From the NCBI RefSeq assembly GCF_000949135.2, contig NZ_JTAN02000019.1, forward strand, positions 186,001-250,000: a stretch of 64,000 nt of DNA. Direction: 5' to 3'. Shown piece after piece: positions 1-64,000 of this stretch (position 1 is its first letter; each line of letters begins with the position of its first letter). Source of the stretch: Burkholderia sp. USMB20 (lineage in GTDB: Bacteria > Pseudomonadota > Gammaproteobacteria > Burkholderiales > Burkholderiaceae). The translations under genes were made by a program, and so were the position numbers. A model generated the notes under the pieces. It saw only the letters and a program-made list of their open reading frames with translations. It searched no databases and was not told where the DNA came from.

Positions 1-629
1 ATGTCCAGGCTGTCGAACTGCTCGCGAATCTGGAACATGAAGACGCCCAGAATCAGGATGCCGATCAGCACGTCGAGCCCGATGCCGAGCTCGACGATCA
101 TCGGCATGCCGTTGGTCGCGGCCGCCGCCGCGAAGAACAGCCCGTTTTCCATCGACAGGAAGCCGATCACCTGCGGAATGGCCTTGGCGCGCGTGATCAT
201 CGCCATGAACGACAGCAGCACGCACGCAAGCGCAATGCCGAGCGTGCCGCGCGCGACCGAGGTCGCGAGCTGGCTGATCGGCGCGGCGACATTGAACGCG
301 ACGATCACGAGGACGATGCCGATCAGCAGCGTGGTCGGGATGTTGATGAGCGGCTCGACGTCGGTCTTGACGTCGAGCCTGCGCACGAGCCGATACAGGA
401 ACCACGGGATCACGCCGACCTTCAGCACGAGCGTCAGCCCGGCGGATACATACAGGTGCACGTCGGCCGTGACGAAGCCGAGGATCAGGTTCGCCGACAC
501 GAGCGCGACGCCCTGCAGCGTATAGAGATGGATCAGGGACAGGATCCGGCGCTGGCTCAGCATCGCGAACGACAGCATCAGCAGCACGGCCGCGAGGAAG
601 TTGATCAGTTGTGTCGCGTAGGCGTGCAT
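1..629 (-). CDS. hyfE: Hydrogenase-4-type membrane subunit HyfE, 3' end outside window
   Basis: The reading frame starts with ATG at 629 and runs off the left edge; 209 codons are visible, against about 216 in HyfE. The protein is almost wholly hydrophobic, with about six membrane segments and conserved-looking short loops, as in HyfE, a relative of the NuoK/MrpC antiporter-like subunits. In E. coli HyfE belongs to the membrane arm of hydrogenase 4. The start is 1 base beyond the stop of hyfC (TGA ends at 630), so the two are translationally coupled. Catalytic subunits, if present, lie to the left of the window, so whether this complex carries a NiFe centre cannot be judged here. Confidence 0.8.
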   Translation of the reverse strand, partial: MHAYATQLINFLAAVLLMLSFAMLSQRRILSLIHLYTLQGVALVSANLILGFVTADVHLYVSAGLTLVLKVGVIPWFLYRLVRRLDVKTDVEPLINIPTTLLIGIVLVIVAFNVAAPISQLATSVARGTLGIALACVLLSFMAMITRAKAIPQVIGFLSMENGLFFAAAAATNGMPMIVELGIGLDVLIGILILGVFMFQIREQFDSLD

Positions 630-1580
630 TCATGCCCCCAGCAGCAGGTGGACGAGCATGCCGATCACGGCCAGCAGGAAGGCCGTGGCCAGGAATTCCG
701 GTACCCGGAAGATGCGCATCTTCGCGTTGGCCGTTTCGACCACGGCGAGCGCGACACCGCCTGCCGTCAGCTTGATGAAGAGCACCGGCACCGCCAGCAG
801 CAGCGCGACCGGATCGCCCGCATTCGCGATGCCCCACGGCACGAACAACGCGAGACCGATGCACGAATACGCGAACAGCTTGAGGCTTGCCGCCCATTCC
901 ATCAACGCAAGGTGCCGCCCCGAATATTCGAGGATCAGCGCCTCGTGGATCATCGTGAGCTCGAGGTGGGTGGTCGGATTGTCGACCGGCAGCCGCGCAT
1001 TTTCGGCCAGCGCGACCAGCGTGAACGCGATGCCGGCGAACGCCAGGCTCGGATAGATCGTGAGCTCGCCGCGGCCGAGCGTCGCGACGATGCTCGTCAG
1101 CAGCGTCGACTGCGTGATCAGCGAGGCCGACAGGAGCACCATCAGCAATGCCGGCTCCGCGAGGAAGCCGATCAGCATTTCGCGGCGCGCGCCGAGCGTG
1201 CCGAACGCCGTGCCGACGTCCATCGCCGCGAGCGACAGCGCGACGCGCGCGAGCGCGAACAGGCCGACGAGCGCGATCGCATCGGCGGCGGGCGACAGCG
1301 GCAACTCGGTCGACAGGGTCGGCACGATTGCGCACGCGAGCGTCATGGCGGCCCAGACGACATAGGGCGCGCCGCGGAACACGGGGCTCGCGCCGTGCGC
1401 GATGACCGATTCCTTGTTGAACAGCTTGTGGAGCATCCGGTACGGCTGCCAGATGGACGGCGCGCGCCGGTTCTGAAGCCAGGCGCGGCATTGGTTGACC
1501 CACCCCGTGAGCAATGGCGCGGCCGCGATCGCTATCACGATTTCGAGAGTCTGCGAGATGACGCCGGACAGGGTTACCAT
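630..1580 (-). CDS. hyfC: Hydrogenase-4 component C / NuoH-like membrane subunit
   Basis: This 316-residue integral membrane protein belongs to the NuoH/HyfC family, the subunit that links the soluble hydrogenase or quinone module to the proton-pumping arm. Eight or so hydrophobic segments are visible, together with the acidic loop motif ALAENARLPVDNP and the downstream THLELTMIHEA, which match the conserved quinone-cavity loops of the family. The ATG at 1580 overlaps the end of hyfB by 7 bases, and the stop abuts hyfE, so the three genes form one operon read leftward. A longer in-frame opening exists upstream, but it lies inside hyfB and has no separate start signal. Assignment to HyfC rather than a true complex I subunit follows from the flanking hyfB and hyfE. 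Confidence 0.85.
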   Translation of the reverse strand: MVTLSGVISQTLEIVIAIAAAPLLTGWVNQCRAWLQNRRAPSIWQPYRMLHKLFNKESVIAHGASPVFRGAPYVVWAAMTLACAIVPTLSTELPLSPAADAIALVGLFALARVALSLAAMDVGTAFGTLGARREMLIGFLAEPALLMVLLSASLITQSTLLTSIVATLGRGELTIYPSLAFAGIAFTLVALAENARLPVDNPTTHLELTMIHEALILEYSGRHLALMEWAASLKLFAYSCIGLALFVPWGIANAGDPVALLLAVPVLFIKLTAGGVALAVVETANAKMRIFRVPEFLATAFLLAVIGMLVHLLLGA

Positions 1581-3580
1581 CGTCTCACCAACATCAGCAG
1601 CACGATCAGCACGACGAAACTGTAGGTCAGGTAAACCGCGATCTTGCCCGTCTGCAGGCGGCCCGCCCAGTCGGCGATGCGTTGCGTGAGCGCCGCGACG
1701 CGCGCGTAGAGCGCGGACCAGGTGCGATCGGTCACCGACACCCGGTAGGCCGGCCGGGTGTCGAACGGCGACGGCAATTGCCGCTCGATGTGCAGCAGCG
1801 GTGCGAAGATTTCGCGGATCGGCTGCCCGAATCCTTCCGCCGTATCCTGCATGCGCGCGGTCGTGAACGGGAAGCCGCAGCCCCACGGGGCCGCGCGGCG
1901 CAGCCGGCCGTGATAGAAACGCCGTACCAGCACCCACGCGAGCCCGCAGCAGGCGATGAAGAACAGCATGAACGCAGCCGGCATGTAGCTCGCGCGAGCG
2001 GCCGACACCGGTGCGAACAGCAGCCAGCCATGATTGTCCGCGCCGACGCCGGCGCCGACCAGCGTGTGCGTGACGCGATCCAGCAGCTTGACGAACTGGG
2101 CTGGCATCAGCCCGAGCAGCACGCTGGCGGCCGCGAACCAGCAGAACGCGAGCCGTTCCCACGTGTTCGCGTCGCGGGCGCGGTTCAGCTTCGCTTCTCT
2201 CGGTTGCCCGAGGAACACGATGCCGAAGAACTTGACCATCGTGTAGCCGGCCAGCGCGGCCGACATCGCGATCAGCGCGGCGGCGATCGGCACCGTCATG
2301 GCGAGTACCGAATCCGGCAACCGCGGCGCGAACAGAAAGCCCTGCAGCAGCAGCCACTCGGCCACGAAACCACTGAGCGGCGGCAGGCCCGCGCTGGCCG
2401 CGACGCCCGCGAGCACGGCCCACGCGGTCCACGGCATGAAGCGAATCAGTCCGCCGAGCCTGCCGAGGTTGCGCTCGCCGGTGGCGTGGAGCACGGCGCC
2501 CGTGCCCAGGAACAGCAGGCTCTTGAACGCTGCATGCGCAACGATCTGGTAGAGCATCGCGGTCAGCGCGAGCGCGGACAGGCTCGTCATCCCGTACGCG
2601 CGAAACAGCACCGCGAGACCGAGCGCGACGAGCATCAGGCCGACGTTGTCGATCGACGAATAGGCGAGCAGGCGCTTCATGTCGACCTGGATGGTGCTGA
2701 ACACCACGCCGAGCAGCGCGGTGCCGAGCCCCAGCATCAGCAGCAGCACGCCCCACCACGCAATCTGCACGTGCAACAGGTCGAACAGCACGCGCAGCAG
2801 GCCGTACAGGCCGACTTTCAGCACGAATCCGCTGAGGAGCGCCGAGACCGGCGACGGCGCCGCGGGGTGCGCCTCCGGCAGCCACACATGCAGCGGGAAG
2901 ATCCCCGCCTTCGCGCCGAACCCGACGAGCGCGAACAGGAAGGCGAACGACGCGGGCAACGCATCCAGCGACTGCGCGCGCAGGTTGGCGAAGGTGTAGT
3001 CGCCGGTGCGCGCCTGCAGAATGCCGAAGCAGAGCAGCAGCGCCAGCGCGCCGACGTGCGAGATCAGGAAATACAGGTAACCGGCCCGGCGGATCTCGCC
3101 GATCCGGTGGTTGGTCATGACGAGAAACGTCGCGGACAGCGTCAGCGTCTCCCAGGCGACCATGAATACATAGGCGTCGTCGGCGATCAACACCAGCGCG
3201 ATGCTTGCGACGCAGACGTGGTATTCGAAGCAGATCAGCCCGGGCGCGGATCCTTCGCCCTTGCGGAAATAGCCGGCTGAAAAGGCGCCGATCCCGGTGC
3301 TGACGAGGCCGAGCACGAACAGGAAATAGCCGGACAGGCGATCGAGACGCAGATGAAAGGGCAGGCCGGGAAGCCCGATCGGCAGCACCGCGGCAGACGG
3401 TTCGGCAAGGATGCCGGCGAGGCCCGCCGCGCCGACGAGCAGTCCGACCAGCGCACCGAGCGGAAAGAGGCCGTGGGCAACCAGTCGCGTGCGGCGCAGC
3501 GCCCCGAGCCCCAGCGTGCCGACCGCGAGCCACGCGGCCACGGCCAGCAGGACGAAATGGACGACCGGCACGGGTGCCAT
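1574..3580 (-). CDS. hyfB: Hydrogenase-4 component B, antiporter-like proton-translocating subunit
   Basis: This 668-residue protein of the NuoL/MrpA family has about 16 hydrophobic segments and probably translocates protons. Family landmarks are a glutamate in a membrane segment near YVFMVAWETLTLSATF and the lysine/histidine-bearing segments around KAGIFPLHVWLPEAHPAAPS. I chose the ATG at 3580 because GGAG lies nine bases upstream; an in-frame ATG at 3658 would add 26 Arg/Ser-rich residues with no ribosome site. It heads a leftward operon with hyfC and hyfE. Divergent from it is the YoaK-like gene, with a palindrome at 3693-3711 between them. Similar hyf sets without hydrogenase chemistry are known, so electron donor and acceptor stay open. 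Confidence 0.85.
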   Translation of the reverse strand: MAPVPVVHFVLLAVAAWLAVGTLGLGALRRTRLVAHGLFPLGALVGLLVGAAGLAGILAEPSAAVLPIGLPGLPFHLRLDRLSGYFLFVLGLVSTGIGAFSAGYFRKGEGSAPGLICFEYHVCVASIALVLIADDAYVFMVAWETLTLSATFLVMTNHRIGEIRRAGYLYFLISHVGALALLLCFGILQARTGDYTFANLRAQSLDALPASFAFLFALVGFGAKAGIFPLHVWLPEAHPAAPSPVSALLSGFVLKVGLYGLLRVLFDLLHVQIAWWGVLLLMLGLGTALLGVVFSTIQVDMKRLLAYSSIDNVGLMLVALGLAVLFRAYGMTSLSALALTAMLYQIVAHAAFKSLLFLGTGAVLHATGERNLGRLGGLIRFMPWTAWAVLAGVAASAGLPPLSGFVAEWLLLQGFLFAPRLPDSVLAMTVPIAAALIAMSAALAGYTMVKFFGIVFLGQPREAKLNRARDANTWERLAFCWFAAASVLLGLMPAQFVKLLDRVTHTLVGAGVGADNHGWLLFAPVSAARASYMPAAFMLFFIACCGLAWVLVRRFYHGRLRRAAPWGCGFPFTTARMQDTAEGFGQPIREIFAPLLHIERQLPSPFDTRPAYRVSVTDRTWSALYARVAALTQRIADWAGRLQTGKIAVYLTYSFVVLIVLLMLVRRW

Positions 3581-3692
3581 CCGGAATGTCTCCAGTACGC
3601 TCGGGTTGGACGAGGTGATGGAAAGGCCGCCTCTTCCGCGACCTGTTCCTGCCCGCATTATGACACCGAAAGACGAATCAGGATAACAAGGT

Positions 3693-3711
3693 ATGATAAT
3701 GCCGTTATCAT
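3693..3711. promoter_or_regulatory. Perfect palindrome between hyfB and yoaK, candidate operator
   Basis: ATGATAA, five bases, then TTATCAT form a perfect 7-base inverted repeat in the divergent intergenic region. A further GATAAC lies at 3682-3687. There is no run of T after it, so it is more likely a dimer-binding operator than a terminator. The GATAA/TTATC content recalls iron-responsive sites but does not fit a full Fur box. Confidence 0.45.
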
Positions 3712-3825
3712 GAAAGTCTCATGGCACCCTGGATGGAACGGGCGACCGTGGCGGTGTGCCGCGGCGCGCCGGGTTCCGCTCGGGGCGTCGTTGTCTCCCG
3801 ATCCGGGCGAATGAGGGAAGATCCT

Positions 3826-4593
3826 ATGCCAGCGCAGTACTTCCGAAGCCTGACGGGAAAACACCGCAGCGCGGCCGCGAACCGCCAGCTCGGGTTTTCG
3901 CTTGCCTTTGTCGCCGGCGCAACCAATGCCGGCGGTTTCCTCGCGGTCAAGCAATACACGTCGCACATGAGCGGGATCGTGTCGGCGATCGCGGATCAGA
4001 CCGCGCTCGGCGACATCCGGCTCGTGCTGGCCGGGGTGGGTTCGCTCGCGTCGTTTCTGGTGGGTGCCGGCTGCTCGGCCGTGCTCGTCAACTGGGGGCG
4101 GCGCCGCGGCCTGCAGAGTCAGTATGTGCTGCCGCTGCTGGTCGAAGCGGCGCTGCTGCTACTGTTCGGGCTGCTCGGCAGCCATCTCGCGCTGTGGGAA
4201 GCGTTCTTCATGCCGGTCACGGTGATCCTGCTGTGCTTCATCATGGGGCTGCAAAACGCGATGATCACCAAGCTGTCGGGGGCGGAAATCCGCACGACGC
4301 ACATGACGGGCATCGTGACGGACCTCGGCATCGAACTCGGCAAGCTCTTTTACTGGAATCGTTCAAGTGCCGACGTGCACGCGCAGACGGTGATCGCGAA
4401 CCGCGCGAAGCTCAGGATTCACGCGACGATGCTGGCGTCGTTCTTCGTCGGGGGGCTGGCCGGCGCAATCGGCTTCAAGCATGTCGGCTACGTGTCGACC
4501 GTGCCGCTGGCCGCGGCACTCGTCACGCTGGCGATCGTGCCCGTCGTCGACGACGTGCTCGACTATCTCTATCGGCTTGACCGCCGGTCGTGA
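3826..4593 (+). CDS. YoaK-family (DUF1275) membrane protein
   Basis: This 255-residue protein has six or seven hydrophobic segments and the family signatures GATNAGGFLAV near residue 30, YTSHMSGIV near 45, and GLQNAMITKL followed by IRTTHMTGIVTDLG in the second half. YoaK/DUF1275 proteins are widespread inner-membrane proteins of unknown transport role. I chose the ATG at 3826 because AGGGAAG lies five bases upstream; the frame is open for another 35 codons upstream, but that stretch is Arg/Gly-rich and not membrane-like. It is monocistronic and divergent from the hyf operon. Confidence is high for the family, but no function is implied. Confidence 0.85.
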   Translation: MPAQYFRSLTGKHRSAAANRQLGFSLAFVAGATNAGGFLAVKQYTSHMSGIVSAIADQTALGDIRLVLAGVGSLASFLVGAGCSAVLVNWGRRRGLQSQYVLPLLVEAALLLLFGLLGSHLALWEAFFMPVTVILLCFIMGLQNAMITKLSGAEIRTTHMTGIVTDLGIELGKLFYWNRSSADVHAQTVIANRAKLRIHATMLASFFVGGLAGAIGFKHVGYVSTVPLAAALVTLAIVPVVDDVLDYLYRLDRRS

Positions 4594-4722
4594 GCCTGCA
4601 CGAGGTGAAACGAAACCCGACCGTACGTTGGCGGCGGCCTATCCTGCTCGAGGCGCCGTCGCCGAGCCCGGGCCGCACGCGCGTGCCGAATGCTCTCCGG
4701 CGCGGTACGCAAGGGCCGATGC

Positions 4723-4730
4723 ATTATAAT
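4723..4730 (+). promoter_or_regulatory. AT-rich promoter element upstream of the ribbon-helix-helix gene
   Basis: ATTATAAT contains a perfect -10 hexamer (TATAAT at 4725-4730), 32 bases before the ATG at 4762. No good -35 hexamer is visible. The surrounding CATTATAATTAAAT is unusually AT-rich for this genome, and a near copy occurs at 5741-5754 upstream of the next plus-strand gene. Confidence 0.45.
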
Positions 4731-4761
4731 TAAATTAGCATATTGCCGACTCTGCCCTGCA

Positions 4762-4959
4762 ATGGAAACGAAAACCGCACGCTTGACCATCCTGATCGAT
4801 CCCGCCAAGAAAGAGGCGTTCGACATGCTCTGCGCGGAGCAGGACCTGACGCCGTCGCAAGTCGTGCGGCAGTTGATTCGCGAGTATCTCGAACAACACG
4901 GCGTGAGCTACAAGACGAAAAGCGCGCTCGGCAAACGGGTGAAGCGAAGCGCGGACTGA
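4762..4959 (+). CDS. Small ribbon-helix-helix (CopG/MetJ-type) protein
   Basis: This 65-residue protein opens with a basic beta-strand (KTARLTILID), followed by a helix (KKEAFDMLCAE), the turn DLTPSQ and a second helix (VVRQLIREYLEQHG). That is the layout of ribbon-helix-helix DNA-binding proteins, which bind as dimers through the N-terminal strands. The tail is strongly basic. The ATG at 4762 is preferred because it places the strand at the N terminus; the open frame extends 24 codons upstream across the putative promoter. No toxin partner is adjacent, so it may be a free-standing regulator. The palindromic ATTATAAT upstream is a possible autoregulatory site. Confidence 0.7.
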   Translation: METKTARLTILIDPAKKEAFDMLCAEQDLTPSQVVRQLIREYLEQHGVSYKTKSALGKRVKRSAD

Positions 4960-5015
4960 GTTCGCGAGCCGCCTGGACGTCGATTTCCCGGTGCGCATGC
5001 CGTGCGCATGCCAGG

Positions 5016-5180
5016 GTCGGTATGGGCATCCTTCCGTGTCACGTACTTCGTGCCATCCGCACGGGCCATCTTGAACCGGGCATCGTCTGCAGGAATCCTG
5101 AATACATCGCGTAGCGCGATCATGTCCGGATTGGTTTCGATCGCATCGATGATCACGCCGCGCAGATTCCGATAACTGCG
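5016..5180 (-). pseudogene. Remnant of a spermidine-synthase-like gene
   Basis: About 55 codons on the minus strand match the middle of the intact spermidine-synthase-like protein encoded at 6589-7401. The remnant has IDAIETNPDMIALRD and PADDARFKMARADG where the intact gene has LTAIEINPEVIALRD and PPDDARLTIICADA. Nothing upstream or downstream in this frame continues the family: the N-terminal SAM-binding loop and the C-terminal half are absent. It lies in the opposite orientation to the intact copy. I read it as a decayed duplicate or a recombination scar. Confidence 0.6.
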
Positions 5181-5278
5181 CTCCATGCCCGATCGATCCC
5201 GGTAGATATGTTGTCGGTGGGGAGCGCGTGCAGCGCACTGCGACGACAAGCGGGTTCGCCGTAGGTAAGCGCGCGGCG

Positions 5279-5630
5279 TCACGCTTCCCGGCGAAAGCAC
5301 GCCGCGAGCACGAAGCTGCCCGCGGCGGTCTTGCCGTCGATCTCGGGATCGCCGCAGACGATCCGGATGCTTTTTACCTCGGCGCCCATTCTCAGCGTGA
5401 TCGATGGACCCCTCACGCGCAGATCCTTGATCCGCGCGACCACGCCGCCGTCCGACAGCATTGCCGTTCGCGTCCTTGACGACTCGCCTGGCCGATTCGT
5501 CAGCGGATTCGATGCCGGCGCCCGCCGACCATTCATGACCTCTGTCCGCGCACAGATGCAGTGTGCCGTTCGGGCAGGTGTATTCCATTGCGCATTGCGG
5601 GCAGGCGGGGGCACCGTTCGCGGCTTCCAT
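5279..5630 (-). pseudogene. phnA: phnA-like zinc-ribbon gene, frameshifted
   Basis: From ATG 5630 the frame encodes a PhnA-type zinc-ribbon start, with CPQCAMEYTC then HLCADRGHEW and VVKDANGNA. The C-terminal PhnA domain then continues in another frame (LSDGG, IKDLRVRG, SITLRMGAEVKSIRIV, DPEIDGKTAAGSFVL) to a stop at 5279. The switch falls near 5457 and fits a two-base deletion after the NGNA codons. The second CxxC of the zinc ribbon has also lost a cysteine: CADR stands where the family has CxxC. Total length matches the usual ~113 residues. PhnA proteins are conserved but are not part of the phosphonate lyase pathway despite the name. Frameshift plus lost zinc ligand argues for a true pseudogene rather than a base-calling error. 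Confidence 0.75.
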
Positions 5631-5742
5631 CGGACGGATTCGAGCCGGTCGGCGGCAAAAGCGGGCGGATGCCTGCTTCGCCGGAACGGGCGCCGTGCCG
5701 TCGGCTCGCAGGCGGGCCGACCAAGGGGCGGGCGCACACAAC

Positions 5743-5750
5743 ATTATAAT
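5743..5750 (+). promoter_or_regulatory. Second AT-rich promoter-like element
   Basis: The palindrome ATTATAAT recurs here inside CATTATAATGAAAT, 88 bases before the next ATG at 5838. A second weak -10-like TTATAAT lies at 5777-5783. The similarity to 4721-4734 suggests a shared promoter or a shared binding site for the nearby ribbon-helix-helix protein; this is inference. Confidence 0.35.
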
Positions 5751-5837
5751 GAAATACACATTCTATGAATGCTGTCTTATAATTCAGCCTTGCCGCCGAT
5801 CGCCGGAATTGAGGGCGGATTCGCGGAGGTAGCCGAC

Positions 5838-6284
5838 ATGTTCGATCTGGATGGGATGCTGCTGTTGCCTGATCGACGGCCCATATCCCTGCCGGAGGTC
5901 GCGGGGAGCCGGGGGCTTGTCGTGGTGGGCGTCGGGCGCGGTGGCGAGCGCGGCTTCCAGATGGTCCACCGCTTCCATGATGTGGGCGAGCGGCTCGCGG
6001 CCGCCGGTATTCATCTGGCGTTCGTCTATCCGCGGGAATCGGCTCGGCATGTGATGGATCCCATCTCGGTGGCCAGTGCGCGGTTCCGGCACCACCCGCG
6101 CCTGCTGCTCGATGCGGATGGCTGCTGTTTCGCGCAGGGCGTGCCGCCTCGATTGCTCCGTGCCGTGTATCTGAGCGGCGCAATGCAGCGTCTCGCCGGT
6201 TTCGAAATCGACGTGCGCAACGCGGCATGGGAAACCGAGTTCCAGGCGTTCCTGATGGCCTGCCGGATCGGCCCGTCCCACTGA
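5838..6284 (+). CDS. Hypothetical protein, possibly thioredoxin-fold
   Basis: This 148-residue soluble protein has no family I recognise firmly. Alternating strands and helices (GLVVVGVGR, then a helix containing VHRFHDVGERLAAAG, then IHLAFVYPRES, then RLLLDADGCCFAQG) resemble the order in AhpC/TSA-type thioredoxin-fold proteins, but the usual CxxC or peroxidatic cysteine is missing; only an adjacent Cys-Cys pair is seen. The start at 5838 has GGAGG eight bases upstream; 23 further codons are open upstream. It is followed after 35 bases by the HPr-like gene and then the spermidine-synthase-like gene, probably as one operon. Confidence 0.6.
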   Translation: MFDLDGMLLLPDRRPISLPEVAGSRGLVVVGVGRGGERGFQMVHRFHDVGERLAAAGIHLAFVYPRESARHVMDPISVASARFRHHPRLLLDADGCCFAQGVPPRLLRAVYLSGAMQRLAGFEIDVRNAAWETEFQAFLMACRIGPSH

Positions 6285-6319
6285 ATACCAGCATCCCTCT
6301 CACGCCACACGCGAGGAAC

Positions 6320-6583
6320 ATGGCAACCGTCGTCTATTTCGAAGCAGGTCCCGCCTGGAGCCGGAACGGTGCGACCGCCGTGCGCGATGCGCTCGTGGTC
6401 ACGGCGCGCCGTTTCGACAGCGACATCCTGCTGATCGCCAATGGGCGGCGCGGGAATGCCAAGGACGGCATGGCCATGTCATCGCTGCAGGTGCGTCGCG
6501 GCGCATCCGCGCAAGTCCTTGCAAGCGGTCCGGACGAAGAGGCGGCGCTTCGTGCGCTCCTGCCCTTGCTTCAAGAGGGCTGA
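6320..6583 (+). CDS. HPr-like phosphocarrier-fold protein lacking the active-site histidine
   Basis: This 87-residue protein has the size and element order of HPr: an initial strand (ATVVYFEAG), a helix leading to ARRFDSDILL, the NAK-containing loop (RRGNAKDGMAM), a second helix, and the C-terminal PDEEAALRALLPLL helix that matches the DEEEALEAL of HPr. Aligning on RRFDSDI puts alanine or threonine where HPr has the phosphorylated histidine and no arginine after it, so PTS phosphotransfer is not expected. The ATG at 6320 has GAGGA just upstream. The gene ends five bases before the GTG of the spermidine-synthase-like gene, so the two are co-translated. It may be a regulatory HPr relative. Confidence 0.7.
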   Translation: MATVVYFEAGPAWSRNGATAVRDALVVTARRFDSDILLIANGRRGNAKDGMAMSSLQVRRGASAQVLASGPDEEAALRALLPLLQEG

Positions 6584-6588
6584 CCCGC

Positions 6589-7401
6589 GTGCCGCCTGTC
6601 GATTTTCCGTTCCTGGGCCTGCGCGCGGCTTCCCCGGCCGAGATCGCCGACAAGCCGATCGTCGTGGAAACCGAGCACCTCGTCTCGCTGTGCTTCGACG
6701 GCCGTGGCATGCAAAGCACGATGCTGCGGGAGGCTCCGGACGCGCTCGCACTCGGCTATACGCGCACGATGATGGGGTTCCTGCTGTTTCAGCCGGAACC
6801 CGCGCATGTGGGCTTGATCGGGCTCGGCGGCGGTTCGCTCGTGAAGTATTGCTATCGGAACCTGCCGAACACCCGTCTCACGGCAATCGAAATCAATCCG
6901 GAAGTGATCGCGCTTCGCGACCGGTTCCACGTTCCACCCGATGACGCACGACTGACGATCATCTGCGCGGACGCGGCGCGGCACCTGTCGACGACCGCGC
7001 ACACATTCGATGCGCTGTTGCAGGATGGTTTCAATGCGGACGGCGCGCCGTCCGAGCTCTGCAGCGCAGCCTTCTACGATACCTGTCGCGCGCGACTGAA
7101 CGACGGCGGCGTGCTCGTCGTCAATCTGCTCGGCGACGATCCGCGACTCGGTGATTGTCTCGCGAGTCTGCGTGAGACGTTCGGCCCTTCCGTCGCAATC
7201 GCACCGGCGGAAGACGGTGCGGGCAACGTGATCGCCTTCGCCTGGAAGAGCGACGCACCGCTGCCGTCGCTCGAGGCACTCATCGAACGTGCGGATCGGC
7301 ACTGCGGCCACCACGGCATCGACCTCGTCGATGCCGCCGTACGCATCGAGGTCGGCGCCCGTTACGACTGGACGCGCTTGAGTGCGTGTCTTGCCGATTG
7401 A
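6589..7401 (+). CDS. Spermidine-synthase-like methyltransferase-fold protein
   Basis: This 270-residue protein has the spermidine synthase Rossmann core. It shows the nucleotide loop GLIGLGGGSLVKY near residue 75, the acidic strand end LTAIEINPEV, an ADAARHL strand where the family binds the adenine, and DALLQDGF corresponding to the catalytic region. It is shorter than true SpeE at its N-terminal beta domain. Such proteins occur in Burkholderia stress clusters and may not make polyamines. The start is GTG, with AGAGGG about ten bases upstream. A minus-strand remnant of the same family lies at 5016-5180. Confidence 0.75.
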   Translation: MPPVDFPFLGLRAASPAEIADKPIVVETEHLVSLCFDGRGMQSTMLREAPDALALGYTRTMMGFLLFQPEPAHVGLIGLGGGSLVKYCYRNLPNTRLTAIEINPEVIALRDRFHVPPDDARLTIICADAARHLSTTAHTFDALLQDGFNADGAPSELCSAAFYDTCRARLNDGGVLVVNLLGDDPRLGDCLASLRETFGPSVAIAPAEDGAGNVIAFAWKSDAPLPSLEALIERADRHCGHHGIDLVDAAVRIEVGARYDWTRLSACLAD

Positions 7402-7421
7402 GTCCGATACATGCGGCACCC

Positions 7422-7435
7422 TTGATCATGATCAA
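7422..7435. promoter_or_regulatory. Perfect FNR-type palindrome
   Basis: TTGATCATGATCAA is a perfect match to the FNR consensus TTGAT-N4-ATCAA. Its centre is only about 22 bases from the ATG at 7451 and just precedes the ribosome site. At that distance it would more likely block transcription, or serve an unusual start, than activate from -41.5. Confidence 0.6.
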
Positions 7436-7450
7436 ACTCCTGGAGACGCC

Positions 7451-7672
7451 ATGAGCGATAACGAAGCTTCGACCGTTCCGACCATCTCGGCATCCGCGAT
7501 CTGGGCGCTGGAGCGCCTTGCCGATATTCGTTACGGTCGCGATACACCCGCACTTGGCTGGTCCATTACCCGCGAGCTCATCGGCGCAGGATTCGTGCGC
7601 TATCCGACGAACGGCCGCGGAAGCGTCTCGATCACGGCAGCCGGACAGACGTTCCTGAAGAACCGGAAATAG
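7451..7672 (+). CDS. Small hypothetical protein, winged-helix-like
   Basis: This 73-residue protein has a helix (ASAIWALERLADI), a helix ending in TRELIGAGFV, and a short strand pair (RGSVSITAAGQTFL). The layout resembles the recognition helix and wing of a small winged-helix domain, for example the C-terminal part of MarR-type proteins. No catalytic motif is seen. The ATG at 7451 has TGGAGA about five bases upstream; the frame is open 23 codons further up, across the FNR-type palindrome. It stands alone between the spermidine-synthase-like gene and the acetyltransferase-like gene. Function unknown. Confidence 0.6.
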   Translation: MSDNEASTVPTISASAIWALERLADIRYGRDTPALGWSITRELIGAGFVRYPTNGRGSVSITAAGQTFLKNRK

Positions 7673-7908
7673 TTCTGGTCGGCGTCGCTCGCGAATCGCA
7701 CGGTCGCGTCGATCCGGGCATCCATGCCGGGGCGTTCATGTCATGGGCGGTTGCGTTTGACAGGGAAGCGTCAACGCGCCAGGGTGCGGCTGCGAATTGC
7801 GGTGGCGCGCGAAGATGAGCAAGCGTGCCGCTGCGGACATGACGAAAGGCTGAACGTGCTTTCCTACCTGCGGTTACTTTTGCGCGACGCAAATTTCGCC
7901 GGCTTCCC

Positions 7909-8301
7909 GTGATTCGTTTTCAATCGACGCCGATCGATCTGGGCATCGACGGTGTGCCGCATTCGGGTTGGGAAGTCGCGATACTCGCGGCATCCGGCGG
8001 TATCGTCGGCGCGGCGACATACAGCCTGGCGCCGCGAACCGATCGGGTATATGTCCATCGACTGGAAATTCTCCCGACGATGAGGCGCCGCGGCTACGGT
8101 CTCGCCTTCCTGTCGTATCTGCATCGAACGTACCAGTTGCCCATTACTCCCATCGACGACGGGCCTGAGGCCCGGTCGTTCTGGCGCGCCGCGAGATCCT
8201 TTCAATCCGGAGCCTGGCGGGTTACGTCCGGACAATCATCCGACGAGTTCCGCGACGCGCTGCTTCAATGGCGGCATCGGCAGGCGGTCATGCTCGGCTA
8301 G
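7909..8301 (+). CDS. Small GNAT-like acetyltransferase domain protein
   Basis: This 130-residue protein has an N-terminal region ending in strand VYVHRLEILPTM and then RRRGYGLAFLSYLHRTY, which fits motif A of GNAT acetyltransferases (V.P..RRRG.G, the acetyl-CoA pyrophosphate loop). The rest of the fold is short compared with the usual ~150 residues. The start is GTG at 7909, and no better start is seen. A TTTCCTAC element lies at 7860-7867. The substrate cannot be inferred, and a degenerate, non-catalytic GNAT is possible. Confidence 0.6.
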   Translation: MIRFQSTPIDLGIDGVPHSGWEVAILAASGGIVGAATYSLAPRTDRVYVHRLEILPTMRRRGYGLAFLSYLHRTYQLPITPIDDGPEARSFWRAARSFQSGAWRVTSGQSSDEFRDALLQWRHRQAVMLG

Positions 8302-8430
8302 GGTCCCCCGTCGGCAAAATCATCGGATTCCTAGGCGAACCTGCATGACGCCGTTCGCACAAGCGGCCTTGCTCGCTGGTCATGCGCGACATAGATTGTC
8401 TTCATCGAGGTCCGACTTTCTGGAGGGGCC

Positions 8431-8853
8431 ATGGAACTGCTCGTGGAACGCGTTGACGTATGGGCGGCCACCATCGAGGACAAGCCGGGCGGTCTTGCAC
8501 ACGTGCTGAACGCGTTGCGGGATGCCGGCGTGGATTTGCAATTCATCGTCGCCCGGCGCACCCAGGAAGCACCCGGCAAAGGGGTGGTATTCGTCGCGCC
8601 GCTGCAGGGAGATCGGGAGACCCGTGCTGCCACGCAGGCGGGATTCAGTCCTAGCTCGAGCCTGCACTCGATTCGTGTGATGGGGCTGGACCAGATGGGG
8701 ATCATCGCGGAGCTGACCCAGAAACTGTCGGACGGCGGGATCAATCTCCGCGGCGTATCCGCCGCCGTGCTCGGCTCGCAGTTCATTGCCTATCTAGCGC
8801 TCGACTCGCTGGCCGACGCCGAGCAGGCGACAGACATCCTGCAAAGGCCCTGA
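8431..8853 (+). CDS. ACT-domain protein
   Basis: This 140-residue protein contains two ACT-type repeats. The first opens WAATIEDKPGGLAHVLNALRDAGVDL, with the PGGLA turn and IVAR strand. The second is RVMGLDQMGIIAELTQKLSDGGINL followed by VSAAVLGSQFIAYLAL. ACT domains bind small ligands, often amino acids; stand-alone tandem ACT proteins are usually regulatory. TGGAGGGG lies just upstream of the ATG at 8431. It has no close neighbour on the same strand and no enzyme domain attached. Confidence 0.8.
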   Translation: MELLVERVDVWAATIEDKPGGLAHVLNALRDAGVDLQFIVARRTQEAPGKGVVFVAPLQGDRETRAATQAGFSPSSSLHSIRVMGLDQMGIIAELTQKLSDGGINLRGVSAAVLGSQFIAYLALDSLADAEQATDILQRP

Positions 8854-9402
8854 ATTGCCGCTTCAGTCGACTGCCGGGTGAGGCGGGGCGCCTTTCACGG
8901 CTGAATCTCGCGTGCGGTGCATCGGGCGTTCGGCGCGGTCTGCCCGATCTTCGACCGGATGAGGCCGCCGCGGAATATCGACGGCCAATCGATTGCGGCA
9001 TGCGCGCGGGCGACGCGCCGCAGCGGCGCTTCGTTCGCGTGATTTGCCGCGTACGTCTGCCGTGTTCCTGTGTCTTCGCGTACCTTCGCGTGCCTTCGCG
9101 TTTCGTCATGCCGTGTGCGGCAAACACGGGCGAGCGGGCAGGGGATCGATTGACCCGGCGTATTTGTTCGTGTTCGAGTTTTTAATAAAAACAGATGCAT
9201 TGTGATAAGAATACTTATCCTGTCTTATCCATTCAGCATCGCCGATTCCCCCGCTTGTCGCTTTCGTTCGCTGGTCACCACTGGCGGGAGTTCGCAGCCG
9301 TCCCTTCCACATTGGCTGGCTGACCGTCATCCATGGCTTCGTCGCGTTCGTCGCCCATCGCAAGCCGCGTTTGTCGGGGGGCATCGGATTTTCGGTTTCC
9401 TG
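8854..9402. other. Intergenic region, no gene recognised
   Basis: This 549-base region holds no frame with a protein-like composition. It contains a tandem decamer at 9071-9100, an AT-rich patch at 9180-9230 with GATAAG-AATA-CTTATC (9203-9218), and a further CTTATCC just after. The patch could be a promoter or operator, but no gene starts close by in either direction. Confidence 0.5.
9071..9100. repeat. Three tandem copies of a decamer
   Basis: Three adjacent ten-base units ending in CTTCGCG are visible (first three bases vary: TGT, TAC, TGC). The tract is short and lies in noncoding sequence. No function is evident. Confidence 0.6.
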
Positions 9403-9475
9403 TGGGCCGTACTGGATTCGAACCAGTGACCAACGGACAAAAAGTCGGCCGCTCCACCAGCTGAGCCAACGGCCC
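9403..9475 (-). tRNA. tRNA-Lys(TTT)-like gene with an aberrant anticodon arm
   Basis: The 73-base sequence folds as a class I tRNA. It has a perfect 7-bp acceptor stem (GGGCCGT/ACGGCCC), a GCTC/GAGC D stem with GG in the loop, and a perfect T stem ACTGG/CCAGT with loop TTCGAAT. The anticodon loop reads C-TTTTT-G, so positions 34-36 are TTT (Lys). Position 37 would then be U instead of a purine, and pair 29-41 is a C-C mismatch. No CCA is encoded. The strong acceptor and T arms argue for a tRNA-derived gene; the anticodon arm argues for a minor or decayed copy. Confidence 0.6.
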
Positions 9476-9522
9476 GGTTCGTCCGATGTCCGCCCGCCAC
9501 CACGGCACTTTTCGTGTTTGCC

Positions 9523-10086
9523 CTAGCGGATTTCGATCGTGCGACTCACGGTCTGTGTCGGCTCCGACTTTGGCACGGTCAACGTGAGTACACCGTTATC
9601 GAACTTTGCCAACGTGCGATCGGGGTCGGCGTAGTCCGGCATCGGGATCGTGCGGATGAAGCTTCCGTGGGCGCGCTCCAGCCGGTAACAGCCGTTTTCC
9701 TCGCTGCGTACGTCCTGCTTTTTCTCTCCGCGCAGCACGATTGCCCCGTCCTCGACGCTCACCTTCAGATCTTCGCGCGCCATTCCGGGCAGTTCGGCGG
9801 TCACGCGCAGCACCGGTCCTTCATCGACGACGTCGATGCGCGGCTGGAAGCGCGATGAACTGAAGTCGCCGAACCATCGTTCGAGCGCGCCACGGCCTGC
9901 GAGCGGGTCATGAAGGAATTCCTCCACCGCACGCCACGGCTCACGTGAGAACAGTCGCGGAATGTCGGGCCACGCGGCCCGCCACTGTTCGCTTGACGGC
10001 GGGTTTTCCGGGCCTTCCGCGTCGGACTTGCGGGCAGTTCCGCGAAGGAACTTGAAGGGGTTCCACTTTTTCGGATCGGTATTCAT
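9523..10086 (-). CDS. Hsp20/alpha-crystallin family small heat-shock protein
   Basis: This 187-residue protein has a long, Trp- and Pro-rich N-terminal arm. An alpha-crystallin domain follows (roughly residues 80-180), with FQPRIDVVDEGPVLRVTAELPGM, the GAIVLRGEKK strand and the signature DNGVLTLTVPK. Small heat-shock proteins hold unfolding proteins for refolding. The ATG at 10086 overlaps the TGA of the upstream frame as ATGA, with GGAGGA six bases before it. It is the last gene of a leftward hsp20 run that begins at 11362. The extended N-terminal arm separates it from the two shorter paralogs. Confidence 0.9.
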   Translation of the reverse strand: MNTDPKKWNPFKFLRGTARKSDAEGPENPPSSEQWRAAWPDIPRLFSREPWRAVEEFLHDPLAGRGALERWFGDFSSSRFQPRIDVVDEGPVLRVTAELPGMAREDLKVSVEDGAIVLRGEKKQDVRSEENGCYRLERAHGSFIRTIPMPDYADPDRTLAKFDNGVLTLTVPKSEPTQTVSRTIEIR

Positions 10087-10383
10087 GGCATCCTCCGATT
10101 CAGCTTCAATCCGTTTCGAGCGTGGCGGCCAGCCCCTCGGGCAGCAAGCGTGCCCCGAGCCTCGACTGCGCCGGGCATGCCGCGATCGATCAGTTGCACC
10201 GCGTACTCGAGCGCATCGCGCTGCGTTTCGGCCGCGCTTGTCCAGCGCTCGCCGAAACGCGGCGGATGCCGGTCGGCCGACACCTCATCGTTCCGTTCGA
10301 TCCGGACGATGGCGATGTAGCCATCCGGCGCGGACGTGCGTGTCGCGATCGTCGCATGGGCACGGTGCGGACAAGGACCGCAT
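10083..10383 (-). pseudogene. Small gene between two hsp20 genes, probably frameshifted
   Basis: A minus-strand frame ending at 10083 encodes a protein-like stretch (DGYIAIVRIERNDEV, PPRFGERWTSAAETQRDALEYA, QLIDRGMPG). Its TGA overlaps the ATG of the following hsp20, which is typical of translational coupling. There is no start codon in that frame. An ATG at 10383 with GGAGAGG directly before it lies in another frame that stops after 32 codons, and the distance 10383-10083 is one base off a multiple of three. I read this as a short stress-operon gene of about 100 codons broken by a frameshift near its start. The family is not recognised. Confidence 0.4.
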
Positions 10384-10498
10384 GCCCTCTCCAGGACTCC
10401 TGAGCGACATCGGAAACCGGTGCCTCCCGCGCCTGGTTCGCGACGGGCGGCGGCGTTTTCCCCGCCGCCCATCTTCCCGACCCGCCGTTGCCGCAGGG

Positions 10499-10906
10499 TC
10501 AGCCGGTCCTGACTTCGATGCGCCGTGGGCGAGCCTCGTCGCGACGCGGGATCGTCAGCTTCAACACCCCGTCCTGGAGGCTTGCCTCGATCTTCGACGT
10601 ATCGAAGTCCGGTGACAGCGTGAACGTCCTCGCGAAGTGCGGCTCCCGGACCTCGGCATGCTGCAGGCGCAGATTTGCCGGCGTCGGCACCACCGCCTCG
10701 GCCTCGATCGAGAGGCTGCTGTCGTGAACCTTGACGTCCAGCTTGTCCTTCGTCACGCCGGGCAGATCTGCCCACAGTGTGACGCCCTGATTGCTCTCGT
10801 AGATGTCGACGGCCGGGGTGAGGGTGATCCGGCGCGTGGCCTGTTCCGCGTCGCGGCGCGTGACTGCGGATGGGTCGCGTTCAGCCAGTTTGGTCATGTC
10901 GTTCAT
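10499..10906 (-). CDS. Hsp20/alpha-crystallin family small heat-shock protein
   Basis: This 135-residue protein has a short N-terminal arm and an alpha-crystallin domain. It starts TPAVDIYESNQGVTLWADLPGV, continues with the SSLSIEAEAV strand, and ends with FARTFTLSPDFD and the signature QDGVLKLTIPR. It lies 15 bases downstream of the first hsp20 in the run and is transcribed with it. Two Hsp20 proteins of this kind often form a pair with different oligomers. GAGGAG precedes the ATG at 10906. The C-terminal tail ends in a basic stretch (RRIEVRTG) that resembles the family's IxI anchor only weakly. Confidence 0.9.
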   Translation of the reverse strand: MNDMTKLAERDPSAVTRRDAEQATRRITLTPAVDIYESNQGVTLWADLPGVTKDKLDVKVHDSSLSIEAEAVVPTPANLRLQHAEVREPHFARTFTLSPDFDTSKIEASLQDGVLKLTIPRRDEARPRRIEVRTG

Positions 10907-10921
10907 GATCGGCTCCTCGAG

Positions 10922-11362
10922 TTACTGGACGGTGATGGCGCGTGGCTTGGACGACTCGCGCTTGCCGATACTGATCGACAGGCAGCCATTTTCGTAGCGC
11001 GCCTGGACCTTGTCGGGATCGGCGGTGTCGGGCAGCTCGATGACGCGCCGGAAGGCGCCGACGAAGCGCTCCTGCGCATACGTACGCGTCTCGCTTTCAG
11101 TGTCGGGTTGCGTCGATTTGCGTTCGCCGCTGAGGGTCAGCAAGCCCTTGTCGATCGACACGTCGAGTTCGGCGGCGTTGACGCCCGGGGCGAAGGCGAC
11201 GATCTCGATCGACTCGTCCGTCGCGCCGATGTTGATCTGAGGAAATGCGCCGAGCCGGCTCGCGCGGATGCTGGACGGGAAGCCGCCGAAGAGTTGCGCC
11301 ATCTGCTGCTGCAGGCGGTCGAACTCGCTGAAGAAATCGGTTCCGAAGTAAAGATCGCTCAT
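10922..11362 (-). CDS. Hsp20/alpha-crystallin family small heat-shock protein, first gene of the run
   Basis: This 146-residue protein opens LYFGTDFFSEFDRLQQQM, a typical class A Hsp20 start. An alpha-crystallin domain follows, with INIGATDESIEIVAFAPGV, DKGLLTLSGERK and the signature ENGCLSISIGK. I took the ATG at 11362, not the frame opening at 11452, because AGGAGG lies eight bases upstream. A sigma-32-like promoter is visible about 140 bases upstream (11500-11528). The leader immediately before the start contains ATCC-AGGA-GGAT, in which the ribosome site sits in a small hairpin loop; this could be temperature-sensitive, but that is inference. Confidence 0.9.
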   Translation of the reverse strand: MSDLYFGTDFFSEFDRLQQQMAQLFGGFPSSIRASRLGAFPQINIGATDESIEIVAFAPGVNAAELDVSIDKGLLTLSGERKSTQPDTESETRTYAQERFVGAFRRVIELPDTADPDKVQARYENGCLSISIGKRESSKPRAITVQ

Positions 11363-11499
11363 GATCGTATCCTCCTGGATGGCAATCGGGAGGCGAACGG
11401 GCCTACGCGCTCCAGTTCGCCTGCCGGACTGCCGGCAAACAAATCGAAACACGCAGCGCGCGGGATGAAACGGTTCGCGCGTCTGCCTGAGCGAAACTC

Positions 11500-11528
11500 A
11501 AGATAGGCACTCTGCGGAAAATTTCAAG
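11500..11528 (-). promoter_or_regulatory. Sigma-32-like heat-shock promoter for the hsp20 run
   Basis: On the minus strand CTTGAAA (11522-11528) is followed after 14 bases by CCTATCTT (11500-11507), close to the sigma-32 consensus CTTGAAA-N11-16-CCCCATNT. It points toward the hsp20 gene at 11362 and would leave a leader of about 130 bases. Confidence 0.6.
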
Positions 11529-11611
11529 GGGCGGCGGCAGATTTTTGCACTTGAAATTCCGGTGCTGGAACCTATCATCGCAGCGGCTTGGAACTGCATG
11601 CGGAGGACGCC

Positions 11612-11995
11612 ATGGAATTCGATACGGACTGGCTTACGCTGGGCAGGCATCGTATCCGGCTGCGCTCGACGAAGGGCTTTCCGACCGAGACGATGCGCAC
11701 CGTGACCGAGGTCGTCAGGCTGGCGATCGACAACAACATGAGCGCGCGGGCGCGACTCGTCGAGATCGTCTGCCGGCAGGAAAAGACCTACGACGTGCTG
11801 GTCGGCACGACGATGGCGGAGGACAAGACTTGTGCACCGCAACTTGAAGCCGCGGTCGCGGTCGTGCTGGGCCTGTTGCCCGAGCAGATCAACATCACGG
11901 TCACCCCGGTCACGCAAAAGGAGGTCGATCTGCACTTCGGCGTGTACGAGCGGATGCTGTCGGAGAAGCTGAGTTCGACGCCGCCGATCCGCTGA
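11612..11995 (+). CDS. Hypothetical protein
   Basis: This 127-residue soluble protein belongs to no family I recognise. It opens with a strand-rich segment (WLTLGRHRIRLRS), followed by a long helix (RTVTEVVRLAIDNNMSARARLVEIV), a strand (TYDVLVGTT), another helix (LEAAVAVVLGLLP) and a last strand (QINITVTPVTQKEVDLHFGVY). This could be a small alpha/beta ligand-binding fold. CGGAGGAC lies a few bases upstream of the ATG at 11612; an upstream in-frame TTG is less likely. It is divergent from the hsp20 operon and shares its intergenic region. Confidence 0.6.
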   Translation: MEFDTDWLTLGRHRIRLRSTKGFPTETMRTVTEVVRLAIDNNMSARARLVEIVCRQEKTYDVLVGTTMAEDKTCAPQLEAAVAVVLGLLPEQINITVTPVTQKEVDLHFGVYERMLSEKLSSTPPIR

Positions 11996-12169
11996 CCGAG
12001 CGGTTCGGCGCGCCGCCGTACGGCCGGCGCAGGTTCGCGTCTGCCGACATGCCGGCGCGGGGCGGGCACGGCGGCAACGATCGCGGAATGGGGCACCAGA
12101 CCGACGCCGGACGTCGGATTGGCGATCCACCTGGACCGGCGCACCCATGTGCATGCTTCATGCCCGTCC

Positions 12170-13474
12170 TCAACCGTGCGTCGGCCGAAGCGCGCGCCCC
12201 ATCTCCGCGATCGGCATCGCCGCGATCGAATTCAGCAGCCGCGTCTCGCCGGCGTCCGGGCGTGCGATTGCCCGCACTTCCTCGAGCGTCTGCGCGACAT
12301 GGCGATCGAGCGGTTCGAGAAAGCGCTGCAGCTCGCTTGCCGCCGCTTTCTCCCTGAGCCCGAGCGCCTGACCGAACGCGATCAGCGCGGCCGCATCGAT
12401 TTCGACAAAGCGCGTCGCGTTGCCGAGCGGCATCGTCAATTCGCAGTGCGGCCAGTGATCGCCGCGATGGTCGGGGCGGTGCGTCGGCGTGTGATACACG
12501 ACCGTGCTGACGATGTCGTAGAACGGCGCGAGCCGGTAGCCGCGCGCGTCGACGAAGAACGACAGGTTCTTCAGGTGCGCGTCGGCATTGCCGACCACCA
12601 CGTTGAACACGGTCCAGCGGAACACCGACAGGCGCGCCAGCGCGCGCGTGCTGGTGCGCTCGATCGCGCGGGCGAGCTCCTGCGCGTTCGCGCGCTGGTA
12701 CTTGAAGCCGCGGTCGTAGTTGAGCAACTGCATCGCGTCGATCGTATGCACGCGTGCGGCCGGCGCCGACGCGACGTCGCGGTCGAACCGGTCGATCACG
12801 TAGCACGCGGACGGCGCGCGCAGGAAGTGCACGTCGGGGACGTCGAGCCCCATCTTCTGCGCGAGCTTCATGCAGAAGAATTCGTTGATCGCCGAGTGCG
12901 GGTAGCCGGCCGCGCGCATGTCCGGCTTGAGCAGGTGCATCGACGGCTCGCTGCCGACCGGCTCGTACAGCGCGTAGTCGGGTGCATCGCCGCGCAGCAC
13001 CAGCAGCAGCTTCTGCTGCGCACCGGCCGCCGACATGCGCTTGGGCGCGGTGGCCGTCAGCGCGCGCTCGGGCATCGCCCGGATCCGGCGTTCGAGCTCG
13101 TCGAGCGGCAGCGGCTGCAGGCTGCCGGGCGCTTCCCGTTCGCCGTCGGCCAGCAGCGTCAGCGCGCCGGCCGATTCGCGCCCGAAGTACGCGAGCAGGC
13201 CCCACGCGTCGGCGGCGTCGACCTTCGCCTCGCGTGCGAGCGAGGTGCGCATGCCTTCCTCGGGCAGCAGGTTGTCGAAGAACCACTGGACCGGGCGATC
13301 GGTCGACGTGTCGGTGTAGGGGCCGGCGCGCAGCGCGAACGCCGGGGACAGCGGATAGGCGGCCGGGGACGCGAGCCATTGCGGGTCGTACGCGAACGAC
13401 CAGATGCCCTTGTCGTCGGTCAGCGTGCCCATGCGCACGCCGTTGGCGGACGCGATCAGCGTTCTAGCCGCCAT
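12170..13474 (-). CDS. hipA: HipA-family serine/threonine kinase toxin
   Basis: This 434-residue protein of the HipA family has the N-terminal HipA_N region (DDKGIWSFAYDPQWL) and DNLLPEEG. The ATP-binding loop reads SAAGAQQKLLLV, where E. coli HipA has SISGVQEK. The catalytic stretch GNADAHLKN is followed by the metal-binding YDIVST. HipA phosphorylates glutamyl-tRNA synthetase in E. coli and causes growth arrest; related HipA proteins have other targets. All kinase residues I can check are present, so it looks active. The start overlaps the upstream hipB by 11 bases, as in a co-regulated toxin-antitoxin pair. Confidence 0.9.
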   Translation of the reverse strand: MAARTLIASANGVRMGTLTDDKGIWSFAYDPQWLASPAAYPLSPAFALRAGPYTDTSTDRPVQWFFDNLLPEEGMRTSLAREAKVDAADAWGLLAYFGRESAGALTLLADGEREAPGSLQPLPLDELERRIRAMPERALTATAPKRMSAAGAQQKLLLVLRGDAPDYALYEPVGSEPSMHLLKPDMRAAGYPHSAINEFFCMKLAQKMGLDVPDVHFLRAPSACYVIDRFDRDVASAPAARVHTIDAMQLLNYDRGFKYQRANAQELARAIERTSTRALARLSVFRWTVFNVVVGNADAHLKNLSFFVDARGYRLAPFYDIVSTVVYHTPTHRPDHRGDHWPHCELTMPLGNATRFVEIDAAALIAFGQALGLREKAAASELQRFLEPLDRHVAQTLEEVRAIARPDAGETRLLNSIAAMPIAEMGRALRPTHG

Positions 13475-13748
13475 GGCTGCTCCTGCGGCGTTGCGCGGCC
13501 TTCAGCGCGGTGGCTTCCGAAATCTCGACCGACGACTCGGCGTACAGGCGCACGCCCAGTTCGCCGAGCAGCAGCATGACCTTGCCGATTTGCGCGGTCG
13601 GCTTTCCGCCTTCCACCTGGCTGATGAATTTCGGCGACAGCCCGGTCGCGTTCGCGAGTTCGTCGCGCGTGAACCCCTGCTGGAGCCGCGCCGCGCGGAT
13701 GAGGTGGGCGAGCGCGCCGATCGTGTCGACGGACTGGGACTCCGACAT
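13464..13748 (-). CDS. hipB: HipB-family XRE antitoxin and repressor
   Basis: This 94-residue protein has a Cro/CI helix-turn-helix: LIRAARLQQGFTRDELANATGLSPKFISQVEGGKP. The turn lies at ANATGLSP and the recognition helix at KFISQVE. HipB binds HipA and represses the operon. I chose the ATG at 13748, which removes 15 unrelated residues from the longer open frame. Four regularly spaced palindromes of the form GTATCCG-N2-CGGATAC lie immediately upstream (13766-13932) and are very likely its operators. Confidence 0.9.
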   Translation of the reverse strand: MSESQSVDTIGALAHLIRAARLQQGFTRDELANATGLSPKFISQVEGGKPTAQIGKVMLLLGELGVRLYAESSVEISEATALKAAQRRRSSHGG

Positions 13749-14129
13749 GACGTTCTCCGTGCTTCGTATCTGATCGGGAACAGTATTGCACAACTCGCCG
13801 GCCGGGGCATCATTTCGTATCCGTACAGGAACGGAGCGGCGAACCGGGGAGCCGGTACGTCGTTTCGTACCCGATCGGGTACCGGGAGGCGCGGAAGCGT
13901 GACGCAGGCGATTTTCGTATCCGAACGGATGCGGAGAAGGACGGGACCGTGACGGCGGCCCGGTCGCATGCGCGCGCGACGACTGAGCGGTCAGGGCGCT
14001 GGCCGTGCGCGCGGCGACACGCCGACACTGCGACAGGCGCGCGAGCCGGGCCCGAACCTTGCGCGCCGCAAGCGTCGTCCGCGGCCACGCCGCGACGCAT
14101 CACGCAAGAAGATTTACAGGGAGGCGCGC
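13749..14129. other. Intergenic region between hipB and mgtC
   Basis: This 381-base divergent region contains the hipB operator array in its left half. The right half (13933-14129) is GC-rich, without a recognisable gene. It ends with GGGAGG in front of mgtC. Confidence 0.6.
13766..13932. promoter_or_regulatory. Array of four HipB-type operators with 50-51 base spacing
   Basis: Four 16-base palindromes begin at 13766, 13817, 13867 and 13917: GTATCTGATCGGGAAC, GTATCCGTACAGGAAC, GTACCCGATCGGGTAC (a perfect palindrome) and GTATCCGAACGGATGC. Each is preceded by TTC. The steps of 51, 50 and 50 bases are close to five helical turns, so dimers would sit on one face of the DNA. E. coli HipB sites have TATCC-N8-GGATA, similar in half-site. 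The array lies upstream of hipB. Confidence 0.75.
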
Positions 14130-14840
14130 ATGGAGCCGATGCCGGTCGTACTTCAGTGGGATGCGGTCCTCGTCAGGATCGTCCTGGCGCTCGTCGCGGG
14201 CGGGCTGATCGGCCTCGATCGCAGCGAATCCGGCAAGACGGCAGGGCTGCGCACGACGATCTTCGTCTGTCTCGCCGCGTGCCTGGCGATGCTGCAGGTC
14301 AATGCGCTGCTGCCGCAGGCCGGCAAGCCGCAGGACGGGTTCTCGGTGCTCGACCCGATGCGCCTGCCGCTCGGCATCCTGACCGGGATGGGCTTCATCG
14401 GCGGCGGCGCGATCCTGCATCGCGACGGCCTCGTGTCCGGCGTGACCACGGCCGCGACGCTGTGGTTCGTCACCGTCGTCGGACTGTGCATCGGCGGCGG
14501 CCAGCTGTCGCTCGGCGCGCTCGGGCTCGCACTCGCCCTCCTGGTCGTATGGCCGCTGCGGTTGGTCGAGCAGCGCGTGCGCAGCGTCAGGACTGCGCTG
14601 GTCACGGTCGAGTACGAACTGGGCTCGACGGCGCGCGAGCGCCTGACGACCGGGCTGCACAATGCGGGCTTCGCGTGCCGCACGCGCGGTTTTCGCGAAA
14701 CGGCCGCGCGTGCGTTGCGCGAGGAAGAACTGCTCGTGAAGTGGCGCGAACCGGCCGACGCCGATGCGATGCTGCGTCAACTGATCCGGATCGTCGAATC
14801 GGCCGGCCTGACGTCGATCCGCTGTTCCGAGGAGAACTGA
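14130..14840 (+). CDS. MgtC/SapB-family membrane protein
   Basis: This 236-residue protein has four to five N-terminal membrane segments. It carries the family signatures LALVAGGLIGLDRSESGKTAGLRTTIFV (residues ~15-45) and LPLGILTGMGFIGGGAILHRDG followed by GVTTAATLWFVTVVGLCIGGG, and ends in a soluble ACT-like C-terminal domain from about residue 150. MgtC supports growth in low magnesium and in macrophages in several pathogens. GGGAGG lies eight bases upstream of the ATG at 14130. It is divergent from hipBA with no obvious partner. MgtC/SapB membership is clear, but the exact role is not. Confidence 0.85.
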   Translation: MEPMPVVLQWDAVLVRIVLALVAGGLIGLDRSESGKTAGLRTTIFVCLAACLAMLQVNALLPQAGKPQDGFSVLDPMRLPLGILTGMGFIGGGAILHRDGLVSGVTTAATLWFVTVVGLCIGGGQLSLGALGLALALLVVWPLRLVEQRVRSVRTALVTVEYELGSTARERLTTGLHNAGFACRTRGFRETAARALREEELLVKWREPADADAMLRQLIRIVESAGLTSIRCSEEN

Positions 14841-15316
14841 GCCGCACCGCGCTTGCCGGAACGTCGGCGGGTTGCATGCCTGACGGCTGGGAGTCGAGTA
14901 CATCGTGGTTTCTCCTGCATTGTGAATACGCGTCGAAAATCGTGCTCGAGGAGAGCATGACGTCCACGCACCTGCGATCCGCGATCCGCGATCCGCGATC
15001 CGCGATCCGCGATCCGCGATCCGCGATCCGCGATTTGCGGTGCGGGGCCCAAAGCGCGTCATCGCAGCCTGCGTGGCGGGCAACCGTGCGTCGAGAATGT
15101 CGCATCGGATTCTGCAATGGTGTTCGAGCAAACACCAATGCGGATAGCCGGGCTGACTCGGCTTTCGATGGCGCGACGTCCGTTGCATCGTCCACCGGCG
15201 CACGCGTCGCCGACGCAACTCGGCAATAGGAAAAAAATGCTGTGTTGTGCGGATCGTGATTTTCCGCTCGCTGCGGCCCGTTTCAACTAGAATGCACGCA
15301 CTTTCCGGTGCCCTCC
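14841..15316. other. Intergenic region with a heptamer tract
   Basis: The region holds the heptanucleotide tandem repeat described separately, a patch at 15225-15260 with an A-run that could be a promoter for the DUF2946 gene, and nothing protein-like. Confidence 0.5.
14974..15034. repeat. Heptanucleotide tandem repeat (GCGATCC)
   Basis: Eight perfect GCGATCC units (14974-15029) are followed by a partial unit. The unit length is not a multiple of three and the tract is noncoding, so copy-number change would not affect a protein. It is a likely variable-number locus between mgtC and the metal block. Confidence 0.9.
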
Positions 15317-15679
15317 ATGACGACCGCACGTTCCCGCAACCGATTGACCGCCTGGCTTGGCATTTTTGCCATGTGGCTCATCGTCATTGCGCCGAGCGTG
15401 AGCCAGGGCCTCGCCGCTCGCGACGCGGATACGCCGATCGCACCGATCTGCTCGGTCGACCGGCAGTCGGACGCCGACCATCACGCGCCGGCGGTCCACT
15501 TCGATGCGTGCGGATATTGCGATCTGCTCGCCCATCACGTGCCGGCACCGGCATCCGCGATACCGCAACTGCACGCGGTCGAAAGCTACGGCGTCGAACA
15601 ACCTTCGGCTTCGCTTGCGTTCGTCTCTCGGGACGTACGCCGGGCAGCACGCCCCCGGGATTCACCGTCCTTCATCTGA
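15317..15679 (+). CDS. DUF2946-type small membrane protein
   Basis: This 120-residue protein has one N-terminal membrane segment (WLGIFAMWLIVIAPSVSQ), then a periplasmic stretch with several histidines (DADHHAP) and the motif ACGYCDLLAHHVP, which carries the CxYC signature seen in DUF2946 proteins. Genes of this family often precede copper or TonB receptor genes, and a metal-binding role is likely but unproven. I chose the ATG at 15317 over the GTG at 15308. It is the first gene of the long co-directional block and is followed after 148 bases by an outer-membrane protein gene. Three similar genes follow at 17551, 19789 and 29349. Confidence 0.75.
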   Translation: MTTARSRNRLTAWLGIFAMWLIVIAPSVSQGLAARDADTPIAPICSVDRQSDADHHAPAVHFDACGYCDLLAHHVPAPASAIPQLHAVESYGVEQPSASLAFVSRDVRRAARPRDSPSFI

Positions 15680-15827
15680 AGCAACTATTTCCGGCCATAT
15701 AGAGCGCTTCCGCAGAATCGCGCGGAACGCCTTTGGTCGCTCGTTTGTAATTTGGACACGCCACATCCGTGCATCCGCGACACGCGGATCGCGCGTGCGC
15801 GTCCGTGCCAGATGAAAGTTGGATGAC

Positions 15828-16895
15828 ATGCGAATCGAATCGAAGAAAACCGTCGACGCGGCCCTCGCCGCGCTCGTCTGCCTGACCGGCCTGACCCTGC
15901 CGATGGCCGCCCGCGCGTGCGCAACCTGCGGCTGCTCGCTGAGCACCGATGCCGCGATGGGCTATTCGGCGATGCCCGGCTGGCGCATCAGCCTGGACTA
16001 CACCTTCCTTCCGCAGAACCAGTTGCGCAACGGGACGAGCGCGGTATCGCCCGGCGTGCCGGCGGCGATCAATGCGGCGGGCGGCAGCCAGGAAGTCGAG
16101 CACCAGACGATCAACCGCTACTGGAACCTCGGGATCAACTACAGCCCGAACCCGAAGTGGAACTTCAGCGCCATCGTCCCGTTCATCGACCGCGGCCACT
16201 CGACGTACGGCAACGCGACGCCGGATCAGCTTACCCCCGACAACCTGAGCGGCGTCACGAGCAAGGGGCTTGGCGACATCAAGCTGATCGCCAGCTATCA
16301 GGGCTTTTTGCCGACCCACAATCTCGGCGTGCAGCTCGGCGTCAAGCTGCCGACCGGAAAATACGGCGGCCAGAACGTACTGACGGGCGCCAGTGTCGGC
16401 CGCAGCCCGGTGTTCTTCTCGTCGGGCCCGAACGGCGCGAACGGCCAGGCCCTGGATACCAGCCTGCAGCCCGGTACCGGCAGCACCGACGTGATCGTCG
16501 GCGCGTACTACTACCAGCCGATCAGCCAGAACTTCGATGCATTCGTCAACGGCCAGTTCCAGTCGGCCGTGTTCGAGAACCTCCACGGCCTCGGCCAGGA
16601 CTTCCGGCCCGGCAACCAGGCGACGGTCAGCATCGGCCTGCGCTACGAAGCGAACCCGAGGATCGTCCCGCAACTCCAGATCAACGTGACCCGCAAGAGC
16701 GCGGACCAGGGCGCACTCGCCGACACTGCCAACACGGCGGGCACGGTCGTCTATCTGTCGCCCGGCGTGACGGTGAACGTCGTGAAGAACCTGAACGTGT
16801 ATGCGTTCGTCCAGAAGTCGCTGTATAGCCGCCTCAGCGGCTATCAGCTATTCCCGCGCTGGTCGGGCACGGTGGGAGCGAGTTATGCGTTCTGA
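15828..16895 (+). CDS. Outer-membrane beta-barrel protein with an N-terminal CxxCxC motif
   Basis: This 355-residue protein has a signal peptide (ALAALVCLTGLTLPMAARA) and mature N terminus CATCGCSLSTD. Alternating amphipathic strands typical of a transporter barrel follow (WRISLDYTFLP, NRYWNLGINYSP, WNFSAIVPFID), ending in aromatic residue SYAF. The fold resembles the transporter/MetA-pathway barrel group. The CATCGC motif directly after the signal cleavage site suggests metal binding. I chose the ATG at 15828; a TTG three codons upstream is also possible. The stop overlaps the TlpA-like gene by 11 bases, so the two are co-translated. Confidence 0.75.
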   Translation: MRIESKKTVDAALAALVCLTGLTLPMAARACATCGCSLSTDAAMGYSAMPGWRISLDYTFLPQNQLRNGTSAVSPGVPAAINAAGGSQEVEHQTINRYWNLGINYSPNPKWNFSAIVPFIDRGHSTYGNATPDQLTPDNLSGVTSKGLGDIKLIASYQGFLPTHNLGVQLGVKLPTGKYGGQNVLTGASVGRSPVFFSSGPNGANGQALDTSLQPGTGSTDVIVGAYYYQPISQNFDAFVNGQFQSAVFENLHGLGQDFRPGNQATVSIGLRYEANPRIVPQLQINVTRKSADQGALADTANTAGTVVYLSPGVTVNVVKNLNVYAFVQKSLYSRLSGYQLFPRWSGTVGASYAF

Positions 16896-17451
16896 CATGG
16901 ACAGGTCGCCGCGCACCGTGCGCGGCCGGTCGCGACGCGACTGGCTGCGCACGGCTGCAGGCGTGGCGGTGGGTGCCTGTGTCGGCGGCTGGCTCCCGGC
17001 CGCGCAGGCCAACGGTCTGGCAGTCGGCCGTCCCGCGCCCGGACTGGTTCTGCACACGATCGACGGACAAAGCATCGCCACCGAGGATCTGCGCGGAAAC
17101 GTCGTCATCCTGACCTTCTGGGCGACCTGGTGCGAGCCCTGCCGAACCGAGCTCCCGCTGTTGTCCGCGTATGCCGCGCGTCATGCGGCGAAAGGCCTGC
17201 GCGTGCTCGGCTTCAGCCTGGACGGGCCGGAGAGTCTCGCGGACGTCCGGCAAGTGGCGGCCGGCTTGAGCTTTCCGGTCGGCCTGCTGGGCAGTGCCTA
17301 CGCTGGCGCATATGGCCGCGTCTGGCGCATCCCGGTGAACTTCACAATCGACCGGAACGGGCTCCTCGTCGACAACGGCTGGGATGATCCGAAGCCTGCC
17401 TGGACAGCTGATCGCCTCGAGCGCGTCGTCACGCCGCTGTTGCATGGTTGA
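16885..17451 (+). CDS. TlpA-family thioredoxin-like protein, Tat-type signal
   Basis: This 188-residue protein has an N-terminal twin-arginine signal (SRRDWLRTAAGVAVGA). A TlpA/ResA-like domain follows, with the opening GRPAPGLVLHTIDG, the active site TFWATWCEPCRTELP (CxxC) and a cis-proline region RIPVNFTIDRNG. Such periplasmic thiol oxidoreductases reduce disulfides in metal-binding proteins or cytochromes. GGGAG lies six bases before the ATG at 16885, which sits inside the end of the upstream barrel gene. Its position beside CxxC-bearing DUF2946 and barrel proteins suggests that it keeps metal-binding cysteines reduced. Confidence 0.85.
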   Translation: MRSDMDRSPRTVRGRSRRDWLRTAAGVAVGACVGGWLPAAQANGLAVGRPAPGLVLHTIDGQSIATEDLRGNVVILTFWATWCEPCRTELPLLSAYAARHAAKGLRVLGFSLDGPESLADVRQVAAGLSFPVGLLGSAYAGAYGRVWRIPVNFTIDRNGLLVDNGWDDPKPAWTADRLERVVTPLLHG

Positions 17452-17550
17452 AATGGCGGCGAAATCAACTGAACCCCGTGAACTGATTGATCGCGGGTAT
17501 AGCAACAGGGGAATCGGCTGTCGTGCCGAGCCGATGTACAATCGCGCGCC

Positions 17551-18036
17551 ATGAACGCACTTCGCCACTTTCTGCACCGGCTTGGCGTCGCGCGACAGCT
17601 ACTGTGGATTCTCATCCTCGTGTCACTGCTGTCTCGCGCGCTGATGTCGGGCGCCGTGATGCTCGATCCGGACGGTCCGGATGCGGGCTCGGTGGTGCTG
17701 TGCTCCGGCCGCGGTCCGCTGATCATCGGCGCGACCGCGCTGACAGCGCGTTTCGACGCGAGCGCGCCGATCACGCCGGCCAACGATGCACTGGCGCTCG
17801 TCAACGTGCTCAAGCACGGTACCGACGCCGGCAAGCCGGCGTCCGCCGATAGCAGCAACGGCGTCTGTGCGTTCAGCGCGGCACTGTTCGCCGCACTGGT
17901 GTCGTTCGTACTGCTCGTGCTGCTGTTTCCCGCCGCGGCTCCGCGGCGCTTCCGCCTTCCGCCCGACGGTGTTCTCCCTGCGCGATCGATATTCGACGAT
18001 CGTCCACCCTCCCGGGCCCCGCCTCAGTTCTGCTGA
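17551..18036 (+). CDS. DUF2946-like small membrane protein, divergent
   Basis: This 161-residue protein has an N-terminal membrane segment (LLWILILVSLLSRALMSG) and a second hydrophobic segment near residues 112-130 (FAALVSFVLLVLLFPAA), between which lie VVLCSG and NGVCAFS. It resembles the DUF2946 layout, but the two cysteines are far apart instead of forming CxYC. The ATG at 17551 follows a sequence without a strong ribosome site. It stands between the TlpA-like gene and the PepSY gene, all on the plus strand. Family membership is less certain than for 15317, 19789 and 29349. Confidence 0.6.
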   Translation: MNALRHFLHRLGVARQLLWILILVSLLSRALMSGAVMLDPDGPDAGSVVLCSGRGPLIIGATALTARFDASAPITPANDALALVNVLKHGTDAGKPASADSSNGVCAFSAALFAALVSFVLLVLLFPAAAPRRFRLPPDGVLPARSIFDDRPPSRAPPQFC

Positions 18037-18347
18037 ACGTTCCGGTGTATTGCCCGTGCGCGTCGACGTGCGCGGGGTTTCATGCCGTTCGTTTCGCTGA
18101 ACCTGCATCATCAATTCAACCGAATGCTCGCGCCGCGCGTGTGACGTCGGCATGCGCGCCGCTTGCGCGTGCCGCGCGTCGCACGTTCCGCCGCAGCACG
18201 TATGCCATTTCGACCTGCGCGTGCCGTACCGTGCCGCCGCCGGTCGGTGCCGCGCGTAACCTGCGACGTCGTTGTCGCTGCCGGGTTGCGCATCACGTCG
18301 CGACGAGGGCTGCCCCTTCCGATCGACGACAACGAGGAGGTAACACT
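18037..18347. other. Intergenic region, no gene seen
   Basis: This 311-base, very GC-rich region before the PepSY gene shows no protein-like frame. The only clear signal is GAGGAGG at 18334-18340, the ribosome site of the next gene. Confidence 0.5.
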
Positions 18348-19811
18348 ATGTCGACCGCCGTCGAGCAGGCGATCTCGCCCGCTCGCTCCGCAAGCGCCGG
18401 TTACCGGACGCTCTGGCGCTGGCATTTCTACGCCGGCCTGTTCGTGATGCCGTTCCTCGTGATCCTCGCGATCACGGGGACGCTGTACTGCTTCCAGCCA
18501 CAGATCGAGCCGTTGCTGTATCCGCATCGGCTGATCGTCGCGCCGCGCGATACGCCGAAACTCGATGCCGACACGCTGCTCGCGAAGGCGCGCGGCGCGA
18601 TGCCGGCCGGCGCCACGCCGGTGTCGATCCAGGTATCCACGGCACCGGATCGCAGCGCAGAGTATGTATTCCGGCTGCGCGACGGCCGCCGCGAGAGCGT
18701 CTACGTGAATCCGTACGACGGCAGTGTGCTCGGCACGCTGAGCGTCGAGCGCCGGCTCATGCAGGTCGACCGGATGCTGCATCGCAAGCTGCTGCTCGGC
18801 AAGACCGGCGAACTGCTGATGGAGCTTGCCGCGTGTTGGACCTTCGTGATGATCGGCACCGGGGTCGCGCTGTGGTGGCCACGCGGCGCGGCAAGCGTCG
18901 GGCGGGCGCTACGGCCAGACCTCTCGCTGCGCGGTCGGCCGCTGTGGAAGAACCTCCACGCGACTGCGGGCATCTGGCTCGCGGCCGGCACGGTGGCGTT
19001 CATCCTGACAGGGTTGCCATGGTCGGGCTCGTGGGGCAAGAGCTTCAAGGCGCTCGCCGCGACCGTGAACCTCGGTGAGCCGGACGGCGCGTGGGGCGGC
19101 TCGTCGGTGCGCTCGACGCGCCCGGGTATCGCGACGGTGCCCGCGCGAGCGCCGGCTGCGACACCGGCCGGCCATCACCACGAATCGGGCGGGCCGATGC
19201 CGGGGATGGTGATGGACGACCTGCCGCTGCCGCAAACGCCATGGGCGGTCGGCAACGTGCCCGTTCCGCATTCGCCGTCGGCGCCGACGCCGGCACCGCT
19301 GCCGCTCGCACGCGCGATCGCGTTCGTCGCCGGGCTCGGCGTGACGAACGGCTACACGCTCGCGTTGCCGGCGGGCGCGGACGGCGTGTTCACCGCGTCG
19401 TACTTCCCGGCCGACCCTGAAGCGGAGCGGACGATCTACATCGACCAGTACAGCGGTGCCGTGCTGAAGGACGTCCGCTATGACGACTACGGCGCGGTGT
19501 CGAAAGCCGTGTCGTACGGCACATCGCTGCACATGGGTCGTTACTTCGGGCTCGCGAACCAGATCGTCTGTGCGGTGCTGTCGCTCGGGCTCGCCGCGAT
19601 GGCCGTCACGGGCGCCGTGATGTGGTGGAAGCGCCGCCCGGCAGGGAAACTGGGTGCACCCACGCGCGAACGCGGTGCACCGCGGATGCGCGCCTGGATC
19701 GCGGGGCTCATGCTGCTCGGCATCGTGTTTCCGTTGATGGGGACGACGATCCTCGGCGTCTGGCTGATCGACCGGTTGCTGTTCGGCCGTGCGGCGCGCA
19801 CGGCGGCCTGA
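18348..19811 (+). CDS. PepSY-domain membrane protein with a His/Met-rich loop
   Basis: This 487-residue inner-membrane protein has four or five membrane segments and PepSY-type repeats. The first is WHFYAGLFVMPFLVILAITG, followed by the PepSY-like VYVNPYDGSVLGTL, the mid segment GEYL-like LLMELAACWTFVMIGTGVALWWP, then LWKNLHATAGIWLAAGTV, YIDQYSGAVLKDV, and a C-terminal pair of segments. A loop near residues 273-290 reads GHHHESGGPMPGMVMDD, rich in His and Met and suited to copper. Related proteins beside TonB receptors act as periplasmic metal or siderophore reductases. GAGGAGG lies seven bases before the ATG. The next gene overlaps its end. Confidence 0.8.
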   Translation: MSTAVEQAISPARSASAGYRTLWRWHFYAGLFVMPFLVILAITGTLYCFQPQIEPLLYPHRLIVAPRDTPKLDADTLLAKARGAMPAGATPVSIQVSTAPDRSAEYVFRLRDGRRESVYVNPYDGSVLGTLSVERRLMQVDRMLHRKLLLGKTGELLMELAACWTFVMIGTGVALWWPRGAASVGRALRPDLSLRGRPLWKNLHATAGIWLAAGTVAFILTGLPWSGSWGKSFKALAATVNLGEPDGAWGGSSVRSTRPGIATVPARAPAATPAGHHHESGGPMPGMVMDDLPLPQTPWAVGNVPVPHSPSAPTPAPLPLARAIAFVAGLGVTNGYTLALPAGADGVFTASYFPADPEAERTIYIDQYSGAVLKDVRYDDYGAVSKAVSYGTSLHMGRYFGLANQIVCAVLSLGLAAMAVTGAVMWWKRRPAGKLGAPTRERGAPRMRAWIAGLMLLGIVFPLMGTTILGVWLIDRLLFGRAARTAA

Positions 19812-20208
19812 TTCGTTCCGCGCCGGCGCGCAGAGCACGCCGACGCGACAGGCCCGAGCCACGGCGTGGCTCGGGCTGTTGGCGCTGGTGTTGGCGCTCG
19901 TTTCGCCGGTCGTCTCGCAACTGCGTGCCGGTGAACAAAATCCCGGCATGCCCGTCGCGGCGATTTGCTCGGCGACGGGCGTCGTCTCCGTGGTCCACGC
20001 CGACCCTCACACGCCATCAGGCTCGCATCTCGATCGCTGCGGCTATTGCGGATTCCTCGCCGGTCATCCGCCGCTGCAATACGCAGTTCACTTCCCCGAT
20101 TCCCCGGCCGTGCAGCACGTGCTGCACGAGCCGCCGATCCCGCTCGGCCGCCGCCCGGCAGCGCGCTATGCACTCGCTGCGCGCGGGCCGCCGCTCGCGC
20201 GTTCCTGA
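19789..20208 (+). CDS. DUF2946-type small membrane protein
   Basis: This 139-residue protein has one membrane segment (AWLGLLALVLALVSPVVSQ), then a periplasmic region with DRCGYCGFLAGHPP, the CxYC signature of the group. The start is uncertain: GTG at 19789 overlaps the end of the PepSY gene by 23 bases, and no ATG occurs before the membrane segment. It directly precedes a TonB-dependent receptor gene, the same arrangement as for the other members in this window. Confidence 0.7.
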   Translation: MRRARRPDSFRAGAQSTPTRQARATAWLGLLALVLALVSPVVSQLRAGEQNPGMPVAAICSATGVVSVVHADPHTPSGSHLDRCGYCGFLAGHPPLQYAVHFPDSPAVQHVLHEPPIPLGRRPAARYALAARGPPLARS

Positions 20209-20362
20209 CGCGTTTCGCGAGCGAGCCACCGCACGACCGCGCGAGCCCGCTCGTCCCGATTGCCCGCACTGCCGATGCCCCGGCCGTGTCCGCGCGCGGC
20301 AGCGACTGCCGTGCGCGGCGCGGCGCATCGACCCATTACACCCATTTCATACGCATAACGAC

Positions 20363-22480
20363 ATGTTTCCCTTATCCCGCATGGCCATCGCGCTGTCTGG
20401 TGCGATCTCCGTCCTTTCCGCATCGGCCGCGTGCGCGCAGAGCGCTGCCGCGACGACCGGCGCGCCGGCCGCATCGATGTTGCCGGCGATCACGGTCAAC
20501 GCGAACCGCACGACGGATTCGCTGACGTCGAAATCGACCAACGACCTGAAGCGTACGCTCGACCAGACCGTCGGCGCGGTCGGCTTCGTCGACGCCGACA
20601 GCTTCAAGAACACCTACGCGTTCACGCTGCGCGACGTGCTGAAGGATGTGCCCGGTGTGTTCGTCGAGAATCGTTACGGACAGGAACTGCGCCTGTCGGT
20701 CCGCGGCTCGGGGATCGCGCGCGGCTACCACACGCGCGGCCTCGAGATCCTGCAGGACGGCATCCCGACCAACCTCGCCGACGGCAGCGGCGATTTCTAC
20801 CAGATCGATCCGCTCGCGCTGCAAGCGGCTGAAGTCTACAAGGGCGGCAACGGTCTCGCGTACGGCGCGTCGACGCTGGGCGGGGCGATCAACTTCATTA
20901 CGCCGACGGCGTACACGGCCGACGCACCGAACATCCTGCGCGTCGAAGGCGGCAGCTACGGCACGGTCCGCACGAGCGCGCAGCTCTCGCGCGTGATCGG
21001 CCCGCTCGATTTCCTCGCGAACTTCAGCGTGAATCACGCGGACGGCTATCGCGCTCATGAACGCGGCCAGTACGAGCAGTTCAACGCGAACGTCGGCTAC
21101 CGGTTCAGCCCGACGGTCGAGACGCGCTTCTACGTCGGCGTGTACGTCGTCGACCAGTTGCTGCCCGGCACGCTGTCGCTGTCCGACGCGCTGAACAATC
21201 CGACGAAGGCCGCGCCGAACGCGCTATCCGGCGACCAGGCGCGCAACACGCGCACCGAGCGGATCGCGAACCGGACGACGGTGAAGCTCGATTCCGGCGA
21301 ACTGCAGTTCGACACGTGGGCGATTCACAAGAGCCTGTATCACCCGATCTTCCAGGCGCTCGACCAGGACGGCTGGACGTACGGCTTCGCGCCGCGCTAT
21401 ACGGGCCACCTGACGGTGGGCGGGATGCGCAACGACCTGATCGTCGGCGCGCGCTTCTTCGGCGGACGCACACAGGCGAACCAATACGTGAACGTCAACG
21501 GCGACAAGGGCAGGCAGACGCTCGACTCGACGCAGATGGCGTTCAACTACGAGGCCTATGTCGAAAACCGGCTGTTCTTCCTGCCGACGGTCGCGCTGAT
21601 GACCGGCGTGAAGGCGCTGCGCTCGGTGCGCGAATACATCGACAACGGCGGGCTCGCGACCGATCGGGCCTACAAGTCGACGAGCGCGACCTACAGCGGG
21701 ATCAATCCGAAGCTCGGCCTGCTGTGGCAGCCGGACAAGAACACGCAGGCCTATGTCGACATCACGCGCAGCCAGGACGTGCCCGACTTCGGCGATCTGA
21801 CGCAGACCTTCTCGAACACGACGCGCTTCACGCCGCTCGCGTCGCAGCACGCGTGGACGCTCGAGTTCGGCACGCGCGGCACGCGCGACCGCATGAGCTG
21901 GGACGTGACCGCGTATCGCTCGATCGTGCGCGACCAGTTGCTGCAGTACACGACGAACCCGGACGTTCCGGCGTCGACGTTCAACGCGAACAAGACGGTC
22001 CTGCAGGGCATCGAGGCCGGCGCGTCGGTCGAGCTGTTCCGCAACGTCACGGGCCGCGGCGTCGGCGACAGGATCACGCTGTCGGGGCTCTGGAACCTGA
22101 ACGACTTCCGCTTCAAGGATGATCCGCAGTACGGCAACAACCGGATCGCGGGCGTGCCGCTCAACGTGCTGCGCGCGACGCTTGGCTACTCGCGTCCGAG
22201 CGGCTTCCACATCGCTGCGACGCTCGACTGGGTGCCGTCGGGCGCGTGGGCCGATGATGCGAACACGCTGCGCGTGCCGAGCTACACGCTGCTGGGCCTG
22301 CAGGCCGGCTACGACTTGCGCAACGGGCTGTCGCTGTTCGTCGACGCGCGCAACCTGACGAACAAGCGCTACGTGAGCGACATCAGCACGGTCGCCAACG
22401 CGCGCACCGCGAGCAGCACGGCGATCTTCTACCCCGGCGAGGGCCGCAGCATCTTCGCCGGCATGCGTTACGCGTTCTGA
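20363..22480 (+). CDS. TonB-dependent outer-membrane receptor
   Basis: This 705-residue receptor has a signal peptide ending ACAQS, a TonB-box-like AITVNANRTTD near residue 40, and a plug domain (VGFVDADSFKNTYAFTLRDVLKDVPGV, LSVRGSGI, YGASTLGGAINF). A 22-strand barrel ends in YAF. It imports a metal complex or other ligand using energy from TonB. The ATG at 20363 fits the signal peptide; the open frame runs much further upstream without protein character. It lies between a DUF2946 gene and a truncated secreted ORF, with PepSY genes nearby. The plug is of the FecA/FhuE-like type, but the ligand cannot be read from sequence alone. Confidence 0.9.
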   Translation: MFPLSRMAIALSGAISVLSASAACAQSAAATTGAPAASMLPAITVNANRTTDSLTSKSTNDLKRTLDQTVGAVGFVDADSFKNTYAFTLRDVLKDVPGVFVENRYGQELRLSVRGSGIARGYHTRGLEILQDGIPTNLADGSGDFYQIDPLALQAAEVYKGGNGLAYGASTLGGAINFITPTAYTADAPNILRVEGGSYGTVRTSAQLSRVIGPLDFLANFSVNHADGYRAHERGQYEQFNANVGYRFSPTVETRFYVGVYVVDQLLPGTLSLSDALNNPTKAAPNALSGDQARNTRTERIANRTTVKLDSGELQFDTWAIHKSLYHPIFQALDQDGWTYGFAPRYTGHLTVGGMRNDLIVGARFFGGRTQANQYVNVNGDKGRQTLDSTQMAFNYEAYVENRLFFLPTVALMTGVKALRSVREYIDNGGLATDRAYKSTSATYSGINPKLGLLWQPDKNTQAYVDITRSQDVPDFGDLTQTFSNTTRFTPLASQHAWTLEFGTRGTRDRMSWDVTAYRSIVRDQLLQYTTNPDVPASTFNANKTVLQGIEAGASVELFRNVTGRGVGDRITLSGLWNLNDFRFKDDPQYGNNRIAGVPLNVLRATLGYSRPSGFHIAATLDWVPSGAWADDANTLRVPSYTLLGLQAGYDLRNGLSLFVDARNLTNKRYVSDISTVANARTASSTAIFYPGEGRSIFAGMRYAF

Positions 22481-22491
22481 GGAGAGCAACG

Positions 22492-22587
22492 ATGAAACGT
22501 TCCAGTCTGACCCGTTCGACGCTCGTGCTGCTGGCCCTTCATGCCCCGGTGTCGCACGCGGCATCTTCCACGGTTGAAACGCCCTGA
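22492..22587 (+). CDS. 31-codon ORF consisting almost only of a signal peptide
   Basis: This ORF starts at the ATG at 22492 with GGAGAGC upstream, 11 bases after the receptor stop. It encodes a basic start, a hydrophobic core (STLVLLALHAP) and an AHAAS-type cleavage site, then stops after eight more residues. It looks like the 5' end of a secreted-protein gene whose body has been lost, although a tiny exported peptide cannot be excluded. Downstream to 22701 there is no continuation in any frame. Confidence 0.5.
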   Translation: MKRSSLTRSTLVLLALHAPVSHAASSTVETP

Positions 22588-22701
22588 TTCCGAGCTCGAC
22601 CACTGGCCGTTGAACGGCGATTCCCGATCACGCGATTTTCGCATTCGATCCATTCATGCGGTCGCATCTTTACCCGATCGATTGTGTGACAGACATTTCC
22701 A

Positions 22702-24825
22702 ATGAGCAAAAGAGCATATCCAGCAACGTGGTTCATTCCGGCATGCTTCGCCGTCGCCCTGACGGCGCAGGCGGAGCCCGTCCAGCAACAGGACTGGGAT
22801 CGTGACGCAAGCGAGCCTGCCAAGGCGCATCGCAGCAGCGCCGCGACAGCACCGAAATCAGCACCTCCCGGCGCTTCTGGCAACACCGATTCGACATTCG
22901 TGCTGGGCACCATCGACGTGAGCGGCGCGCGAACGGGCTCCCTGACAACGAAGAACATCCTGACGTCCGTCGACAGGGTCGACGCTGACCATATCGAGAA
23001 CCGGAACGTGCGCAGCCCCTGGGAACTGTTCGGCCAGATGCCGGGCGTGCTGCTGACCGACTTCAATCAAGGCACGACGTCCGGAAAATTGTCGTTTCGC
23101 GGCTTCAACGGCGAAGGCGAGATCAATGCGGTCAAGCTTCTGATCGACGGCGTCCCGTCGAACAGCAACGACGGCAACATGCCGTTCATGGATGCCGTGT
23201 TTCCGCTCGAGATCGATTCGCTCGAGACGGTGCGCGGCACCAACGATCCGCGCTACGGCCTGCACAATATCGCCGGCAACGCGAGCATTGCGACGCTGAC
23301 GGGCGGCAACTACGCGCGCGGCCGAATCGGCTACGGGAGCGACAACACGTTCGACGCGGAAACGGTCGCGGGCCGGGAGACGGATACGTTCTCGCAAAAC
23401 TACGCGTTCGGTTATCGCCAATCGCAGGGATCTCGCGATCATTCGGACATGGACAAGGCCGGACTGGCCGGAAAATGGTTCTACAGTCCGACGTCGAACG
23501 TACGTCTCGGCCTCTCTGCGCGTTACGCGCGCGTGTCGGCGGATGAACCGGGCTACCTGACCGATGTGGACGCACGCACGCATCCGACCGAGTCTTACGC
23601 GTTCAACGCGACCGATCGTGCAACACGAGAAACCGGCCAGTACGCGCTGGTTGCAGACGTCGATCTCACCAACCGCCTGTCATGGTCGTCGACCGCGTAC
23701 ATGAACACCTTCCGCGAGCGGCGCTGGGTGACGTTCTCTGCATCGACGAGCCAGCAGGAGCGCTTCTCGGACGAGCGACATCTCGGCTTCCTGAGCACGC
23801 TGACGTTTCGCCCGCAGGTGAATTGGTTACGCGATCTCGCATTGGAAGCGGGCGCGAGCGGCGAGTGGCAAGACGACGTGAGCCGCCGCTGGCTGACGAA
23901 CCAGCACGTGCGCACATCGCAGACCCGAGATCAGGCGTTTTCGTACGATTCGTGGGGGGCGTATGTGCAAGCCGTCGTCAAGCCGACCGACACGCTGAAG
24001 ATCATCCCGGCCTACCGGATCGATGTGCTGAGCGGCCAGTTGACCAATAACCTGACCGGCAAGCGCTACGACATGAATGACTACGGCCTGATCCAGCAGC
24101 CGAAGATCAGCGCGGTCTACTCGCCGTGGCATGGCTACAGCTTCTACGGCAATTACGGGCGTTCGTTTCAGGTTGGCGTCGGCGCGGGTGCGTACAAGAT
24201 TCCGCCGCGCACGACCGACCTTGCACCTTCGATCAATGACGGCTGGGAGATCGGCATGAAGTTCCAGCCGGCAGACTGGATCGATGGACGCGTTGCCTAC
24301 TGGGAGCAGCTCGCAACCAACGAAGTCCGCCGCAAGCTCAACGATCCGACCGGCGACTACGACAACCTCGGCAAGACAAAGCGCCGCGGCGTCGACCTGC
24401 AGGCGAACCTGCGCATGACGCGGGACGTCGCACTGTGGTTCGCGTACACGTACCAGATGGCACGCATCGTCGATCCGGGGCCAACGAGTCCGGGCAGCGC
24501 CGGCAAGCAGGTCGACCACGTGCCGAACCATCTGCTGTCGGCAGGTGTCGACTATCAGGCGACGACCGATCTTCGCCTGTCCGCATGGGCGAACGCGCAA
24601 AGCGCGTACTACCTCGAACAAACGAACACGAAAGGCAAATTCGGCGATGCGGTCACGGTGAATGCGCGTGCCGCATATCGGCTGTCAAAATCGATGACCA
24701 TCGACGTGCAGGTGACGAATCTGTTCAACCGTTTCAACGAGTACGTGTGGTACGACGGCACGCAGGCGCTCCATTCGCCGGCACCGGGACGTGCGGCGTT
24801 CGCTTCATTGACCGTGAGCTATTGA
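22702..24825 (+). CDS. TonB-dependent outer-membrane receptor
   Basis: This 707-residue receptor is only distantly related to the previous one. It has a signal peptide (ACFAVALTAQAEP), a low-complexity linker, the TonB-box-like LGTIDVSGARTG near residue 70, a plug with SPWELFGQMPGVLLTDFNQG and KLSFRGFNGEGEINAVKLLIDGVPSN, and a barrel ending TVSY. The ATG at 22702 is the natural start. It lies four bases upstream of the second PepSY gene, so receptor and PepSY protein form a unit, an arrangement known for iron-siderophore and copper-complex uptake. No repressor or Fur-like gene is adjacent. Confidence 0.9.
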   Translation: MSKRAYPATWFIPACFAVALTAQAEPVQQQDWDRDASEPAKAHRSSAATAPKSAPPGASGNTDSTFVLGTIDVSGARTGSLTTKNILTSVDRVDADHIENRNVRSPWELFGQMPGVLLTDFNQGTTSGKLSFRGFNGEGEINAVKLLIDGVPSNSNDGNMPFMDAVFPLEIDSLETVRGTNDPRYGLHNIAGNASIATLTGGNYARGRIGYGSDNTFDAETVAGRETDTFSQNYAFGYRQSQGSRDHSDMDKAGLAGKWFYSPTSNVRLGLSARYARVSADEPGYLTDVDARTHPTESYAFNATDRATRETGQYALVADVDLTNRLSWSSTAYMNTFRERRWVTFSASTSQQERFSDERHLGFLSTLTFRPQVNWLRDLALEAGASGEWQDDVSRRWLTNQHVRTSQTRDQAFSYDSWGAYVQAVVKPTDTLKIIPAYRIDVLSGQLTNNLTGKRYDMNDYGLIQQPKISAVYSPWHGYSFYGNYGRSFQVGVGAGAYKIPPRTTDLAPSINDGWEIGMKFQPADWIDGRVAYWEQLATNEVRRKLNDPTGDYDNLGKTKRRGVDLQANLRMTRDVALWFAYTYQMARIVDPGPTSPGSAGKQVDHVPNHLLSAGVDYQATTDLRLSAWANAQSAYYLEQTNTKGKFGDAVTVNARAAYRLSKSMTIDVQVTNLFNRFNEYVWYDGTQALHSPAPGRAAFASLTVSY

Positions 24826-24829
24826 CACG

Positions 24830-26014
24830 ATGATGCGTGACCTCGCACAAACCGGAACCCGCAAGCGCAGGATGCGCGCCGTGTGGCTGCGCATCCATCT
24901 TTGGCTTGGGCTGACAGTGGGCGCGCTGCTGGCGGTGATCGGCCTGACGGGCAGCGCGCTCGTCTTCTACACGACGATCGACGAAGCGTTCGAGCTGCCG
25001 GCAATCGGGTACACGTCGATGCCGAACGACGCGCCGACCTACGAATCGATCGTGCGGCTGCTGAAGCGCACCTGGCCGGACCGGAACCGCGGCTGGCGCC
25101 TGGAGCTTCCATCGGATACGTCGCCCCTCATCCGCGCACGCTACTATCGGCCCGGCGAGAAGGCGGACAGGGCGTTCGCGCCGCTGCTCGTCTGGATCGA
25201 TCCGCGTTCCATGCGGATCGTGCATCACGCATTCTGGGGCAACACGCCGATGACGTGGCTCTACGACATGCATTACACGTTGCTGATGGATGGAGCAGGA
25301 CGGCAGATCGTCGGCTGCGTTGGGCTCGTTGCGCTGATATCCGTCGGCTCGGGGTTATATCTCTGGTGGCCGAGAAGGCGGAGTTTGCGCGCCGCGTTGA
25401 CGGTCAGATTCAACGCAAGTCGGCAGCGTACGACCTACGATCTGCACAAGATCGGCGGTGTCTATCTGCTGCCTGTCGTCGCGATCCTGATCGTGACCGG
25501 TGTGCTGCTGAACATGCCCGAGACGTTTAACCCGATGATCGGGCGGGTGTCGCCGCTGTTCGTGCCGCCGACGTGTAAAGGCGTTCCCGGCCCCCGACAG
25601 ATCACGCTCGACGAAGCGCTGAACGCGGCCCGACAGCGCTTTTCCGATGCAACGCCACGCTGGCTCGAAACGCCTGACGGTCCGCAGGGATGCTATCGCT
25701 TCCGGCTGCACCGGCAAGGTGAGCCCGGTTTCCGGTTCCCTGCCACGACCGTATGGGTCGACGCCTACACCGGTACCGTGATCGGCGCGCGCGACGTCGC
25801 GACCCAGTCCGCAGGCGATACGCTTCTCGGGTGGCTGCATCCGTTGCACAGCGGTGAGGCGCTCGGGCTGCCCGGACGTATTGCCGTCCTTGTGTCCGGG
25901 TTTGCGTTGCCGCTGCTGTTCGTGACTGGTGTGTTGCGCTGGCGGCAAAAGAGTACGGCGAAGCGCGCGGGCACGTCCGACGTCGCGATCAAGGTCGGCG
26001 AATCCGCTCGATGA
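24830..26014 (+). CDS. PepSY-associated transmembrane protein, reductase-like
   Basis: This 394-residue protein has four membrane segments: IHLWLGLTVGALLAVIGLTGSALVFY, VGLVALISVGSGLYLWWP, IGGVYLLPVVAILIVTGVLL and a C-terminal FALPLLFVTGVLRW. PepSY-type domains lie between them, with WVDAYTGTVIGA near residue 310. It resembles the FsrB/PiuB group, inner-membrane proteins that reduce or process substrates delivered by a TonB receptor. Histidines in the membrane segments (LRIHLWLG, DLHKIGG, GWLHPLHSG) could hold heme or metal. It starts at one of two consecutive ATGs (24830 or 24833), four bases after the receptor stop. Confidence 0.8.
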   Translation: MMRDLAQTGTRKRRMRAVWLRIHLWLGLTVGALLAVIGLTGSALVFYTTIDEAFELPAIGYTSMPNDAPTYESIVRLLKRTWPDRNRGWRLELPSDTSPLIRARYYRPGEKADRAFAPLLVWIDPRSMRIVHHAFWGNTPMTWLYDMHYTLLMDGAGRQIVGCVGLVALISVGSGLYLWWPRRRSLRAALTVRFNASRQRTTYDLHKIGGVYLLPVVAILIVTGVLLNMPETFNPMIGRVSPLFVPPTCKGVPGPRQITLDEALNAARQRFSDATPRWLETPDGPQGCYRFRLHRQGEPGFRFPATTVWVDAYTGTVIGARDVATQSAGDTLLGWLHPLHSGEALGLPGRIAVLVSGFALPLLFVTGVLRWRQKSTAKRAGTSDVAIKVGESAR

Positions 26015-26452
26015 CGGCCAGCCGGTCGATCTCGTTCGCAGAGGGCACGATCGTAACGCGACGCGTCGTGGCCCTGCAGCGCGACGCTTTTTACCGCTCC
26101 CCACTTGTTGGCGGCACGAGCCTGCGCGCATGGTCGCTCAGCCTGCGTCACGCGCTGGATCGCCTGGATGACACGACTCGGCGACATCGACGTTCCCACA
26201 ATGAGTGCCTCGATCTGCGGGCGTTCCGTGCCTTGACGGGCTCGGAGCAACGGCGCAGCGGGATGGTCCCCACGAAAGTGGGGTATTTGACCCACTGCAT
26301 CTATGAAGACGCTGTATCACGCTCGTTCTGATAGTGGCAGGATGTGCAAACGGTGTTGTGCCAGCCCGGCGTCTGCGAGCGCTGGTTATCTCGTGGATGT
26401 GTGGCTCCGACACCTTCGACAATCGCTTGCCGCCCTTACCCTGGAGAAGCAA
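26015..26452. other. Intergenic region upstream of the bufferin operon
   Basis: This 438-base region has no convincing gene. Open frames exist on both strands but lack family features. A perfect 6-bp hairpin with a GAAA loop lies at 26268-26283. TTGACC at 26287-26292 could be part of a promoter for bufA1, but a matching -10 is not evident. Confidence 0.5.
26268..26283 (+). terminator. GAAA-tetraloop hairpin
   Basis: CCCCAC-GAAA-GTGGGG is a perfect 6-bp stem closed by a GNRA tetraloop and followed by TATTTGA. It may end the upstream transcript or be a leader structure of the bufferin operon. The T-run is poor, so a canonical intrinsic terminator is doubtful. Confidence 0.4.
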
Positions 26453-26707
26453 ATGAAATCGAATCTCAGCCGGCAGGCCCTGCTTGCCGTGGCGCTCGCC
26501 GGCGTAGCTGCAGCAGCCGTCGCGGCCACGTCGGAGGAAGCCAAAGTGATGTGCTATGGCATCGCCAAGGCCGGCCAAAACGACTGCGGGAGCAAGACCG
26601 GCGTGCATGGCTGCGCGGGTGAGGCGAAGGTCGACTACGACAAGGGCGACTTCAAGATCGTGCCAGCGGGCACTTGCGCAGAACTGGGCGGGACGGTCAG
26701 CCCCTGA
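26453..26707 (+). CDS. bufA1: BufA1-type bufferin precursor (DUF2282)
   Basis: This 84-residue protein has a signal peptide ([16 protein letters not shown]) and a short mature part with four cysteines: [22 protein letters not shown] and [10 protein letters not shown]. This matches DUF2282/BufA1, the precursor of bufferins, ribosomally made copper-binding peptides whose central cysteines are oxidised to thiooxazoles by BufB with help from BufC. The ATG at 26453 has CTGGAGAAG upstream. It is followed after 37 bases by bufB and then bufC. Spacing and order match known bufferin operons. The peptide would act in the periplasm as a copper buffer. Confidence 0.85.
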
Positions 26708-26744
26708 TGTCGCGAAGCGATTGTCGCAGCATGCCGGTGTTCTC

Positions 26745-27641
26745 ATGATCGCAATCGATCCAGTTGCCACCGCGCCATCCGGCATCGGCATCGGGCTGCG
26801 TCACGCCCACTACGCTGACTTTCTCGCAGCACCGCCCGTGGTGGACTGGGTAGAAGTGCATTGCGAGAACTATTTCGGCGATGGCGGCTATGACCTGCAC
26901 GTGCTCGACACCGTGCGACGCGATCTGTCGGTCAGCCTGCATGGCGTCGGCCTTGGGCTCGGCTCGGTCACCCCGCTTGACGCCGGTCATCTGGGCAGGC
27001 TCAAGCGCCTCGTCAAGCGGATCGAACCCGCGGTCGTCTCCGAGCATCTGTGCTGGGGCGCGACGGCTGCCGGTCATCTGAACGACCTGTTGCCGATGCC
27101 GCTGACCGACGCGACGCTCGCTCACCTCACGGCGCGAGTCGACGAAGTGCAGGAGGTACTCGGCCGGCCGATCCTGCTCGAAAACGTTTCCACCTGGCTC
27201 CGGTTCAACGATGACCGGTACGGTGAAACGGTATTCCTCTCCGAACTGGCTCGGCGAACCGGATGCGGCGTACTCCTCGACGTCAACAATCTATACGTGA
27301 ACCAGTGCAATCACGGAGAGAACGCGATCGCGGCAATGGACGCGTTGCCGCAGAGCGTGGTCGGCGAAATCCATCTTGCGGGCCATCGTGTAACCGGTGC
27401 CGCTGTAATCGATGACCATGGCTCACGTGTCGCGCCCGCTGTCTGGAGCCTCTATGAATATGCACTCCGCAGGTTCGGCAACGTGCCAACGTTGATCGAA
27501 TGGGACACGGACATTCCGCCGATGAGCGTGCTGGTCGACGAAGCCCGGCTCGCGCGCGCAGCGCAGCTCCGGGCAGGCGAGAACGTGCGACAGGAAATGA
27601 AGGCGACTCAAGGGCAGGAACGTGATGGCCTTACACCTTGA
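26745..27641 (+). CDS. bufB: BufB, DUF692 multinuclear iron oxidase (MNIO)
   Basis: This 298-residue protein of the DUF692/MNIO family is a TIM-barrel enzyme with two or three iron ions that modifies cysteine in peptide substrates. Conserved metal-ligand stretches are visible: [12 protein letters not shown] at the start, [63 protein letters not shown] and [10 protein letters not shown]. It should act on BufA1. I chose the ATG at 26745; the ribosome site is poor, and an in-frame TTG lies upstream. Its end overlaps bufC by 17 bases. Confidence 0.9.
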
Positions 27642-28491
27642 ATTGCTCCAGCAAATGTTCGCGAGCGCACTTGACGATCCGGAGCAGGAGGAGGCCCTGC
27701 TCAGACTCGTGAAGCCGTTGTCGCCGGTCGCCGGCGGCGCTCTCGATCAAGTCGGTGCACATGCGACGGCTGAATCGCAGCTTCCGGTAGCCACCGGTTC
27801 CGATGAGGCGCTGCACCAGCGCGTCGGACTATACCGGGGCAACGTCCGCTCGCGCTGGCGCGCGGCGCTCGCGACCGCATATCCTGTGTTGCTGGCACTG
27901 GTCGGGGATGCATATTTCGATGCGCTGTCCCTTGCCTATGTCCGTGCGCATCCGTCCGGCAGCGGTGACCTCAATCGCTTCGGCAATGCAATGCCGGCCT
28001 TTGTCGGCGAATACGAGCGAGGCTCGCGCTTTCGATATTTTGCAGATGTGGCGCGCCTCGAGTGGGCGCTGCACGTTGCCTGCTTCGCCGCTGACGCTTC
28101 GGCATTTACACCGCAGCAATGGGTCGAACTCGGTGACGAGCACCTGCTGGATGCGCAACTCGCGGTGCATCCGGCCTGCACGGCCATCGCCTCGGATTAC
28201 GCCATTGCAGACATCTGGCGCGCGCATCAACCAGGTGGCACTTTTCCGCAACGAATCGACGGACCCACGTGGACGCTCGTCGTCCGTCCAGTGTGGCAAC
28301 CCACGGTGCTCGTTCACTCGGAGGCCGCGCACGCGGCCTTCATCGCACTACAAAGTGGAAGTACCCTGGCCGTTGCACTCGACGCAGCATGTGCGATCGA
28401 TCCGGAATTCGATTTCGCCACGCAATGGCACACGTGGATAGCATCATCGGCAATTACCGGCGCGGCCGCAGGCACGGCACGGTCGGTTTGA
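27625..28491 (+). CDS. bufC: BufC, DUF2063 partner protein of the MNIO enzyme
   Basis: This 288-residue protein has an N-terminal DUF2063 region ([29 protein letters not shown], followed by [20 protein letters not shown] and [17 protein letters not shown]). BufC binds the precursor and delivers it to BufB. A GTG at 27622 and an ATG at 27625 both fit; AGGA precedes them. It overlaps bufB, which supports stoichiometric co-translation. The C-terminal half ([27 protein letters not shown]) matches the second domain of the family. No DoxX-type BufD is seen downstream; the next gene is a copper storage protein. Confidence 0.85.
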
Positions 28492-28718
28492 CCTGTGTTT
28501 GGGTGACGATGAACTGATCGTCGCTGCTGCCGCGTTTACGGCGACTGTGCGCCCCAACGTAGATGAGACTATGGGTCGGGTATGAACTCCACCCTGACTG
28601 AGCCATCAGCGTTTCCTTGATGTTAGGATCTGGTCGTTCCAGCCCCATTCCCCGGCGGCTACGAATGCGGGCGTTCGAACGTTTTGTCATTGCGGTAAAT
28701 TTTTTCGGAGATTTTCAC

Positions 28719-29174
28719 ATGGACAGACGTGACGCACTATTCGGTACCGGGCTGCTGGCGCTTTCCGCATTGGCCACAATTGAACGTGCCTCGGCCCAGG
28801 AAAGCGCTCCTGCGCAAACCCCTCACATGCATCATGGTGGTCACTACAGCGCGCTCGCCGATGCGGCGGGCGAGTGCGTATCAACGGGCCAGGCGTGCGT
28901 GAGCCATTGCATTGGTCTTCTGGGCAAGGGGAACAAGGATCTGGCAGCCTGTGCAACCAGCGTGTCACAGATGCTTGCTCTTTGTGGCGCGCTACAACAA
29001 CTTGCCAACCAGAACGCGCACTACCTTCCGGCACTCGCCAAAGTCACGTTGGATGCATGCAACGATTGCGAGGCGGAGTGCAAAAAACATGCTGACCGAC
29101 ACGAGCCGTGCAAGGCGTGCATGGAGTCATGCCGCGCATGTGCTAACGCGTGCCGCGCAGCGCTGGCAACCTGA
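28719..29174 (+). CDS. Csp1-like four-helix copper storage protein, Tat-type signal
   Basis: This 151-residue protein has an N-terminal twin-arginine-like signal (MDRRDALFGTGLLALSAL), then HMHHGGHY. A four-helix bundle with 13 cysteines in CxxxC spacing follows (CVSTGQACVSHC, DACNDCEAECKK, PCKACMESCRACANACRA). This is the layout of DUF326/Csp1, which stores many Cu(I) ions inside the bundle. Export by Tat as a folded protein is typical of Csp1, unlike cytosolic Csp3. GGAG lies eight bases before the ATG at 28719. Its position after bufABC joins a small copper chelator to a bulk copper store. Confidence 0.85.
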   Translation: MDRRDALFGTGLLALSALATIERASAQESAPAQTPHMHHGGHYSALADAAGECVSTGQACVSHCIGLLGKGNKDLAACATSVSQMLALCGALQQLANQNAHYLPALAKVTLDACNDCEAECKKHADRHEPCKACMESCRACANACRAALAT

Positions 29175-29348
29175 ACCGCAGCGGGTTCTTCCGTCCTCCG
29201 ATAGCAATTCCACTTCTGCCTGGCGGTCGCAACTGGCGGCCGCCATCTCCGATTCAGCCTCTTTGCGGGTTTCCACCTAACCCAAAGTCCAACCATCCCG
29301 TCGCAGATTTTCCGCATACTGATTGCATCGACGTCTCGTGGGTCTGCC

Positions 29349-29741
29349 ATGCCCAGCCGTTGCCGTCAGAAGATCGGGGCTTTCCTCGGGATCTTCGCGA
29401 TCCTGCTGAGCGTGGTCGCGCCGACGATATCCCAGACGCTGCGTGGCGCGTCGGCCGAAGGCGCGCATCATTCCCATCATGCGCATCACGCGACTGTAGT
29501 CGCTCATCTCGCCCAAGCTGGGTCTGCCGCACACCATCATGGTTCCGATTCATGGCCGGGTTGTGACGCGTGCCCGTATTGCAGCTTGATTGCGCACATA
29601 CCGACGCTGCCTGGCGCGCTCGTGGCATTCGGCATCCCTGCGCAACCGGCCGGGTTTGTCACGCCGGTTGTGGCTGCGGTGTTTCGTCCATACACGGTTC
29701 TGACACGCGCGCAGCCTCGCGCCCCTCCCGTATTGTCCTGA
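29349..29741 (+). CDS. DUF2946-type small membrane protein, histidine-rich
   Basis: This 130-residue protein has one membrane segment (AFLGIFAILLSVVAPTISQ), then a histidine-rich stretch (HHSHHAHHATVVAHL, and AAHHHGSDSW), then CDACPYCSLIAH with the CxYC signature. The His clusters are the strongest metal-binding hint among the four relatives in this window. The ATG at 29349 fits the signal-anchor start. It lies 104 bases before the outer-membrane protein gene, the same order as at 15317-15828. Confidence 0.8.
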   Translation: MPSRCRQKIGAFLGIFAILLSVVAPTISQTLRGASAEGAHHSHHAHHATVVAHLAQAGSAAHHHGSDSWPGCDACPYCSLIAHIPTLPGALVAFGIPAQPAGFVTPVVAAVFRPYTVLTRAQPRAPPVLS

Positions 29742-29845
29742 TCCCCCGCTGATGGCATTCCCGCGATGCTCGCGCATTGAACGGCATCGCTGTGTCGTCG
29801 CGCGTCTGTTGCGGCGACGCCTACATAATCAACCAGGACATCACC

Positions 29846-30754
29846 ATGCGAACCACTCGCAAACGGGGCGCCGTGGCGCTATGCGCGCTCGCTCCTTGCC
29901 TCTTTTCAGTTGATGCGGCAGCCCATGCGGTGGCCGGCAATCGCGTGTTTCCTGCCACGATGGCGGTCGACGACCCCGGCGTCGGCGACGAACTGAACCT
30001 TGAATTCGGCCATCTGCAGTCCAGCACGGATGACGGCGACAAGCAGAACACCAATACGACGACGCTCGAATGGGACAAGCGGATCACGCCGAGCTTCCAG
30101 CTTTCCGTGACGGGCACGTACGTCAACCTGAACGCGCCGAACGGCGGCTCGGCGAGCGGTTTCGACAACTTCGCGATCGGCGCCAAATACCGCTTCTACG
30201 TGAACGAAAAACACGAGTTCATGGCCTCGGTCGGCGCGACCGCAGAGTTGGGCGGGACCGGGGCGCAGTCGATCGCCGATCCACACTCGGCGATCACGCC
30301 GACGCTCTACTTCGGCAAGGGCTTCGGCGACCTGCCCGACAGTCTGAAATACCTGAAGCCGCTGGCGATCACAGGAACCGTTGGCCCGCGCCTGACATTG
30401 AACAGTGCCGATCCGAATTCGTTGAGCTGGGGCGTCACCGTGCAATACAGCCTGCCTTATCTGCAGAACTTCGTGCAGGACGTGGGGCTCAAGACGCCGT
30501 TCAGCAACCTGATCCCGGTTGTCGAATTTCCAATGAGTACGTGCACCGCCAGTCCATGTTCAGGCCACACGACCGGGACGATCAATCCCGGCGTGATGTG
30601 GGTGAATCGCTGGGGCCAGTTCGGCGTCGAAGCGCAGATTCCCGTCAATCATGCGAGCAGCGCCGGCGTCGGCGTGCTGCTGCAAGCCCATCTGTTCCTG
30701 GACGACGTATTGCCGAACTCGCTCGGCAAACCGATTTTCGGCAAAGGAGATTAG
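29846..30754 (+). CDS. Outer-membrane beta-barrel protein, unknown substrate
   Basis: This 302-residue protein has a signal peptide (LAPCLFSVDAAAHAV) and a mature part of amphipathic strands (LNLEFGHLQ, TTTLEWDKRITPSFQLSVTGTYV, FDNFAIGAKYRFYV, FGVEAQIPVNHASSAGVGVLLQAHLFLDD) as in small transporter barrels. Two cysteines lie close together in CTASPC. The ATG at 29846 has AGGA upstream. The stop is two bases before the start of copC, so both belong to one operon. The family is not identified beyond a barrel; the neighbours suggest copper. Confidence 0.7.
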   Translation: MRTTRKRGAVALCALAPCLFSVDAAAHAVAGNRVFPATMAVDDPGVGDELNLEFGHLQSSTDDGDKQNTNTTTLEWDKRITPSFQLSVTGTYVNLNAPNGGSASGFDNFAIGAKYRFYVNEKHEFMASVGATAELGGTGAQSIADPHSAITPTLYFGKGFGDLPDSLKYLKPLAITGTVGPRLTLNSADPNSLSWGVTVQYSLPYLQNFVQDVGLKTPFSNLIPVVEFPMSTCTASPCSGHTTGTINPGVMWVNRWGQFGVEAQIPVNHASSAGVGVLLQAHLFLDDVLPNSLGKPIFGKGD

Positions 30755-30756
30755 CG

Positions 30757-31131
30757 ATGAAGCTATTCACCAGTCGCCTGCGCGACTACGGCGCGGCAAC
30801 CATCGCAGCAGTCATGCTGATGCCGTCTGCCGCGTTCGCGCACGTGTTCCCGCAGACCCAGTCTCCGTCGGCGGGCGCCGAAGTGCCGGCGCCAGCTAAC
30901 GTAACGATTGTGTTCGACGGGCCGCTCGAACCCGTATTCAGCTCGCTGACCGTCAGCAATTCGGCGGGTAAGCAGATGAACACCGCGAAAGCGCAGGTCA
31001 ATCCCGGCAACAGGAAGTCGATCAGCGTTGCGCTGCCACCGCTGCCTGTCGACCGGTACACCGTCCATTGGGTGGCAGTGGCCTCGGATGGACATCGTAC
31101 GCATGGCGACTATTCGTTCAGGGTGAAGTGA
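30757..31131 (+). CDS. copC: CopC-type periplasmic copper-binding protein
   Basis: This 124-residue protein has a signal peptide ending SAAFAH, so that mature residue 1 is histidine, the Cu(II) ligand of CopC. The beta-barrel follows (HVFPQTQSPSAGAEV, NVTIVFDGPLEPVF, IFSS-like SSLTVSN) and the second half has WVAVASDGHRTHGDYSFRV, with the Asp and His ligands of the Cu(II) site. It has no methionine-rich Cu(I) loop, so it belongs to the Cu(II)-only class. CopC delivers periplasmic copper to CopD; no copD is adjacent. AAGGAG lies just before the ATG. It is the last gene of the copper block. Confidence 0.9.
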   Translation: MKLFTSRLRDYGAATIAAVMLMPSAAFAHVFPQTQSPSAGAEVPAPANVTIVFDGPLEPVFSSLTVSNSAGKQMNTAKAQVNPGNRKSISVALPPLPVDRYTVHWVAVASDGHRTHGDYSFRVK

Positions 31132-31173
31132 TGGAGCCGGCGATGGTATTCGCATCGATCGTGGTTGCGCCGA

Positions 31174-31572
31174 GAGCGGCTTGTCGAACCAGCGCCGCGC
31201 GCTGCCGCGCCGCGGCAGGGCTGGGTCCGTCCAGTCTGCGGTGGGCGCAACCAGGAACCGTTCATACAGCAGGAAATCTTCGCGCGTGAGGCTCGAGAGC
31301 GGCTTGTCAAGCGCACGTGTGGCCCATACGAGCAGGCGCACGAGCTCCTTGCGACAGCTGCGCAGCATGTGGGGCGAGCCCACGTACTCCGCCAGCCACG
31401 GGCGCACGGCGCCGACGTCCGTGTCGGCCGAAATCTGTCGATGCGCGCCGCGAAGCGCTCCCGCTGAGCCACATGGCAACACGCACGCGTGTCGCTCGGC
31501 GAGGCGATGGAGGTTGCGGACGAAACCGACGGTGGCGTTGAGGCGCACAAACTGGCTGTCAGGCACGGTTAC
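31174..31572 (-). pseudogene. Tyrosine-recombinase (integrase) N-terminal remnant
   Basis: About 130 codons on the minus strand read as the N-terminal arm- and core-binding part of a site-specific integrase: PDSQFVRLNATVGFVRNLH, RSCRKELVRLLVWATRALDKP, LSSLTREDFLLYERFLVAPTADW and GSARRWFDKPLS. The frame is disturbed near 31440-31480, and the catalytic domain with R-H-R-Y residues is absent. The remnant lies directly after copC on the opposite strand and marks the right edge of the copper block. Confidence 0.65.
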
Positions 31573-31592
31573 GTCTTGGCGCCGCCGCGGGC

Positions 31593-31697
31593 TGAAGCGC
31601 CAGATTTTGCATCCGGAGGACACTGTTTTGCGAAATCGGTCTCTTGCTAAGCCCATGATTTGGTGTGGAATTTAGAATGAAGCCGCCAGGTTTTGCA
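31593..31697. repeat. Imperfect direct repeat beside the integrase remnant
   Basis: TGAAGCGCCAGATTTTGCA at 31593-31611 recurs as TGAAGCCGCCAGGTTTTGCA at 31678-31697, with one insertion and one substitution. The pair lies just outside the integrase remnant and could be a recombinase core site or a duplicated element end. Confidence 0.5.
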
Positions 31698-31742
31698 CGA
31701 GAAGGACGATTACCCCATTCAGCATTCTGGATCCGGCAGCGT

Positions 31743-33968
31743 TCAGCGCCCGGCCTCCGCACCGGCGCCGTCGTGCGCATCGCCGTCCGTCCCCGGCCGG
31801 CTCATCGCGAGATGGAGCGCGGCCGGGTCGACCGGTTTCACGAAATGCTGCAGAAACCCGGTCGCGAGACAGCGTTCGCGATCCGCGTTGCGGCCATAAC
31901 CGGTCAGCGCGAGAAAGATGCACGGCGTGACCTCGGTGATCGCCTTCAGCCGCCGCAGCAGCTCGTAGCCGTCCATCACCGGCAGCCCGATGTCGAGGAT
32001 CGCGACGTCGGGGCGATAGGCGCGGTACGCGGCCAGTGCGGTGACCGGGTCGTGCACGACGGCGACCTCGTGACCGGCGTCGCGCAGCCATTGCGCGAGC
32101 GTCGACGCGGCATCCTCGTTGTCGTCGACCAGCATCACGCGCCGGCCGGTGCGGCCCGGCGCCAGGTCGCGGATGCCGGGCGGCGGCTGCGGCACGGTGA
32201 CCGCCACCGTTTTCGGCCGGTATTCGGGCAGCGTGATCGTAAACGTGCTGCCGCAGCCGGGGCCCGCGCTGTCCGCGCGCACCGTGCCGCCGTGCAGCGT
32301 CACCAGGCTGCGCACGAGCGCAAGGCCGATGCCGAGGCCGCCATGCGCCTGTTTCGCTTCGCCGTCGAGCCGGTAGAACGGCTCGAAGATGCTGTCGAGA
32401 CGATCGCGCGGAATGCCGGCGCCGTTGTCGCACACCTCGACGATCGCGGTGTCGTCCGCGCCGCGCGCCGCGCGCAGCGTGATGTCGCCGCCCGGCAGCG
32501 TGTATTTCGCCGCGTTGGTCAGCAGGTTCGCGACGGCCTGCGACAGCCGCACCGGGTCGCCGTGGCAGCGCGCGTCCGGATCGGCGTCGACCTGCAGGCG
32601 GTGGCGGCGCTGCTCGAGCAGCGGGCTCGCGATCTCGACCGCGCGGTCGGCGATGTCGGCGAGCCGCACGGCTTCCTTCTTCAGCGTGATCTTGCCGCGC
32701 GTGATGCGCGACACGTCGAGCAGGTCGTCGATCAGCCGGACCATGTGATCGAGCTGGCGCTGGATGATCGCGATCTCGTTCGGCGTCGCGTGGCCGTCGC
32801 GGTTGCGGATCAGCTCCAGCGCGAGCGAGATCGGCGTCAGCGGATTGCGCAGCTCATGACCGAGCACCGCGAGAAACTGGTCCTTGGCCTGATTCGCGTC
32901 GCGCAGCTCGCCCAGCAGCCGGTCGCGCTCCGCGTTCGCGGCGACGAGCTTCTCGCGCGCGGCGACGTGCTCGGTCACCTCGACCGCACTGACGATCACG
33001 CCCAGCCCGTCCGCGAGCGGCTGCGGATTGAAATGCAGCCGATACACGCGGGCGCCGTCCGGCTCGGGCCGGTCGCGGTGCTCGCCGATCGTCGTCGAGC
33101 AGCCCTGCGCGCGGGCGGCTTCCAGCGCGCGCACGATCTCGGGCGCATCGCCGCCGGGCAGCACCGCCGTCAGCGGCTGGTCGACGATGTCGGTCCGGCC
33201 GCACAAGGCCGAGAAGCGGTGATTCGCGAGCACGATCCGGTGCGCGGGGCCCGACAGCAGCGCGATCGGCAATGGCGCGTGCATCAGGACGCCGTTGCGT
33301 TGCTGTTCGGCATCCTCGCGGCGGCGGATCTCGTCGCTCAGCGCGCGCGAGCGCTGCTGCGCCAGCGCCAGCGTCGGGTACAGCCCGCCTTCGTCGTCGC
33401 GCAGCGATGCGACGGGCAGGATGCGGCGGTGCAGCGCGCATACGTGGCGGAACATCTCCGACTGCTCGGCGTTCGCAAACGCATCGTGCGGATAGCCGCA
33501 GTAGAGCGAGAAGCGGTACCGCTCGATCAGCGCGTTCCATAGCGCTTCCACCCGCAGCGCCGCGGCGTACCGGTTGCGCGCGCACAGCAGCGCGACCATT
33601 TCGCCGAACGCATGCACGGGCCGGCCGGCGCGGATCGCCGCTTCGACGATCGTGCCGATCGAGCGGCGAAAGCGCGCGGGGTCGGGCAGGTCGCCATTCA
33701 TGAAGCTGTCGAGGAGCGCATGCGCGCTCGACATGAAGATGCGGCCGCGGGCCGCGCCGCCGGCCGATGCACCGAGCGTGTGCAGGCGTTCGTGCACCGC
33801 GGCGAGGCAGGCGGGCCGCGCGATCACGATCGCGCTGCCGCCGGCGCTCAGCGCCTGGGCCGCGAACACGGCGACTTCCGACATGAGCTGCGCGTCGGAC
33901 TCGTAGAACTGGACGAAGTGATCGGCCCGCATTGGTGCCGATTCCAGCAGGGGAGGGACTGTTTTCAT
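31743..33968 (-). CDS. Hybrid sensor histidine kinase with MEDS, PAS and receiver domains
   Basis: This 741-residue soluble kinase has four parts. A MEDS sensory domain lies near residues 10-185 (DHFVQFYESDAQL, FGEMVALLCARNRYAAAL) and a PAS-like domain near 235-340 (HAPLPIALLSGPAHRIVLANHRF). A HisKA/HATPase pair follows (phospho-His in VLGHELRNPLTPI; N box LTNAAKYTLPGG; DNGAGIPRD; GGLGIGLALVRSL). A C-terminal receiver has DVAILDIGLPVMDG as phospho-acceptor. It has no membrane segment and no DNA-binding output, so the signal must pass to another protein. MEDS domains occur with methanogen- and dichloromethane-type sensors. It stands alone between the copper and sulfur blocks. Confidence 0.85.
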   Translation of the reverse strand: MKTVPPLLESAPMRADHFVQFYESDAQLMSEVAVFAAQALSAGGSAIVIARPACLAAVHERLHTLGASAGGAARGRIFMSSAHALLDSFMNGDLPDPARFRRSIGTIVEAAIRAGRPVHAFGEMVALLCARNRYAAALRVEALWNALIERYRFSLYCGYPHDAFANAEQSEMFRHVCALHRRILPVASLRDDEGGLYPTLALAQQRSRALSDEIRRREDAEQQRNGVLMHAPLPIALLSGPAHRIVLANHRFSALCGRTDIVDQPLTAVLPGGDAPEIVRALEAARAQGCSTTIGEHRDRPEPDGARVYRLHFNPQPLADGLGVIVSAVEVTEHVAAREKLVAANAERDRLLGELRDANQAKDQFLAVLGHELRNPLTPISLALELIRNRDGHATPNEIAIIQRQLDHMVRLIDDLLDVSRITRGKITLKKEAVRLADIADRAVEIASPLLEQRRHRLQVDADPDARCHGDPVRLSQAVANLLTNAAKYTLPGGDITLRAARGADDTAIVEVCDNGAGIPRDRLDSIFEPFYRLDGEAKQAHGGLGIGLALVRSLVTLHGGTVRADSAGPGCGSTFTITLPEYRPKTVAVTVPQPPPGIRDLAPGRTGRRVMLVDDNEDAASTLAQWLRDAGHEVAVVHDPVTALAAYRAYRPDVAILDIGLPVMDGYELLRRLKAITEVTPCIFLALTGYGRNADRERCLATGFLQHFVKPVDPAALHLAMSRPGTDGDAHDGAGAEAGR

Positions 33969-34295
33969 CGCTCACGACCAGGCAATGCCGTTGGCGGCCG
34001 GCGATTCCGTGCCGCGGCCATATCCGGTCCGGCGCGCGCAAGCTGCGTGCCGGACCGGCACCGATGCCCGGCGACGCCGCGGCATCGGCCCGGCCCACGC
34101 GGGCGGTGCCGGATGGCGCTGCATTTGTAAATACTGCAGAAAGCCCGCGTCGGGTGGCGGACGCCCGCCTGCCGGCCCCGCCGTCCGAGCAGCGATCTTT
34201 ATCGCTGCAGCAGATAAACGTATCCGAATCGCTTCGTTGACGCAGTGCGGCACGCGCTCGTAGATTCGCATCTTTACCGAATCAAGGGCTGTACC
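33969..34295. other. Intergenic region, divergent promoters
   Basis: This 327-base gap lies between the divergent kinase and tauD-like gene. The right half is less GC-rich (34195-34290) and probably carries the promoter of the sulfur operon. I see no clear -35/-10 pair and no gene. Confidence 0.5.
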
Positions 34296-35210
34296 GTGAC
34301 GACTTCCGCCATCCGCGCCGCAATATCGACGCCCGCCTTGCCGCCGGAGGCCGGCGCGCAGCGATTCGACATCGTCCCGTTCGATGCGCCGCTCGGCGCC
34401 GAAGTCGTCGGCATCGACCTGTCGCAACCGCTCGGCGCCGCCGATTTCGCGCGCATCCATCGCGCGCATCTCGACCATCACGTGCTGGTGTTTCGCGACC
34501 AGCGCATCACGCCGGCCGAACACATCGCGTTCAGCCGCCGTTTCGGCCCGCTGCAGATCCACGTGCTGCACCAGTTCGCGCTGCCCGCGCATCCGGAAGT
34601 GCTGATCGTGTCGAACATCGTCGAGAACGGCAAGCCGATCGGGCTCGGCGACGCCGGCCATTTCTGGCACTCCGACCTGTCGTACAAGGAAAAGCCGAGC
34701 CTCGGCTCGCTGCTGCATGCGCAGGAGCTGCCGGCCGAGGGCGGCGACACGCTGTTCGCGAACATGCATCTCGCGTGGGACACGCTGCCCGCGCACCTGC
34801 GCCGCGCGGTCGAAGGGCGGCGTGCCGAGCACACGTATCTTGCCCGCTATGCGGAGCTGCAGGCGCGCAGCCCGTGGCGGCCGAACCTGTCGGCCGAGCA
34901 GATCGCGCAGGTCGAGGCGGTGGTGCATCCGGTCGTGCGCACGCATCCTGAAACGGGCCGCAAGGCGTTGTTCGTCAGCGAGCATTTCACGACGCGCATC
35001 GTCGATCTGCCCGAAGACGAAAGCCGCGCACTGCTCGACGAACTGTTCGCGCACAGCGTGCGCGCGGAGCATCTGTATCGGCACCACTGGCGCGAGCACG
35101 ACCTCGTGTTCTGGGACAACCGCTCGCTGATGCATCTCGCGGCCGGCACGCCCGACCATCTGCGCCGCAAGCTGTACCGCACCACGATCGAAGGTGACGC
35201 GCCGTTCTGA
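34296..35210 (+). CDS. TauD/TfdA-family 2-oxoglutarate dioxygenase
   Basis: This 304-residue Fe(II)/2-oxoglutarate dioxygenase of the taurine dioxygenase family has the iron-binding HxD in HFWHSDLSYKEKP (residues ~128-140) and the distal His/Arg in DLVFWDNRSLMHLAAG with RKLYRTTIEG near the C terminus. The 2-His-1-Asp facial triad is complete. Such enzymes release sulfite from taurine, alkylsulfonates or alkyl sulfates. The start is GTG at 34296, AAGGG eight bases upstream. Downstream come an ABC-transporter set and flavin monooxygenases, so sulfonate or sulfate-ester use is likely. Confidence 0.85.
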   Translation: MTTSAIRAAISTPALPPEAGAQRFDIVPFDAPLGAEVVGIDLSQPLGAADFARIHRAHLDHHVLVFRDQRITPAEHIAFSRRFGPLQIHVLHQFALPAHPEVLIVSNIVENGKPIGLGDAGHFWHSDLSYKEKPSLGSLLHAQELPAEGGDTLFANMHLAWDTLPAHLRRAVEGRRAEHTYLARYAELQARSPWRPNLSAEQIAQVEAVVHPVVRTHPETGRKALFVSEHFTTRIVDLPEDESRALLDELFAHSVRAEHLYRHHWREHDLVFWDNRSLMHLAAGTPDHLRRKLYRTTIEGDAPF

Positions 35211-35253
35211 ACGGCACGTCCTGGTTCGCCGCCTCATTCTCACTGGAGTTCCG

Positions 35254-36309
35254 ATGTCGTTTCCGCTTTCGCCGGCCCTGCGCCGCACGACCCTGGCCGC
35301 GCGCCGCGCACTGGCCGCCACGCTCACCGCGGCGCTCGCACTGGCCGCCGCCGGCACGCCGCAAGCCGCGCACGCGGAAGGCCGCATCCGCATCGCCGAG
35401 CAGTTCGGCGTGGTCTACCTGATGCTGAACGTCGCGCGCGACCAGCAACTGATCGAGAAGGAAGGGCGCAAGGCCGGCCTCGACATCAAGGTCGACTGGG
35501 TGCGCCTGTCGGGCGGCGCGGCCGTGAACGACGCGCTGCTGTCGGGCGCGGTCGACGTCGCCGGCGCGGGCGTCGGGCCGCTGCTGACCGTGTGGGATCG
35601 CACGCGCGGCCGGCAGAACGTGAAGGGCGTCGCGTCGCTCGGCAATTTTCCGTACTACCTCGTCAGCAGCAACCCGAACGTGAAGACGATCGCCGACCTG
35701 GGCGCGAAGGACCGCATCGCGGTGCCGGCCGTCGGCGTGTCGGTGCAGTCGCGCGTGCTGCAGTACGCGGCCGCGAAGCAGTGGGGCGACAAGCAGTTCG
35801 ACAAGCTCGATCCGCTCACGCAGGCGATCCCGCATCCCGACGCGACGGCCGCGATTCTCGCGAACAGCAACGTGATCACGGGCCACTTCGGCAATCCGCC
35901 GTTCCAGGAGCAGGAACTCGCGGGCAATCCGAACGCACACATCGTGCTGAATTCCTACGACGTGCTCGGCGGCCCGAGTTCCGCGACGGTGCTGTACGCG
36001 ACGGAGAAGTTCCGCGACGAGAACCCGAAGACGTACCGCGCGTTCGTCGCCGCGCTCGCCGACGCCGCGCACCAGATCGCGGCCGATCCCGAGCGCGCGG
36101 TCGATACCTATATCCGCGTGAACGGCTCGAAGATCGATCGCGCGTTGCTGCTGAAGATCCTGCGCAATCCGCAGGTGCAGTTCAAGACGGCCCCGGAGAA
36201 CACGCTGAAGCTCGCGCAGTTCATGTATCGCACCGGCGCGATCCGCAACGAGCCGAAGTCGTGGCGCGACTACTTCTTCGACGATCCGGCGACGGCCGGC
36301 GGCAGCTGA
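35254..36309 (+). CDS. Sulfonate/taurine-type ABC substrate-binding protein
   Basis: This 351-residue periplasmic binding protein has a signal peptide (LTAALALAAAGTPQAAHAEG). It is of the SsuA/TauA/NMT1 type: AEQFGVVYLMLNVARDQQL, VRLSGGAAVNDALLSGAVDVAGAGV, GVASLGNFPYYLVSSNP and IPHPDATAAILANSNVITGHFGNPPF. TGGAG lies seven bases before the ATG at 35254. It is the second gene of the operon tauD-like, binding protein, ATPase, permease. The ligand is expected to be a sulfonate or sulfate ester. Confidence 0.85.
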   Translation: MSFPLSPALRRTTLAARRALAATLTAALALAAAGTPQAAHAEGRIRIAEQFGVVYLMLNVARDQQLIEKEGRKAGLDIKVDWVRLSGGAAVNDALLSGAVDVAGAGVGPLLTVWDRTRGRQNVKGVASLGNFPYYLVSSNPNVKTIADLGAKDRIAVPAVGVSVQSRVLQYAAAKQWGDKQFDKLDPLTQAIPHPDATAAILANSNVITGHFGNPPFQEQELAGNPNAHIVLNSYDVLGGPSSATVLYATEKFRDENPKTYRAFVAALADAAHQIAADPERAVDTYIRVNGSKIDRALLLKILRNPQVQFKTAPENTLKLAQFMYRTGAIRNEPKSWRDYFFDDPATAGGS

Positions 36310-36436
36310 GCGGGCGTGGCGCTGCGGCGCCGCGATCGACGCTTATGCGTCGACGCGGTTTCGATATGTGCAATCGTTGGTTGGGCCGCGCGCGGTGCCG
36401 CCGTATGTTGATGCTTTACCCGCAAGAGTTTCGATC

Positions 36437-37378
36437 GTGAACGCCACTTCTCCCCGAATCGGGCTGCCGCCGTACGCGGCGCGCGGCGCCGCCGCACCGC
36501 CCGCCCAACCCGTCACCGACACCGACGCGGCGAGCAGGCCGGCATCCGCGTCCGCGCCGGCCGGCGCGCACAGCGAGCGCCTGCTGGCGATCGATCGCGT
36601 GAGCCTCGAATACCGGAGCGGCGCGCGGATCGTGCGCGCGACCCATCAGGTCAGCTTCGACGTGTATGGCAGCGACCGTTTCGTGCTGCTCGGCCCGTCG
36701 GGGTGCGGCAAGTCCACGTTGCTGAAGGCGATCGCCGGCTTCATCGAACCCGTGTCGGGCTCGATCGCGCTCGACGGCCGGCCCGTGCAAGGGCCGGGCC
36801 CCGACCGCATCGTCGTGTTCCAGGAATTCGATCAGTTGCCGCCGTGGAAGACGGTCGTCGAGAACGTCGCGTTTCCGTTGCGCGCGGCCGCGAAGCTGTC
36901 GCGCGCCGAAGCACGCGAGCGCGCGCTGCACTATCTCGACAAGGTCGGCCTCGGTGCGTTCGCCGATGCCTATCCGCACACGCTGTCCGGCGGCATGAAG
37001 CAGCGCGTCGCGATCGCGCGTGCGCTGGCGATGCAGCCGCGCGTGCTGCTGATGGACGAACCGTTCGCCGCGCTCGACGCGCTCACGCGCCGCAAGATGC
37101 AGGAGGAACTGCTGCGCCTGTGGGACGAGTTCCGCTTCACGCTGCTGTTCGTCACGCATTCGATCGAGGAGGCGCTCGTCGTCGGCAACCGGATCCTGCT
37201 GCTGTCGCCGCATCCGGGCCGCGTGCGCGCGGAGCTCAACAGTCACGACCATTCGCTCGACAGCGTCGGCAGCGGCGACTTCCGCGACCGCGTCGCGCGC
37301 ATTCATCATCTGCTGTTCGATACCGACGTAGCAGACGAAACGCGTGCAGCACCGGCCACGGAGGGCATCGCATCATGA
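36437..37378 (+). CDS. Sulfonate-type ABC transporter ATP-binding protein
   Basis: This 313-residue ATPase of the SsuB/TauB group has Walker A GPSGCGKST near residue 88, a Q loop in VVFQEFDQLPPWKTV, the signature LSGGMKQRVAIARAL, and Walker B LLMDEPFAALDALTRR. The H loop reads LFVTHSIEEAL. An extra N-terminal 50 residues are Ala/Pro-rich. GTG at 36437 is the start. The stop overlaps the permease ATG as ATGA. Together with the flanking binding protein and permease it forms a complete importer. Confidence 0.9.
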   Translation: MNATSPRIGLPPYAARGAAAPPAQPVTDTDAASRPASASAPAGAHSERLLAIDRVSLEYRSGARIVRATHQVSFDVYGSDRFVLLGPSGCGKSTLLKAIAGFIEPVSGSIALDGRPVQGPGPDRIVVFQEFDQLPPWKTVVENVAFPLRAAAKLSRAEARERALHYLDKVGLGAFADAYPHTLSGGMKQRVAIARALAMQPRVLLMDEPFAALDALTRRKMQEELLRLWDEFRFTLLFVTHSIEEALVVGNRILLLSPHPGRVRAELNSHDHSLDSVGSGDFRDRVARIHHLLFDTDVADETRAAPATEGIAS

Positions 37379-38262
37379 GCACGATCGATCCGGTCCTGCC
37401 GCCGCTGCCGCCCGTACGCGCCGAATACGTGCGCGCGCTCGACCCGCCGCCCGACGCCGAACGTGCGGCGCCCGCACCGCTGTGGCGCCGCATCGTCGGC
37501 GCGAGCGGTTTTCGCCGCGCGGTCATCGCACTCGTACTGATCGCCGCATGGGAAATCATCGCGCGTATCGTCGCGAACGACCTGCTCGTGCCGACCTTCG
37601 GCGCGACGCTGGCCGCGTTCGTGCAGGGCATCGCGTCGGGCGAACTGCTGGTGAAGACGGGCATCTCGATGTCGGTGCTGCTGCGCGGCTATGCGCTCGG
37701 CGTATTGCTCGCGTTCGTGCTGACTTCGCTCGCGGTGTCGACGCGCATCGGCCGCGACGTGCTGTCGATGCTCACGTCGATGTTCAATCCGCTGCCGTCG
37801 ATCGCGTTGCTGCCGATCGCGCTGCTGTGGTTCGGGCTCGGCACCGGCAGCCTGCTGTTCGTGCTCGTGCACGCGGTGCTCTGGCCGCTCGCGCTCAGCA
37901 TGTACACGGGGTTCGCCGGCGTGCCGGCCACGCTGAAGATGGCCGGGCGCAACTACGGCCTCACCGGCCTGCGCCAGATCGTGCTGATTCTCGTGCCGGC
38001 CGCGCTGCCGTCGATCCTGTCGGGGCTGCGCGTCGGCTGGGCGTTCGCGTGGCGCACGCTGATCGCGGCCGAACTCGTGTTCGGCGCGAGCGCGGGGCAG
38101 GGCGGGCTCGGCTGGTACATCTTCCAGAACCGCAACGAGCTGTATACCGACCGTGTGTTCGCGGGCCTCGCGGCCGTCATCGTGATCGGCCTGCTCGTCG
38201 AGCATCTCGTGTTCGATACGCTCGAACGCGTGACGGTGCGCCGCTGGGGCATCCCGCACTGA
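37375..38262 (+). CDS. Sulfonate-type ABC transporter permease
   Basis: This 295-residue permease of the SsuC/TauC group has six membrane segments starting at residue ~45 (AVIALVLIAAWEIIARI). The ATPase-contact EAA-like loop reads AGRNYGLTGLRQIVLILVPAALPSILSGLRVGWAFAW. The ATG lies within ATGA at the end of the ATPase gene. After the stop, an inverted repeat (38271-38304) without a T-run may mark the transcript end, although the next gene, the flavoprotein, is on the same strand 175 bases on. Confidence 0.9.
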   Translation: MSTIDPVLPPLPPVRAEYVRALDPPPDAERAAPAPLWRRIVGASGFRRAVIALVLIAAWEIIARIVANDLLVPTFGATLAAFVQGIASGELLVKTGISMSVLLRGYALGVLLAFVLTSLAVSTRIGRDVLSMLTSMFNPLPSIALLPIALLWFGLGTGSLLFVLVHAVLWPLALSMYTGFAGVPATLKMAGRNYGLTGLRQIVLILVPAALPSILSGLRVGWAFAWRTLIAAELVFGASAGQGGLGWYIFQNRNELYTDRVFAGLAAVIVIGLLVEHLVFDTLERVTVRRWGIPH

Positions 38263-38437
38263 CCGTATCGATGCGCGTGCGCGCCGCATTCCCGGCGCAC
38301 GCATAACCAAAGCTGAAATCGGTTTTTCACGCGCACCGGATGCGTCCCTATACTTTTCGGTGCTGCCTGCGGGCTGCGGCGACGGCCTGCGCAATCGTGC
38401 GGCGAGCCGTCGCTTTTCGACGATGAGGAACCGCTGC

Positions 38438-39655
38438 ATGAATGCCCGTCATGGTGCCGAACCGCAAGACGCGTTGCGCGCCGCGCTCGCCGCACTGCCC
38501 GAACTCGCGACGGCGATCGGGCGCGACGCCGCGCAACGCGAGGCGCGTCGCGAACTGCCGTTCGAAGGCTTCGCGCTCTTTCGCCGTTCCGCGCTCGGCG
38601 TGCTGAGGATTCCTGTCGAACGCGGCGGCCTGGGCGGCACGCTGGTCGACCTGTTCGAGACGATCGCGACGCTCGCGGCCGCCGATTCGAATCTCGCGCA
38701 CGCGCTGCGCATCCACTACGACCTGACCGAGACGCTGCGGCTGTCGCCGCGCACGCCGTTCAACGACGTGCAGCTCGAGCGCGCGCTGGCCGGCGCGATC
38801 TTCGGCGGCGCGTCGACCGAGCGCGGCACGTCGCGGCCGGGCGAGAACACGACCGTGCTGCGCCGCGACGGCGCGCACCATCGCGTGACGGGCCGCAAAT
38901 ACTATTCGACCGGCACCGCGTTTGCCGATTTCGCGCGCATCAACGTGGAGAACGAGCAGGGCGACGCGCTCGCCGTGATCATCCCGGTCGCGCGCGACGG
39001 CGTGCAGGTGCTCGACGACTGGGACGGCATGGGCCAGCGCATGACCGCGAGCGGCAGCCTGTTGCTGCACGACGTGCAGGTATTCGCGGACGAAGTCGCG
39101 GCCCGCGACGGCTCGACGCTCGTCGGCCGCCATTGCGGCGCGCTGCGGCAGCTTCATCTCGTCGCGACGGGCGCGGGCATCGTGCGCAACGTGGTGGCCG
39201 ACGCGCGCCGCTACGTGCTCGAGCATGGCCGGCCGGTGCTGCACAGCCCGGCGGCGAGCGCGCGCGACGATCATTTCATCCAGCAGATCGTCGGCGAGCT
39301 GTCGGCGCACAGCCACGCGATCGATGCGCTCGTGCGCGACAACGCGCGTGCGCTCGACCGCTCCGCGGACGCGATCGAGGCCGGCGCGGCGGACGCGCAC
39401 GAACGCGTGCTCGACAGCGCGCTCGCGACCGCGCGCACGCAGCTGATCGTCGGCAAGCTCGCGCTGTACGCGGCCGAACGGCTGTTCGAAGTGGGCGGCG
39501 CGTCGGCGACCGCGCGCGTGCACAACCTCGACCGGCACTGGCGCAACCTGCGCACGATCTTCAGCCACAACCCGCTGCTGCACAAGGCGCGGGTGATCGG
39601 CGACTACGACCTGAACGGCGTGACCACGCACCTGACCGAAGGACGCGTGTTCTGA
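38438..39655 (+). CDS. Acyl-CoA-dehydrogenase-like flavin monooxygenase (SfnB/DszC group)
   Basis: This 405-residue protein has the acyl-CoA dehydrogenase fold: an N-terminal helical part with LPFEGFALFRRSALGVLRIPVERGGLGG, mid-domain FGGASTERGTSRPG and GRKYYSTGTAFADF, and a C-terminal LFEVGGASATARVHNLDRHWRNLRTIFSHNP. This last motif is typical of the SfnB/DszC subgroup, which oxygenates sulfur compounds with FMNH2 and does not dehydrogenate acyl-CoA; the catalytic glutamate of acyl-CoA dehydrogenases is absent. GAGGAA precedes the ATG at 38438. It is followed by an NtaA-type monooxygenase. Confidence 0.8.
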   Translation: MNARHGAEPQDALRAALAALPELATAIGRDAAQREARRELPFEGFALFRRSALGVLRIPVERGGLGGTLVDLFETIATLAAADSNLAHALRIHYDLTETLRLSPRTPFNDVQLERALAGAIFGGASTERGTSRPGENTTVLRRDGAHHRVTGRKYYSTGTAFADFARINVENEQGDALAVIIPVARDGVQVLDDWDGMGQRMTASGSLLLHDVQVFADEVAARDGSTLVGRHCGALRQLHLVATGAGIVRNVVADARRYVLEHGRPVLHSPAASARDDHFIQQIVGELSAHSHAIDALVRDNARALDRSADAIEAGAADAHERVLDSALATARTQLIVGKLALYAAERLFEVGGASATARVHNLDRHWRNLRTIFSHNPLLHKARVIGDYDLNGVTTHLTEGRVF

Positions 39656-39694
39656 TTCCGCTGCGCCCGCAGCCCACTTTCCGGGAGCTCCCCG

Positions 39695-41059
39695 ATGACG
39701 ACCCGCACCGGCCACCTGCACCTCGGCGCGTTCCTGTATCCGACCGGCCATCACATCGCCGCGTGGCGCCATCCCGGCTCGCAGGCGGACGCCGGTGTCG
39801 ACTTTCGTCATTACGTGCGGCTCGCGCAGGCGGCCGAGGCCGCGAAGTTCGACCTCGTGTTCCTCGCGGACGGCGTCGGCACGCGCGGCGACGACGTCGA
39901 ATTCCTGAGCCGCACCGCGCACAGCTACGTCGCGCAGTTCGAGCCGCTGACGCTGCTGTCGGCGCTCGCGGCCGTCACCGAACGCATCGGCCTCGTCGGC
40001 ACCGCGTCGACGAGCTTCAACGAGCCGTTCCACATCGCACGCAAGTTCGCGTCGCTCGACCACATCAGCGGCGGCCGCGCCGGATGGAACCTCGTCACGT
40101 CGTCGAGCGCGCACGAAGCGCGCAACTTCAACCGCGATGCGCATTTCGATCACGGCGAACGCTATGCGCGCGCGGAGGAATTCGCCGACGTCGTGCGCGG
40201 ACTGTGGGACAGCTGGGACGACGACGCGTTCGTGCGCGACCGTGCCAGCGGCCGCTTCTTCGACCCGGACAAGCGCCACGTGCTCGCTCATCGCGGCCGC
40301 TTCTTCCGGGTGGACGGGCCGCTGAACGTGCCGCGCGCGCCGCAGGGGCAACCGGTGATCGTGCAGGCCGGCTCGTCGGCGGCCGGCACGCGGCTGGCCG
40401 CGCGCACGGCCGAGGTGATCTTCACCGCGCAGCAGACGCTCGACGACGCGGTCGCGTTCTACGCGGACGTGAAGGGGCAGCTTGCCGCGTTCGGCCGCGA
40501 CCCCGACACGCTGAAGATCATGCCCGGCGTCTTTCCGGTGGTCGGTCGCACCGAGAGCGAGGCGAAGGAGAAGTTCGACGCGCTGCAGGCGCTGATCGAC
40601 CCGAAGGTCGGACTCGCGCTCGTGTCGGGCCTGACCGGCGGCGTCGACCTGTCCGCCTATCCGCTCGACGGCCCGATCCCGCCGCTGCCGGAAACGAATG
40701 CGAGCAAGAGCCGGCAGACGCTGACGCTCGAGCTCGCGCGCCGCGAGAACCTGACGATCCGCGAGCTGTACCTGCGCATCGCGGGCGCGCGCGGTCACTG
40801 GCAGCTCGTCGGCACGCCGGAGCAGATCGTCGATGCGCTCGAGGAACGGTTCGTGCATTACGGCGCGGACGGCTACAACGTGATGGCGCCGACCCTGCCC
40901 GGCGGCCTCGACGATTTCATCGCGCTCGTGCTGCCCGAATTGCGTCGTCGCGGGCTGTTCCGCAGCGACTACGCCGGCAGCACGCTGCGCGATCACCTCG
41001 GATTGCGGCGCCCCGCGGCGCGGCGCGCGTCGGCCGTGCCCGGCGCCGCGGCGGCCTGA
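39695..41059 (+). CDS. Bacterial-luciferase-like monooxygenase, NtaA/SnaA/DszA group
   Basis: This 454-residue FMNH2-dependent monooxygenase has HLGAFLYPTGHHIAAWRHP at the start, FDLVFLADG, TERIGLVGTASTSFNEPFHIARKFASLDHISGGRAGWNLVTS, and the C-terminal insertion of the NtaA/DszA subgroup (residues ~290-390). These enzymes cleave C-S or C-N bonds in sulfones, EDTA-like chelates and related compounds. GGAG lies 11 bases before the ATG. Its end is two bases from the convergent stop of the next enzyme gene. Substrate specificity is not readable, but the neighbours favour organosulfur. Confidence 0.85.
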   Translation: MTTRTGHLHLGAFLYPTGHHIAAWRHPGSQADAGVDFRHYVRLAQAAEAAKFDLVFLADGVGTRGDDVEFLSRTAHSYVAQFEPLTLLSALAAVTERIGLVGTASTSFNEPFHIARKFASLDHISGGRAGWNLVTSSSAHEARNFNRDAHFDHGERYARAEEFADVVRGLWDSWDDDAFVRDRASGRFFDPDKRHVLAHRGRFFRVDGPLNVPRAPQGQPVIVQAGSSAAGTRLAARTAEVIFTAQQTLDDAVAFYADVKGQLAAFGRDPDTLKIMPGVFPVVGRTESEAKEKFDALQALIDPKVGLALVSGLTGGVDLSAYPLDGPIPPLPETNASKSRQTLTLELARRENLTIRELYLRIAGARGHWQLVGTPEQIVDALEERFVHYGADGYNVMAPTLPGGLDDFIALVLPELRRRGLFRSDYAGSTLRDHLGLRRPAARRASAVPGAAAA

Positions 41060-41061
41060 GT

Positions 41062-42261
41062 TCAGCGCCGCAGGCCGGCGTCGCGCAGCAGCGGCAGCAC
41101 GCGTGCGCCGAAGAAGTCGAGATCCGGCCTGAAGTCGTAGAAGCTCAACTGGATGCCGTCGATGCCCGCGCGATGCAGCCGCACGATGTAGTCGGCGACT
41201 TCGTCGGGCGAGCCCGTGATCGAGATGTTGCCGCCGATCGCACGCGCGGCCGCCTGCGCGCGTTGTTCGAAGCCGCCGCGCCACGCATGGGCGTCGCTGT
41301 CGAAGCGGTGGAAGCTGCCTTCGTCCGCATGCGCGACGATCGCGTCGCGGTACGCGCGCGCCTCGGCCGCCGTCTCGCGGCAGATCACGAGCGGATTGAG
41401 CAGCGTGCGGATCGTCCGGCCGCGCGCGGCGGCGGCCGCCTTCACGCGGGCCGTATGCGCGGGCAGCGCGTCCAGCGCGAGATCGACGTCCGGGCCGGCC
41501 GGGCTCGTGACGAACACGATGTCCGAATAGCGGGCCGCGAAATCGATGCCGGCGTCGGAGCCGGTCGCGTTGATCAGCAGCGGGCGGCCGTAGCGCGGTT
41601 TCGGCGTGACGAACGCGCCGGAGAGCCGCCAGCTCGACAGCGCGGGCGCATAGCTGAAGTTGTCCGGCTGGGCCCACAGCTGGCTGACCGCGTCGACGAA
41701 CTCGGCGGCCATCTCGTAACGACGGTCGTGCTCGATCCGGTTCCAGCCGAACATCTCGTGTTCGATCGCGCGGTGGCCGGTCACGACGTTGATGCCCCAG
41801 CGTCCGCGCGAGATGTGATCGAGCGTCGCCGTGAACTTCGCGAAATGCAGCGGATGCCACGGCCCGTAGAGCACGTGGCTCGTCGCGACGAGGATGATCC
41901 GTTCGGTGCGCGCGGTGAGCGCCGCGAGCGTCATGAACGAGTCGAGCGCCTGGCCGTCGAACACGCCGCCGTAGCCGCCTTTCGGCAACCACTGCGACAG
42001 CGCGAACACGAGATCGAAGCCGAGCGCCTCGGCGCGCGCGACCAGGTCGGCGTTGTAGTCGAACGTCCAGTCGGTCGAGCGCGGCAGCGTCGAGGCGCTC
42101 CAGCCGCCGGCCTGGATCGGCAGGAACAGCCCGAGCATCAGCGGCTGCGCGAGCACGCGCGACGCGGGGCTGGCGGGGAAATCGGCCGGCGAACGGACGT
42201 CGACGAACGGCGACGCCACGAGCGGCGCGTCGGCCCGAGCGGCGGCGGATGTGTCGGTCAA
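41062..42261 (-). CDS. Bacterial-luciferase-like monooxygenase, SsuD/SfnG-like
   Basis: This 399-residue FMNH2-dependent monooxygenase has an N-terminal VLAQPLMLGLFLPIQAGGWS, LVARAEALGFDLVFALSQW, TSHVLYGPWHPLHFAKFTATLDHISRGRWGINVVTG and GDPD-like TGSPDEVADYIVRLHRAGIDGIQLSFYDF near the end. It fits SsuD or the dimethylsulfone monooxygenase SfnG. It is convergent with the NtaA-type gene, and its ATG at 42261 is 113 bases from the stop of the cytochrome c gene upstream. It could form a unit with soxC and the cytochrome. Confidence 0.8.
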   Translation of the reverse strand: MTDTSAAARADAPLVASPFVDVRSPADFPASPASRVLAQPLMLGLFLPIQAGGWSASTLPRSTDWTFDYNADLVARAEALGFDLVFALSQWLPKGGYGGVFDGQALDSFMTLAALTARTERIILVATSHVLYGPWHPLHFAKFTATLDHISRGRWGINVVTGHRAIEHEMFGWNRIEHDRRYEMAAEFVDAVSQLWAQPDNFSYAPALSSWRLSGAFVTPKPRYGRPLLINATGSDAGIDFAARYSDIVFVTSPAGPDVDLALDALPAHTARVKAAAAARGRTIRTLLNPLVICRETAAEARAYRDAIVAHADEGSFHRFDSDAHAWRGGFEQRAQAAARAIGGNISITGSPDEVADYIVRLHRAGIDGIQLSFYDFRPDLDFFGARVLPLLRDAGLRR

Positions 42262-42373
42262 GGTAGGCTCCTCCCTGCGCGGCGCGCTGGCGCCGAACGA
42301 AAAAATCCGGCACGCGATGCCGGCAGTCTTGCCGGGCCGTTCTGCGTCGTGCCGGCCGGTGGATCGCGTCGCG

Positions 42374-42931
42374 TCACAGTCGTCCCGGTCGCGGGTCGGG
42401 CACGAAGCCGTCGCGATTCGGCATCCTGACGCGCGGCAGCGTGCGCGCGTCGAGCGTCGTGTCGTCCGGCACGATGCCGTTCAGGTGCAGCACGTAGGCC
42501 GTGACCGCATAGACTTCGTCCGCGCTCAGCGACTGCGGCGCGTTGTACGGCATCGCGCGGCGGATGTAGTCGAACAGCGTCGTCGCATACGGCCAGTAGC
42601 TGCCGACCGTCTTTTTCGGTTTCGCGCCGGCCAGCGAGCCGAGGCCGCCGACGAGCGGATCGCCGACGCCGCCCTGGCCGCCGGCGCCGTGGCACATCGC
42701 GCACTTGTCGGCGAACACGTGCGCGCCGCGTGCGACCGTGCCCGCGCCGGGCGGCAGGCCGCTGCCGTCGGGCGCGACGTCGATGTCCCATGCGGCGAGC
42801 GCCGCGCGGTCGACCGGCTGACCGAGGCCGAAGCCGGCACCGAACGCGGGTAGCGCAGACAACGCGAGCGCGCCGAACGTGGCCGACACGGCCGCACACG
42901 ACGCGAGCCGACGCACGATCGTGTTACGCAT
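42374..42931 (-). CDS. Monoheme cytochrome c, sulfite-dehydrogenase partner
   Basis: This 185-residue protein has a signal peptide (AAVSATFGALALSALPAFGAG) and one heme site CAMCH near residue 77. PNRDGFVPDP at the end and TTLFDYIRRAMPYNAP fit the N-terminal cytochrome domain of SoxD-type or SorB-type subunits. Such cytochromes accept electrons from sulfite oxidised by a molybdenum enzyme. The start overlaps the end of the soxC-like gene by eight bases, so both would be co-translated. Distal ligand assignment is uncertain: a methionine in RAMPYNAP is the usual one. Confidence 0.8.
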   Translation of the reverse strand: MRNTIVRRLASCAAVSATFGALALSALPAFGAGFGLGQPVDRAALAAWDIDVAPDGSGLPPGAGTVARGAHVFADKCAMCHGAGGQGGVGDPLVGGLGSLAGAKPKKTVGSYWPYATTLFDYIRRAMPYNAPQSLSADEVYAVTAYVLHLNGIVPDDTTLDARTLPRVRMPNRDGFVPDPRPGRL

Positions 42932-44168
42932 TGCGCACCTCCCCGTCCGCGCCGACGCGCCAGTTCTGGATGCCGTTGTAGTGGTATTGGGAATTGACGC
43001 CGCGCGCGGCGACGAGCGCGTCGCGGGTCGGCTGCACGTAGCCCGTTTCGTCGGTCGCGCGGCTTTGCAGGTCGGCGGGCTCGCCGTTCCAGACCCAGTC
43101 GGCTTCGAAGCGCGTCAGCGCGCGATCGCGCACGTCGCCCGCGAGCCGCGCGGCGCGCCAGGTGCGGCCGCCGTCGGTCGAGACGTCGACCGCGCGCACC
43201 CGGCCGCGCCCCGACCACGCATAGCCGCTGATCGGGTAGTAGCCGTGCGATGCGAGCCGGTGGCCGGCCGACGGGCGCGTGATCACCGATTTCGCGTCCA
43301 TCTCGAACACGAACTGGCGGGCGCAGCCGTTCGGCAGCAGGCTCGTGTACTTCGACGTTTCCTCGCGCGTCATCTCCGGCGCGCGCACGAGCTTCAGCCG
43401 CCGCAGCCACTTGATGTTCGTGTTGCCTTCGAAGCCCGGCACGATCAGCCGCACCGGGTAGCCGTTCTCGGGGCGCAGCCGTTCGCCGTTCTGCGCATAG
43501 ACGACGAGCGCGCGTTCGAGAATCCGGTCGAGCGGCAGGCTGCGCGTCATCGCCGCGCCGTCCGCGCCTTCGGCGAGCAGCCACTGCGCGGCCGGATCGA
43601 CGCCCGTTTCGTCGAGCAGCGTCGACAGCCGCACGCCCGTCCATTCGCAGCACGACAGCAGTCCGTGCGTGAACTGGACGGGCAGGCCGCTCGGGCCGTT
43701 CCATTCGCTGCCGGTATTGCCCGAGCATTCGAGGAAGTGGATCCGCGATTCGGACGGAAAGCGCAGCAGGTCGTCGAGCGTGAAGCTGCGCGGCTCGCGC
43801 ACGAGACCGTGCACGACGACGCGGTGGCGTTGTGCATCGATCTCGGGCACGCCCGCATGATGGCCTCGTAGACGAGGCCGTTCGCGTGATGTCGCCGAAC
43901 AGGTCGGCGAGGGCGTCATCGACGAGCCGGAGCAGGCAACGCCGGCGGCGCGCGCTGCGAGGATGATCGCGTTCGTGCCGCCCGCAGGCATACGGCGGCG
44001 ACAGCAGCGGTGCGCCCGGCGTACGCGCCACGCTCACGTCCAGCGGTGCGAGCGGGCAGCGGCTGGCCCGCGAGCGCGCCGCGGCCGGCAGCATCGCGGC
44101 GGCCAGCCGCCGGCGAGCGGCGCAGCGCCGCGCTCGCCGGCGCGGCGTGGCGGAATGAGAGTCGTCAT
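42924..44168 (-). pseudogene. soxC: SoxC-type molybdenum sulfite dehydrogenase with disrupted 5' end
   Basis: From about 43862 down to 42924 one frame encodes a SoxC-like catalytic and dimer domain: HHAGVPEIDAQRHRVVVHGLV, RIHFLECSGNTGSEW with the molybdenum-ligating cysteine, RLIVPGFEGNTNIKWLRRL and HGYYPISGYAWSGRGRVRAVDVSTDGG. The N-terminal part is split across frames. RHAPLDVSVARTPG-like PLDVSVARTPGAPLLSPPY is in one frame near 44040, NGLVYE in a second near 43870, and the rest in the third, so at least two indels are present. The ATG at 44168 enters a frame that stops after 44 codons; an internal ATG at 43991 would give a 355-residue product without a proper leader. Sequencing error is possible. 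Confidence 0.6.
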
Positions 44169-44292
44169 GAGAGAAGCCGTGCCGCGCGCGGCGCGGCAGC
44201 ATCCGAAAAACGGACATTCTCGGCAACCGGGCGCGACGCGGCAAACAACGATTCCCGCTTTGCTTATCGCGCCGCGCCGGCTGCGCGAACGC

Positions 44293-45477
44293 TCAGAACT
44301 TCACGCGCAGCCCGCTGACGAACGCGAGCTGGCGATTCGTCGACGATGCGCTGCCGATGTTCGAGATCGCCGCGATCCGGCGATAGCCACCGGACGTCGC
44401 GGTGCTCGCATCGCCCGCGGCCAGCTGGTAGATGCCGGACAGGTAAATGTCGGTGCGCTTCGACAACGCATAGTCGAACCCGAGCGTGAACTGGTGCCAG
44501 CGCGGCTTCAGCGTCTGGCCGCCGGTGCCCGGCAAGCCGCTCGCGCGTCCGTCGGTGAACGTGTAGACGCCGATCAGCGTCGCCGCCGGCGTGATCTGGT
44601 AGCGCCCGTTCACGTCGTAGTTGTTGAACTTGCGCGACGAGCCGTCGACATAGTCGAGCTGCGTGTGGCTCCACGCGAAGCCGAGGGTCGCGCGGCCGAG
44701 CGCGTAGTTCGCGCCCGCGACGCCGATCTGCTGCTTGCGCACGCCGCCGTTCAGCCCGTAGAAGAACGCGCCGCTGTAGTCGTTGCCGGTCGTCGTGGTC
44801 GCGCCGCCCACCGCACCGCTCGTGTTCGACGTCGCGTTCGGGTGGTTGAGCCGCACATAGCCGGCGCCCGCCGACAGCGGGCCGTTCACGTAGTTCGCCG
44901 ACACGCCCCATGCGTTGTTGTTCGAGAAGCCGGTGCCCGCGCCGCCGTTCGCCTGGTTGCTGAACGCGTACAGCGCGTCGGCGGTGAAACCGGCGATCGT
45001 CGCGCTGCGGAACTTCACCGCGTTGTTGATCCGGAAGCTCTGGTTCAGGTTGTCGTTGTCGCCGACATGGGTGGCCGGCGACCAGAAACCGGACCCCGCG
45101 TACTGCGCGACGAGATCGGTGATCGGCTCGTACTGGCGGCCGAACGTCAGCGTGCCGAGGTCGGCCTTGCTCAGGCCCACGTACGCGGAGCGGCCGAACA
45201 GGCGGCCGCCCTGGCCAAGCCCGCCGTCGCTCGGCCGGAAGCCGCTTTCGAGCGTGAACACGGCCGCCAGGCCGCCGCCGAGATCCTCGTTGCCTTTCAG
45301 GCCCCAGCGGCTGCCGCTCAGCTTGCCGCTCGTCTGCTGGATGTTGCTCGCGCCGCCCTGGCTGTTCGTATAGGCAAAGCCGGCGTCGACGACGCCGTAC
45401 AGCGTGACGGAACTCTGCGCATGCGCGCCGATGGAACCGATCGAAACCAAACCCAGGACTACCGACTTCTTGATCAT
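44293..45477 (-). CDS. OmpC-type general porin
   Basis: This 394-residue porin has a short signal peptide, then QSSVTLYGVVDAGFAYTNS, the Burkholderia porin start. It also has RWGLKGNEDLGGGLAAVFTLESGF, GRSAYVGLSKADLGTLTFGRQY in the barrel, and the terminal aromatic strand ending RVKF. Sixteen-strand trimeric porins let small hydrophilic compounds through. AGAGG lies seven bases before the ATG at 45477. Its 480-base upstream region holds a perfect 12-bp inverted repeat (45562-45590) and is shared with the divergent DUF3088 gene. It may be regulated together with the sulfur genes. Confidence 0.9.
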   Translation of the reverse strand: MIKKSVVLGLVSIGSIGAHAQSSVTLYGVVDAGFAYTNSQGGASNIQQTSGKLSGSRWGLKGNEDLGGGLAAVFTLESGFRPSDGGLGQGGRLFGRSAYVGLSKADLGTLTFGRQYEPITDLVAQYAGSGFWSPATHVGDNDNLNQSFRINNAVKFRSATIAGFTADALYAFSNQANGGAGTGFSNNNAWGVSANYVNGPLSAGAGYVRLNHPNATSNTSGAVGGATTTTGNDYSGAFFYGLNGGVRKQQIGVAGANYALGRATLGFAWSHTQLDYVDGSSRKFNNYDVNGRYQITPAATLIGVYTFTDGRASGLPGTGGQTLKPRWHQFTLGFDYALSKRTDIYLSGIYQLAAGDASTATSGGYRRIAAISNIGSASSTNRQLAFVSGLRVKF

Positions 45478-45955
45478 GAATAACCTCTTTTTTATGGGTG
45501 AATCTGCGAGGATCACGATGCTATTGACGTCGGTCCGGTCGACGAACGTTCGATCCGTGGTTTGCAATTCGCTGCGCGAGCGAATTGCAATGCGTGCCGC
45601 TGCACGCTCGACGCGTGCGCCGCGATCGCGTCCGGCGCGCGTGCTGCAGCGGACGTATCGGCATGGATGGCGAACATCGCGCGACGGCCATGCGCGGTCG
45701 TGCGCATATCGATCGATGAAATCGTTGGATATCGCGACGAGATCCGTTCGGATGACGATGTTTTTATGCAACGCGGCTCTGTGAGACGCGCGGCCGATGC
45801 GGTAGGCACACCTGCATATCGATTCCGCAAAACGTTGGTAGGGCCGCGCGATGCAAGGCAGTAGAGTCGGGCATCCGGCCGCGAGCCGGCCAGCGCCGGG
45901 CGCAGTGCACGCTGCGTGCAGCCCGGTTGAACCACGAATATGGGAGCCGTGTGAA
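45478..45955. other. Divergent intergenic region between porin and DUF3088 gene
   Basis: The region is 478 bases without a recognisable gene. Besides the perfect inverted repeat at 45562-45590 there is an A/T-richer patch at 45480-45500, next to the porin start, that may hold its promoter. Confidence 0.5.
45562..45590. promoter_or_regulatory. Perfect 12-bp inverted repeat, candidate operator
   Basis: TTGCAATTCGCT and its exact complement AGCGAATTGCAA flank a 5-base spacer GCGCG. There is no T-run after it. It lies 85 bases upstream of the porin start and 366 upstream of the DUF3088 gene, so it could control either. Confidence 0.55.
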
Positions 45956-46300
45956 ATGAGTCGGGATGTGTTGTTTCTGCTGGAACCGGGCTTTGCCGAT
46001 CCGAAGTATCCGGGCCGACACTTCGTCTGTCCTCACGGACTGGCGATCGAAGGCCTGCTTGCGAGCGCGCCCGAGCGGGCCGGCCGCCTCGACGTGCGCC
46101 GGGTCGGTTTCGAACGGCCGCGGCACGCGGTGATCGACGTGCTCGACGACGCGCATCAAGGCCTGCCGGTGCTCGTGCTCGGTAGCGCGCAACCGGCGCC
46201 GGACGACGCGCAAGCGCTCGGCACGACGCGCTTCGTCACCGACCCGCGCCGCATCCTCGATCTGCTGGCCGAGCGCCACGGTTTTCCTTCGCTGCATTGA
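45956..46300 (+). CDS. DUF3088-family protein
   Basis: This 114-residue soluble protein has the pattern DVLFLLEPGFADPKYPGRHFVCPHGLAIEGLLA, which is DUF3088: a short thioredoxin-like fold with a single cysteine at CPHG. RRVGFERPRHAVIDVLDD then leads to LPVLVLGS. Function is not established. I chose the ATG at 45956 and excluded the 35-codon extension upstream; GGGAG lies nine bases before it. It lies 66 bases before the sulfonate-type binding protein, probably in one transcript. Confidence 0.75.
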   Translation: MSRDVLFLLEPGFADPKYPGRHFVCPHGLAIEGLLASAPERAGRLDVRRVGFERPRHAVIDVLDDAHQGLPVLVLGSAQPAPDDAQALGTTRFVTDPRRILDLLAERHGFPSLH

Positions 46301-46366
46301 CGCACGTCGGCCGTCGCGCACGGCGGCTTCCTTTTTCCCTTACCGTTCAATCGACAGGAGTATCCG

Positions 46367-47365
46367 ATGGCGTCAACTTCGGCGGCACGCCGCCGCCTGG
46401 TGCTCGCCGGCGCCGCGATCGCGGCGGGCCCCGCGGTCGCGCGGGTCGCGCTTGCCGCGCCGACCGTCAACGCCGATCTTGCCGGCACCACGCTGCGCGT
46501 CGCGACCTACAAGGGCGGCTGGCGCGCGCTGCTGCAGGCGGCCGGCCTGAGCGACACGCCGTACCGGATCGAGTGGCGCGAGCTCAACAACGGCGTACTG
46601 CACATCGAGGCGCTGAACGCGGATGCGCTCGACATCGGCTCGGGCAGCGAGATTCCCGCGGTGTTCGCCGCACGCCAGAAGGCCAGCGTCCGGTTCATCT
46701 CGCGTACGCGGGAGGATCTGAACAACCAGGTCACGCTCGCGCGCAAGGACACGCCGATCCTCGGCATCGCGGACCTGAAGGGCAAGCGCGTCGGCTACGT
46801 GCGCGCGACGACGTCGCACTATTTCCTGTACCGGCAGCTTGCGGAGGCCGGCCTCGGTTTCGACGACATCCATCCGATCAACCTGTCGCCGGCCGACGGG
46901 TTGTCCGCGTACGACCGCGGCGACCTCGACGCGTGGGCGATCTACGGCTACAACGGCCAGCTCGCGCGCAACCGTTACGGGGCGCGCGTGCTGAAGACGG
47001 GCAAGGGCTATCTGTCCGGCAATTTCCCGATCTATGCGAACCCGCGCACGCTGGACGACCCGCGCCGGCGCGCGGCGACCGGCGATCTGCTGCTGCGGTT
47101 CCAGCGCGCGTACGCGTGGGCGAACGGGCATTTCGGCGCGTATGCGCGGGCGCAGAACGGCGAAACGCGCGTGCCGGTTGCCGATCTCGAGGCGATGTTC
47201 GTGCAGCGCAGCGACGACTATGCACTGCTGCCCGTCACGCCCGACGTGATCGCGCAGCATCAACGAGTCGCGGACGTATTCGCGCGAATCGGCGTGCTGG
47301 ATGGGCCGGCGAACGTTGCGCCGTTCTGGGATACGTCGTTCAACGCGCTGGTGGCGTCGGCGTGA
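46367..47365 (+). CDS. Sulfonate-type ABC substrate-binding protein, orphan
   Basis: This 332-residue protein has a signal peptide with RRRLVLAGAAIAAG (Tat-like twin arginine), then LRVATYKGGWRALLQAAGL, EWRELNNGVLHIEALNADALDIGSGSEIPAVFAA and KGKRVGYVRATTSHYFLYRQLAEAGL. This is the SsuA/TauA family. CAGGAG lies before the ATG at 46367. No ATPase or permease is adjacent; the importer at 36437-38262 could serve both binding proteins. The two binding proteins differ strongly, suggesting different substrates. Confidence 0.85.
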   Translation: MASTSAARRRLVLAGAAIAAGPAVARVALAAPTVNADLAGTTLRVATYKGGWRALLQAAGLSDTPYRIEWRELNNGVLHIEALNADALDIGSGSEIPAVFAARQKASVRFISRTREDLNNQVTLARKDTPILGIADLKGKRVGYVRATTSHYFLYRQLAEAGLGFDDIHPINLSPADGLSAYDRGDLDAWAIYGYNGQLARNRYGARVLKTGKGYLSGNFPIYANPRTLDDPRRRAATGDLLLRFQRAYAWANGHFGAYARAQNGETRVPVADLEAMFVQRSDDYALLPVTPDVIAQHQRVADVFARIGVLDGPANVAPFWDTSFNALVASA

Positions 47366-47415
47366 TGCGCGACCGGCGCTTCAAACGCCGGTAGGTGACT
47401 GTCGCGCGGATCGAA

Positions 47416-47736
47416 TCAGGCGAACGTCGTCGCGACCATGATGCCGAACACCAGGCCGAGCGCGATGCCGGTCAGCCGGCCGTAGATCGACGCGCGCACA
47501 TTGTCGTCCAGCTCGAACGGCGAGCGCTTGTGCTTCCATACGGTGCTGAATGCCACCGGGCGGGTCAGCAGCACGGTGCACGCGATCAGTACCGGCGTCG
47601 CGACGAGCATCGCGATGCGCGGCCCGGTCCAGTCGACGCCATGCATCATCAGCGAAACGAGCACGGCGAGCGGCACCTCGACGCACAGGCCGAGCAGCGA
47701 GCCGCCGACGAAGGAGTCTCCTGGTGATTGGAACAT
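47416..47736 (-). CDS. Small membrane protein, unknown function
   Basis: This 106-residue protein has three hydrophobic segments (LLGLCVEVPLAVLVSLMMHG, IAMLVATPVLIACTVLLT and GIALGLVFGIMVATTFA). No conserved domain is recognised. It is convergent with the preceding binding-protein gene. No partner gene is close. Confidence 0.55.
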   Translation of the reverse strand: MFQSPGDSFVGGSLLGLCVEVPLAVLVSLMMHGVDWTGPRIAMLVATPVLIACTVLLTRPVAFSTVWKHKRSPFELDDNVRASIYGRLTGIALGLVFGIMVATTFA

Positions 47737-48039
47737 GGTCGGTCCGTCCGTTCGAATGAAAGCCGCGCCCGTTTTCGCGCCGTTGAAAATGGTGACCGCG
47801 GTCCTTGCTGAAGCCCGTGGTCGATCGTGTGGCCGGATGTTAAGGCAAATTGTCGACCGGTTGTCGGCTATTCAAGCTATTTAACAAATGTTCGCCAGAA
47901 ACCGGGTATCGTGCGCGGATCGGGACGATTCGCCGCGGTAGCCGTCGGCCGCGCCGTTCCGGCAGACGGCGCCGGGGCGCCGGGGCGACGTGACCGGGCG
48001 GGTGGCGCGTACGCCTGAAGCCAACCAGGGGACTGCAAC
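47737..48039. other. Intergenic region, nothing recognised
   Basis: This 303-base region lies between a divergent small membrane gene and the methyltransferase gene. The right part (47845-47890) is AT-richer and could carry a promoter. No palindromes or protein-like frames were noticed. Confidence 0.5.
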
Positions 48040-48810
48040 ATGATTGACATTCCGGCCAACCATCCGGCGACGATCGCCTGCAAGGTGTGCGGTGCCGACG
48101 CGGACATCTGCGGCGTGGTCGATTTTTCGCGCTGCGGCGCCGACATGATCGCCGGGAAAAAGGTCGATCCGTTCGTGGGCGTGCCGATCTACTACTACGC
48201 GTGCCGGCAATGCGGATTCACGTGTACGCCGGCCTTCGACCGCTGGACGCACGACGATTTTGCGCGTCACGTGTACAACGACGACTACGCGCGCCACGAT
48301 CCGGAGTATCTCGAGCATCGTCCGCAGCAGCACGCCGACCTGATCTGCACCAGCTTTCCGTCGATGCGCGAGACCCGCATTCTCGATTTCGGCTCGGGGC
48401 TCGGGCTGCTGGAAAAGAAGTTGTCCGCGCGCGGCTTCGCGGACGTGACTTCGTATGATCCGTTCAGCCATCCCGTCGCGCCGCAGGGGCAGTTCGATTC
48501 GATCCTGTCGTTCGAGGTCTTCGAGCATCATCCGGATCCGCGAAGCCTGTTCGCCGACATCATCCGCTACCGGGCGCCTGCCGGCGCACTGCTGTTCCAG
48601 ACGTCCCTGATCACGCCGGAGATCCTGGCGCGCGGGATCGAGCAATGGTGGTACTGCGTGCCGCGCAACGGGCATATTTCGTTCTATACGAGCCAGGCGC
48701 TGACGCTGCTGGCGACGCGGCACGGGCTTGAATTCGGCTCGTTCAGCCCGGAGCTGCACGTGGTGTTCGATCGCGCGGCGGCGCCGGGGTGGCTTGCGAA
48801 ATTCTTTTAG
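48040..48810 (+). CDS. Class I SAM-dependent methyltransferase with N-terminal zinc ribbon
   Basis: This 256-residue protein begins with a cysteine-pair region (CKVCGAD and CRQCGFTC) that suggests a zinc ribbon. It then has a methyltransferase core: RILDFGSGLGLLEKKL (motif I), TSYDPFSH (motif II), FDSILSFEVFEHHPDP (motif IV) and LLFQTSLI. This layout resembles sugar or small-molecule O-methyltransferases of the Methyltransf_23 group. The ATG at 48040 has AGGGG upstream. It is convergent with a porin gene and has no operon partners. Substrate unknown. Confidence 0.8.
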   Translation: MIDIPANHPATIACKVCGADADICGVVDFSRCGADMIAGKKVDPFVGVPIYYYACRQCGFTCTPAFDRWTHDDFARHVYNDDYARHDPEYLEHRPQQHADLICTSFPSMRETRILDFGSGLGLLEKKLSARGFADVTSYDPFSHPVAPQGQFDSILSFEVFEHHPDPRSLFADIIRYRAPAGALLFQTSLITPEILARGIEQWWYCVPRNGHISFYTSQALTLLATRHGLEFGSFSPELHVVFDRAAAPGWLAKFF

Positions 48811-48863
48811 CGAAAGGGGCGCGTCGCGTCGATCGCGACATCGGCCGCGGACGTGCGCTTCGT

Positions 48864-49970
48864 CTAGAAGCGATCGATCACGCCGAACTGGATACCGCGC
48901 ACCGACGCACCCGGCCACGAAGGCGTGAGGCCGGTCACGTTCACGCCTCTCAGCGTGTAGGTGGCCTGGCCGCGATTGTGAAGCCACGCGGCACTCGCAT
49001 AGACCAGCACCCGCTTCGACACATCGTATTCGCATGCCGCGCTGAACTGGTCGGCATCGTTGTCGCGGCCCGACCGGTCGCGCAGCCACGTATAACCCAG
49101 CGACGCGCGAAAACGCGCGTTCACCGCGTAGCGTGCGGAAGCCGACACGCCGTCGCTGTGATATCGCGGCGTTCCGCCGTCGCCATTGAAGTACGACAGG
49201 AAGGCCGTCACCGGGCCGAACGCATAGGACACGCCGCCGAGGTTGGCGCGCAGTGCGCCGCTGCCGTGGGTTTGCTGGTGTGCGTACGAAATGCGCAGCG
49301 GGCCGTCATGCCAGGCGAACGTCTCGATGTGGCCTGCCAGCCCGTTGCCGTCGCCGTCCTTCGCGTCGCGCAACGACGCCATGATCGTGGTCGAAAAGCC
49401 GTGCACCTCGGGGGACAGGTACGTGATCGCATTGCTTTCGTACGGCGTGATTTTCGACAGATTGTTCAGCCCCGACGCGATCGTGCCGGCCCCGAACGCA
49501 TCGAGCTGCCCCTTGAACGGGATGTAGATCGGCGAATACTGACGGCCGACCCGCACCGTGCCGTAGCGTGAGCTCACGCCGATCCAGGCCTGGCGGTTGA
49601 ACAACGTGTTGGCGGCGGCCAGGGTGCCGTCCGCCGAGCCGAAGCCGTTCTCGAGATCGAACAGGATCTTCACGCCGTTGCCGATATCCTCCGCGCCGCG
49701 CACGCCGATGCGCGAGCCGCGATACGCGCCGGAATCCATCCGGGCGACGTAACCCGCGCCGGGATTCGTGATCTCGATGCTCGTGTCGATCGTGCCGTAC
49801 AGCGTCACGCTGCTTTGCGCATGGGCCGCCGACGCGTGTGCGGCAATGGCCGTTGCGGCCGCACCGATGCGCAGTGCGAAACGTGTGACGGCCGCCGGCC
49901 GGCGCGATCGGCGGCGTCCCGGCGTGAGGTCGTGATTTCGGATGCGGGAAGCGGGAAAGGAACGATTCAT
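48864..49970 (-). CDS. OmpC-type general porin
   Basis: This 368-residue porin has a basic, Arg-rich start, a signal core (AAATAIAAHASAAHAQ) and then QSSVTLYGTIDTSIEITN. It continues RIGVRGAEDIGNGVKILFDLENGF, FNRQAWIGVSSRYGTVRVGRQYSP, and has a last strand ending VIDRF. The ATG at 49970 fits the signal peptide, though the frame is open much further. It lies 107 bases downstream of the PQQ dehydrogenase gene and on the same strand, so porin and periplasmic oxidation could be co-regulated. Its homology to the porin at 44293 is clear but limited. Confidence 0.9.
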   Translation of the reverse strand: MNRSFPASRIRNHDLTPGRRRSRRPAAVTRFALRIGAAATAIAAHASAAHAQSSVTLYGTIDTSIEITNPGAGYVARMDSGAYRGSRIGVRGAEDIGNGVKILFDLENGFGSADGTLAAANTLFNRQAWIGVSSRYGTVRVGRQYSPIYIPFKGQLDAFGAGTIASGLNNLSKITPYESNAITYLSPEVHGFSTTIMASLRDAKDGDGNGLAGHIETFAWHDGPLRISYAHQQTHGSGALRANLGGVSYAFGPVTAFLSYFNGDGGTPRYHSDGVSASARYAVNARFRASLGYTWLRDRSGRDNDADQFSAACEYDVSKRVLVYASAAWLHNRGQATYTLRGVNVTGLTPSWPGASVRGIQFGVIDRF

Positions 49971-50077
49971 GGACAACGGTAGCATGCAGTCAAGACAGTG
50001 AGGTGACGCGCTGAATGCGGGACGGTGCGGCAACCCTCGCCGCCCCGTCCCGCACGCGATCCGGTCGATTCCGGCGC

Positions 50078-52504
50078 TTACTTGCTGTCGGGCAGGGCGT
50101 AAGCCACCACGTAGTCGCCCCGATCGGGCGACTGGCGCGCGCCGCCTGCCGAGATGACGATGTACTGCTTGCCGCCGATTGTATAGCTCATCGGCGTGCC
50201 CTGGCTCCCGACCGGCAGCCGTGCCTTCCACAGTTCCTTGCCCGTCGAGCTGTCGAACGCGCGCAGGTAGTAGTCCTGCGTTGCGGCGAAGAACACGAGA
50301 CCGCCGCCGGTCGTCAGCGAGCCGCCGATGGTGGGCATGCCGATCGGTGACGGCATGTTCATCTGCACGCCGTGAAGGCGCGTGTCCTTCACGCTGCCGA
50401 GCGGGACTTGCCATGCGATGCGGCGGGTTTTCAGGTCGACCGCGGTGAGGCTGCCGAACGGCGGCTTCTGGCACGGGATGCCGATCGGCGACAGGAAGCG
50501 GTCCTTCAGCACCGAGTACGGCGTGCCGCCGAGCGGCACGGCACCCATGCCCGCGTTCACCGATTCGTTGCCGTCGGAGGCGCCGCCGCGGTTCTTCTCC
50601 TGCTCCAGATGGACCCAGAGGCCCAGGCGCATGTCGTTCACGTAGATCATGTCCGCGTTCGGATCGTACGACAGGCCGCCCCAGTTCATGCCGCCGAGCG
50701 AACCCGGGAAGCTGAGCGAGCGATCGGTGTCCGGCGCGGTGAAGAGGCCGTCGTAGCGCATGCCGCGGAAGATCACGCGGCACATCAGCTGGTCGATCGG
50801 CGTGACGCCCCACATGTCCGAATCCTTGAGCACGTCGGCGCCGATCTGCGGCATGCCGACGGACAGCGGCTGGGTCTTCGAATACGGCTCGTTAGGAATC
50901 GACGCGGTCTTGACCGGATGTTCGACGACCTGAGTCAGCGGCTTGCCGGTCACGCGGTCGAGCACGAACAGCTGGCCCATCTTGGTGCCGACGATCAGCG
51001 CCGGCACGCGCTTGCCGCCTTCCGCGGGGAACTCGATCAGCGTCGGCTGCATCGGCACGTCGTAGTCCCAGAGGTCGTGGTGGACCGTCTGGACGTGCCA
51101 CTTTTCCGCGCCCGTCGTGGCGTCGAGCGCGAGGAGGGACGCGCCGTATTTCTCGTCGAGCGCGGTGCGCTTCACGCCCCACAGGTCGATCGCCGCGTTG
51201 CCCACCGGCATGTAGACCGTGTTCGACGTCGCGTCGTAGGTCATCGGCGCCCACACGTTCGGCGTCGAGCGCACGAAGGTCTTGCCTTGCGCCGGCTGCG
51301 CGTGATCGTCCGGATTGCCCGGATCGAACGCCCACTTCATCTTGCCGGTCATCACGTCGAAGCCGCGGATCACGCCGCCGGGCATGTCGAGCGACACGTT
51401 GTCGGCGACACGGCCGCCCGTGACCACCGTCGTGCCCGCGACCGTCGGCGGGGACGTGAGCTGGTACAACGGGCTCTTCGCGTTACCGAGGCCGGCCTTC
51501 AGGTCGACGATGCCGTGATCGCCGAAGCCGTCGCACAGCTTGCCGGTGTCCGCATCGAGCGCGACGAGCTTCGCGTCGATCGTGTTCATGAAAATGCGGC
51601 GGCGGCACACGGCCGGATCCCCGGACGCGGCGACCGGCAGCACCGGCGTCGATCCGGCGACGGTCGGCTGCACGAGCGGCTTGTCCGCATCGAAGTACGC
51701 GAGGCCGCGGCAGCGCACCCAGACCGTCGTTTTGGTCGGGAACGCATGGCGCCATTTCTCCGTGCCCGTCGCGGCATCCACGGCGATCACGGTGTTGTGC
51801 GGCGAGCACAGGAACAGCGTCTTGCCGACCTGCAGCGGGGTTTGCTGATCTTCCGAGCCGCCGCCGTCCGGGCTGAGCGGCGTGTCGCCGGTGCGGAACG
51901 TCCACGCGACCTGCAGGTGTTTCACCGTGTCGCGATCGATCTGCGCGTAGCGCGTGAAGCGGTCGCCGCCGTCCGAGTGACCGTAGGCCGTCCAGTCGTC
52001 GGTGCCTGCATTGCCGGCCGCCGGCACGGGCGTCTCGGTGCCGAACGTGCCGTGCGGCACGAACATGCCGTAGACGAACGCGCCGTTGCAGGCGAGCAGG
52101 AGTGCGGCAATGCCCCATGCCATGCCGCGTGCGGGTGCCTTGCCTTCGGCACGGCGCAGCAGCGGCCAGGCCGGCGCGAGCAGCATGCCGATCATCGAGA
52201 ACATGAAGATCCGCGCGTTGAGCGGCCAGAACGCGAAGCCGACTTCCCACACGGCCCACAGCGCCGTGGCGATCAGCATCACGAGGTAGATCGCGACCGC
52301 ACTGGCGCGGCGCCGGGCGAGCTGGACGCCGGTCGCACACAGGGCGAGCCCGGCCAGCAGGTAGTACGCGCTCCCGCCACGGGCGACGAGCATGCCGCCG
52401 CCGATGACGAAATAAAGGCCGAGGAGCAGCGAGACCGCGCCCGCGGCGGTCAGGCCGATGCGGGCGGCAGCACGAATCGGCTCTGCAGGGGATTGCTTGG
52501 ACAT
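50078..52504 (-). CDS. Membrane-bound PQQ-dependent dehydrogenase, glucose/quinate/shikimate group
   Basis: This 808-residue protein has five N-terminal membrane segments (to about residue 150) and a PQQ-binding propeller. Visible family motifs are DDWTAYGHSDGGDRFTRYAQI, WTFRTGDTP, TPLQVGKTLFLCSPHNTVIAVDAATG, HHDLWDYDVPMQPTLI, PGSLGGMNWGGLSYDP and TIGGSLTTGGGLVFFAATQDYYLRAFD. It oxidises glucose, quinate or shikimate in the periplasm and passes electrons to ubiquinone. I chose the ATG at 52504; the open frame extends 35 codons further. No pqq biosynthesis genes are in the window. Confidence 0.9.
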   Translation of the reverse strand: MSKQSPAEPIRAAARIGLTAAGAVSLLLGLYFVIGGGMLVARGGSAYYLLAGLALCATGVQLARRRASAVAIYLVMLIATALWAVWEVGFAFWPLNARIFMFSMIGMLLAPAWPLLRRAEGKAPARGMAWGIAALLLACNGAFVYGMFVPHGTFGTETPVPAAGNAGTDDWTAYGHSDGGDRFTRYAQIDRDTVKHLQVAWTFRTGDTPLSPDGGGSEDQQTPLQVGKTLFLCSPHNTVIAVDAATGTEKWRHAFPTKTTVWVRCRGLAYFDADKPLVQPTVAGSTPVLPVAASGDPAVCRRRIFMNTIDAKLVALDADTGKLCDGFGDHGIVDLKAGLGNAKSPLYQLTSPPTVAGTTVVTGGRVADNVSLDMPGGVIRGFDVMTGKMKWAFDPGNPDDHAQPAQGKTFVRSTPNVWAPMTYDATSNTVYMPVGNAAIDLWGVKRTALDEKYGASLLALDATTGAEKWHVQTVHHDLWDYDVPMQPTLIEFPAEGGKRVPALIVGTKMGQLFVLDRVTGKPLTQVVEHPVKTASIPNEPYSKTQPLSVGMPQIGADVLKDSDMWGVTPIDQLMCRVIFRGMRYDGLFTAPDTDRSLSFPGSLGGMNWGGLSYDPNADMIYVNDMRLGLWVHLEQEKNRGGASDGNESVNAGMGAVPLGGTPYSVLKDRFLSPIGIPCQKPPFGSLTAVDLKTRRIAWQVPLGSVKDTRLHGVQMNMPSPIGMPTIGGSLTTGGGLVFFAATQDYYLRAFDSSTGKELWKARLPVGSQGTPMSYTIGGKQYIVISAGGARQSPDRGDYVVAYALPDSK

Positions 52505-52937
52505 GAGTGTCTTCTTATCCGTTTGCGCCGGGCTGCATCGAAAGGCGGGAAGAGGGCGCCGTGGGTGGCCCTGTTCGAACACGTGGAGAAGGCGCCGCAT
52601 GGCATGCATGCGCGGGCGCGGGCTTCGCAGGTCCTGATCGTGCAGCCTGGTTAGCTGTAGAAATTAACCAAGCGGTGCATTTTAATGGCGAACCGGAGAT
52701 TTTGCTCGCCCATTTTTTCGTCGATTCTTGTTCGATTGGTTGAAAGTGTGTTGCAGATTAGTGCGACGGGCGATCGAACGGAAACCCGGTCGATTTCTTG
52801 CAGCAAGTGAACGAACCGCAGCGGGGGGAAGCCGCCCCGGGCGAAGTTGGGGGCGAGCCACCTCGAAAGCCGAGCGAGCCGCCTTCGTGCGGGCGGATCG
52901 CGCCATCCTGGCGTCCGGCACGAGCCGCGCCGCGTGC
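52505..52937. other. Intergenic region upstream of the PQQ dehydrogenase gene
   Basis: This 433-base region has no recognisable gene. A relatively AT-rich patch at 52650-52760 probably holds the dehydrogenase promoter. TGGTTA and TAACCA flank 11 bases at 52649-52671, a T-N11-A arrangement that LysR-type regulators favour; no lysR gene is in sight. Confidence 0.45.
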
Positions 52938-54536
52938 CTACGCGTGCAGCGCGGCGAGCAACGGCGCCCAGAACGCGCCGCTTTCATACGCCGCGGCATC
53001 GCAATCGGTGTCGAAACGAATCGCGATCGCTGCTTCGGCTTCGGTCAGCGGATCGGCATGCTCGATCTGCCGGGCCAGCACGGCGGCATCGGCATCGGAG
53101 GCATCGCGTCCGCGCGCCGCCCGGGCAGCGACACGCGCGGCGAGCGTTGCCCGGCTCGCGGTGAAGTCGAGCATCGCGACGCGCACGCCGAGCCGGGCGG
53201 CGAGCGCGATGAACGCCGCCCGGTTGCGCCGGCGCAGGAACGTCGCATCGACGATCGCCGTGTAGCCGCTGTCGATGACCACGCGAGCCTCCGAAAGCAG
53301 TCGGTCGTAGATCTCGTCGATCGCCGTATCCCAATAGGCAACGGCGGGCAGGCGGGTGCCGGCCGATGCCCCGGCCAGGCGCTTGCGCTCGACGTCGCTG
53401 GACAGCCGGATGGCGCCGAGCCGCTCGGCCAGCGCACGGCTCGCCAGCGACTTGCCCGAACCGGAAACCCCGTGACACAGGAGCAACGCCGGCTGCGCAT
53501 CGCGTCGTGCGTCGGCCATCGCCGACGCAATGCGCAGATAGCGGGCGCGTGCCGCTGCGTCGCCGCGCAGCCGGGCGGTCAGCGCGCGCACCAGCGCACG
53601 GTAGACGAAGTAGCACGGCAGCACGCCGAGTGCAGCATGGTCGCCCGTCCGCGCCAGCCAGCCGGAAAGGAGGCGGTGGGCGCAATCCTCGCGTCCGTGG
53701 GCGGAGAAATCCATCAGCGCGAACGCGAGATCGCTCGCCACGTCGATCCAGCGCAGCGCGTCGTCGAATTCGACGCAGTCGAACATCAGGATCCGGTTCC
53801 GCCAGCGCACGATGTTCTCGAGATGCAGGTCCCCGTGACATGCGCGCACGAAACCGAGCGCATGCCGATCGGCGAGCCGCGGTGCGATGCGGGTCAGTTC
53901 GGCTTCGTACCAGGCGTGCAGCACGGCTTCGTCCGGCACCGCGACGTCGAGCGTGTCGAGCAAGGGCCGGCACTGGGCCGCGACGCTCGCCGCGCTGCCG
54001 GGATGGCCGCGCGGCGCACGGCGCGACGCGTGCAGATGATGGCGGGCCAGCGTATCGGCGAGGGCGTCCGCGTCCGCGAGACCATCGTCGTGCGATGCGC
54101 TGCGAGCCGACAGCATCGCGTGCGCGTCGAACCGGCGCATGCGCACCACGTACTCGCCCGGCGCCGTCCGCCGCCGGCGCCCGCCGGTCGGCACCGGTGC
54201 ACCGAACGCCCACCGCCGGCCATGCGTGACGAGCGGCCAGACGCCCAGGTACAGCGGGCCGGCGAACGGCCGGTTGAGCGTGCACTCCGCGAGCGCGCAG
54301 CGGCGCCGCCGCGCCGGCTGCACGAGATCCACGAAGGCGAAGCGCACCGGCTTGATGCGCTTGTACGCGTAGCGCCCGGCCAGATAAACGACGGACAGAT
54401 GGGTTTCGATCCGCTCGATCCGGCCGGCGGGATGGGGATAGGTATCTGGCCGGCGCAACGCGCGATCGAATTGTCTCGACTTTCGTCGTGCGTTTCCGCG
54501 GCTCGGCGCGAACGGGACATGCGGCGCTCGGGACAT
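52938..54536 (-). CDS. Fusion of an APH-like kinase domain and an AAA/P-loop kinase
   Basis: This 532-residue protein combines two modules. The N-terminal ~320 residues carry an aminoglycoside-phosphotransferase-like region: RACHGDLHLENIVRWRNRILMFDCVEFDDALRWIDVASDLAF, with a catalytic HGDLHLENI and a metal-binding D. The C-terminal part from about residue 345 has the P-loop CHGVSGSGKSLASRALAE, then LSSDVERKRL and VVIDSGYTAIVDATFLRR, as in zeta-toxin or gluconokinase-like kinases. The domain pair is a known fusion of unknown substrate, often in stress clusters. It is divergent from the lipoprotein gene, with FNR-type sites in between. Confidence 0.8.
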   Translation of the reverse strand: MSRAPHVPFAPSRGNARRKSRQFDRALRRPDTYPHPAGRIERIETHLSVVYLAGRYAYKRIKPVRFAFVDLVQPARRRRCALAECTLNRPFAGPLYLGVWPLVTHGRRWAFGAPVPTGGRRRRTAPGEYVVRMRRFDAHAMLSARSASHDDGLADADALADTLARHHLHASRRAPRGHPGSAASVAAQCRPLLDTLDVAVPDEAVLHAWYEAELTRIAPRLADRHALGFVRACHGDLHLENIVRWRNRILMFDCVEFDDALRWIDVASDLAFALMDFSAHGREDCAHRLLSGWLARTGDHAALGVLPCYFVYRALVRALTARLRGDAAARARYLRIASAMADARRDAQPALLLCHGVSGSGKSLASRALAERLGAIRLSSDVERKRLAGASAGTRLPAVAYWDTAIDEIYDRLLSEARVVIDSGYTAIVDATFLRRRNRAAFIALAARLGVRVAMLDFTASRATLAARVAARAARGRDASDADAAVLARQIEHADPLTEAEAAIAIRFDTDCDAAAYESGAFWAPLLAALHA

Positions 54537-54706
54537 GATGAACGGATCGGTTATACGGGGCGCGCGTACGCGTTGCCGCGCCCGGCGGGTTGGATACGAA
54601 ACGAGTATGCGCGTTCTCGTTCGCCCGATGTCGCCGGATCCGGCCGGCAGGCCCGGAATTGCCGACGCGACGAACCCTATTGCAGCCGACCACGGCGTAT
54701 CGCGAC

Positions 54707-54720
54707 TTGATGCCGGTCAA
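54707..54720. promoter_or_regulatory. FNR-type site
   Basis: TTGATGCCGGTCAA fits TTGAY-N4-RTCAA. Its centre is 46 bases from the next such site, at 54753. It could serve the kinase fusion to the left, or act in tandem with the other site for the lipoprotein gene. Confidence 0.65.
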
Positions 54721-54752
54721 GCCGGACGCCCGACAGACGCGCGATCAGACGC

Positions 54753-54766
54753 TTGACGCAGGTCAA
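54753..54766. promoter_or_regulatory. FNR-type site upstream of the lipoprotein gene
   Basis: TTGACGCAGGTCAA is centred about 103 bases upstream of the ATG at 54863, compatible with an activator site at -41.5 and a leader of about 60 bases. Confidence 0.65.
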
Positions 54767-54862
54767 CCGCATTCCCCGGGGCGGCAATACAGTCGGTTCG
54801 AGCGCCCGCGCAAAGCGGCGCGTGACCGTATGCGGAATTCACGGCCGGACGAGGCATAGACG

Positions 54863-55303
54863 ATGAAACGACGGGCGTTGGCGATGGCTGTGCTGCTCGC
54901 GCTGGGCGCATGTGCCGGGGCGGAGCGAACCGGGACCTTCAGGACGATGGAAACACGACTGCTCGAGATGCGTCAGGCCACCTCGCTGCAGTGTTCGACG
55001 CCGTCCGAGTGCGACCGTGCGTGGAGCCGCACGCGGCGCTACGTCCAGGATCATTCGTCGACCCGAATCACGCGATTCAGTGCGGACCGGATCGAGACGG
55101 CGCAACCGTATGTGGCCGGAGAAGTCTATCTCTGGGCGTCGCGCGCGGAATCGGGTGGCGGCGGCTCGGTGATCCGGCTCAAGGCGATGTGCAAGGGCAT
55201 GTATGACAGCAACGGCGGCCCGGGATGGCAATACGACGCGTGCGCCAGGAAGATCCTTGAAATCGAGCAAGGCTTTCGGTCGGACGAGAACCCGCCGGGC
55301 TAG
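54863..55303 (+). CDS. Putative lipoprotein, unknown function
   Basis: This 146-residue protein has a lipoprotein signal (MAVLLALGACAG), the cysteine in LGAC being the lipidation site. The mature part has three more cysteines (LQCS, SECDRAW and MCKGMYD...ACARK) and strands around RFSADRIETAQPYV and EVYLWASRA. No known domain is recognised. It follows a pair of FNR-type sites and is the first plus-strand gene of the low-oxygen cluster. Confidence 0.65.
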   Translation: MKRRALAMAVLLALGACAGAERTGTFRTMETRLLEMRQATSLQCSTPSECDRAWSRTRRYVQDHSSTRITRFSADRIETAQPYVAGEVYLWASRAESGGGGSVIRLKAMCKGMYDSNGGPGWQYDACARKILEIEQGFRSDENPPG

Positions 55304-55452
55304 CGGCGGATGCCGTCGGTCTTCGGCAATGCGGCGCCTCGCCTCCCGGTCGGCCGGACGCCGGCCAACGGCCGACCGCCGACCGCTTCGGCCCGCATGC
55401 CGCGACGAGCGCCAGTCGCCACGCGTGCCGGTTTAGCGGCGGCTCCCGACCG

Positions 55453-55466
55453 TTGACCTTGGTCAA
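55453..55466. promoter_or_regulatory. FNR-type site upstream of the universal stress protein gene
   Basis: TTGACCTTGGTCAA is a perfect dyad centred 85 bases before the ATG at 55544, a typical distance for activation by an FNR protein. Confidence 0.7.
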
Positions 55467-55543
55467 CGCCTGCCCGCGGCGAGCGCCGATGATGGAAGCG
55501 AAGCCGAACGCCGCCGGCGCGTCCGTTCATCAGCGAGGTTCGC

Positions 55544-56017
55544 ATGTACACGAATATCATGGTTGCCACGGACGGTAGTCCTTCGGCGCATCGCGCGCTC
55601 GACGAAGGTCTCAGGATGGCCAGGCTGTGCGGCGCCCGCCTGTTCGCCGTGTTCGTCGTCGACAAGTCCACGCTGTTCGCCTACGGCGGCCGGATGGAGC
55701 CGGAAGCGTTGCTCGACGAAATCCGGCGCCACGGCGCCGCGATCCTGCGAGACGCCGACCGGACGATCTCGCGCGCGGCAGTCAACGGCGAGACGGACCT
55801 CATCGAGACCGATTTCGGCCAGGACGTCGCGGAGCGCCTGCAGCGCTACGTCGTCGATCGTTCGATCGATCTGGCCGTGGCCGGCACGCACGGTCGGCGC
55901 GGGGTCAGGCGGCTGGTGCTCGGCAGCGTCGCCGAACGTTTCCTGCGCGCATCGAGTTGCCCGGTCCTGCTCGTGCGCGGTGAGGATGCCGCGCCCGCGA
56001 CGGTCGCGGCGGCCTAG
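55544..56017 (+). CDS. Universal stress protein (UspA family)
   Basis: This 157-residue protein has the Usp fold: IMVATDGSPSAHRALDEGLRMA at the start, LFAVFVVDKSTLFAYGG, and ATP-binding G-x2-G-x9-G(S) in GTHGRRGVRRLVLGSVAERFL. The last strand reads SCPVLLVRG. ATP-binding Usp proteins support survival under low oxygen and other stress. The ribosome site is a short GAGG before the ATG. An FNR-type site lies 85 bases upstream. It is followed by a DUF1488 gene after 40 bases, probably one transcript. Confidence 0.9.
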   Translation: MYTNIMVATDGSPSAHRALDEGLRMARLCGARLFAVFVVDKSTLFAYGGRMEPEALLDEIRRHGAAILRDADRTISRAAVNGETDLIETDFGQDVAERLQRYVVDRSIDLAVAGTHGRRGVRRLVLGSVAERFLRASSCPVLLVRGEDAAPATVAAA

Positions 56018-56057
56018 GGTCGCCGTCGGCCGGCGCCTACCTCCCCAGGTGATCATC

Positions 56058-56333
56058 ATGCAGATATCGTTTCCTTCCGAACAGCCGACGTATTGCGGCT
56101 TCGACCCGGCATTGAGCTTTCCGGCGCTCGTGGAAGGTCGGCGCGTACGCTGTTCGATCACTGCGGCCGCGCTGGAAGATCACTTCCGCGCGGCGTCGCC
56201 TCGCGAGCAGGATCTCGTCGACGCGTTTGCGCGCCATCGTCCCGCCATCGAGCGCGCTGCCCGCTGCCTGCTCGAGGAAATCGGCGGCCGGCCGGTCCTG
56301 CTTCACAGCGGCTATTTCCGCTTCTGTACGTAA
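56058..56333 (+). CDS. DUF1488-family small protein
   Basis: This 91-residue protein has the pattern of DUF1488: YCGFDPALSFPALVEGRRVRCSITAAALEDHF, then LVDAFARHRPAIERAARCLLEEIG. The function of the family is unknown. The ATG at 56058 is preferred; other frames start further upstream. It lies directly downstream of the universal stress protein gene and just ahead of the next FNR-type site. Confidence 0.8.
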   Translation: MQISFPSEQPTYCGFDPALSFPALVEGRRVRCSITAAALEDHFRAASPREQDLVDAFARHRPAIERAARCLLEEIGGRPVLLHSGYFRFCT

Positions 56334-56346
56334 CCGGCCGCCGCCC

Positions 56347-56360
56347 TTGACGCGCGTCAA
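56347..56360. promoter_or_regulatory. FNR-type site between DUF1488 and hsp20 genes
   Basis: TTGACGCGCGTCAA is a perfect dyad with its centre 157 bases before the hsp20 ATG at 56511. That is farther than for the others, implying a longer leader or a second promoter. Confidence 0.65.
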
Positions 56361-56510
56361 GCGCGCGCCGGGGCACGCAGGTACGCTGGACTTCCAAGGA
56401 TCAATCGTCCCATGCGCGACATGGGGTGTCGCGCCCTCCGATCTTCATTGCGGCTGCTGCTGTCGGGACGAGCGAACCGGCCGCATGTCACCATATGAGG
56501 AGTACGAACC

Positions 56511-56945
56511 ATGAGCAACATGACGCGTTACGATCCGTTTTCGATCGAACCCGTATCCGACCTGTTCCAGGGGCTGTTCAGGCCGCTGCGCGGCATGGCG
56601 CTGGCGGACCAGCCCGATCTTGCATCGATGAAGATCGACGTCACCGAAAACGACAAGGCGTATACCGTCAATGCGGAGCTGCCCGGCGTCGCCAAGGACG
56701 ATATCGACGTCCAGGTGACGGGCAATACCGTATCGATCCACGCGAAGATCGAGCGCAACAACGAGCAGAAGGAAGGCGAGCGCGTGATCCGGCGCGAGCG
56801 CTACAGCGGTGCGATCAGCCGCTCGTTCTCGCTGTCCGGCGACATCGACGATGCGAGCGCGACGGCGACGTATCAGGATGGCGTGCTGTCGCTGACGCTG
56901 CCGAAGAAGGCGCCGGTCGGGCAGAAGAAACTCACGATCAGCTGA
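56511..56945 (+). CDS. Hsp20/alpha-crystallin family small heat-shock protein
   Basis: This 144-residue protein opens NMTRYDPFSIEPVSDLFQGLF, followed by an alpha-crystallin domain (MKIDVTENDKAYTVNAELPGV, GNTVSIHAKIERN, RRERYSGAISRSFSLSG) and the signature QDGVLSLTLPKK. It differs from the three minus-strand hsp20 genes. An FNR-type site, rather than a sigma-32 promoter, lies upstream, so it is probably oxygen-regulated. TGAGGAG lies nine bases before the ATG. Confidence 0.9.
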   Translation: MSNMTRYDPFSIEPVSDLFQGLFRPLRGMALADQPDLASMKIDVTENDKAYTVNAELPGVAKDDIDVQVTGNTVSIHAKIERNNEQKEGERVIRRERYSGAISRSFSLSGDIDDASATATYQDGVLSLTLPKKAPVGQKKLTIS

Positions 56946-57059
56946 TCGGACGACGGGCAGCGGGCGAGGCAGGCACGCGTCGCCCATCGGCAGGAGCCGG
57001 CGCGCGGAGCGATCCGCGCGCCGCTTCGACGCGCTACGACGTGCGGCGCGCGGCATCCG

Positions 57060-57073
57060 TTGACCTGCATCAG
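57060..57073. promoter_or_regulatory. Near-match FNR-type site before the BON gene
   Basis: TTGACCTGCATCAG differs from the consensus only in the last base. Its centre is 85 bases before the ATG at 57151, the same distance as for the universal stress protein gene. Confidence 0.55.
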
Positions 57074-57150
57074 CGATCGAAAGCCGCGCGTGTGCAACGC
57101 TGGCTGCGTGCGGCCAACAGGCACGCCGCGGGCTCACAGGAGAGCAGACG

Positions 57151-57801
57151 ATGAAAACCGACAAGCAGTTGAAAGAGGATGTCCAGGACGAACTGGAGTC
57201 CGACCCGGCGATCGATTCGACCCGCATCGGCGTCGAGGTGGCCGACCGGATCGTGACGCTTTCCGGGCACCCGCCGAGCTACGCGGAGAAGCTGGCAATC
57301 GAGCGCGCGGCGAACCGCGTGGCCGGCGTCAAGGCGCTCGTCGTCGACATGACCGTGCATCTGCCGGACGACGACGTGCGCACCGACGAGGACATCGCGA
57401 AAGCGGTGCGTTCGGTGCTGCACTGGACGGTCGGGCTGCATGACGACGCGGTCAAGGTGCAGGTCGAACGCGGCTGGATCACGTTGTCCGGCAAGGTCGA
57501 CTGGGCGTACCAGAGCCACCTGGCCGTGCGCGCGATCTCGCAGATGCGCAGCGTGACGGGCGTGACCGACCACATCGCGGTACAGGGGACGGTCGGTTCG
57601 GCCGACATCGGCGGCAACATCAAGCGCGCGATCATGCGCCATGCGGAGCGCGAGGCGAGGCACATCGCGATCGACGTGCACGACGGCACCGTGCGGCTGT
57701 CCGGCAAGGTCGGCTCGTTCTCCGAGCGCAAGGCCGTGCGGGGTGCCGCGTGGTCCGCGCGCGGCGTGCGTGCCGTGATCGACGACCTGGTGGTCGAGTA
57801 A
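57151..57801 (+). CDS. Protein with three BON domains
   Basis: This 216-residue protein is built from three BON domains (about residues 5-75, 78-146 and 148-214). Each has the core ...VEVADRIVTLSGHPPSYAEKLAIERAANRVAGV, VQVERGWITLSGKVDWAYQSHLAVRAI and IDVHDGTVRLSGKVGSFSERKAVRGAAWSARGV. There is no signal peptide or lipobox, unlike OsmY, so it may be cytoplasmic. BON domains bind membranes or phospholipids and are linked to osmotic and envelope stress. GGAG precedes the ATG. It follows a near-FNR site in the low-oxygen cluster. Confidence 0.9.
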   Translation: MKTDKQLKEDVQDELESDPAIDSTRIGVEVADRIVTLSGHPPSYAEKLAIERAANRVAGVKALVVDMTVHLPDDDVRTDEDIAKAVRSVLHWTVGLHDDAVKVQVERGWITLSGKVDWAYQSHLAVRAISQMRSVTGVTDHIAVQGTVGSADIGGNIKRAIMRHAEREARHIAIDVHDGTVRLSGKVGSFSERKAVRGAAWSARGVRAVIDDLVVE

Positions 57802-57884
57802 GTCCGGCAGGCGCAGGAGCGGTTCGCGGCGATCCGGGAGGGCGGTCGGATGACGCTTTCAGGCGAACTTCACGACGCCGCGTA

Positions 57885-58127
57885 TCACCCCACCTTGAGC
57901 GCGGAAAGCTGCAGCGCCTGGGCGAAGCGGGCCAGTGTGGCGATCGATCCCGTCACGCTTTCGTACCGCTCGCGCCCGATCTGTCCGTCGAGTGTCACCA
58001 GCATGCCGGCGTCCCGGGCGAGCGCGACGAGTGCCAGCGTGTCGAGCGCGGCCGTGCTGGCCGTGTCGGCCGTATCCGATGCGGCGGCCCGCATCCCCGA
58101 ATCGGAACGATAGTCGGCGTGTGACAT
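57885..58127 (-). CDS. Small hypothetical protein
   Basis: This 80-residue, Ala/Thr-rich protein has DTLALVALARDAGMLVTLDGQIGRERYESVTGSIATLARFAQAL near its C terminus, possibly one domain of helix and turn. GGAGAAG lies just before the ATG at 58127. It is convergent with the BON gene and lies between it and a broken LOG gene. No family recognised. Confidence 0.5.
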   Translation of the reverse strand: MSHADYRSDSGMRAAASDTADTASTAALDTLALVALARDAGMLVTLDGQIGRERYESVTGSIATLARFAQALQLSALKVG

Positions 58128-58235
58128 GACGCTTCTCCTGGTTGTTGTGCGATCGGCGTGCCGGTCGACCGGTATCCGTGGCTTCAGTATCGGTGGGGCG
58201 CGCCCCCGATTCAATCAGCCGGCCCCGAAGTCGAG

Positions 58236-58271
58236 GTAGGAATCTCACCCGTTTCGTCGGCGGATTCCTAC
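58236..58271. promoter_or_regulatory. Inverted repeat GTAGGAATC/GATTCCTAC at the LOG remnant stop
   Basis: Perfect 9-bp arms at 58236-58244 and 58263-58271 are separated by 18 bases. The right arm contains the LOG remnant stop. The TAGGA/TCCTA content recalls the site at 60680. It may also be a transcription end hairpin. Confidence 0.4.
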
Positions 58272-58576
58272 ACGGCGGGGACCGCGAGAAACGCCAGGTC
58301 GACCGCGCGGCGCCAGTACGCCTCGCCGACGAAGACGACCGGCAGCGGCGCGATCTTTCGCGTCTGCAGCAGGGTCGGCACTTCGAACAGCTCGTCGAAC
58401 GTGCCGTAGCCGCCGGGGAAGAAGACGGCGGCTTTCGCGCGCTCGAGCAGGGGCAGCTTGCGGATCGCGAAATGGTGGAACCGGAAGCAGCGCGCCCGCG
58501 TGATGTACGGATTGGGGGCCTGTTCTCGCGGCAGCTCGATATTGAAGACGATGCTCGCCGCGCCGCGCGGGAGCGA
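58268..58576 (-). pseudogene. C-terminal remnant of a LOG-family (TIGR00730) gene
   Basis: An open frame of 102 codons, with a stop codon at its upstream end (58577-58579) and no start codon, encodes the second half of a LOG-type protein. It has NIELPREQAPNPYIT, RCFRFHHFAIRKLPLLERAKAAVFF, the catalytic PGGYGTFDELFE and LLQTRKIAPLPVVFVG. The first half with its Rossmann start and GGGxxGLMG motif is missing. The frame itself is clean, so loss of the 5' part is recent. LOG enzymes release cytokinin-type bases from nucleotide monophosphates. The upstream flank runs into the alcohol dehydrogenase gene region. Confidence 0.75.
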
Positions 58577-58626
58577 CTAGCCTTGGATGGCGAAGCGCGC
58601 GAAACCGGTCGCGCAGGGAGGCGAGC

Positions 58627-59616
58627 ATGCTTGCGATGATGTTTGACGGCACGACGCCGCATTTGCGCGAAGCGCGCGTGCCGGAGCCGTCGCCCGCGGC
58701 GGGCCAGCTGCTGATCGACGTCCACGCGTGCGGCGTCTGCCGGACCGATCTGCACGTCGTCGACGGCGAGCTCGCGCACCCGAAGCTGCCGCTGATTCCG
58801 GGTCACGAAATCGTCGGGACGGTGCGCAGGCTGGGCGAAGGCGCGACGGGCTTCGCCGTCGGCGACCGGGTCGGCGTGCCGTGGCTGGGCTCGACGTGCG
58901 GGCATTGCGCATATTGCACGTCCGGCCGCGAGAATCTGTGCGACACCCCCGGATTCACCGGCTATACGATCGACGGCGGCTACGCCGAGTGCGCGCTCGC
59001 CGACCATCGCTATTGCGTGCATCTGCCGCAGCGCTACTCCGATCTGGAAGCCGCGCCGCTCCTGTGCGCGGGCCTGATCGGTTATCGCACCCTGCGCATG
59101 GCGGGCGACGCGCGCCGCATCGGCATCTACGGCTTCGGTGCGGCGGCCCATCTCGTCGCGCAGGTCGCGCATTGCGAAGGACGCAAGGTGTTCGCGCTGA
59201 CGAAGCCCGGCGACACGGCCGCGCAGCAGCTCGCGCTGTCGCTGGGTGCCGCATGGGCCGGCGGCAGCGACGAAGCGCCGCCGGAGCCGCTCGATGCCGC
59301 GCTGATCTTCGCGCCGGTGGGGGCGCTGGTGCCGGCCGCGCTGCGCGCGCTCGACAAGGGCGGGATCGTCGTGTGCGGCGGCATTCACATGAGCGACATC
59401 CCGGGCTTTCCGTACGCGTGGCTGTGGGGCGAGCGCCGCATCGCGTCGGTGGCCAACCTGACACGCGCGGATGCGGTCGAATTCATGCGGATCGCGGCCG
59501 CGATGCCGCTGCGGGTCGAGGCGGTGCGCTATGCGCTGACCGACGCGAACCGCGCACTCGACGACCTGCGCGGCGGCCGCGTATCGGGCGCCGCCGTGCT
59601 GGGCATGCGCGGTTGA
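58627..59616 (+). CDS. Zinc-dependent alcohol dehydrogenase
   Basis: This 329-residue medium-chain dehydrogenase has a catalytic-zinc region CGVCRTDLHVVDGEL, PGHEIVG and a structural-zinc loop with four cysteines (TCGHCAYCTSGRENLC). The coenzyme-binding region is GIYGFGAAAHLVAQVA, GXGXXA instead of GXGXXG. C-terminal elements include GGIHMSDIPGFPY. It is likely a propanol-preferring or formaldehyde-linked enzyme that reoxidises NADH under low oxygen. GGGAGGCG lies seven bases before the ATG at 58627. It is convergent with the FNR-type regulator gene. Confidence 0.9.
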   Translation: MLAMMFDGTTPHLREARVPEPSPAAGQLLIDVHACGVCRTDLHVVDGELAHPKLPLIPGHEIVGTVRRLGEGATGFAVGDRVGVPWLGSTCGHCAYCTSGRENLCDTPGFTGYTIDGGYAECALADHRYCVHLPQRYSDLEAAPLLCAGLIGYRTLRMAGDARRIGIYGFGAAAHLVAQVAHCEGRKVFALTKPGDTAAQQLALSLGAAWAGGSDEAPPEPLDAALIFAPVGALVPAALRALDKGGIVVCGGIHMSDIPGFPYAWLWGERRIASVANLTRADAVEFMRIAAAMPLRVEAVRYALTDANRALDDLRGGRVSGAAVLGMRG

Positions 59617-59641
59617 GCTGCTCGACGGCGCCGCGGCGCGG

Positions 59642-60415
59642 TCAGATCTGCTGCAGGCCTTCCGAATCGACGATCCGGATCTGCTTGCCTTGCGCCGCGA
59701 CGAGCCCCTTGTGCTGGAACTTCGACAGCATGCGGCTGACGGTTTCGAGCTTCATGCCGAGATATTCGCCGATCTCGTCGCGCGTCATCCGCAGCACGAA
59801 TTCCGCGGCCGAGTAGCCGCGCGCCTTGAAGCGCGCGGACAGATTCAGCAGGAACGCGGCCACCCGCTGTTCGGCGCTCATCGTGCCGAGCAGCAGCATC
59901 TGCGAGGATTCGCGCACGATCTCGCCGCCCATCATCTGGTACACGTGGTGCTGCATCGGCCGCACTTCGCGGCACATCTGCTCGAGCTGGCCGAACGGGA
60001 TGATGCAGACCGTGCTGTCCTCGAGCGCGATCGCGTCGCCGTTGTGGTGCCCGGTGTACACGCCGTCGAGCCCGAGCGACTCGCCGACGATCTGGAAGCC
60101 GGTGATCTGCTCGTCGCCGTCGCGATGCATCACGATGGTCTTGAACGACCCGGTTCTCACTGCGTAGATGCTGTTGAACGCATCGCCCGCGCGAAACAGC
60201 GTTTCGCCGCGCTTGACGTGGCGCGTCGTGCAGATCATCGCGTCGACGCGCGCGAAATCGTCGGGCGACAGATCGGACGGCATGCAGACGGTACGCAATG
60301 CGCACGTCGAACAGCGGGACGCGGCGCGCTTGGGTTGATCCGCCGCTTCGACGCGATGCAGCGGGATGAACGGGCGCATCGGCATGGTCGTCGTGGCTTC
60401 GGCACTGCTCTGCAT
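59642..60415 (-). CDS. FNR/ANR-type oxygen-sensing regulator
   Basis: This 257-residue CRP/FNR-family protein has N-terminal CSTCALRTVC (cysteines 35, 38 and 44) and a fourth cysteine at 137 in STVCIIPF, spaced like the 4Fe-4S ligands of E. coli FNR. The recognition helix contains LETVSRMLSKF with E-x2-S-R, the residues that read TTGAT. It should bind the TTGAY-N4-RTCAA sites found near most plus-strand genes of this cluster. I chose the ATG at 60415; the frame stays open to 60709. No FNR-type site is seen in front of it, so it is probably not autoregulated. Confidence 0.9.
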   Translation of the reverse strand: MQSSAEATTTMPMRPFIPLHRVEAADQPKRAASRCSTCALRTVCMPSDLSPDDFARVDAMICTTRHVKRGETLFRAGDAFNSIYAVRTGSFKTIVMHRDGDEQITGFQIVGESLGLDGVYTGHHNGDAIALEDSTVCIIPFGQLEQMCREVRPMQHHVYQMMGGEIVRESSQMLLLGTMSAEQRVAAFLLNLSARFKARGYSAAEFVLRMTRDEIGEYLGMKLETVSRMLSKFQHKGLVAAQGKQIRIVDSEGLQQI

Positions 60416-60838
60416 GATCGGCTCCAGTTCGGGGACAGCGGCGGCCCGCCGTCGGGCGGGGTCGCGCTGGCCGTTGTACCGGCGGCTTTGGTCTCTGCCG
60501 CCTTCCTCTCGGAAAAGCCCCGCCGGACGCGCCGGGAGACCGATACGCCAGTCTCGACGATGATGCGGCCGTTGCTCCGGGAGGCACGTTTGCTCGTTTT
60601 TACTGATGCCAGTATGGATGTTGCGCGGCGTCAAGAAAATCAGCCGGAATTGAAGTTGCGGTAGGTGAGACGGAAGTCTTGTAGGACGTTTCCTACAGGG
60701 GTGCGGCAACTTGTCGCGAGCGTCGCGGGCGGGTGCCGGACGCCGATGAAGGGCGCGGCGCCGCCCGCGCCGGCCCGGCCGCCGTCAACGATGCCGCCCG
60801 GTGCATCCTGGCGGGGGCGACCGCGCCCGATGCCGCCG
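60416..60838. other. Intergenic region upstream of the FNR-type gene
   Basis: This 423-base region holds the palindrome at 60680-60697, an AT-rich patch at 60590-60660 that probably includes the promoter of the regulator gene, and no protein-like frame. Confidence 0.5.
60680..60697. promoter_or_regulatory. Palindrome resembling a NarL/BvgA-type response-regulator site
   Basis: TGTAGGA-CGTT-TCCTACA is a perfect 7-bp inverted repeat. TTTCCTA half-sites of this kind are bound by BvgA-type response regulators. It lies about 265 bases upstream of the FNR-type gene, on the side toward the response-regulator gene. Confidence 0.5.
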
Positions 60839-61486
60839 TCAGAGCTCGTCCGGGTCCTCGAACAGCTTGTGGCGCATCGCGTAGCGTACGAGTGCCGTGT
60901 CGTTCGGCATCTGCATCTTCTCGAGGATCCGCGTCTTGTACGTGCTGACGGTCTTGACGCTGACGCACAGCGCCTGCGCGATTTCGGAAATCGACTCGCC
61001 GGTGGTGACGCGCCGGAACACGTCGAACTCGCGGTCGGACAGGCGCTGGTGCGGCAGGAGATCGGTCGGCTCGTTCAGGCTCTGCGCGAACTGCTCGGCC
61101 ATGGTCAGGCTGACGTAGACGCCGCCGGCCGCGATCTTGGTCAATGCGGCGACCAGTTCGGCGCTGGCGCTTTCCTTGGTCATGTAGCCCGAGGCGCCCG
61201 CGCGGAATGCCCGCACCGCGTACTGCTGCTCGGCATGCATCGTCAGCACGAGGACATGCAATCCCGGCTTCTCGTCCTTGATCTGCTTGATGAGTTCGAC
61301 GCCGTTGCGGCCGGGCATCGACAGGTCGAGCACCAGCACGTCGGCATCGGTGCCGCGCATGAGCGCGATCGTCGACGCGCTGTCCTGCGCTTCCCCGACG
61401 ACCTCGAAACCGCTCGCGCTCTGCAGGATGTGCCGCAGGCCGTCCCTGACGAGCGCGTGGTCGTCGGCAATGAGTACCCTGATCAT
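60839..61486 (-). CDS. NarL/FixJ-family response regulator
   Basis: This 215-residue regulator has an N-terminal receiver (VLIADDHALVRDGLRHIL, phospho-Asp in VLVLDLSMPGRNG, Thr/Lys switch residues in LTMHAEQ and GYMTKESA). Its C-terminal LuxR-type helix-turn-helix is LSDREFDVFRRVTTGESISEIAQALCVSVKTVSTYKTRI. ATGA overlap with the kinase gene gives translational coupling. It probably binds TTTCCTA-type repeats such as 60680-60697 (inference). It completes a two-component system that may act with the FNR-type regulator. Confidence 0.9.
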   Translation of the reverse strand: MIRVLIADDHALVRDGLRHILQSASGFEVVGEAQDSASTIALMRGTDADVLVLDLSMPGRNGVELIKQIKDEKPGLHVLVLTMHAEQQYAVRAFRAGASGYMTKESASAELVAALTKIAAGGVYVSLTMAEQFAQSLNEPTDLLPHQRLSDREFDVFRRVTTGESISEIAQALCVSVKTVSTYKTRILEKMQMPNDTALVRYAMRHKLFEDPDEL

Positions 61487-63477
61487 GAAGGCACTTCTCC
61501 TTGCTGGATGGCGTGCAGCGGCAACGCCACGGTGATCGTGAAACCCGCGCCCGGCCGGTTGTCGATCGTCACCGTCCCGTCGAGCATGTGCGCGCGCTCG
61601 CGGATCCCGATCAGGCCGAACGACGGGCGGTTCTGCCCGTTGCGGGTGGGCTCCGGCGCGCCGTGACCGTTGTCCGCGATGCGCAGCATGCAATATCCGT
61701 CTTCCACTTTCAATGCCAGTTTCACGTTCGTCGCGTCCGAGTGCCGCGCGACGTTGGTCAGCGCCTCCTGCACGATGCGGAACAGCGTCGTCGCACCGGC
61801 GCCGGTGAACGCGGTATCGACGGGCGGCAGCTCACGGTCGACCGTGATCCGGTAGCGGCGCGTGAAATCGTTTGCAAGCCATTCGATCGCCGGAACGAGA
61901 CCCAGGTCGTCGAGCATCACCGGCCGCAGGTCGGCCGCGATGCGCCGGACCGACGCAACGATCGAATCGATCAGGCGATGCATGCCGCCCAGCCGCTCGC
62001 GCACGCCGGTGTCGGGGGCGACGATGCCCGCGAGCCCCAGCTCGACGGCCGAAAGATCCATCTTGAGTGCGGTGAGCTGCTGGCCGAGGTCGTCGTGCAG
62101 TTCGCGCGCGATCCGTGTCTTCTCTTCCTCCCGCACGTTCTGCAGGTTGGCGGACAGCTCGCGCAGTTCCTCGCGCGACTGCTCGAGGGCGTTTTCCGCG
62201 CGTACCCGCTCGGTCACGTCGCGCAGCATGACCGTGTACAGCTTGCCGGTGCCGTCGCGAATCTGCGAGATCGACGCCTCGATCGGAAACTCGGTGCCGT
62301 CGGCGCGCAAGCCGAACAGCACGCGTTGCCGCCCCATCTGGCGCTCCGACACACCCGTCACGCCGAACTGCTCGACGTGTCGCGCATGCGCGGCGCGAAA
62401 GCGCTCGGGGATGAAGCGGGACAGCGGCGTACCGACCGCCTCCATCGCGCTGACGCCGAACACGTGTTCGGCGGCCGGGTTGAAGATCACGATCGTCTGA
62501 CGCTCGTCGACGGTGATGACGGCCTCCATCGACGACCGGATGATGCCCATCATCCGGGCCTCGGTGGGTTGGCTGTCGCCGGCGCGGGCCAGCGCGCGTT
62601 TCGCGACGACCTGCCGCACGAGCGCGGCCAGCGTCAGCGAGAGCACGGTGCCGGCCAGCAGGACGGCCGTCGCGGCGCCGGCCGGGGCAGCGCGCGGCGC
62701 GCTGTAGCGCAGCGACAGCGGCGTGCCGCCGAACGTCAGCGTATCGGTTCGCGTGAGCACGTCGCGGGCGCCGGCGGCGCCGCCGACGACAAAGCCGGAA
62801 CCGCCGGAATACGCGGGCGCCGCGGGATTGTCGGCCACGATTTCCACGCGCAGCGGATCGAGCAGGGAAGGATCGACGAGACGATCCGGATTCAGCGCGG
62901 CATAAACGTACCCGGTCGCCGTTGCGTGCCGCGGCCCGGACGCCGTGCCGTCCTCGGCATTGGCGTAGATCGGCAGGTAAAGCGTCAGCTCCATCCGGGC
63001 GGGCGTCGCACCGGTGCCGTCCTGGATCGCGTTCGCGGCAAGCGCGACCTCGCCGGTTTCCGCCGCGCGCTGCAGCGCCTGCCGGGTCGCCTGATCGTCC
63101 TCCGCGATGCTCGGCTCGATTCTCCCGATGCTGTGGACCGGCGACTGCAATCCGTCCAGATCGAGACCGGTGAGATAGCGGCGCCATGCGGCGCCAGATG
63201 GCGGCGCAGGCAGTGCCGATGCGAACCCTCGGGCGCCGTGCAATACGGCAGCGGCGCCGAGAAGACTGCGGCGGAGCGCGGCCGTCGCGCGCGTCGCGGA
63301 TTGCTCGAACCTTGCGTGGGCGGCGTGTTGTGCGTCGTTCTGCAGTACCCGGGATGCGGCAAATGTCGCAACCAGGCCGAGCGCCAGCGTCAGCACCGCG
63401 GCCATGGCGGCATATCGCCCGGGCCGGGTCCGGTGTGGACCCGGCCCGGCCTTGAAGGGAGGCGCATTCACTGTCAT
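61483..63477 (-). CDS. CHASE-PAS sensor histidine kinase, NarX/HisKA_3 type
   Basis: This 664-residue kinase has a membrane segment near residue 25 (AAMAAVLTLALGLVATFAA), an extracytoplasmic CHASE-like domain to about 275 (LTGLDLDGLQSPVHSIGRIEP), a second membrane segment (ATAVLLAGTVLSLTLAALV) and a PAS domain near 310-420. A HisKA_3 dimer domain follows, with phospho-His in ARELHDDLGQQL, and an ATPase domain (DNGHGAPEP, FGLIGIRERAHML). It lies just upstream of its response regulator. The PAS heme or ligand is not predictable. The start ATG at 63477 is 252 bases from the divergent universal stress protein. Confidence 0.9.
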   Translation of the reverse strand: MTVNAPPFKAGPGPHRTRPGRYAAMAAVLTLALGLVATFAASRVLQNDAQHAAHARFEQSATRATAALRRSLLGAAAVLHGARGFASALPAPPSGAAWRRYLTGLDLDGLQSPVHSIGRIEPSIAEDDQATRQALQRAAETGEVALAANAIQDGTGATPARMELTLYLPIYANAEDGTASGPRHATATGYVYAALNPDRLVDPSLLDPLRVEIVADNPAAPAYSGGSGFVVGGAAGARDVLTRTDTLTFGGTPLSLRYSAPRAAPAGAATAVLLAGTVLSLTLAALVRQVVAKRALARAGDSQPTEARMMGIIRSSMEAVITVDERQTIVIFNPAAEHVFGVSAMEAVGTPLSRFIPERFRAAHARHVEQFGVTGVSERQMGRQRVLFGLRADGTEFPIEASISQIRDGTGKLYTVMLRDVTERVRAENALEQSREELRELSANLQNVREEEKTRIARELHDDLGQQLTALKMDLSAVELGLAGIVAPDTGVRERLGGMHRLIDSIVASVRRIAADLRPVMLDDLGLVPAIEWLANDFTRRYRITVDRELPPVDTAFTGAGATTLFRIVQEALTNVARHSDATNVKLALKVEDGYCMLRIADNGHGAPEPTRNGQNRPSFGLIGIRERAHMLDGTVTIDNRPGAGFTITVALPLHAIQQGEVPS

Positions 63478-63643
63478 TGCCGTTCATCCTGGCGGATTTC
63501 GTCGACGGCTGGCTGGCGGCGGGCCCGGACGCGGGGCACGAAAGGCGGGGCAGGCCGCAACTGCGATATCGCCCTGAATTGTGCGCGTTTTGCCGACGTT
63601 CGCCAATCGGGACCGACGCGCAAGAGGGCGGCGCCGCGCGGGT

Positions 63644-63657
63644 TTGACCCGCGTCAA
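63644..63657. promoter_or_regulatory. FNR-type site upstream of the last universal stress protein gene
   Basis: TTGACCCGCGTCAA is centred 78 bases before the ATG at 63729. Distance and sequence match the other sites in the cluster. It could also influence the divergent sensor-kinase gene. Confidence 0.7.
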
Positions 63658-63728
63658 CGGAGCGTCGCCTGCGAGGATCAGACTGGCTTCACGAACCGGT
63701 CGACCCCTGACGACAACTGGGAGGCGTC

Positions 63729-64000
63729 ATGTACCAAAGGATCTTTGCGGCGCTCGACGCCAGCCGTGGCGCGCGCCTCGCGCTCGACGAGGCGATCTCG
63801 CTCGCCCGCGAGTCGGGCGGTCTGGTCATCGCCATGTGCGTGGTGTCGGATGCGCCGCGGCTGGCCGACCAGCGCGACCTGGCCGGGCTGGACACGAACG
63901 AGGCCGCGGTCGCGGTCTCGGACGCGGAAACGGCGTTCCGGCTGTCCGGCGTACGCGGCATCGCGCACACGATCGACGCGCGCGGAGAGAACGTATCGGA
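63729..64000 (+). CDS. Universal stress protein, 3' end outside window
   Basis: The first 90 codons of a Usp-family protein are visible: MYQRIFAALDASRGARLALDEAISLA, VIAMCVVSDAPRLAD and a following region that should lead to the ATP-binding glycine motif beyond the window edge. GGGAGG lies just before the ATG at 63729. An FNR-type site precedes it. The paralog at 55544 has the same organisation. Confidence 0.85.
   Translation, partial: MYQRIFAALDASRGARLALDEAISLARESGGLVIAMCVVSDAPRLADQRDLAGLDTNEAAVAVSDAETAFRLSGVRGIAHTIDARGENVS

Follow-up and report, generated by a model that had tools for sequence, protein, structure and literature searches.

The window analysed here, a stretch of 64,000 nucleotides from Burkholderia sp. 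USMB20, contains seven genes, bufA, bufB, bufC, csp1, a gene for a DUF2946 protein, a gene for a putative barrel and copC, which lie on one strand in the order and at the positions given by a first-pass annotation made from the letters alone (Table 1). Pfam and NCBIfam family models back six of the seven genes, and the assignment of the barrel leans on weak matches. The spacing is 227 nt between bufC and csp1, 174 nt between csp1 and the DUF2946 gene on the same strand, and 104 nt between the latter and the barrel gene, which is followed by copC. No sigma-70-like promoter was found between positions 22400 and 31300, and the number of terminator-like sites in this interval was not above expectation. 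The annotation spoke of a bufferin operon linked to the other genes in one locus. We did not adopt a single-operon reading of the seven genes, because a conserved block specific to csp1 lies ahead of that gene, present also in one locus without buf genes among the five that share it, and because of the DUF2946 gene, which is of the cruR type; genes of this family reportedly head operons, according to the accounts of CruR (PMC9426467, PMC12914433, PMC13038864).

Table 1. Genes and predicted regulatory features of the locus, in window coordinates (SD, Shine-Dalgarno)
Feature	Position	Strand	Assignment and evidence
bufA	26453..26707	+	Buf1/DUF2282 bufferin precursor; signal peptide (by eye), 4 Cys; PF10048 76.6 bits (cut-off 22.4)
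bufB	26745..27641	+	MNIO maturase; NF050167 MNIO_BufB 358.6 bits (cut-off 310); iron ligands conserved
bufC	27625..28491	+	DUF2063 partner; PF09836 66.2 bits (cut-off 27.2)
Conserved stretch ahead of csp1 (candidate promoter or leader)	28601..28718	+	Conserved in five loci
csp1	28719..29174	+	Tat-type copper storage protein, 13 Cys; TIGR04401 149.6 bits (cut-off 100)
cruR-type uORF (DUF2946)	29349..29741	+	CPYC-45-RAPP-VLS; PF11162 58 bits (cut-off 23.7)
RAPP arrest codons (predicted)	29718..29729	+	Motif anatomy, geometry
Predicted anti-SD in the final codons and stop of cruR	29734..29740	+	Pairing, covariation, codon bias
Paired stretch with the SD of the barrel gene (predicted)	29834..29840	+	Complementarity
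Exported protein, probably outer-membrane barrel (302 aa)	29846..30754	+	Weak family matches of relatives; AxA-His
copC	30757..31131	+	PF04234 68.8 bits (cut-off 23.3); H29, D111, H113 align with 6nfq

The first three genes resemble the Buf1 cluster bufABC(DoxX) as it is presented in the text of PMC12452194, with a four-cysteine DUF2282 precursor, an MNIO with iron ligands and a DUF2063 partner. The four cysteines claimed for BufA are indeed kept in all eight aligned sequences, the window's included; the protein scored 28.1 bits against the BufA2 NCBIfam model (below the cut-off of 60), and BufC 32.1 bits against the HvfC model (below the cut-off of 142). The annotation had also seen the metal-ligand stretches of BufB retained, and alignment accounts for each of the nine iron-ligand residues named for TglH (PMC10880893): H101, E146, D179, N182, H210, D223, H225 and E252 are identical to eight of them, and the likely counterpart of the ninth, His71, is H66, itself aligned with His60 in 3BWW. 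A loss of iron ligands from BufB, named by the annotation as grounds for refuting its reading, is therefore not observed. By homology, BufBC would oxidise the two central cysteines of BufA, giving copper-binding thiooxazoles. A DoxX gene, a frequent though not universal Buf1 member, was not found among the window proteins scanned; unlike in the Buf1 cluster of that text (PMC12452194), bufC is followed by csp1. The encoded protein shares with Csp1 of Methylosinus trichosporium (5fjd) all 13 cysteines, an export signal (N-terminus MDRRDALFG, judged by eye to be of Tat type) and a family-model score above the cut-off, and differs from it in that its gene adjoins a bufferin cluster. These alignments support the prediction that a Buf1-type bufferin pathway adjoins a genuine Csp1, which would hold Cu(I) on its cysteines as expected from homology; bufABC and csp1 would together form a periplasmic copper sink. 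The main text of PMC12452194 does not contain the term 'Csp' and mentions copper storage proteins only as a structural likeness, and we found no report of a bufferin-Csp1 neighbourhood in the literature searched.

At the other end of the locus, CopC scored 77.4 bits against NF033814, below the cut-off of 95. Its H29 stands directly after AFA, the presumed cleavage site, and is one of the residues that we take to be the ligands of the Cu(II) site, together with the Asp-x-His pair D111 and H113; the alignment supports the retention of these residues in the predicted protein. The barrel proposed by the annotation is plausible as far as its relatives are concerned, eight of the 18 aligned matching Phenol_MetA_deg weakly (best E-value 0.0012) and three each Porin_4 and OMP_b-brl, and the window protein itself has no Pfam match. 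A profile search against solved structures gave no match, and structure prediction reached a pLDDT of 33.5. An AxA-His motif is present in the barrel protein at 26 of 26 loci, so placed that the predicted N-terminal residue after cleavage is likely a histidine. Our guess is that this protein would form one half of a Cu(II)-handling pair with CopC.

Between csp1 and the barrel gene lies the DUF2946 protein of 130 residues, with a signal-like N-terminus, 11 histidines and four cysteines. It carries a CPYC motif, within a region reading CDACPYC that contains two overlapping CXXC, then 45 residues, RAPP and three further residues, which is the anatomy of CruR. The latter is the copper-sensing arrest-peptide uORF of cruR-bfrG(crtA)-bp2921(crpH) in Bordetella pertussis, whose arrest is described as relieved by copper (PMC9426467, PMC12914433, PMC13038864). 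Compared with CruR as described there, the window protein shares the DUF2946 family, the signal-like N-terminus, the CXXC-45-RAPP-3 arrangement and a position ahead of copper-related genes, and CopC, whose gene is also found here, is among the partners listed for CruR homologues; unlike its B. pertussis counterpart, the window uORF precedes barrel-copC, next to bufABC-csp1. Such a uORF precedes the barrel gene in all 26 loci of a first set and in 37 of the 40 loci of a second set, with an invariant CXXC-RAPP spacing in the former and a spacing of 45 in 36 and of 46 in one of the latter; the three others gave no usable pair (no cruR found in L172 and L177, no start in L192). By analogy with these homologues, arrest of the nascent peptide, sensing of copper and involvement of Rho may be expected at this locus.

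Co-occurrence in other Burkholderia, which the annotation had suggested as a check, was found, and the arrangement is more than a chance one: all seven genes stand in this order also in B. cepacia LK29 (L001) and in genome G207 (L101), and six of the seven genes recur in Trinickia fusca (L005), where copC was not detected. Among 398 Burkholderiaceae genomes, six possess a Csp1 above the cut-off and 141 a DUF2282 match, and in three of the six the contig with csp1 also carries a DUF2282 gene, at a distance of about 2 kb. The linkage of buf and csp1 is real yet sporadic, having been seen in four of eight Burkholderiaceae csp1 loci. Outside this family, tblastn with the window proteins found no buf genes beside Csp1 in 15 other gammaproteobacterial loci (14 genomes, stretches of 5-17 kb, several reaching a contig end). 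Csp1 is above the cut-off in one of three genomes of the genus of G002, and it was matched in three of 72,556 plasmid records, none above 60% identity. The trees of cruR and of the barrel reveal a mosaic ancestry of the locus. The idea that cruR arrived with the buf cassette was dropped, the cruR tree grouping G248, with no buf in the fetched stretch, in the same clade. Since the association of the sink with CopC is sporadic and the locus is mosaic, the integrated periplasmic system envisaged by the first-pass annotation is not indicated in an obligate form.

The chances are close to even that one island has gathered bufABC, csp1 and cruR-barrel-copC as distinct cassettes that function independently of one another, as each combination exists (csp1-cruR-barrel-copC without buf in G002, bufABC-cruR-barrel-copC without csp1 in G231, and cruR-barrel-copC with neither in 20 of 20 loci, L120-L139), csp1 has its own upstream block, the trees are mosaic and a recombinase remnant was seen. 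Such independence is at odds with the seven-gene order in three Burkholderia-type loci, the six genes in Trinickia and the fact that every part concerns copper. We consider it fairly probable that the locus serves copper homeostasis through two differently controlled halves, a sink (bufABC and csp1) and a unit switched by an arrest peptide (cruR-barrel-copC); that the two halves are functionally coupled is a guess, and it is this coupling alone that independent cassettes would deny, leaving the switch model untouched.

The switch model rests on the CruR anatomy and on a predicted anti-SD at the end of cruR. Counted from the P-site, +15/+16 fall on positions 29739/29740, the latter being the last nucleotide of the anti-SD, which would lie under a ribosome arrested at RAPP. 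Pairing with the SD as good as this is attained by under 5% of other 18-mers in 19 of the 26 loci, and by under 5% of shuffled versions of these 18 nt in 15. Among 23 distinct sequences, 73% of the anti-SD/SD cells pair, versus a permutation mean of 64% and 29-51% in slid registers; none of 5000 permutations reached the observed value, a count that, like those below, overstates certainty because the loci are related. Beyond the SD core, pairing is seen in 56 of 92 cells (35.9 expected), and one position displays all four Watson-Crick pair types. The starts of L121, L131 and L139 were set by hand for these pairing and covariation tests. The second set, in which one of 31 distinct pairs was left out as already present in the first, gave weaker covariation (142 of 5000 permutations for all pairs, 81 of 5000 for the extension); its extended pairing is weak, with one position alone giving 260 of 5000, and no excess is seen for pairs that involve the stop codon. 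TCC serves as the terminal Ser codon of cruR in 52 of 54 loci (28 of 30 distinct ends), versus 15% in the window genes.

This codon and the complementarity might also stem from the C-richness of a Rho site and from a common SD sequence, with no real helix. At the end of cruR, C is in excess over G (mean percentile 0.094 over 26 loci), and any AGGA would be matched by a UCCU core. We regard this explanation as rather unlikely: TCC makes up 21 of the 116 internal Ser codons of the first-set cruR genes and third positions near the cruR end are not C-enriched (C 0.31 vs a background of 0.44), two observations that give no support to tracing the TCC codon to C-richness in general, and covariation extends outside the core, more weakly in the second set. 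When 31 nt were kept unpaired as a model of the stalled ribosome, mean SD accessibility rose from 0.28 to 0.47 (0.30 to 0.45 in the window; 0.33 for control stretches); the gain was small or absent in L002, L118, L121, L131, L136, L137 and L139, among which L121, L131 and L139 were run with uncorrected starts. The intergenic fold in the window is not unusual (z -1.12). In a class-level search of DUF2946 loci, 10 gene pairs out of 26 fell below 0.05, several of the 26 coming from G001 and automatic starts being wrong for some, such as L166. Elsewhere in the window, the uORF at 15317 has a 7 bp anti-SD-like pairing, though not clearly at its SD, and those at 17551 and about 19789 pair at background level only.

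We tentatively propose for CruR-family uORFs a second lock that has apparently gone unreported, an anti-SD for the next gene, formed by the last codons and stop under the RAPP-arrested ribosome, by which one copper-sensing pause would control both translation and Rho, and that this device, placed beside a bufferin-Csp1 sink, would bring sink and carrier under opposite copper control. In the switch that we consider fairly probable at this locus, a ribosome translating CruR would pause at RAPP, its front edge covering the anti-SD; the SD of the barrel gene would then be free and transcription shielded from Rho, and the barrel and CopC would be made. Copper meeting the nascent CPYC would relieve the pause, the anti-SD would pair with the SD, Rho may terminate, and the barrel and CopC would fall. 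Copper would in this way shut down two proteins that probably handle Cu(II), next to a sink for excess copper. Roy 2022 explains CruR control by Rho, the word 'Shine' being absent from its main text, and we found no report of an anti-SD in the last codons of cruR in the literature searched.

The sign of this copper control is guessed, and it could be reversed because CutF, of the same family, works oppositely. In the CutF-CutO switch of Rhodobacter capsulatus, as described in PMC9973294, the motif is CxxxC, copper promotes the stall and an RNA structure shields the next SD. With such a sign, copper would strengthen the pause and mask the anti-SD, barrel-copC would rise with buf and csp1, and the whole locus would be a detoxification response. 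The window protein resembles CutF, as described there, in coupling an arrest-like C-terminus to an RNA structure, here predicted, that would shield the next SD. We nevertheless consider a CutF-like sign unlikely, as the window protein has, in place of CxxxC, a CXXC at CruR spacing with RAPP, and arrest in CruR is relieved by copper. The first-pass annotation implied that the DUF2946 protein is an extra histidine-rich copper binder acting in the periplasm with Csp1 and CopC, a role suggested by its histidines, cysteines and signal-like N-terminus that we find highly improbable and rejected on the CXXC-RAPP spacing of its CruR-type anatomy and the codon-level constraint after RAPP; it accompanies barrel-copC even without buf and csp1, and the accounts of CruR and CutF describe the protein as not detected in cells (PMC9426467, PMC9973294).

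CruR and CutF are both studied copper-sensing nascent peptides, presented as members of one family that are not isofunctional. If true, the second lock proposed here would unite their modes in one device, and with a covarying anti-SD under a CruR arrest site a common mechanism could be tested by a handful of point mutations. The bufferin-Csp1 neighbourhood would offer a natural test bed for how periplasmic copper is shared between a protein store and a peptide buffer of the modified kind. The window also holds a TonB receptor, matched best among NCBIfam models by a siderophore one below its cut-off, followed by a PepSY_TM protein; in order and domains the two are a candidate counterpart of the copper import pair CrtA-CrpH.

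All seven genes of the copper-related array (26453–31131) lie on one strand, as the first-pass annotation had stated, the forward one, and six of them are backed by family models, the exception being the barrel gene. The four cysteines expected of BufA are present, and the 13-cysteine protein read as Csp1-like is recognized by the NCBI Csp1 model, all 13 cysteines aligning, by reading, with those of Methylosinus Csp1. The same annotation saw the visible metal-ligand stretches retained in BufB, with missing iron ligands as a ground for refutation, and the retention was borne out when the iron ligands given for TglH in PMC10880893 (His71, His107, Glu151, Asp184, Asn187, His216, Asp229, His231 and Glu258) were transferred through alignments: the last eight correspond to H101, E146, D179, N182, H210, D223, H225 and E252 of BufB. 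His71 falls beyond the aligned part, its likely counterpart being H66, which aligns with His60 of 3BWW. Four related BufB and two paralogues that were aligned retain these residues too, and the retention leads us to expect BufB to be active.

Features of the copper locus and its surroundings (window positions)
Feature	Position	Strand	Observation
DUF2946 uORF and exported 355-aa protein	15317–16895		uORF with RDSP in place of RAPP; protein with N-terminal CATCGCS motif, weak PgaA_barrel match only
uORF before PepSY_TM gene	17551–18036		RAPP end, no CXXC; PF11162 20.4 bits, below cut-off 23.7
uORF before first TonB receptor	~19789–20208 (start not settled)		CGYC-44-RGPP; PF11162 49.2 bits
bufA		+	Buf1/DUF2282 precursor, four Cys
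bufB		+	bufferin maturase, above the model's curated cut-off
bufC		+	DUF2063 domain
Block upstream of csp1	28601–28718		shared by five loci, one of them lacking buf
csp1		+	next gene after bufC; NCBI Csp1 model, 13 Cys
cruR (DUF2946)	29349–29741	+	over Pfam cut-off
Predicted anti-SD	29734–29740	+	end of cruR
Predicted paired stretch with the barrel Shine-Dalgarno (SD)	29834–29840	+
Barrel	29846–30754	+	302 aa
copC		+	over Pfam cut-off, under stricter NCBIfam cut-off
Tyrosine recombinase remnant	~31159–31539	−	antisense, directly after copC

Published work on CruR and CutF shows the DUF2946 proteins examined to date to be regulatory uORFs. CruR carries a CXXC motif 45 residues before RAPP, itself three residues from the end; it senses copper and controls the next genes via Rho, and arrest at RAPP was later observed in vitro (PMC12992588). 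The window protein reads CPYC, 45 residues, RAPP and VLS. A cruR-type ORF precedes the barrel in all 26 loci of a first set, made up of the window, five further loci that carry buf or csp1, and 20 picked by their barrel among the best matches, in all 20 of which copC follows the barrel. Among the 40 barrel loci of a second set, cruR precedes the barrel in 37 (spacing 45 in 36, 46 in one), the exceptions being two loci where no cruR was found and one without a start. The cruR-barrel-copC unit, we infer, came first, and buf and csp1 joined it later as neighbours. The barrel belongs to no defined family: eight of 18 relatives match Phenol_MetA_deg weakly, three of 18 match each of two other outer-membrane families, and its AlphaFold model is unusably poor (pLDDT 33.5). 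At its likely signal cleavage site, AxA followed by His-Ala-Val/Ile was seen by eye in 26/26 first-set loci, and the same pattern holds for 34 of 39 loci shown from the second set; likewise, CopC has AFA followed by His. An N-terminal His could suit Cu(II) binding, or AHA could alternatively be the cleavage site.

How regularly buf and csp1 meet was assessed in 398 Burkholderiaceae genomes, where DUF2282 has a match in 141 and the Csp1 model in 119 at E up to 0.001, only six exceeding its cut-off. In three of the six (G001, G207 and G005), csp1 has a DUF2282 gene roughly 2 kb away. In the genus of G001, Csp1 is over the cut-off in 3 of 65 genomes. Adding the window and Paraburkholderia humisilvae gives eight csp1 loci; buf is present at four (the window and these three) and cruR-barrel at five (the same and G002), in a count where the contigs of G003 and G004 stop right after csp1, hiding the downstream side. 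The csp1 locus of G364 has neither. At class level, Csp1 exceeds the cut-off in 15 of 369 genomes, and near 15 class-level csp1 loci other than that of G001 no buf match was found within the stretches fetched. The linkage between bufferin genes and a copper store is real, but local and sporadic. Another locus (L118, genome G231) has bufABC-cruR-barrel-copC without csp1, with thioredoxin, CATC-barrel and TonB genes nearby on the opposite strand. Buf, Csp1, CruR and CopC are each already known; no bufferin-Csp1 neighbourhood turned up in the literature searched (bufferins/DUF692 with copper storage protein), and in the main text of a bufferin survey copper storage proteins appear only as a structural likeness (PMC12452194).

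In trees, the window barrel clusters with nine loci from the B. cepacia genus and its cruR with Trinickia-type and G231 loci, both with support 100/100, and in loci L120–L126 the barrel is 78–87% identical to that of the window, cruR only 33–53%. These discordant groupings and identities show separate histories, with a join between cruR and barrel. This cruR type need not have arrived together with buf: a cruR of the same clade occurs in G248 (L120), where the 11 kb fetched contain no buf. The recombinase remnant, a mobile-element scar, has no Pfam or NCBIfam match; its identity is 76.5% to a plasmid stretch that carries no annotation and 73.5% to an annotated tyrosine-type recombinase (residues 69–166). 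G+C is 0.59–0.65 across ~22.5–31.5 kb vs 0.68–0.72 in 31.5–36 kb and 0.68–0.71 in 12–15 kb. In B. cepacia LK29 (L001, 6708–7300), barrel and copC occur a second time upstream of bufA, in truncated form (145 and 51 aa). No promoter consensus was recognized in the conserved block upstream of csp1.

RNA folding suggested that the barrel SD pairs with the end of cruR, and all pairing, permutation and TCC counts that follow are inflated by kinship among the loci. In 19/26 loci the final 18 nt of cruR are matched in their pairing with the SD by fewer than 5% of other 18-mers nearby; in 15/26, shuffling these 18 nt gives equally good pairing in fewer than 5% of cases. With the SD anchored independently of pairing (23 distinct first-set sequences), 73% of cells pair, against 29–51% in slid registers and a permutation mean of 64%, this high because the SD core is common to the sequences; none of 5000 permutations came up to the observed 73%. 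Beyond the core, pairing occurs in 56 of 92 cells where 35.9 would be expected, and at one position G-C, A-U, C-G, U-A and G-U all occur. The second set was weaker (142/5000 for all pairs, 81/5000 for the extension, 260/5000 for the one variable position), and its stop-codon pairs showed no excess. Of 63 loci, 54 have a Ser codon right before the cruR stop, and in 52 of them (28 of 30 distinct ends) this codon is TCC; elsewhere, the TCC share is 15% in window genes and 21/116 among internal Ser codons of first-set cruR genes. With a +15/+16 offset, the front edge of a ribosome arrested as reported for CruR would lie at 29739–29740, the end of the predicted anti-SD. Modelling the stall raised mean SD accessibility from 0.28 to 0.47 (window, 0.30 to 0.45; control, 0.33); seven loci gained little or nothing. 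The C-over-G excess around the cruR end (mean percentile 0.094 in 26 loci; 12 under 0.05) is consistent with the rut site that was reported for CruR and proves nothing alone. As to an anti-SD in CruR, the word 'Shine' is absent from the main text of Roy 2022; in the literature searched, DUF2946 and Shine-Dalgarno sequences come up together in the CutF paper and a review.

Upstream lie three more DUF2946-type uORFs, a thioredoxin-like gene, two PepSY_TM genes and two TonB receptors. The receptor-PepSY pair has the same order as the copper importer CrtA with CrpH (PMC12914433, PMC13038864), a candidate likeness, and the window may be a large copper locus in which acquisition-type genes stand beside sink-type ones. 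The uORF without CXXC may be an arrest peptide with a signal other than copper. The first TonB receptor directly adjoins bufA in G207; in the window the two are separated by a second receptor-PepSY pair.
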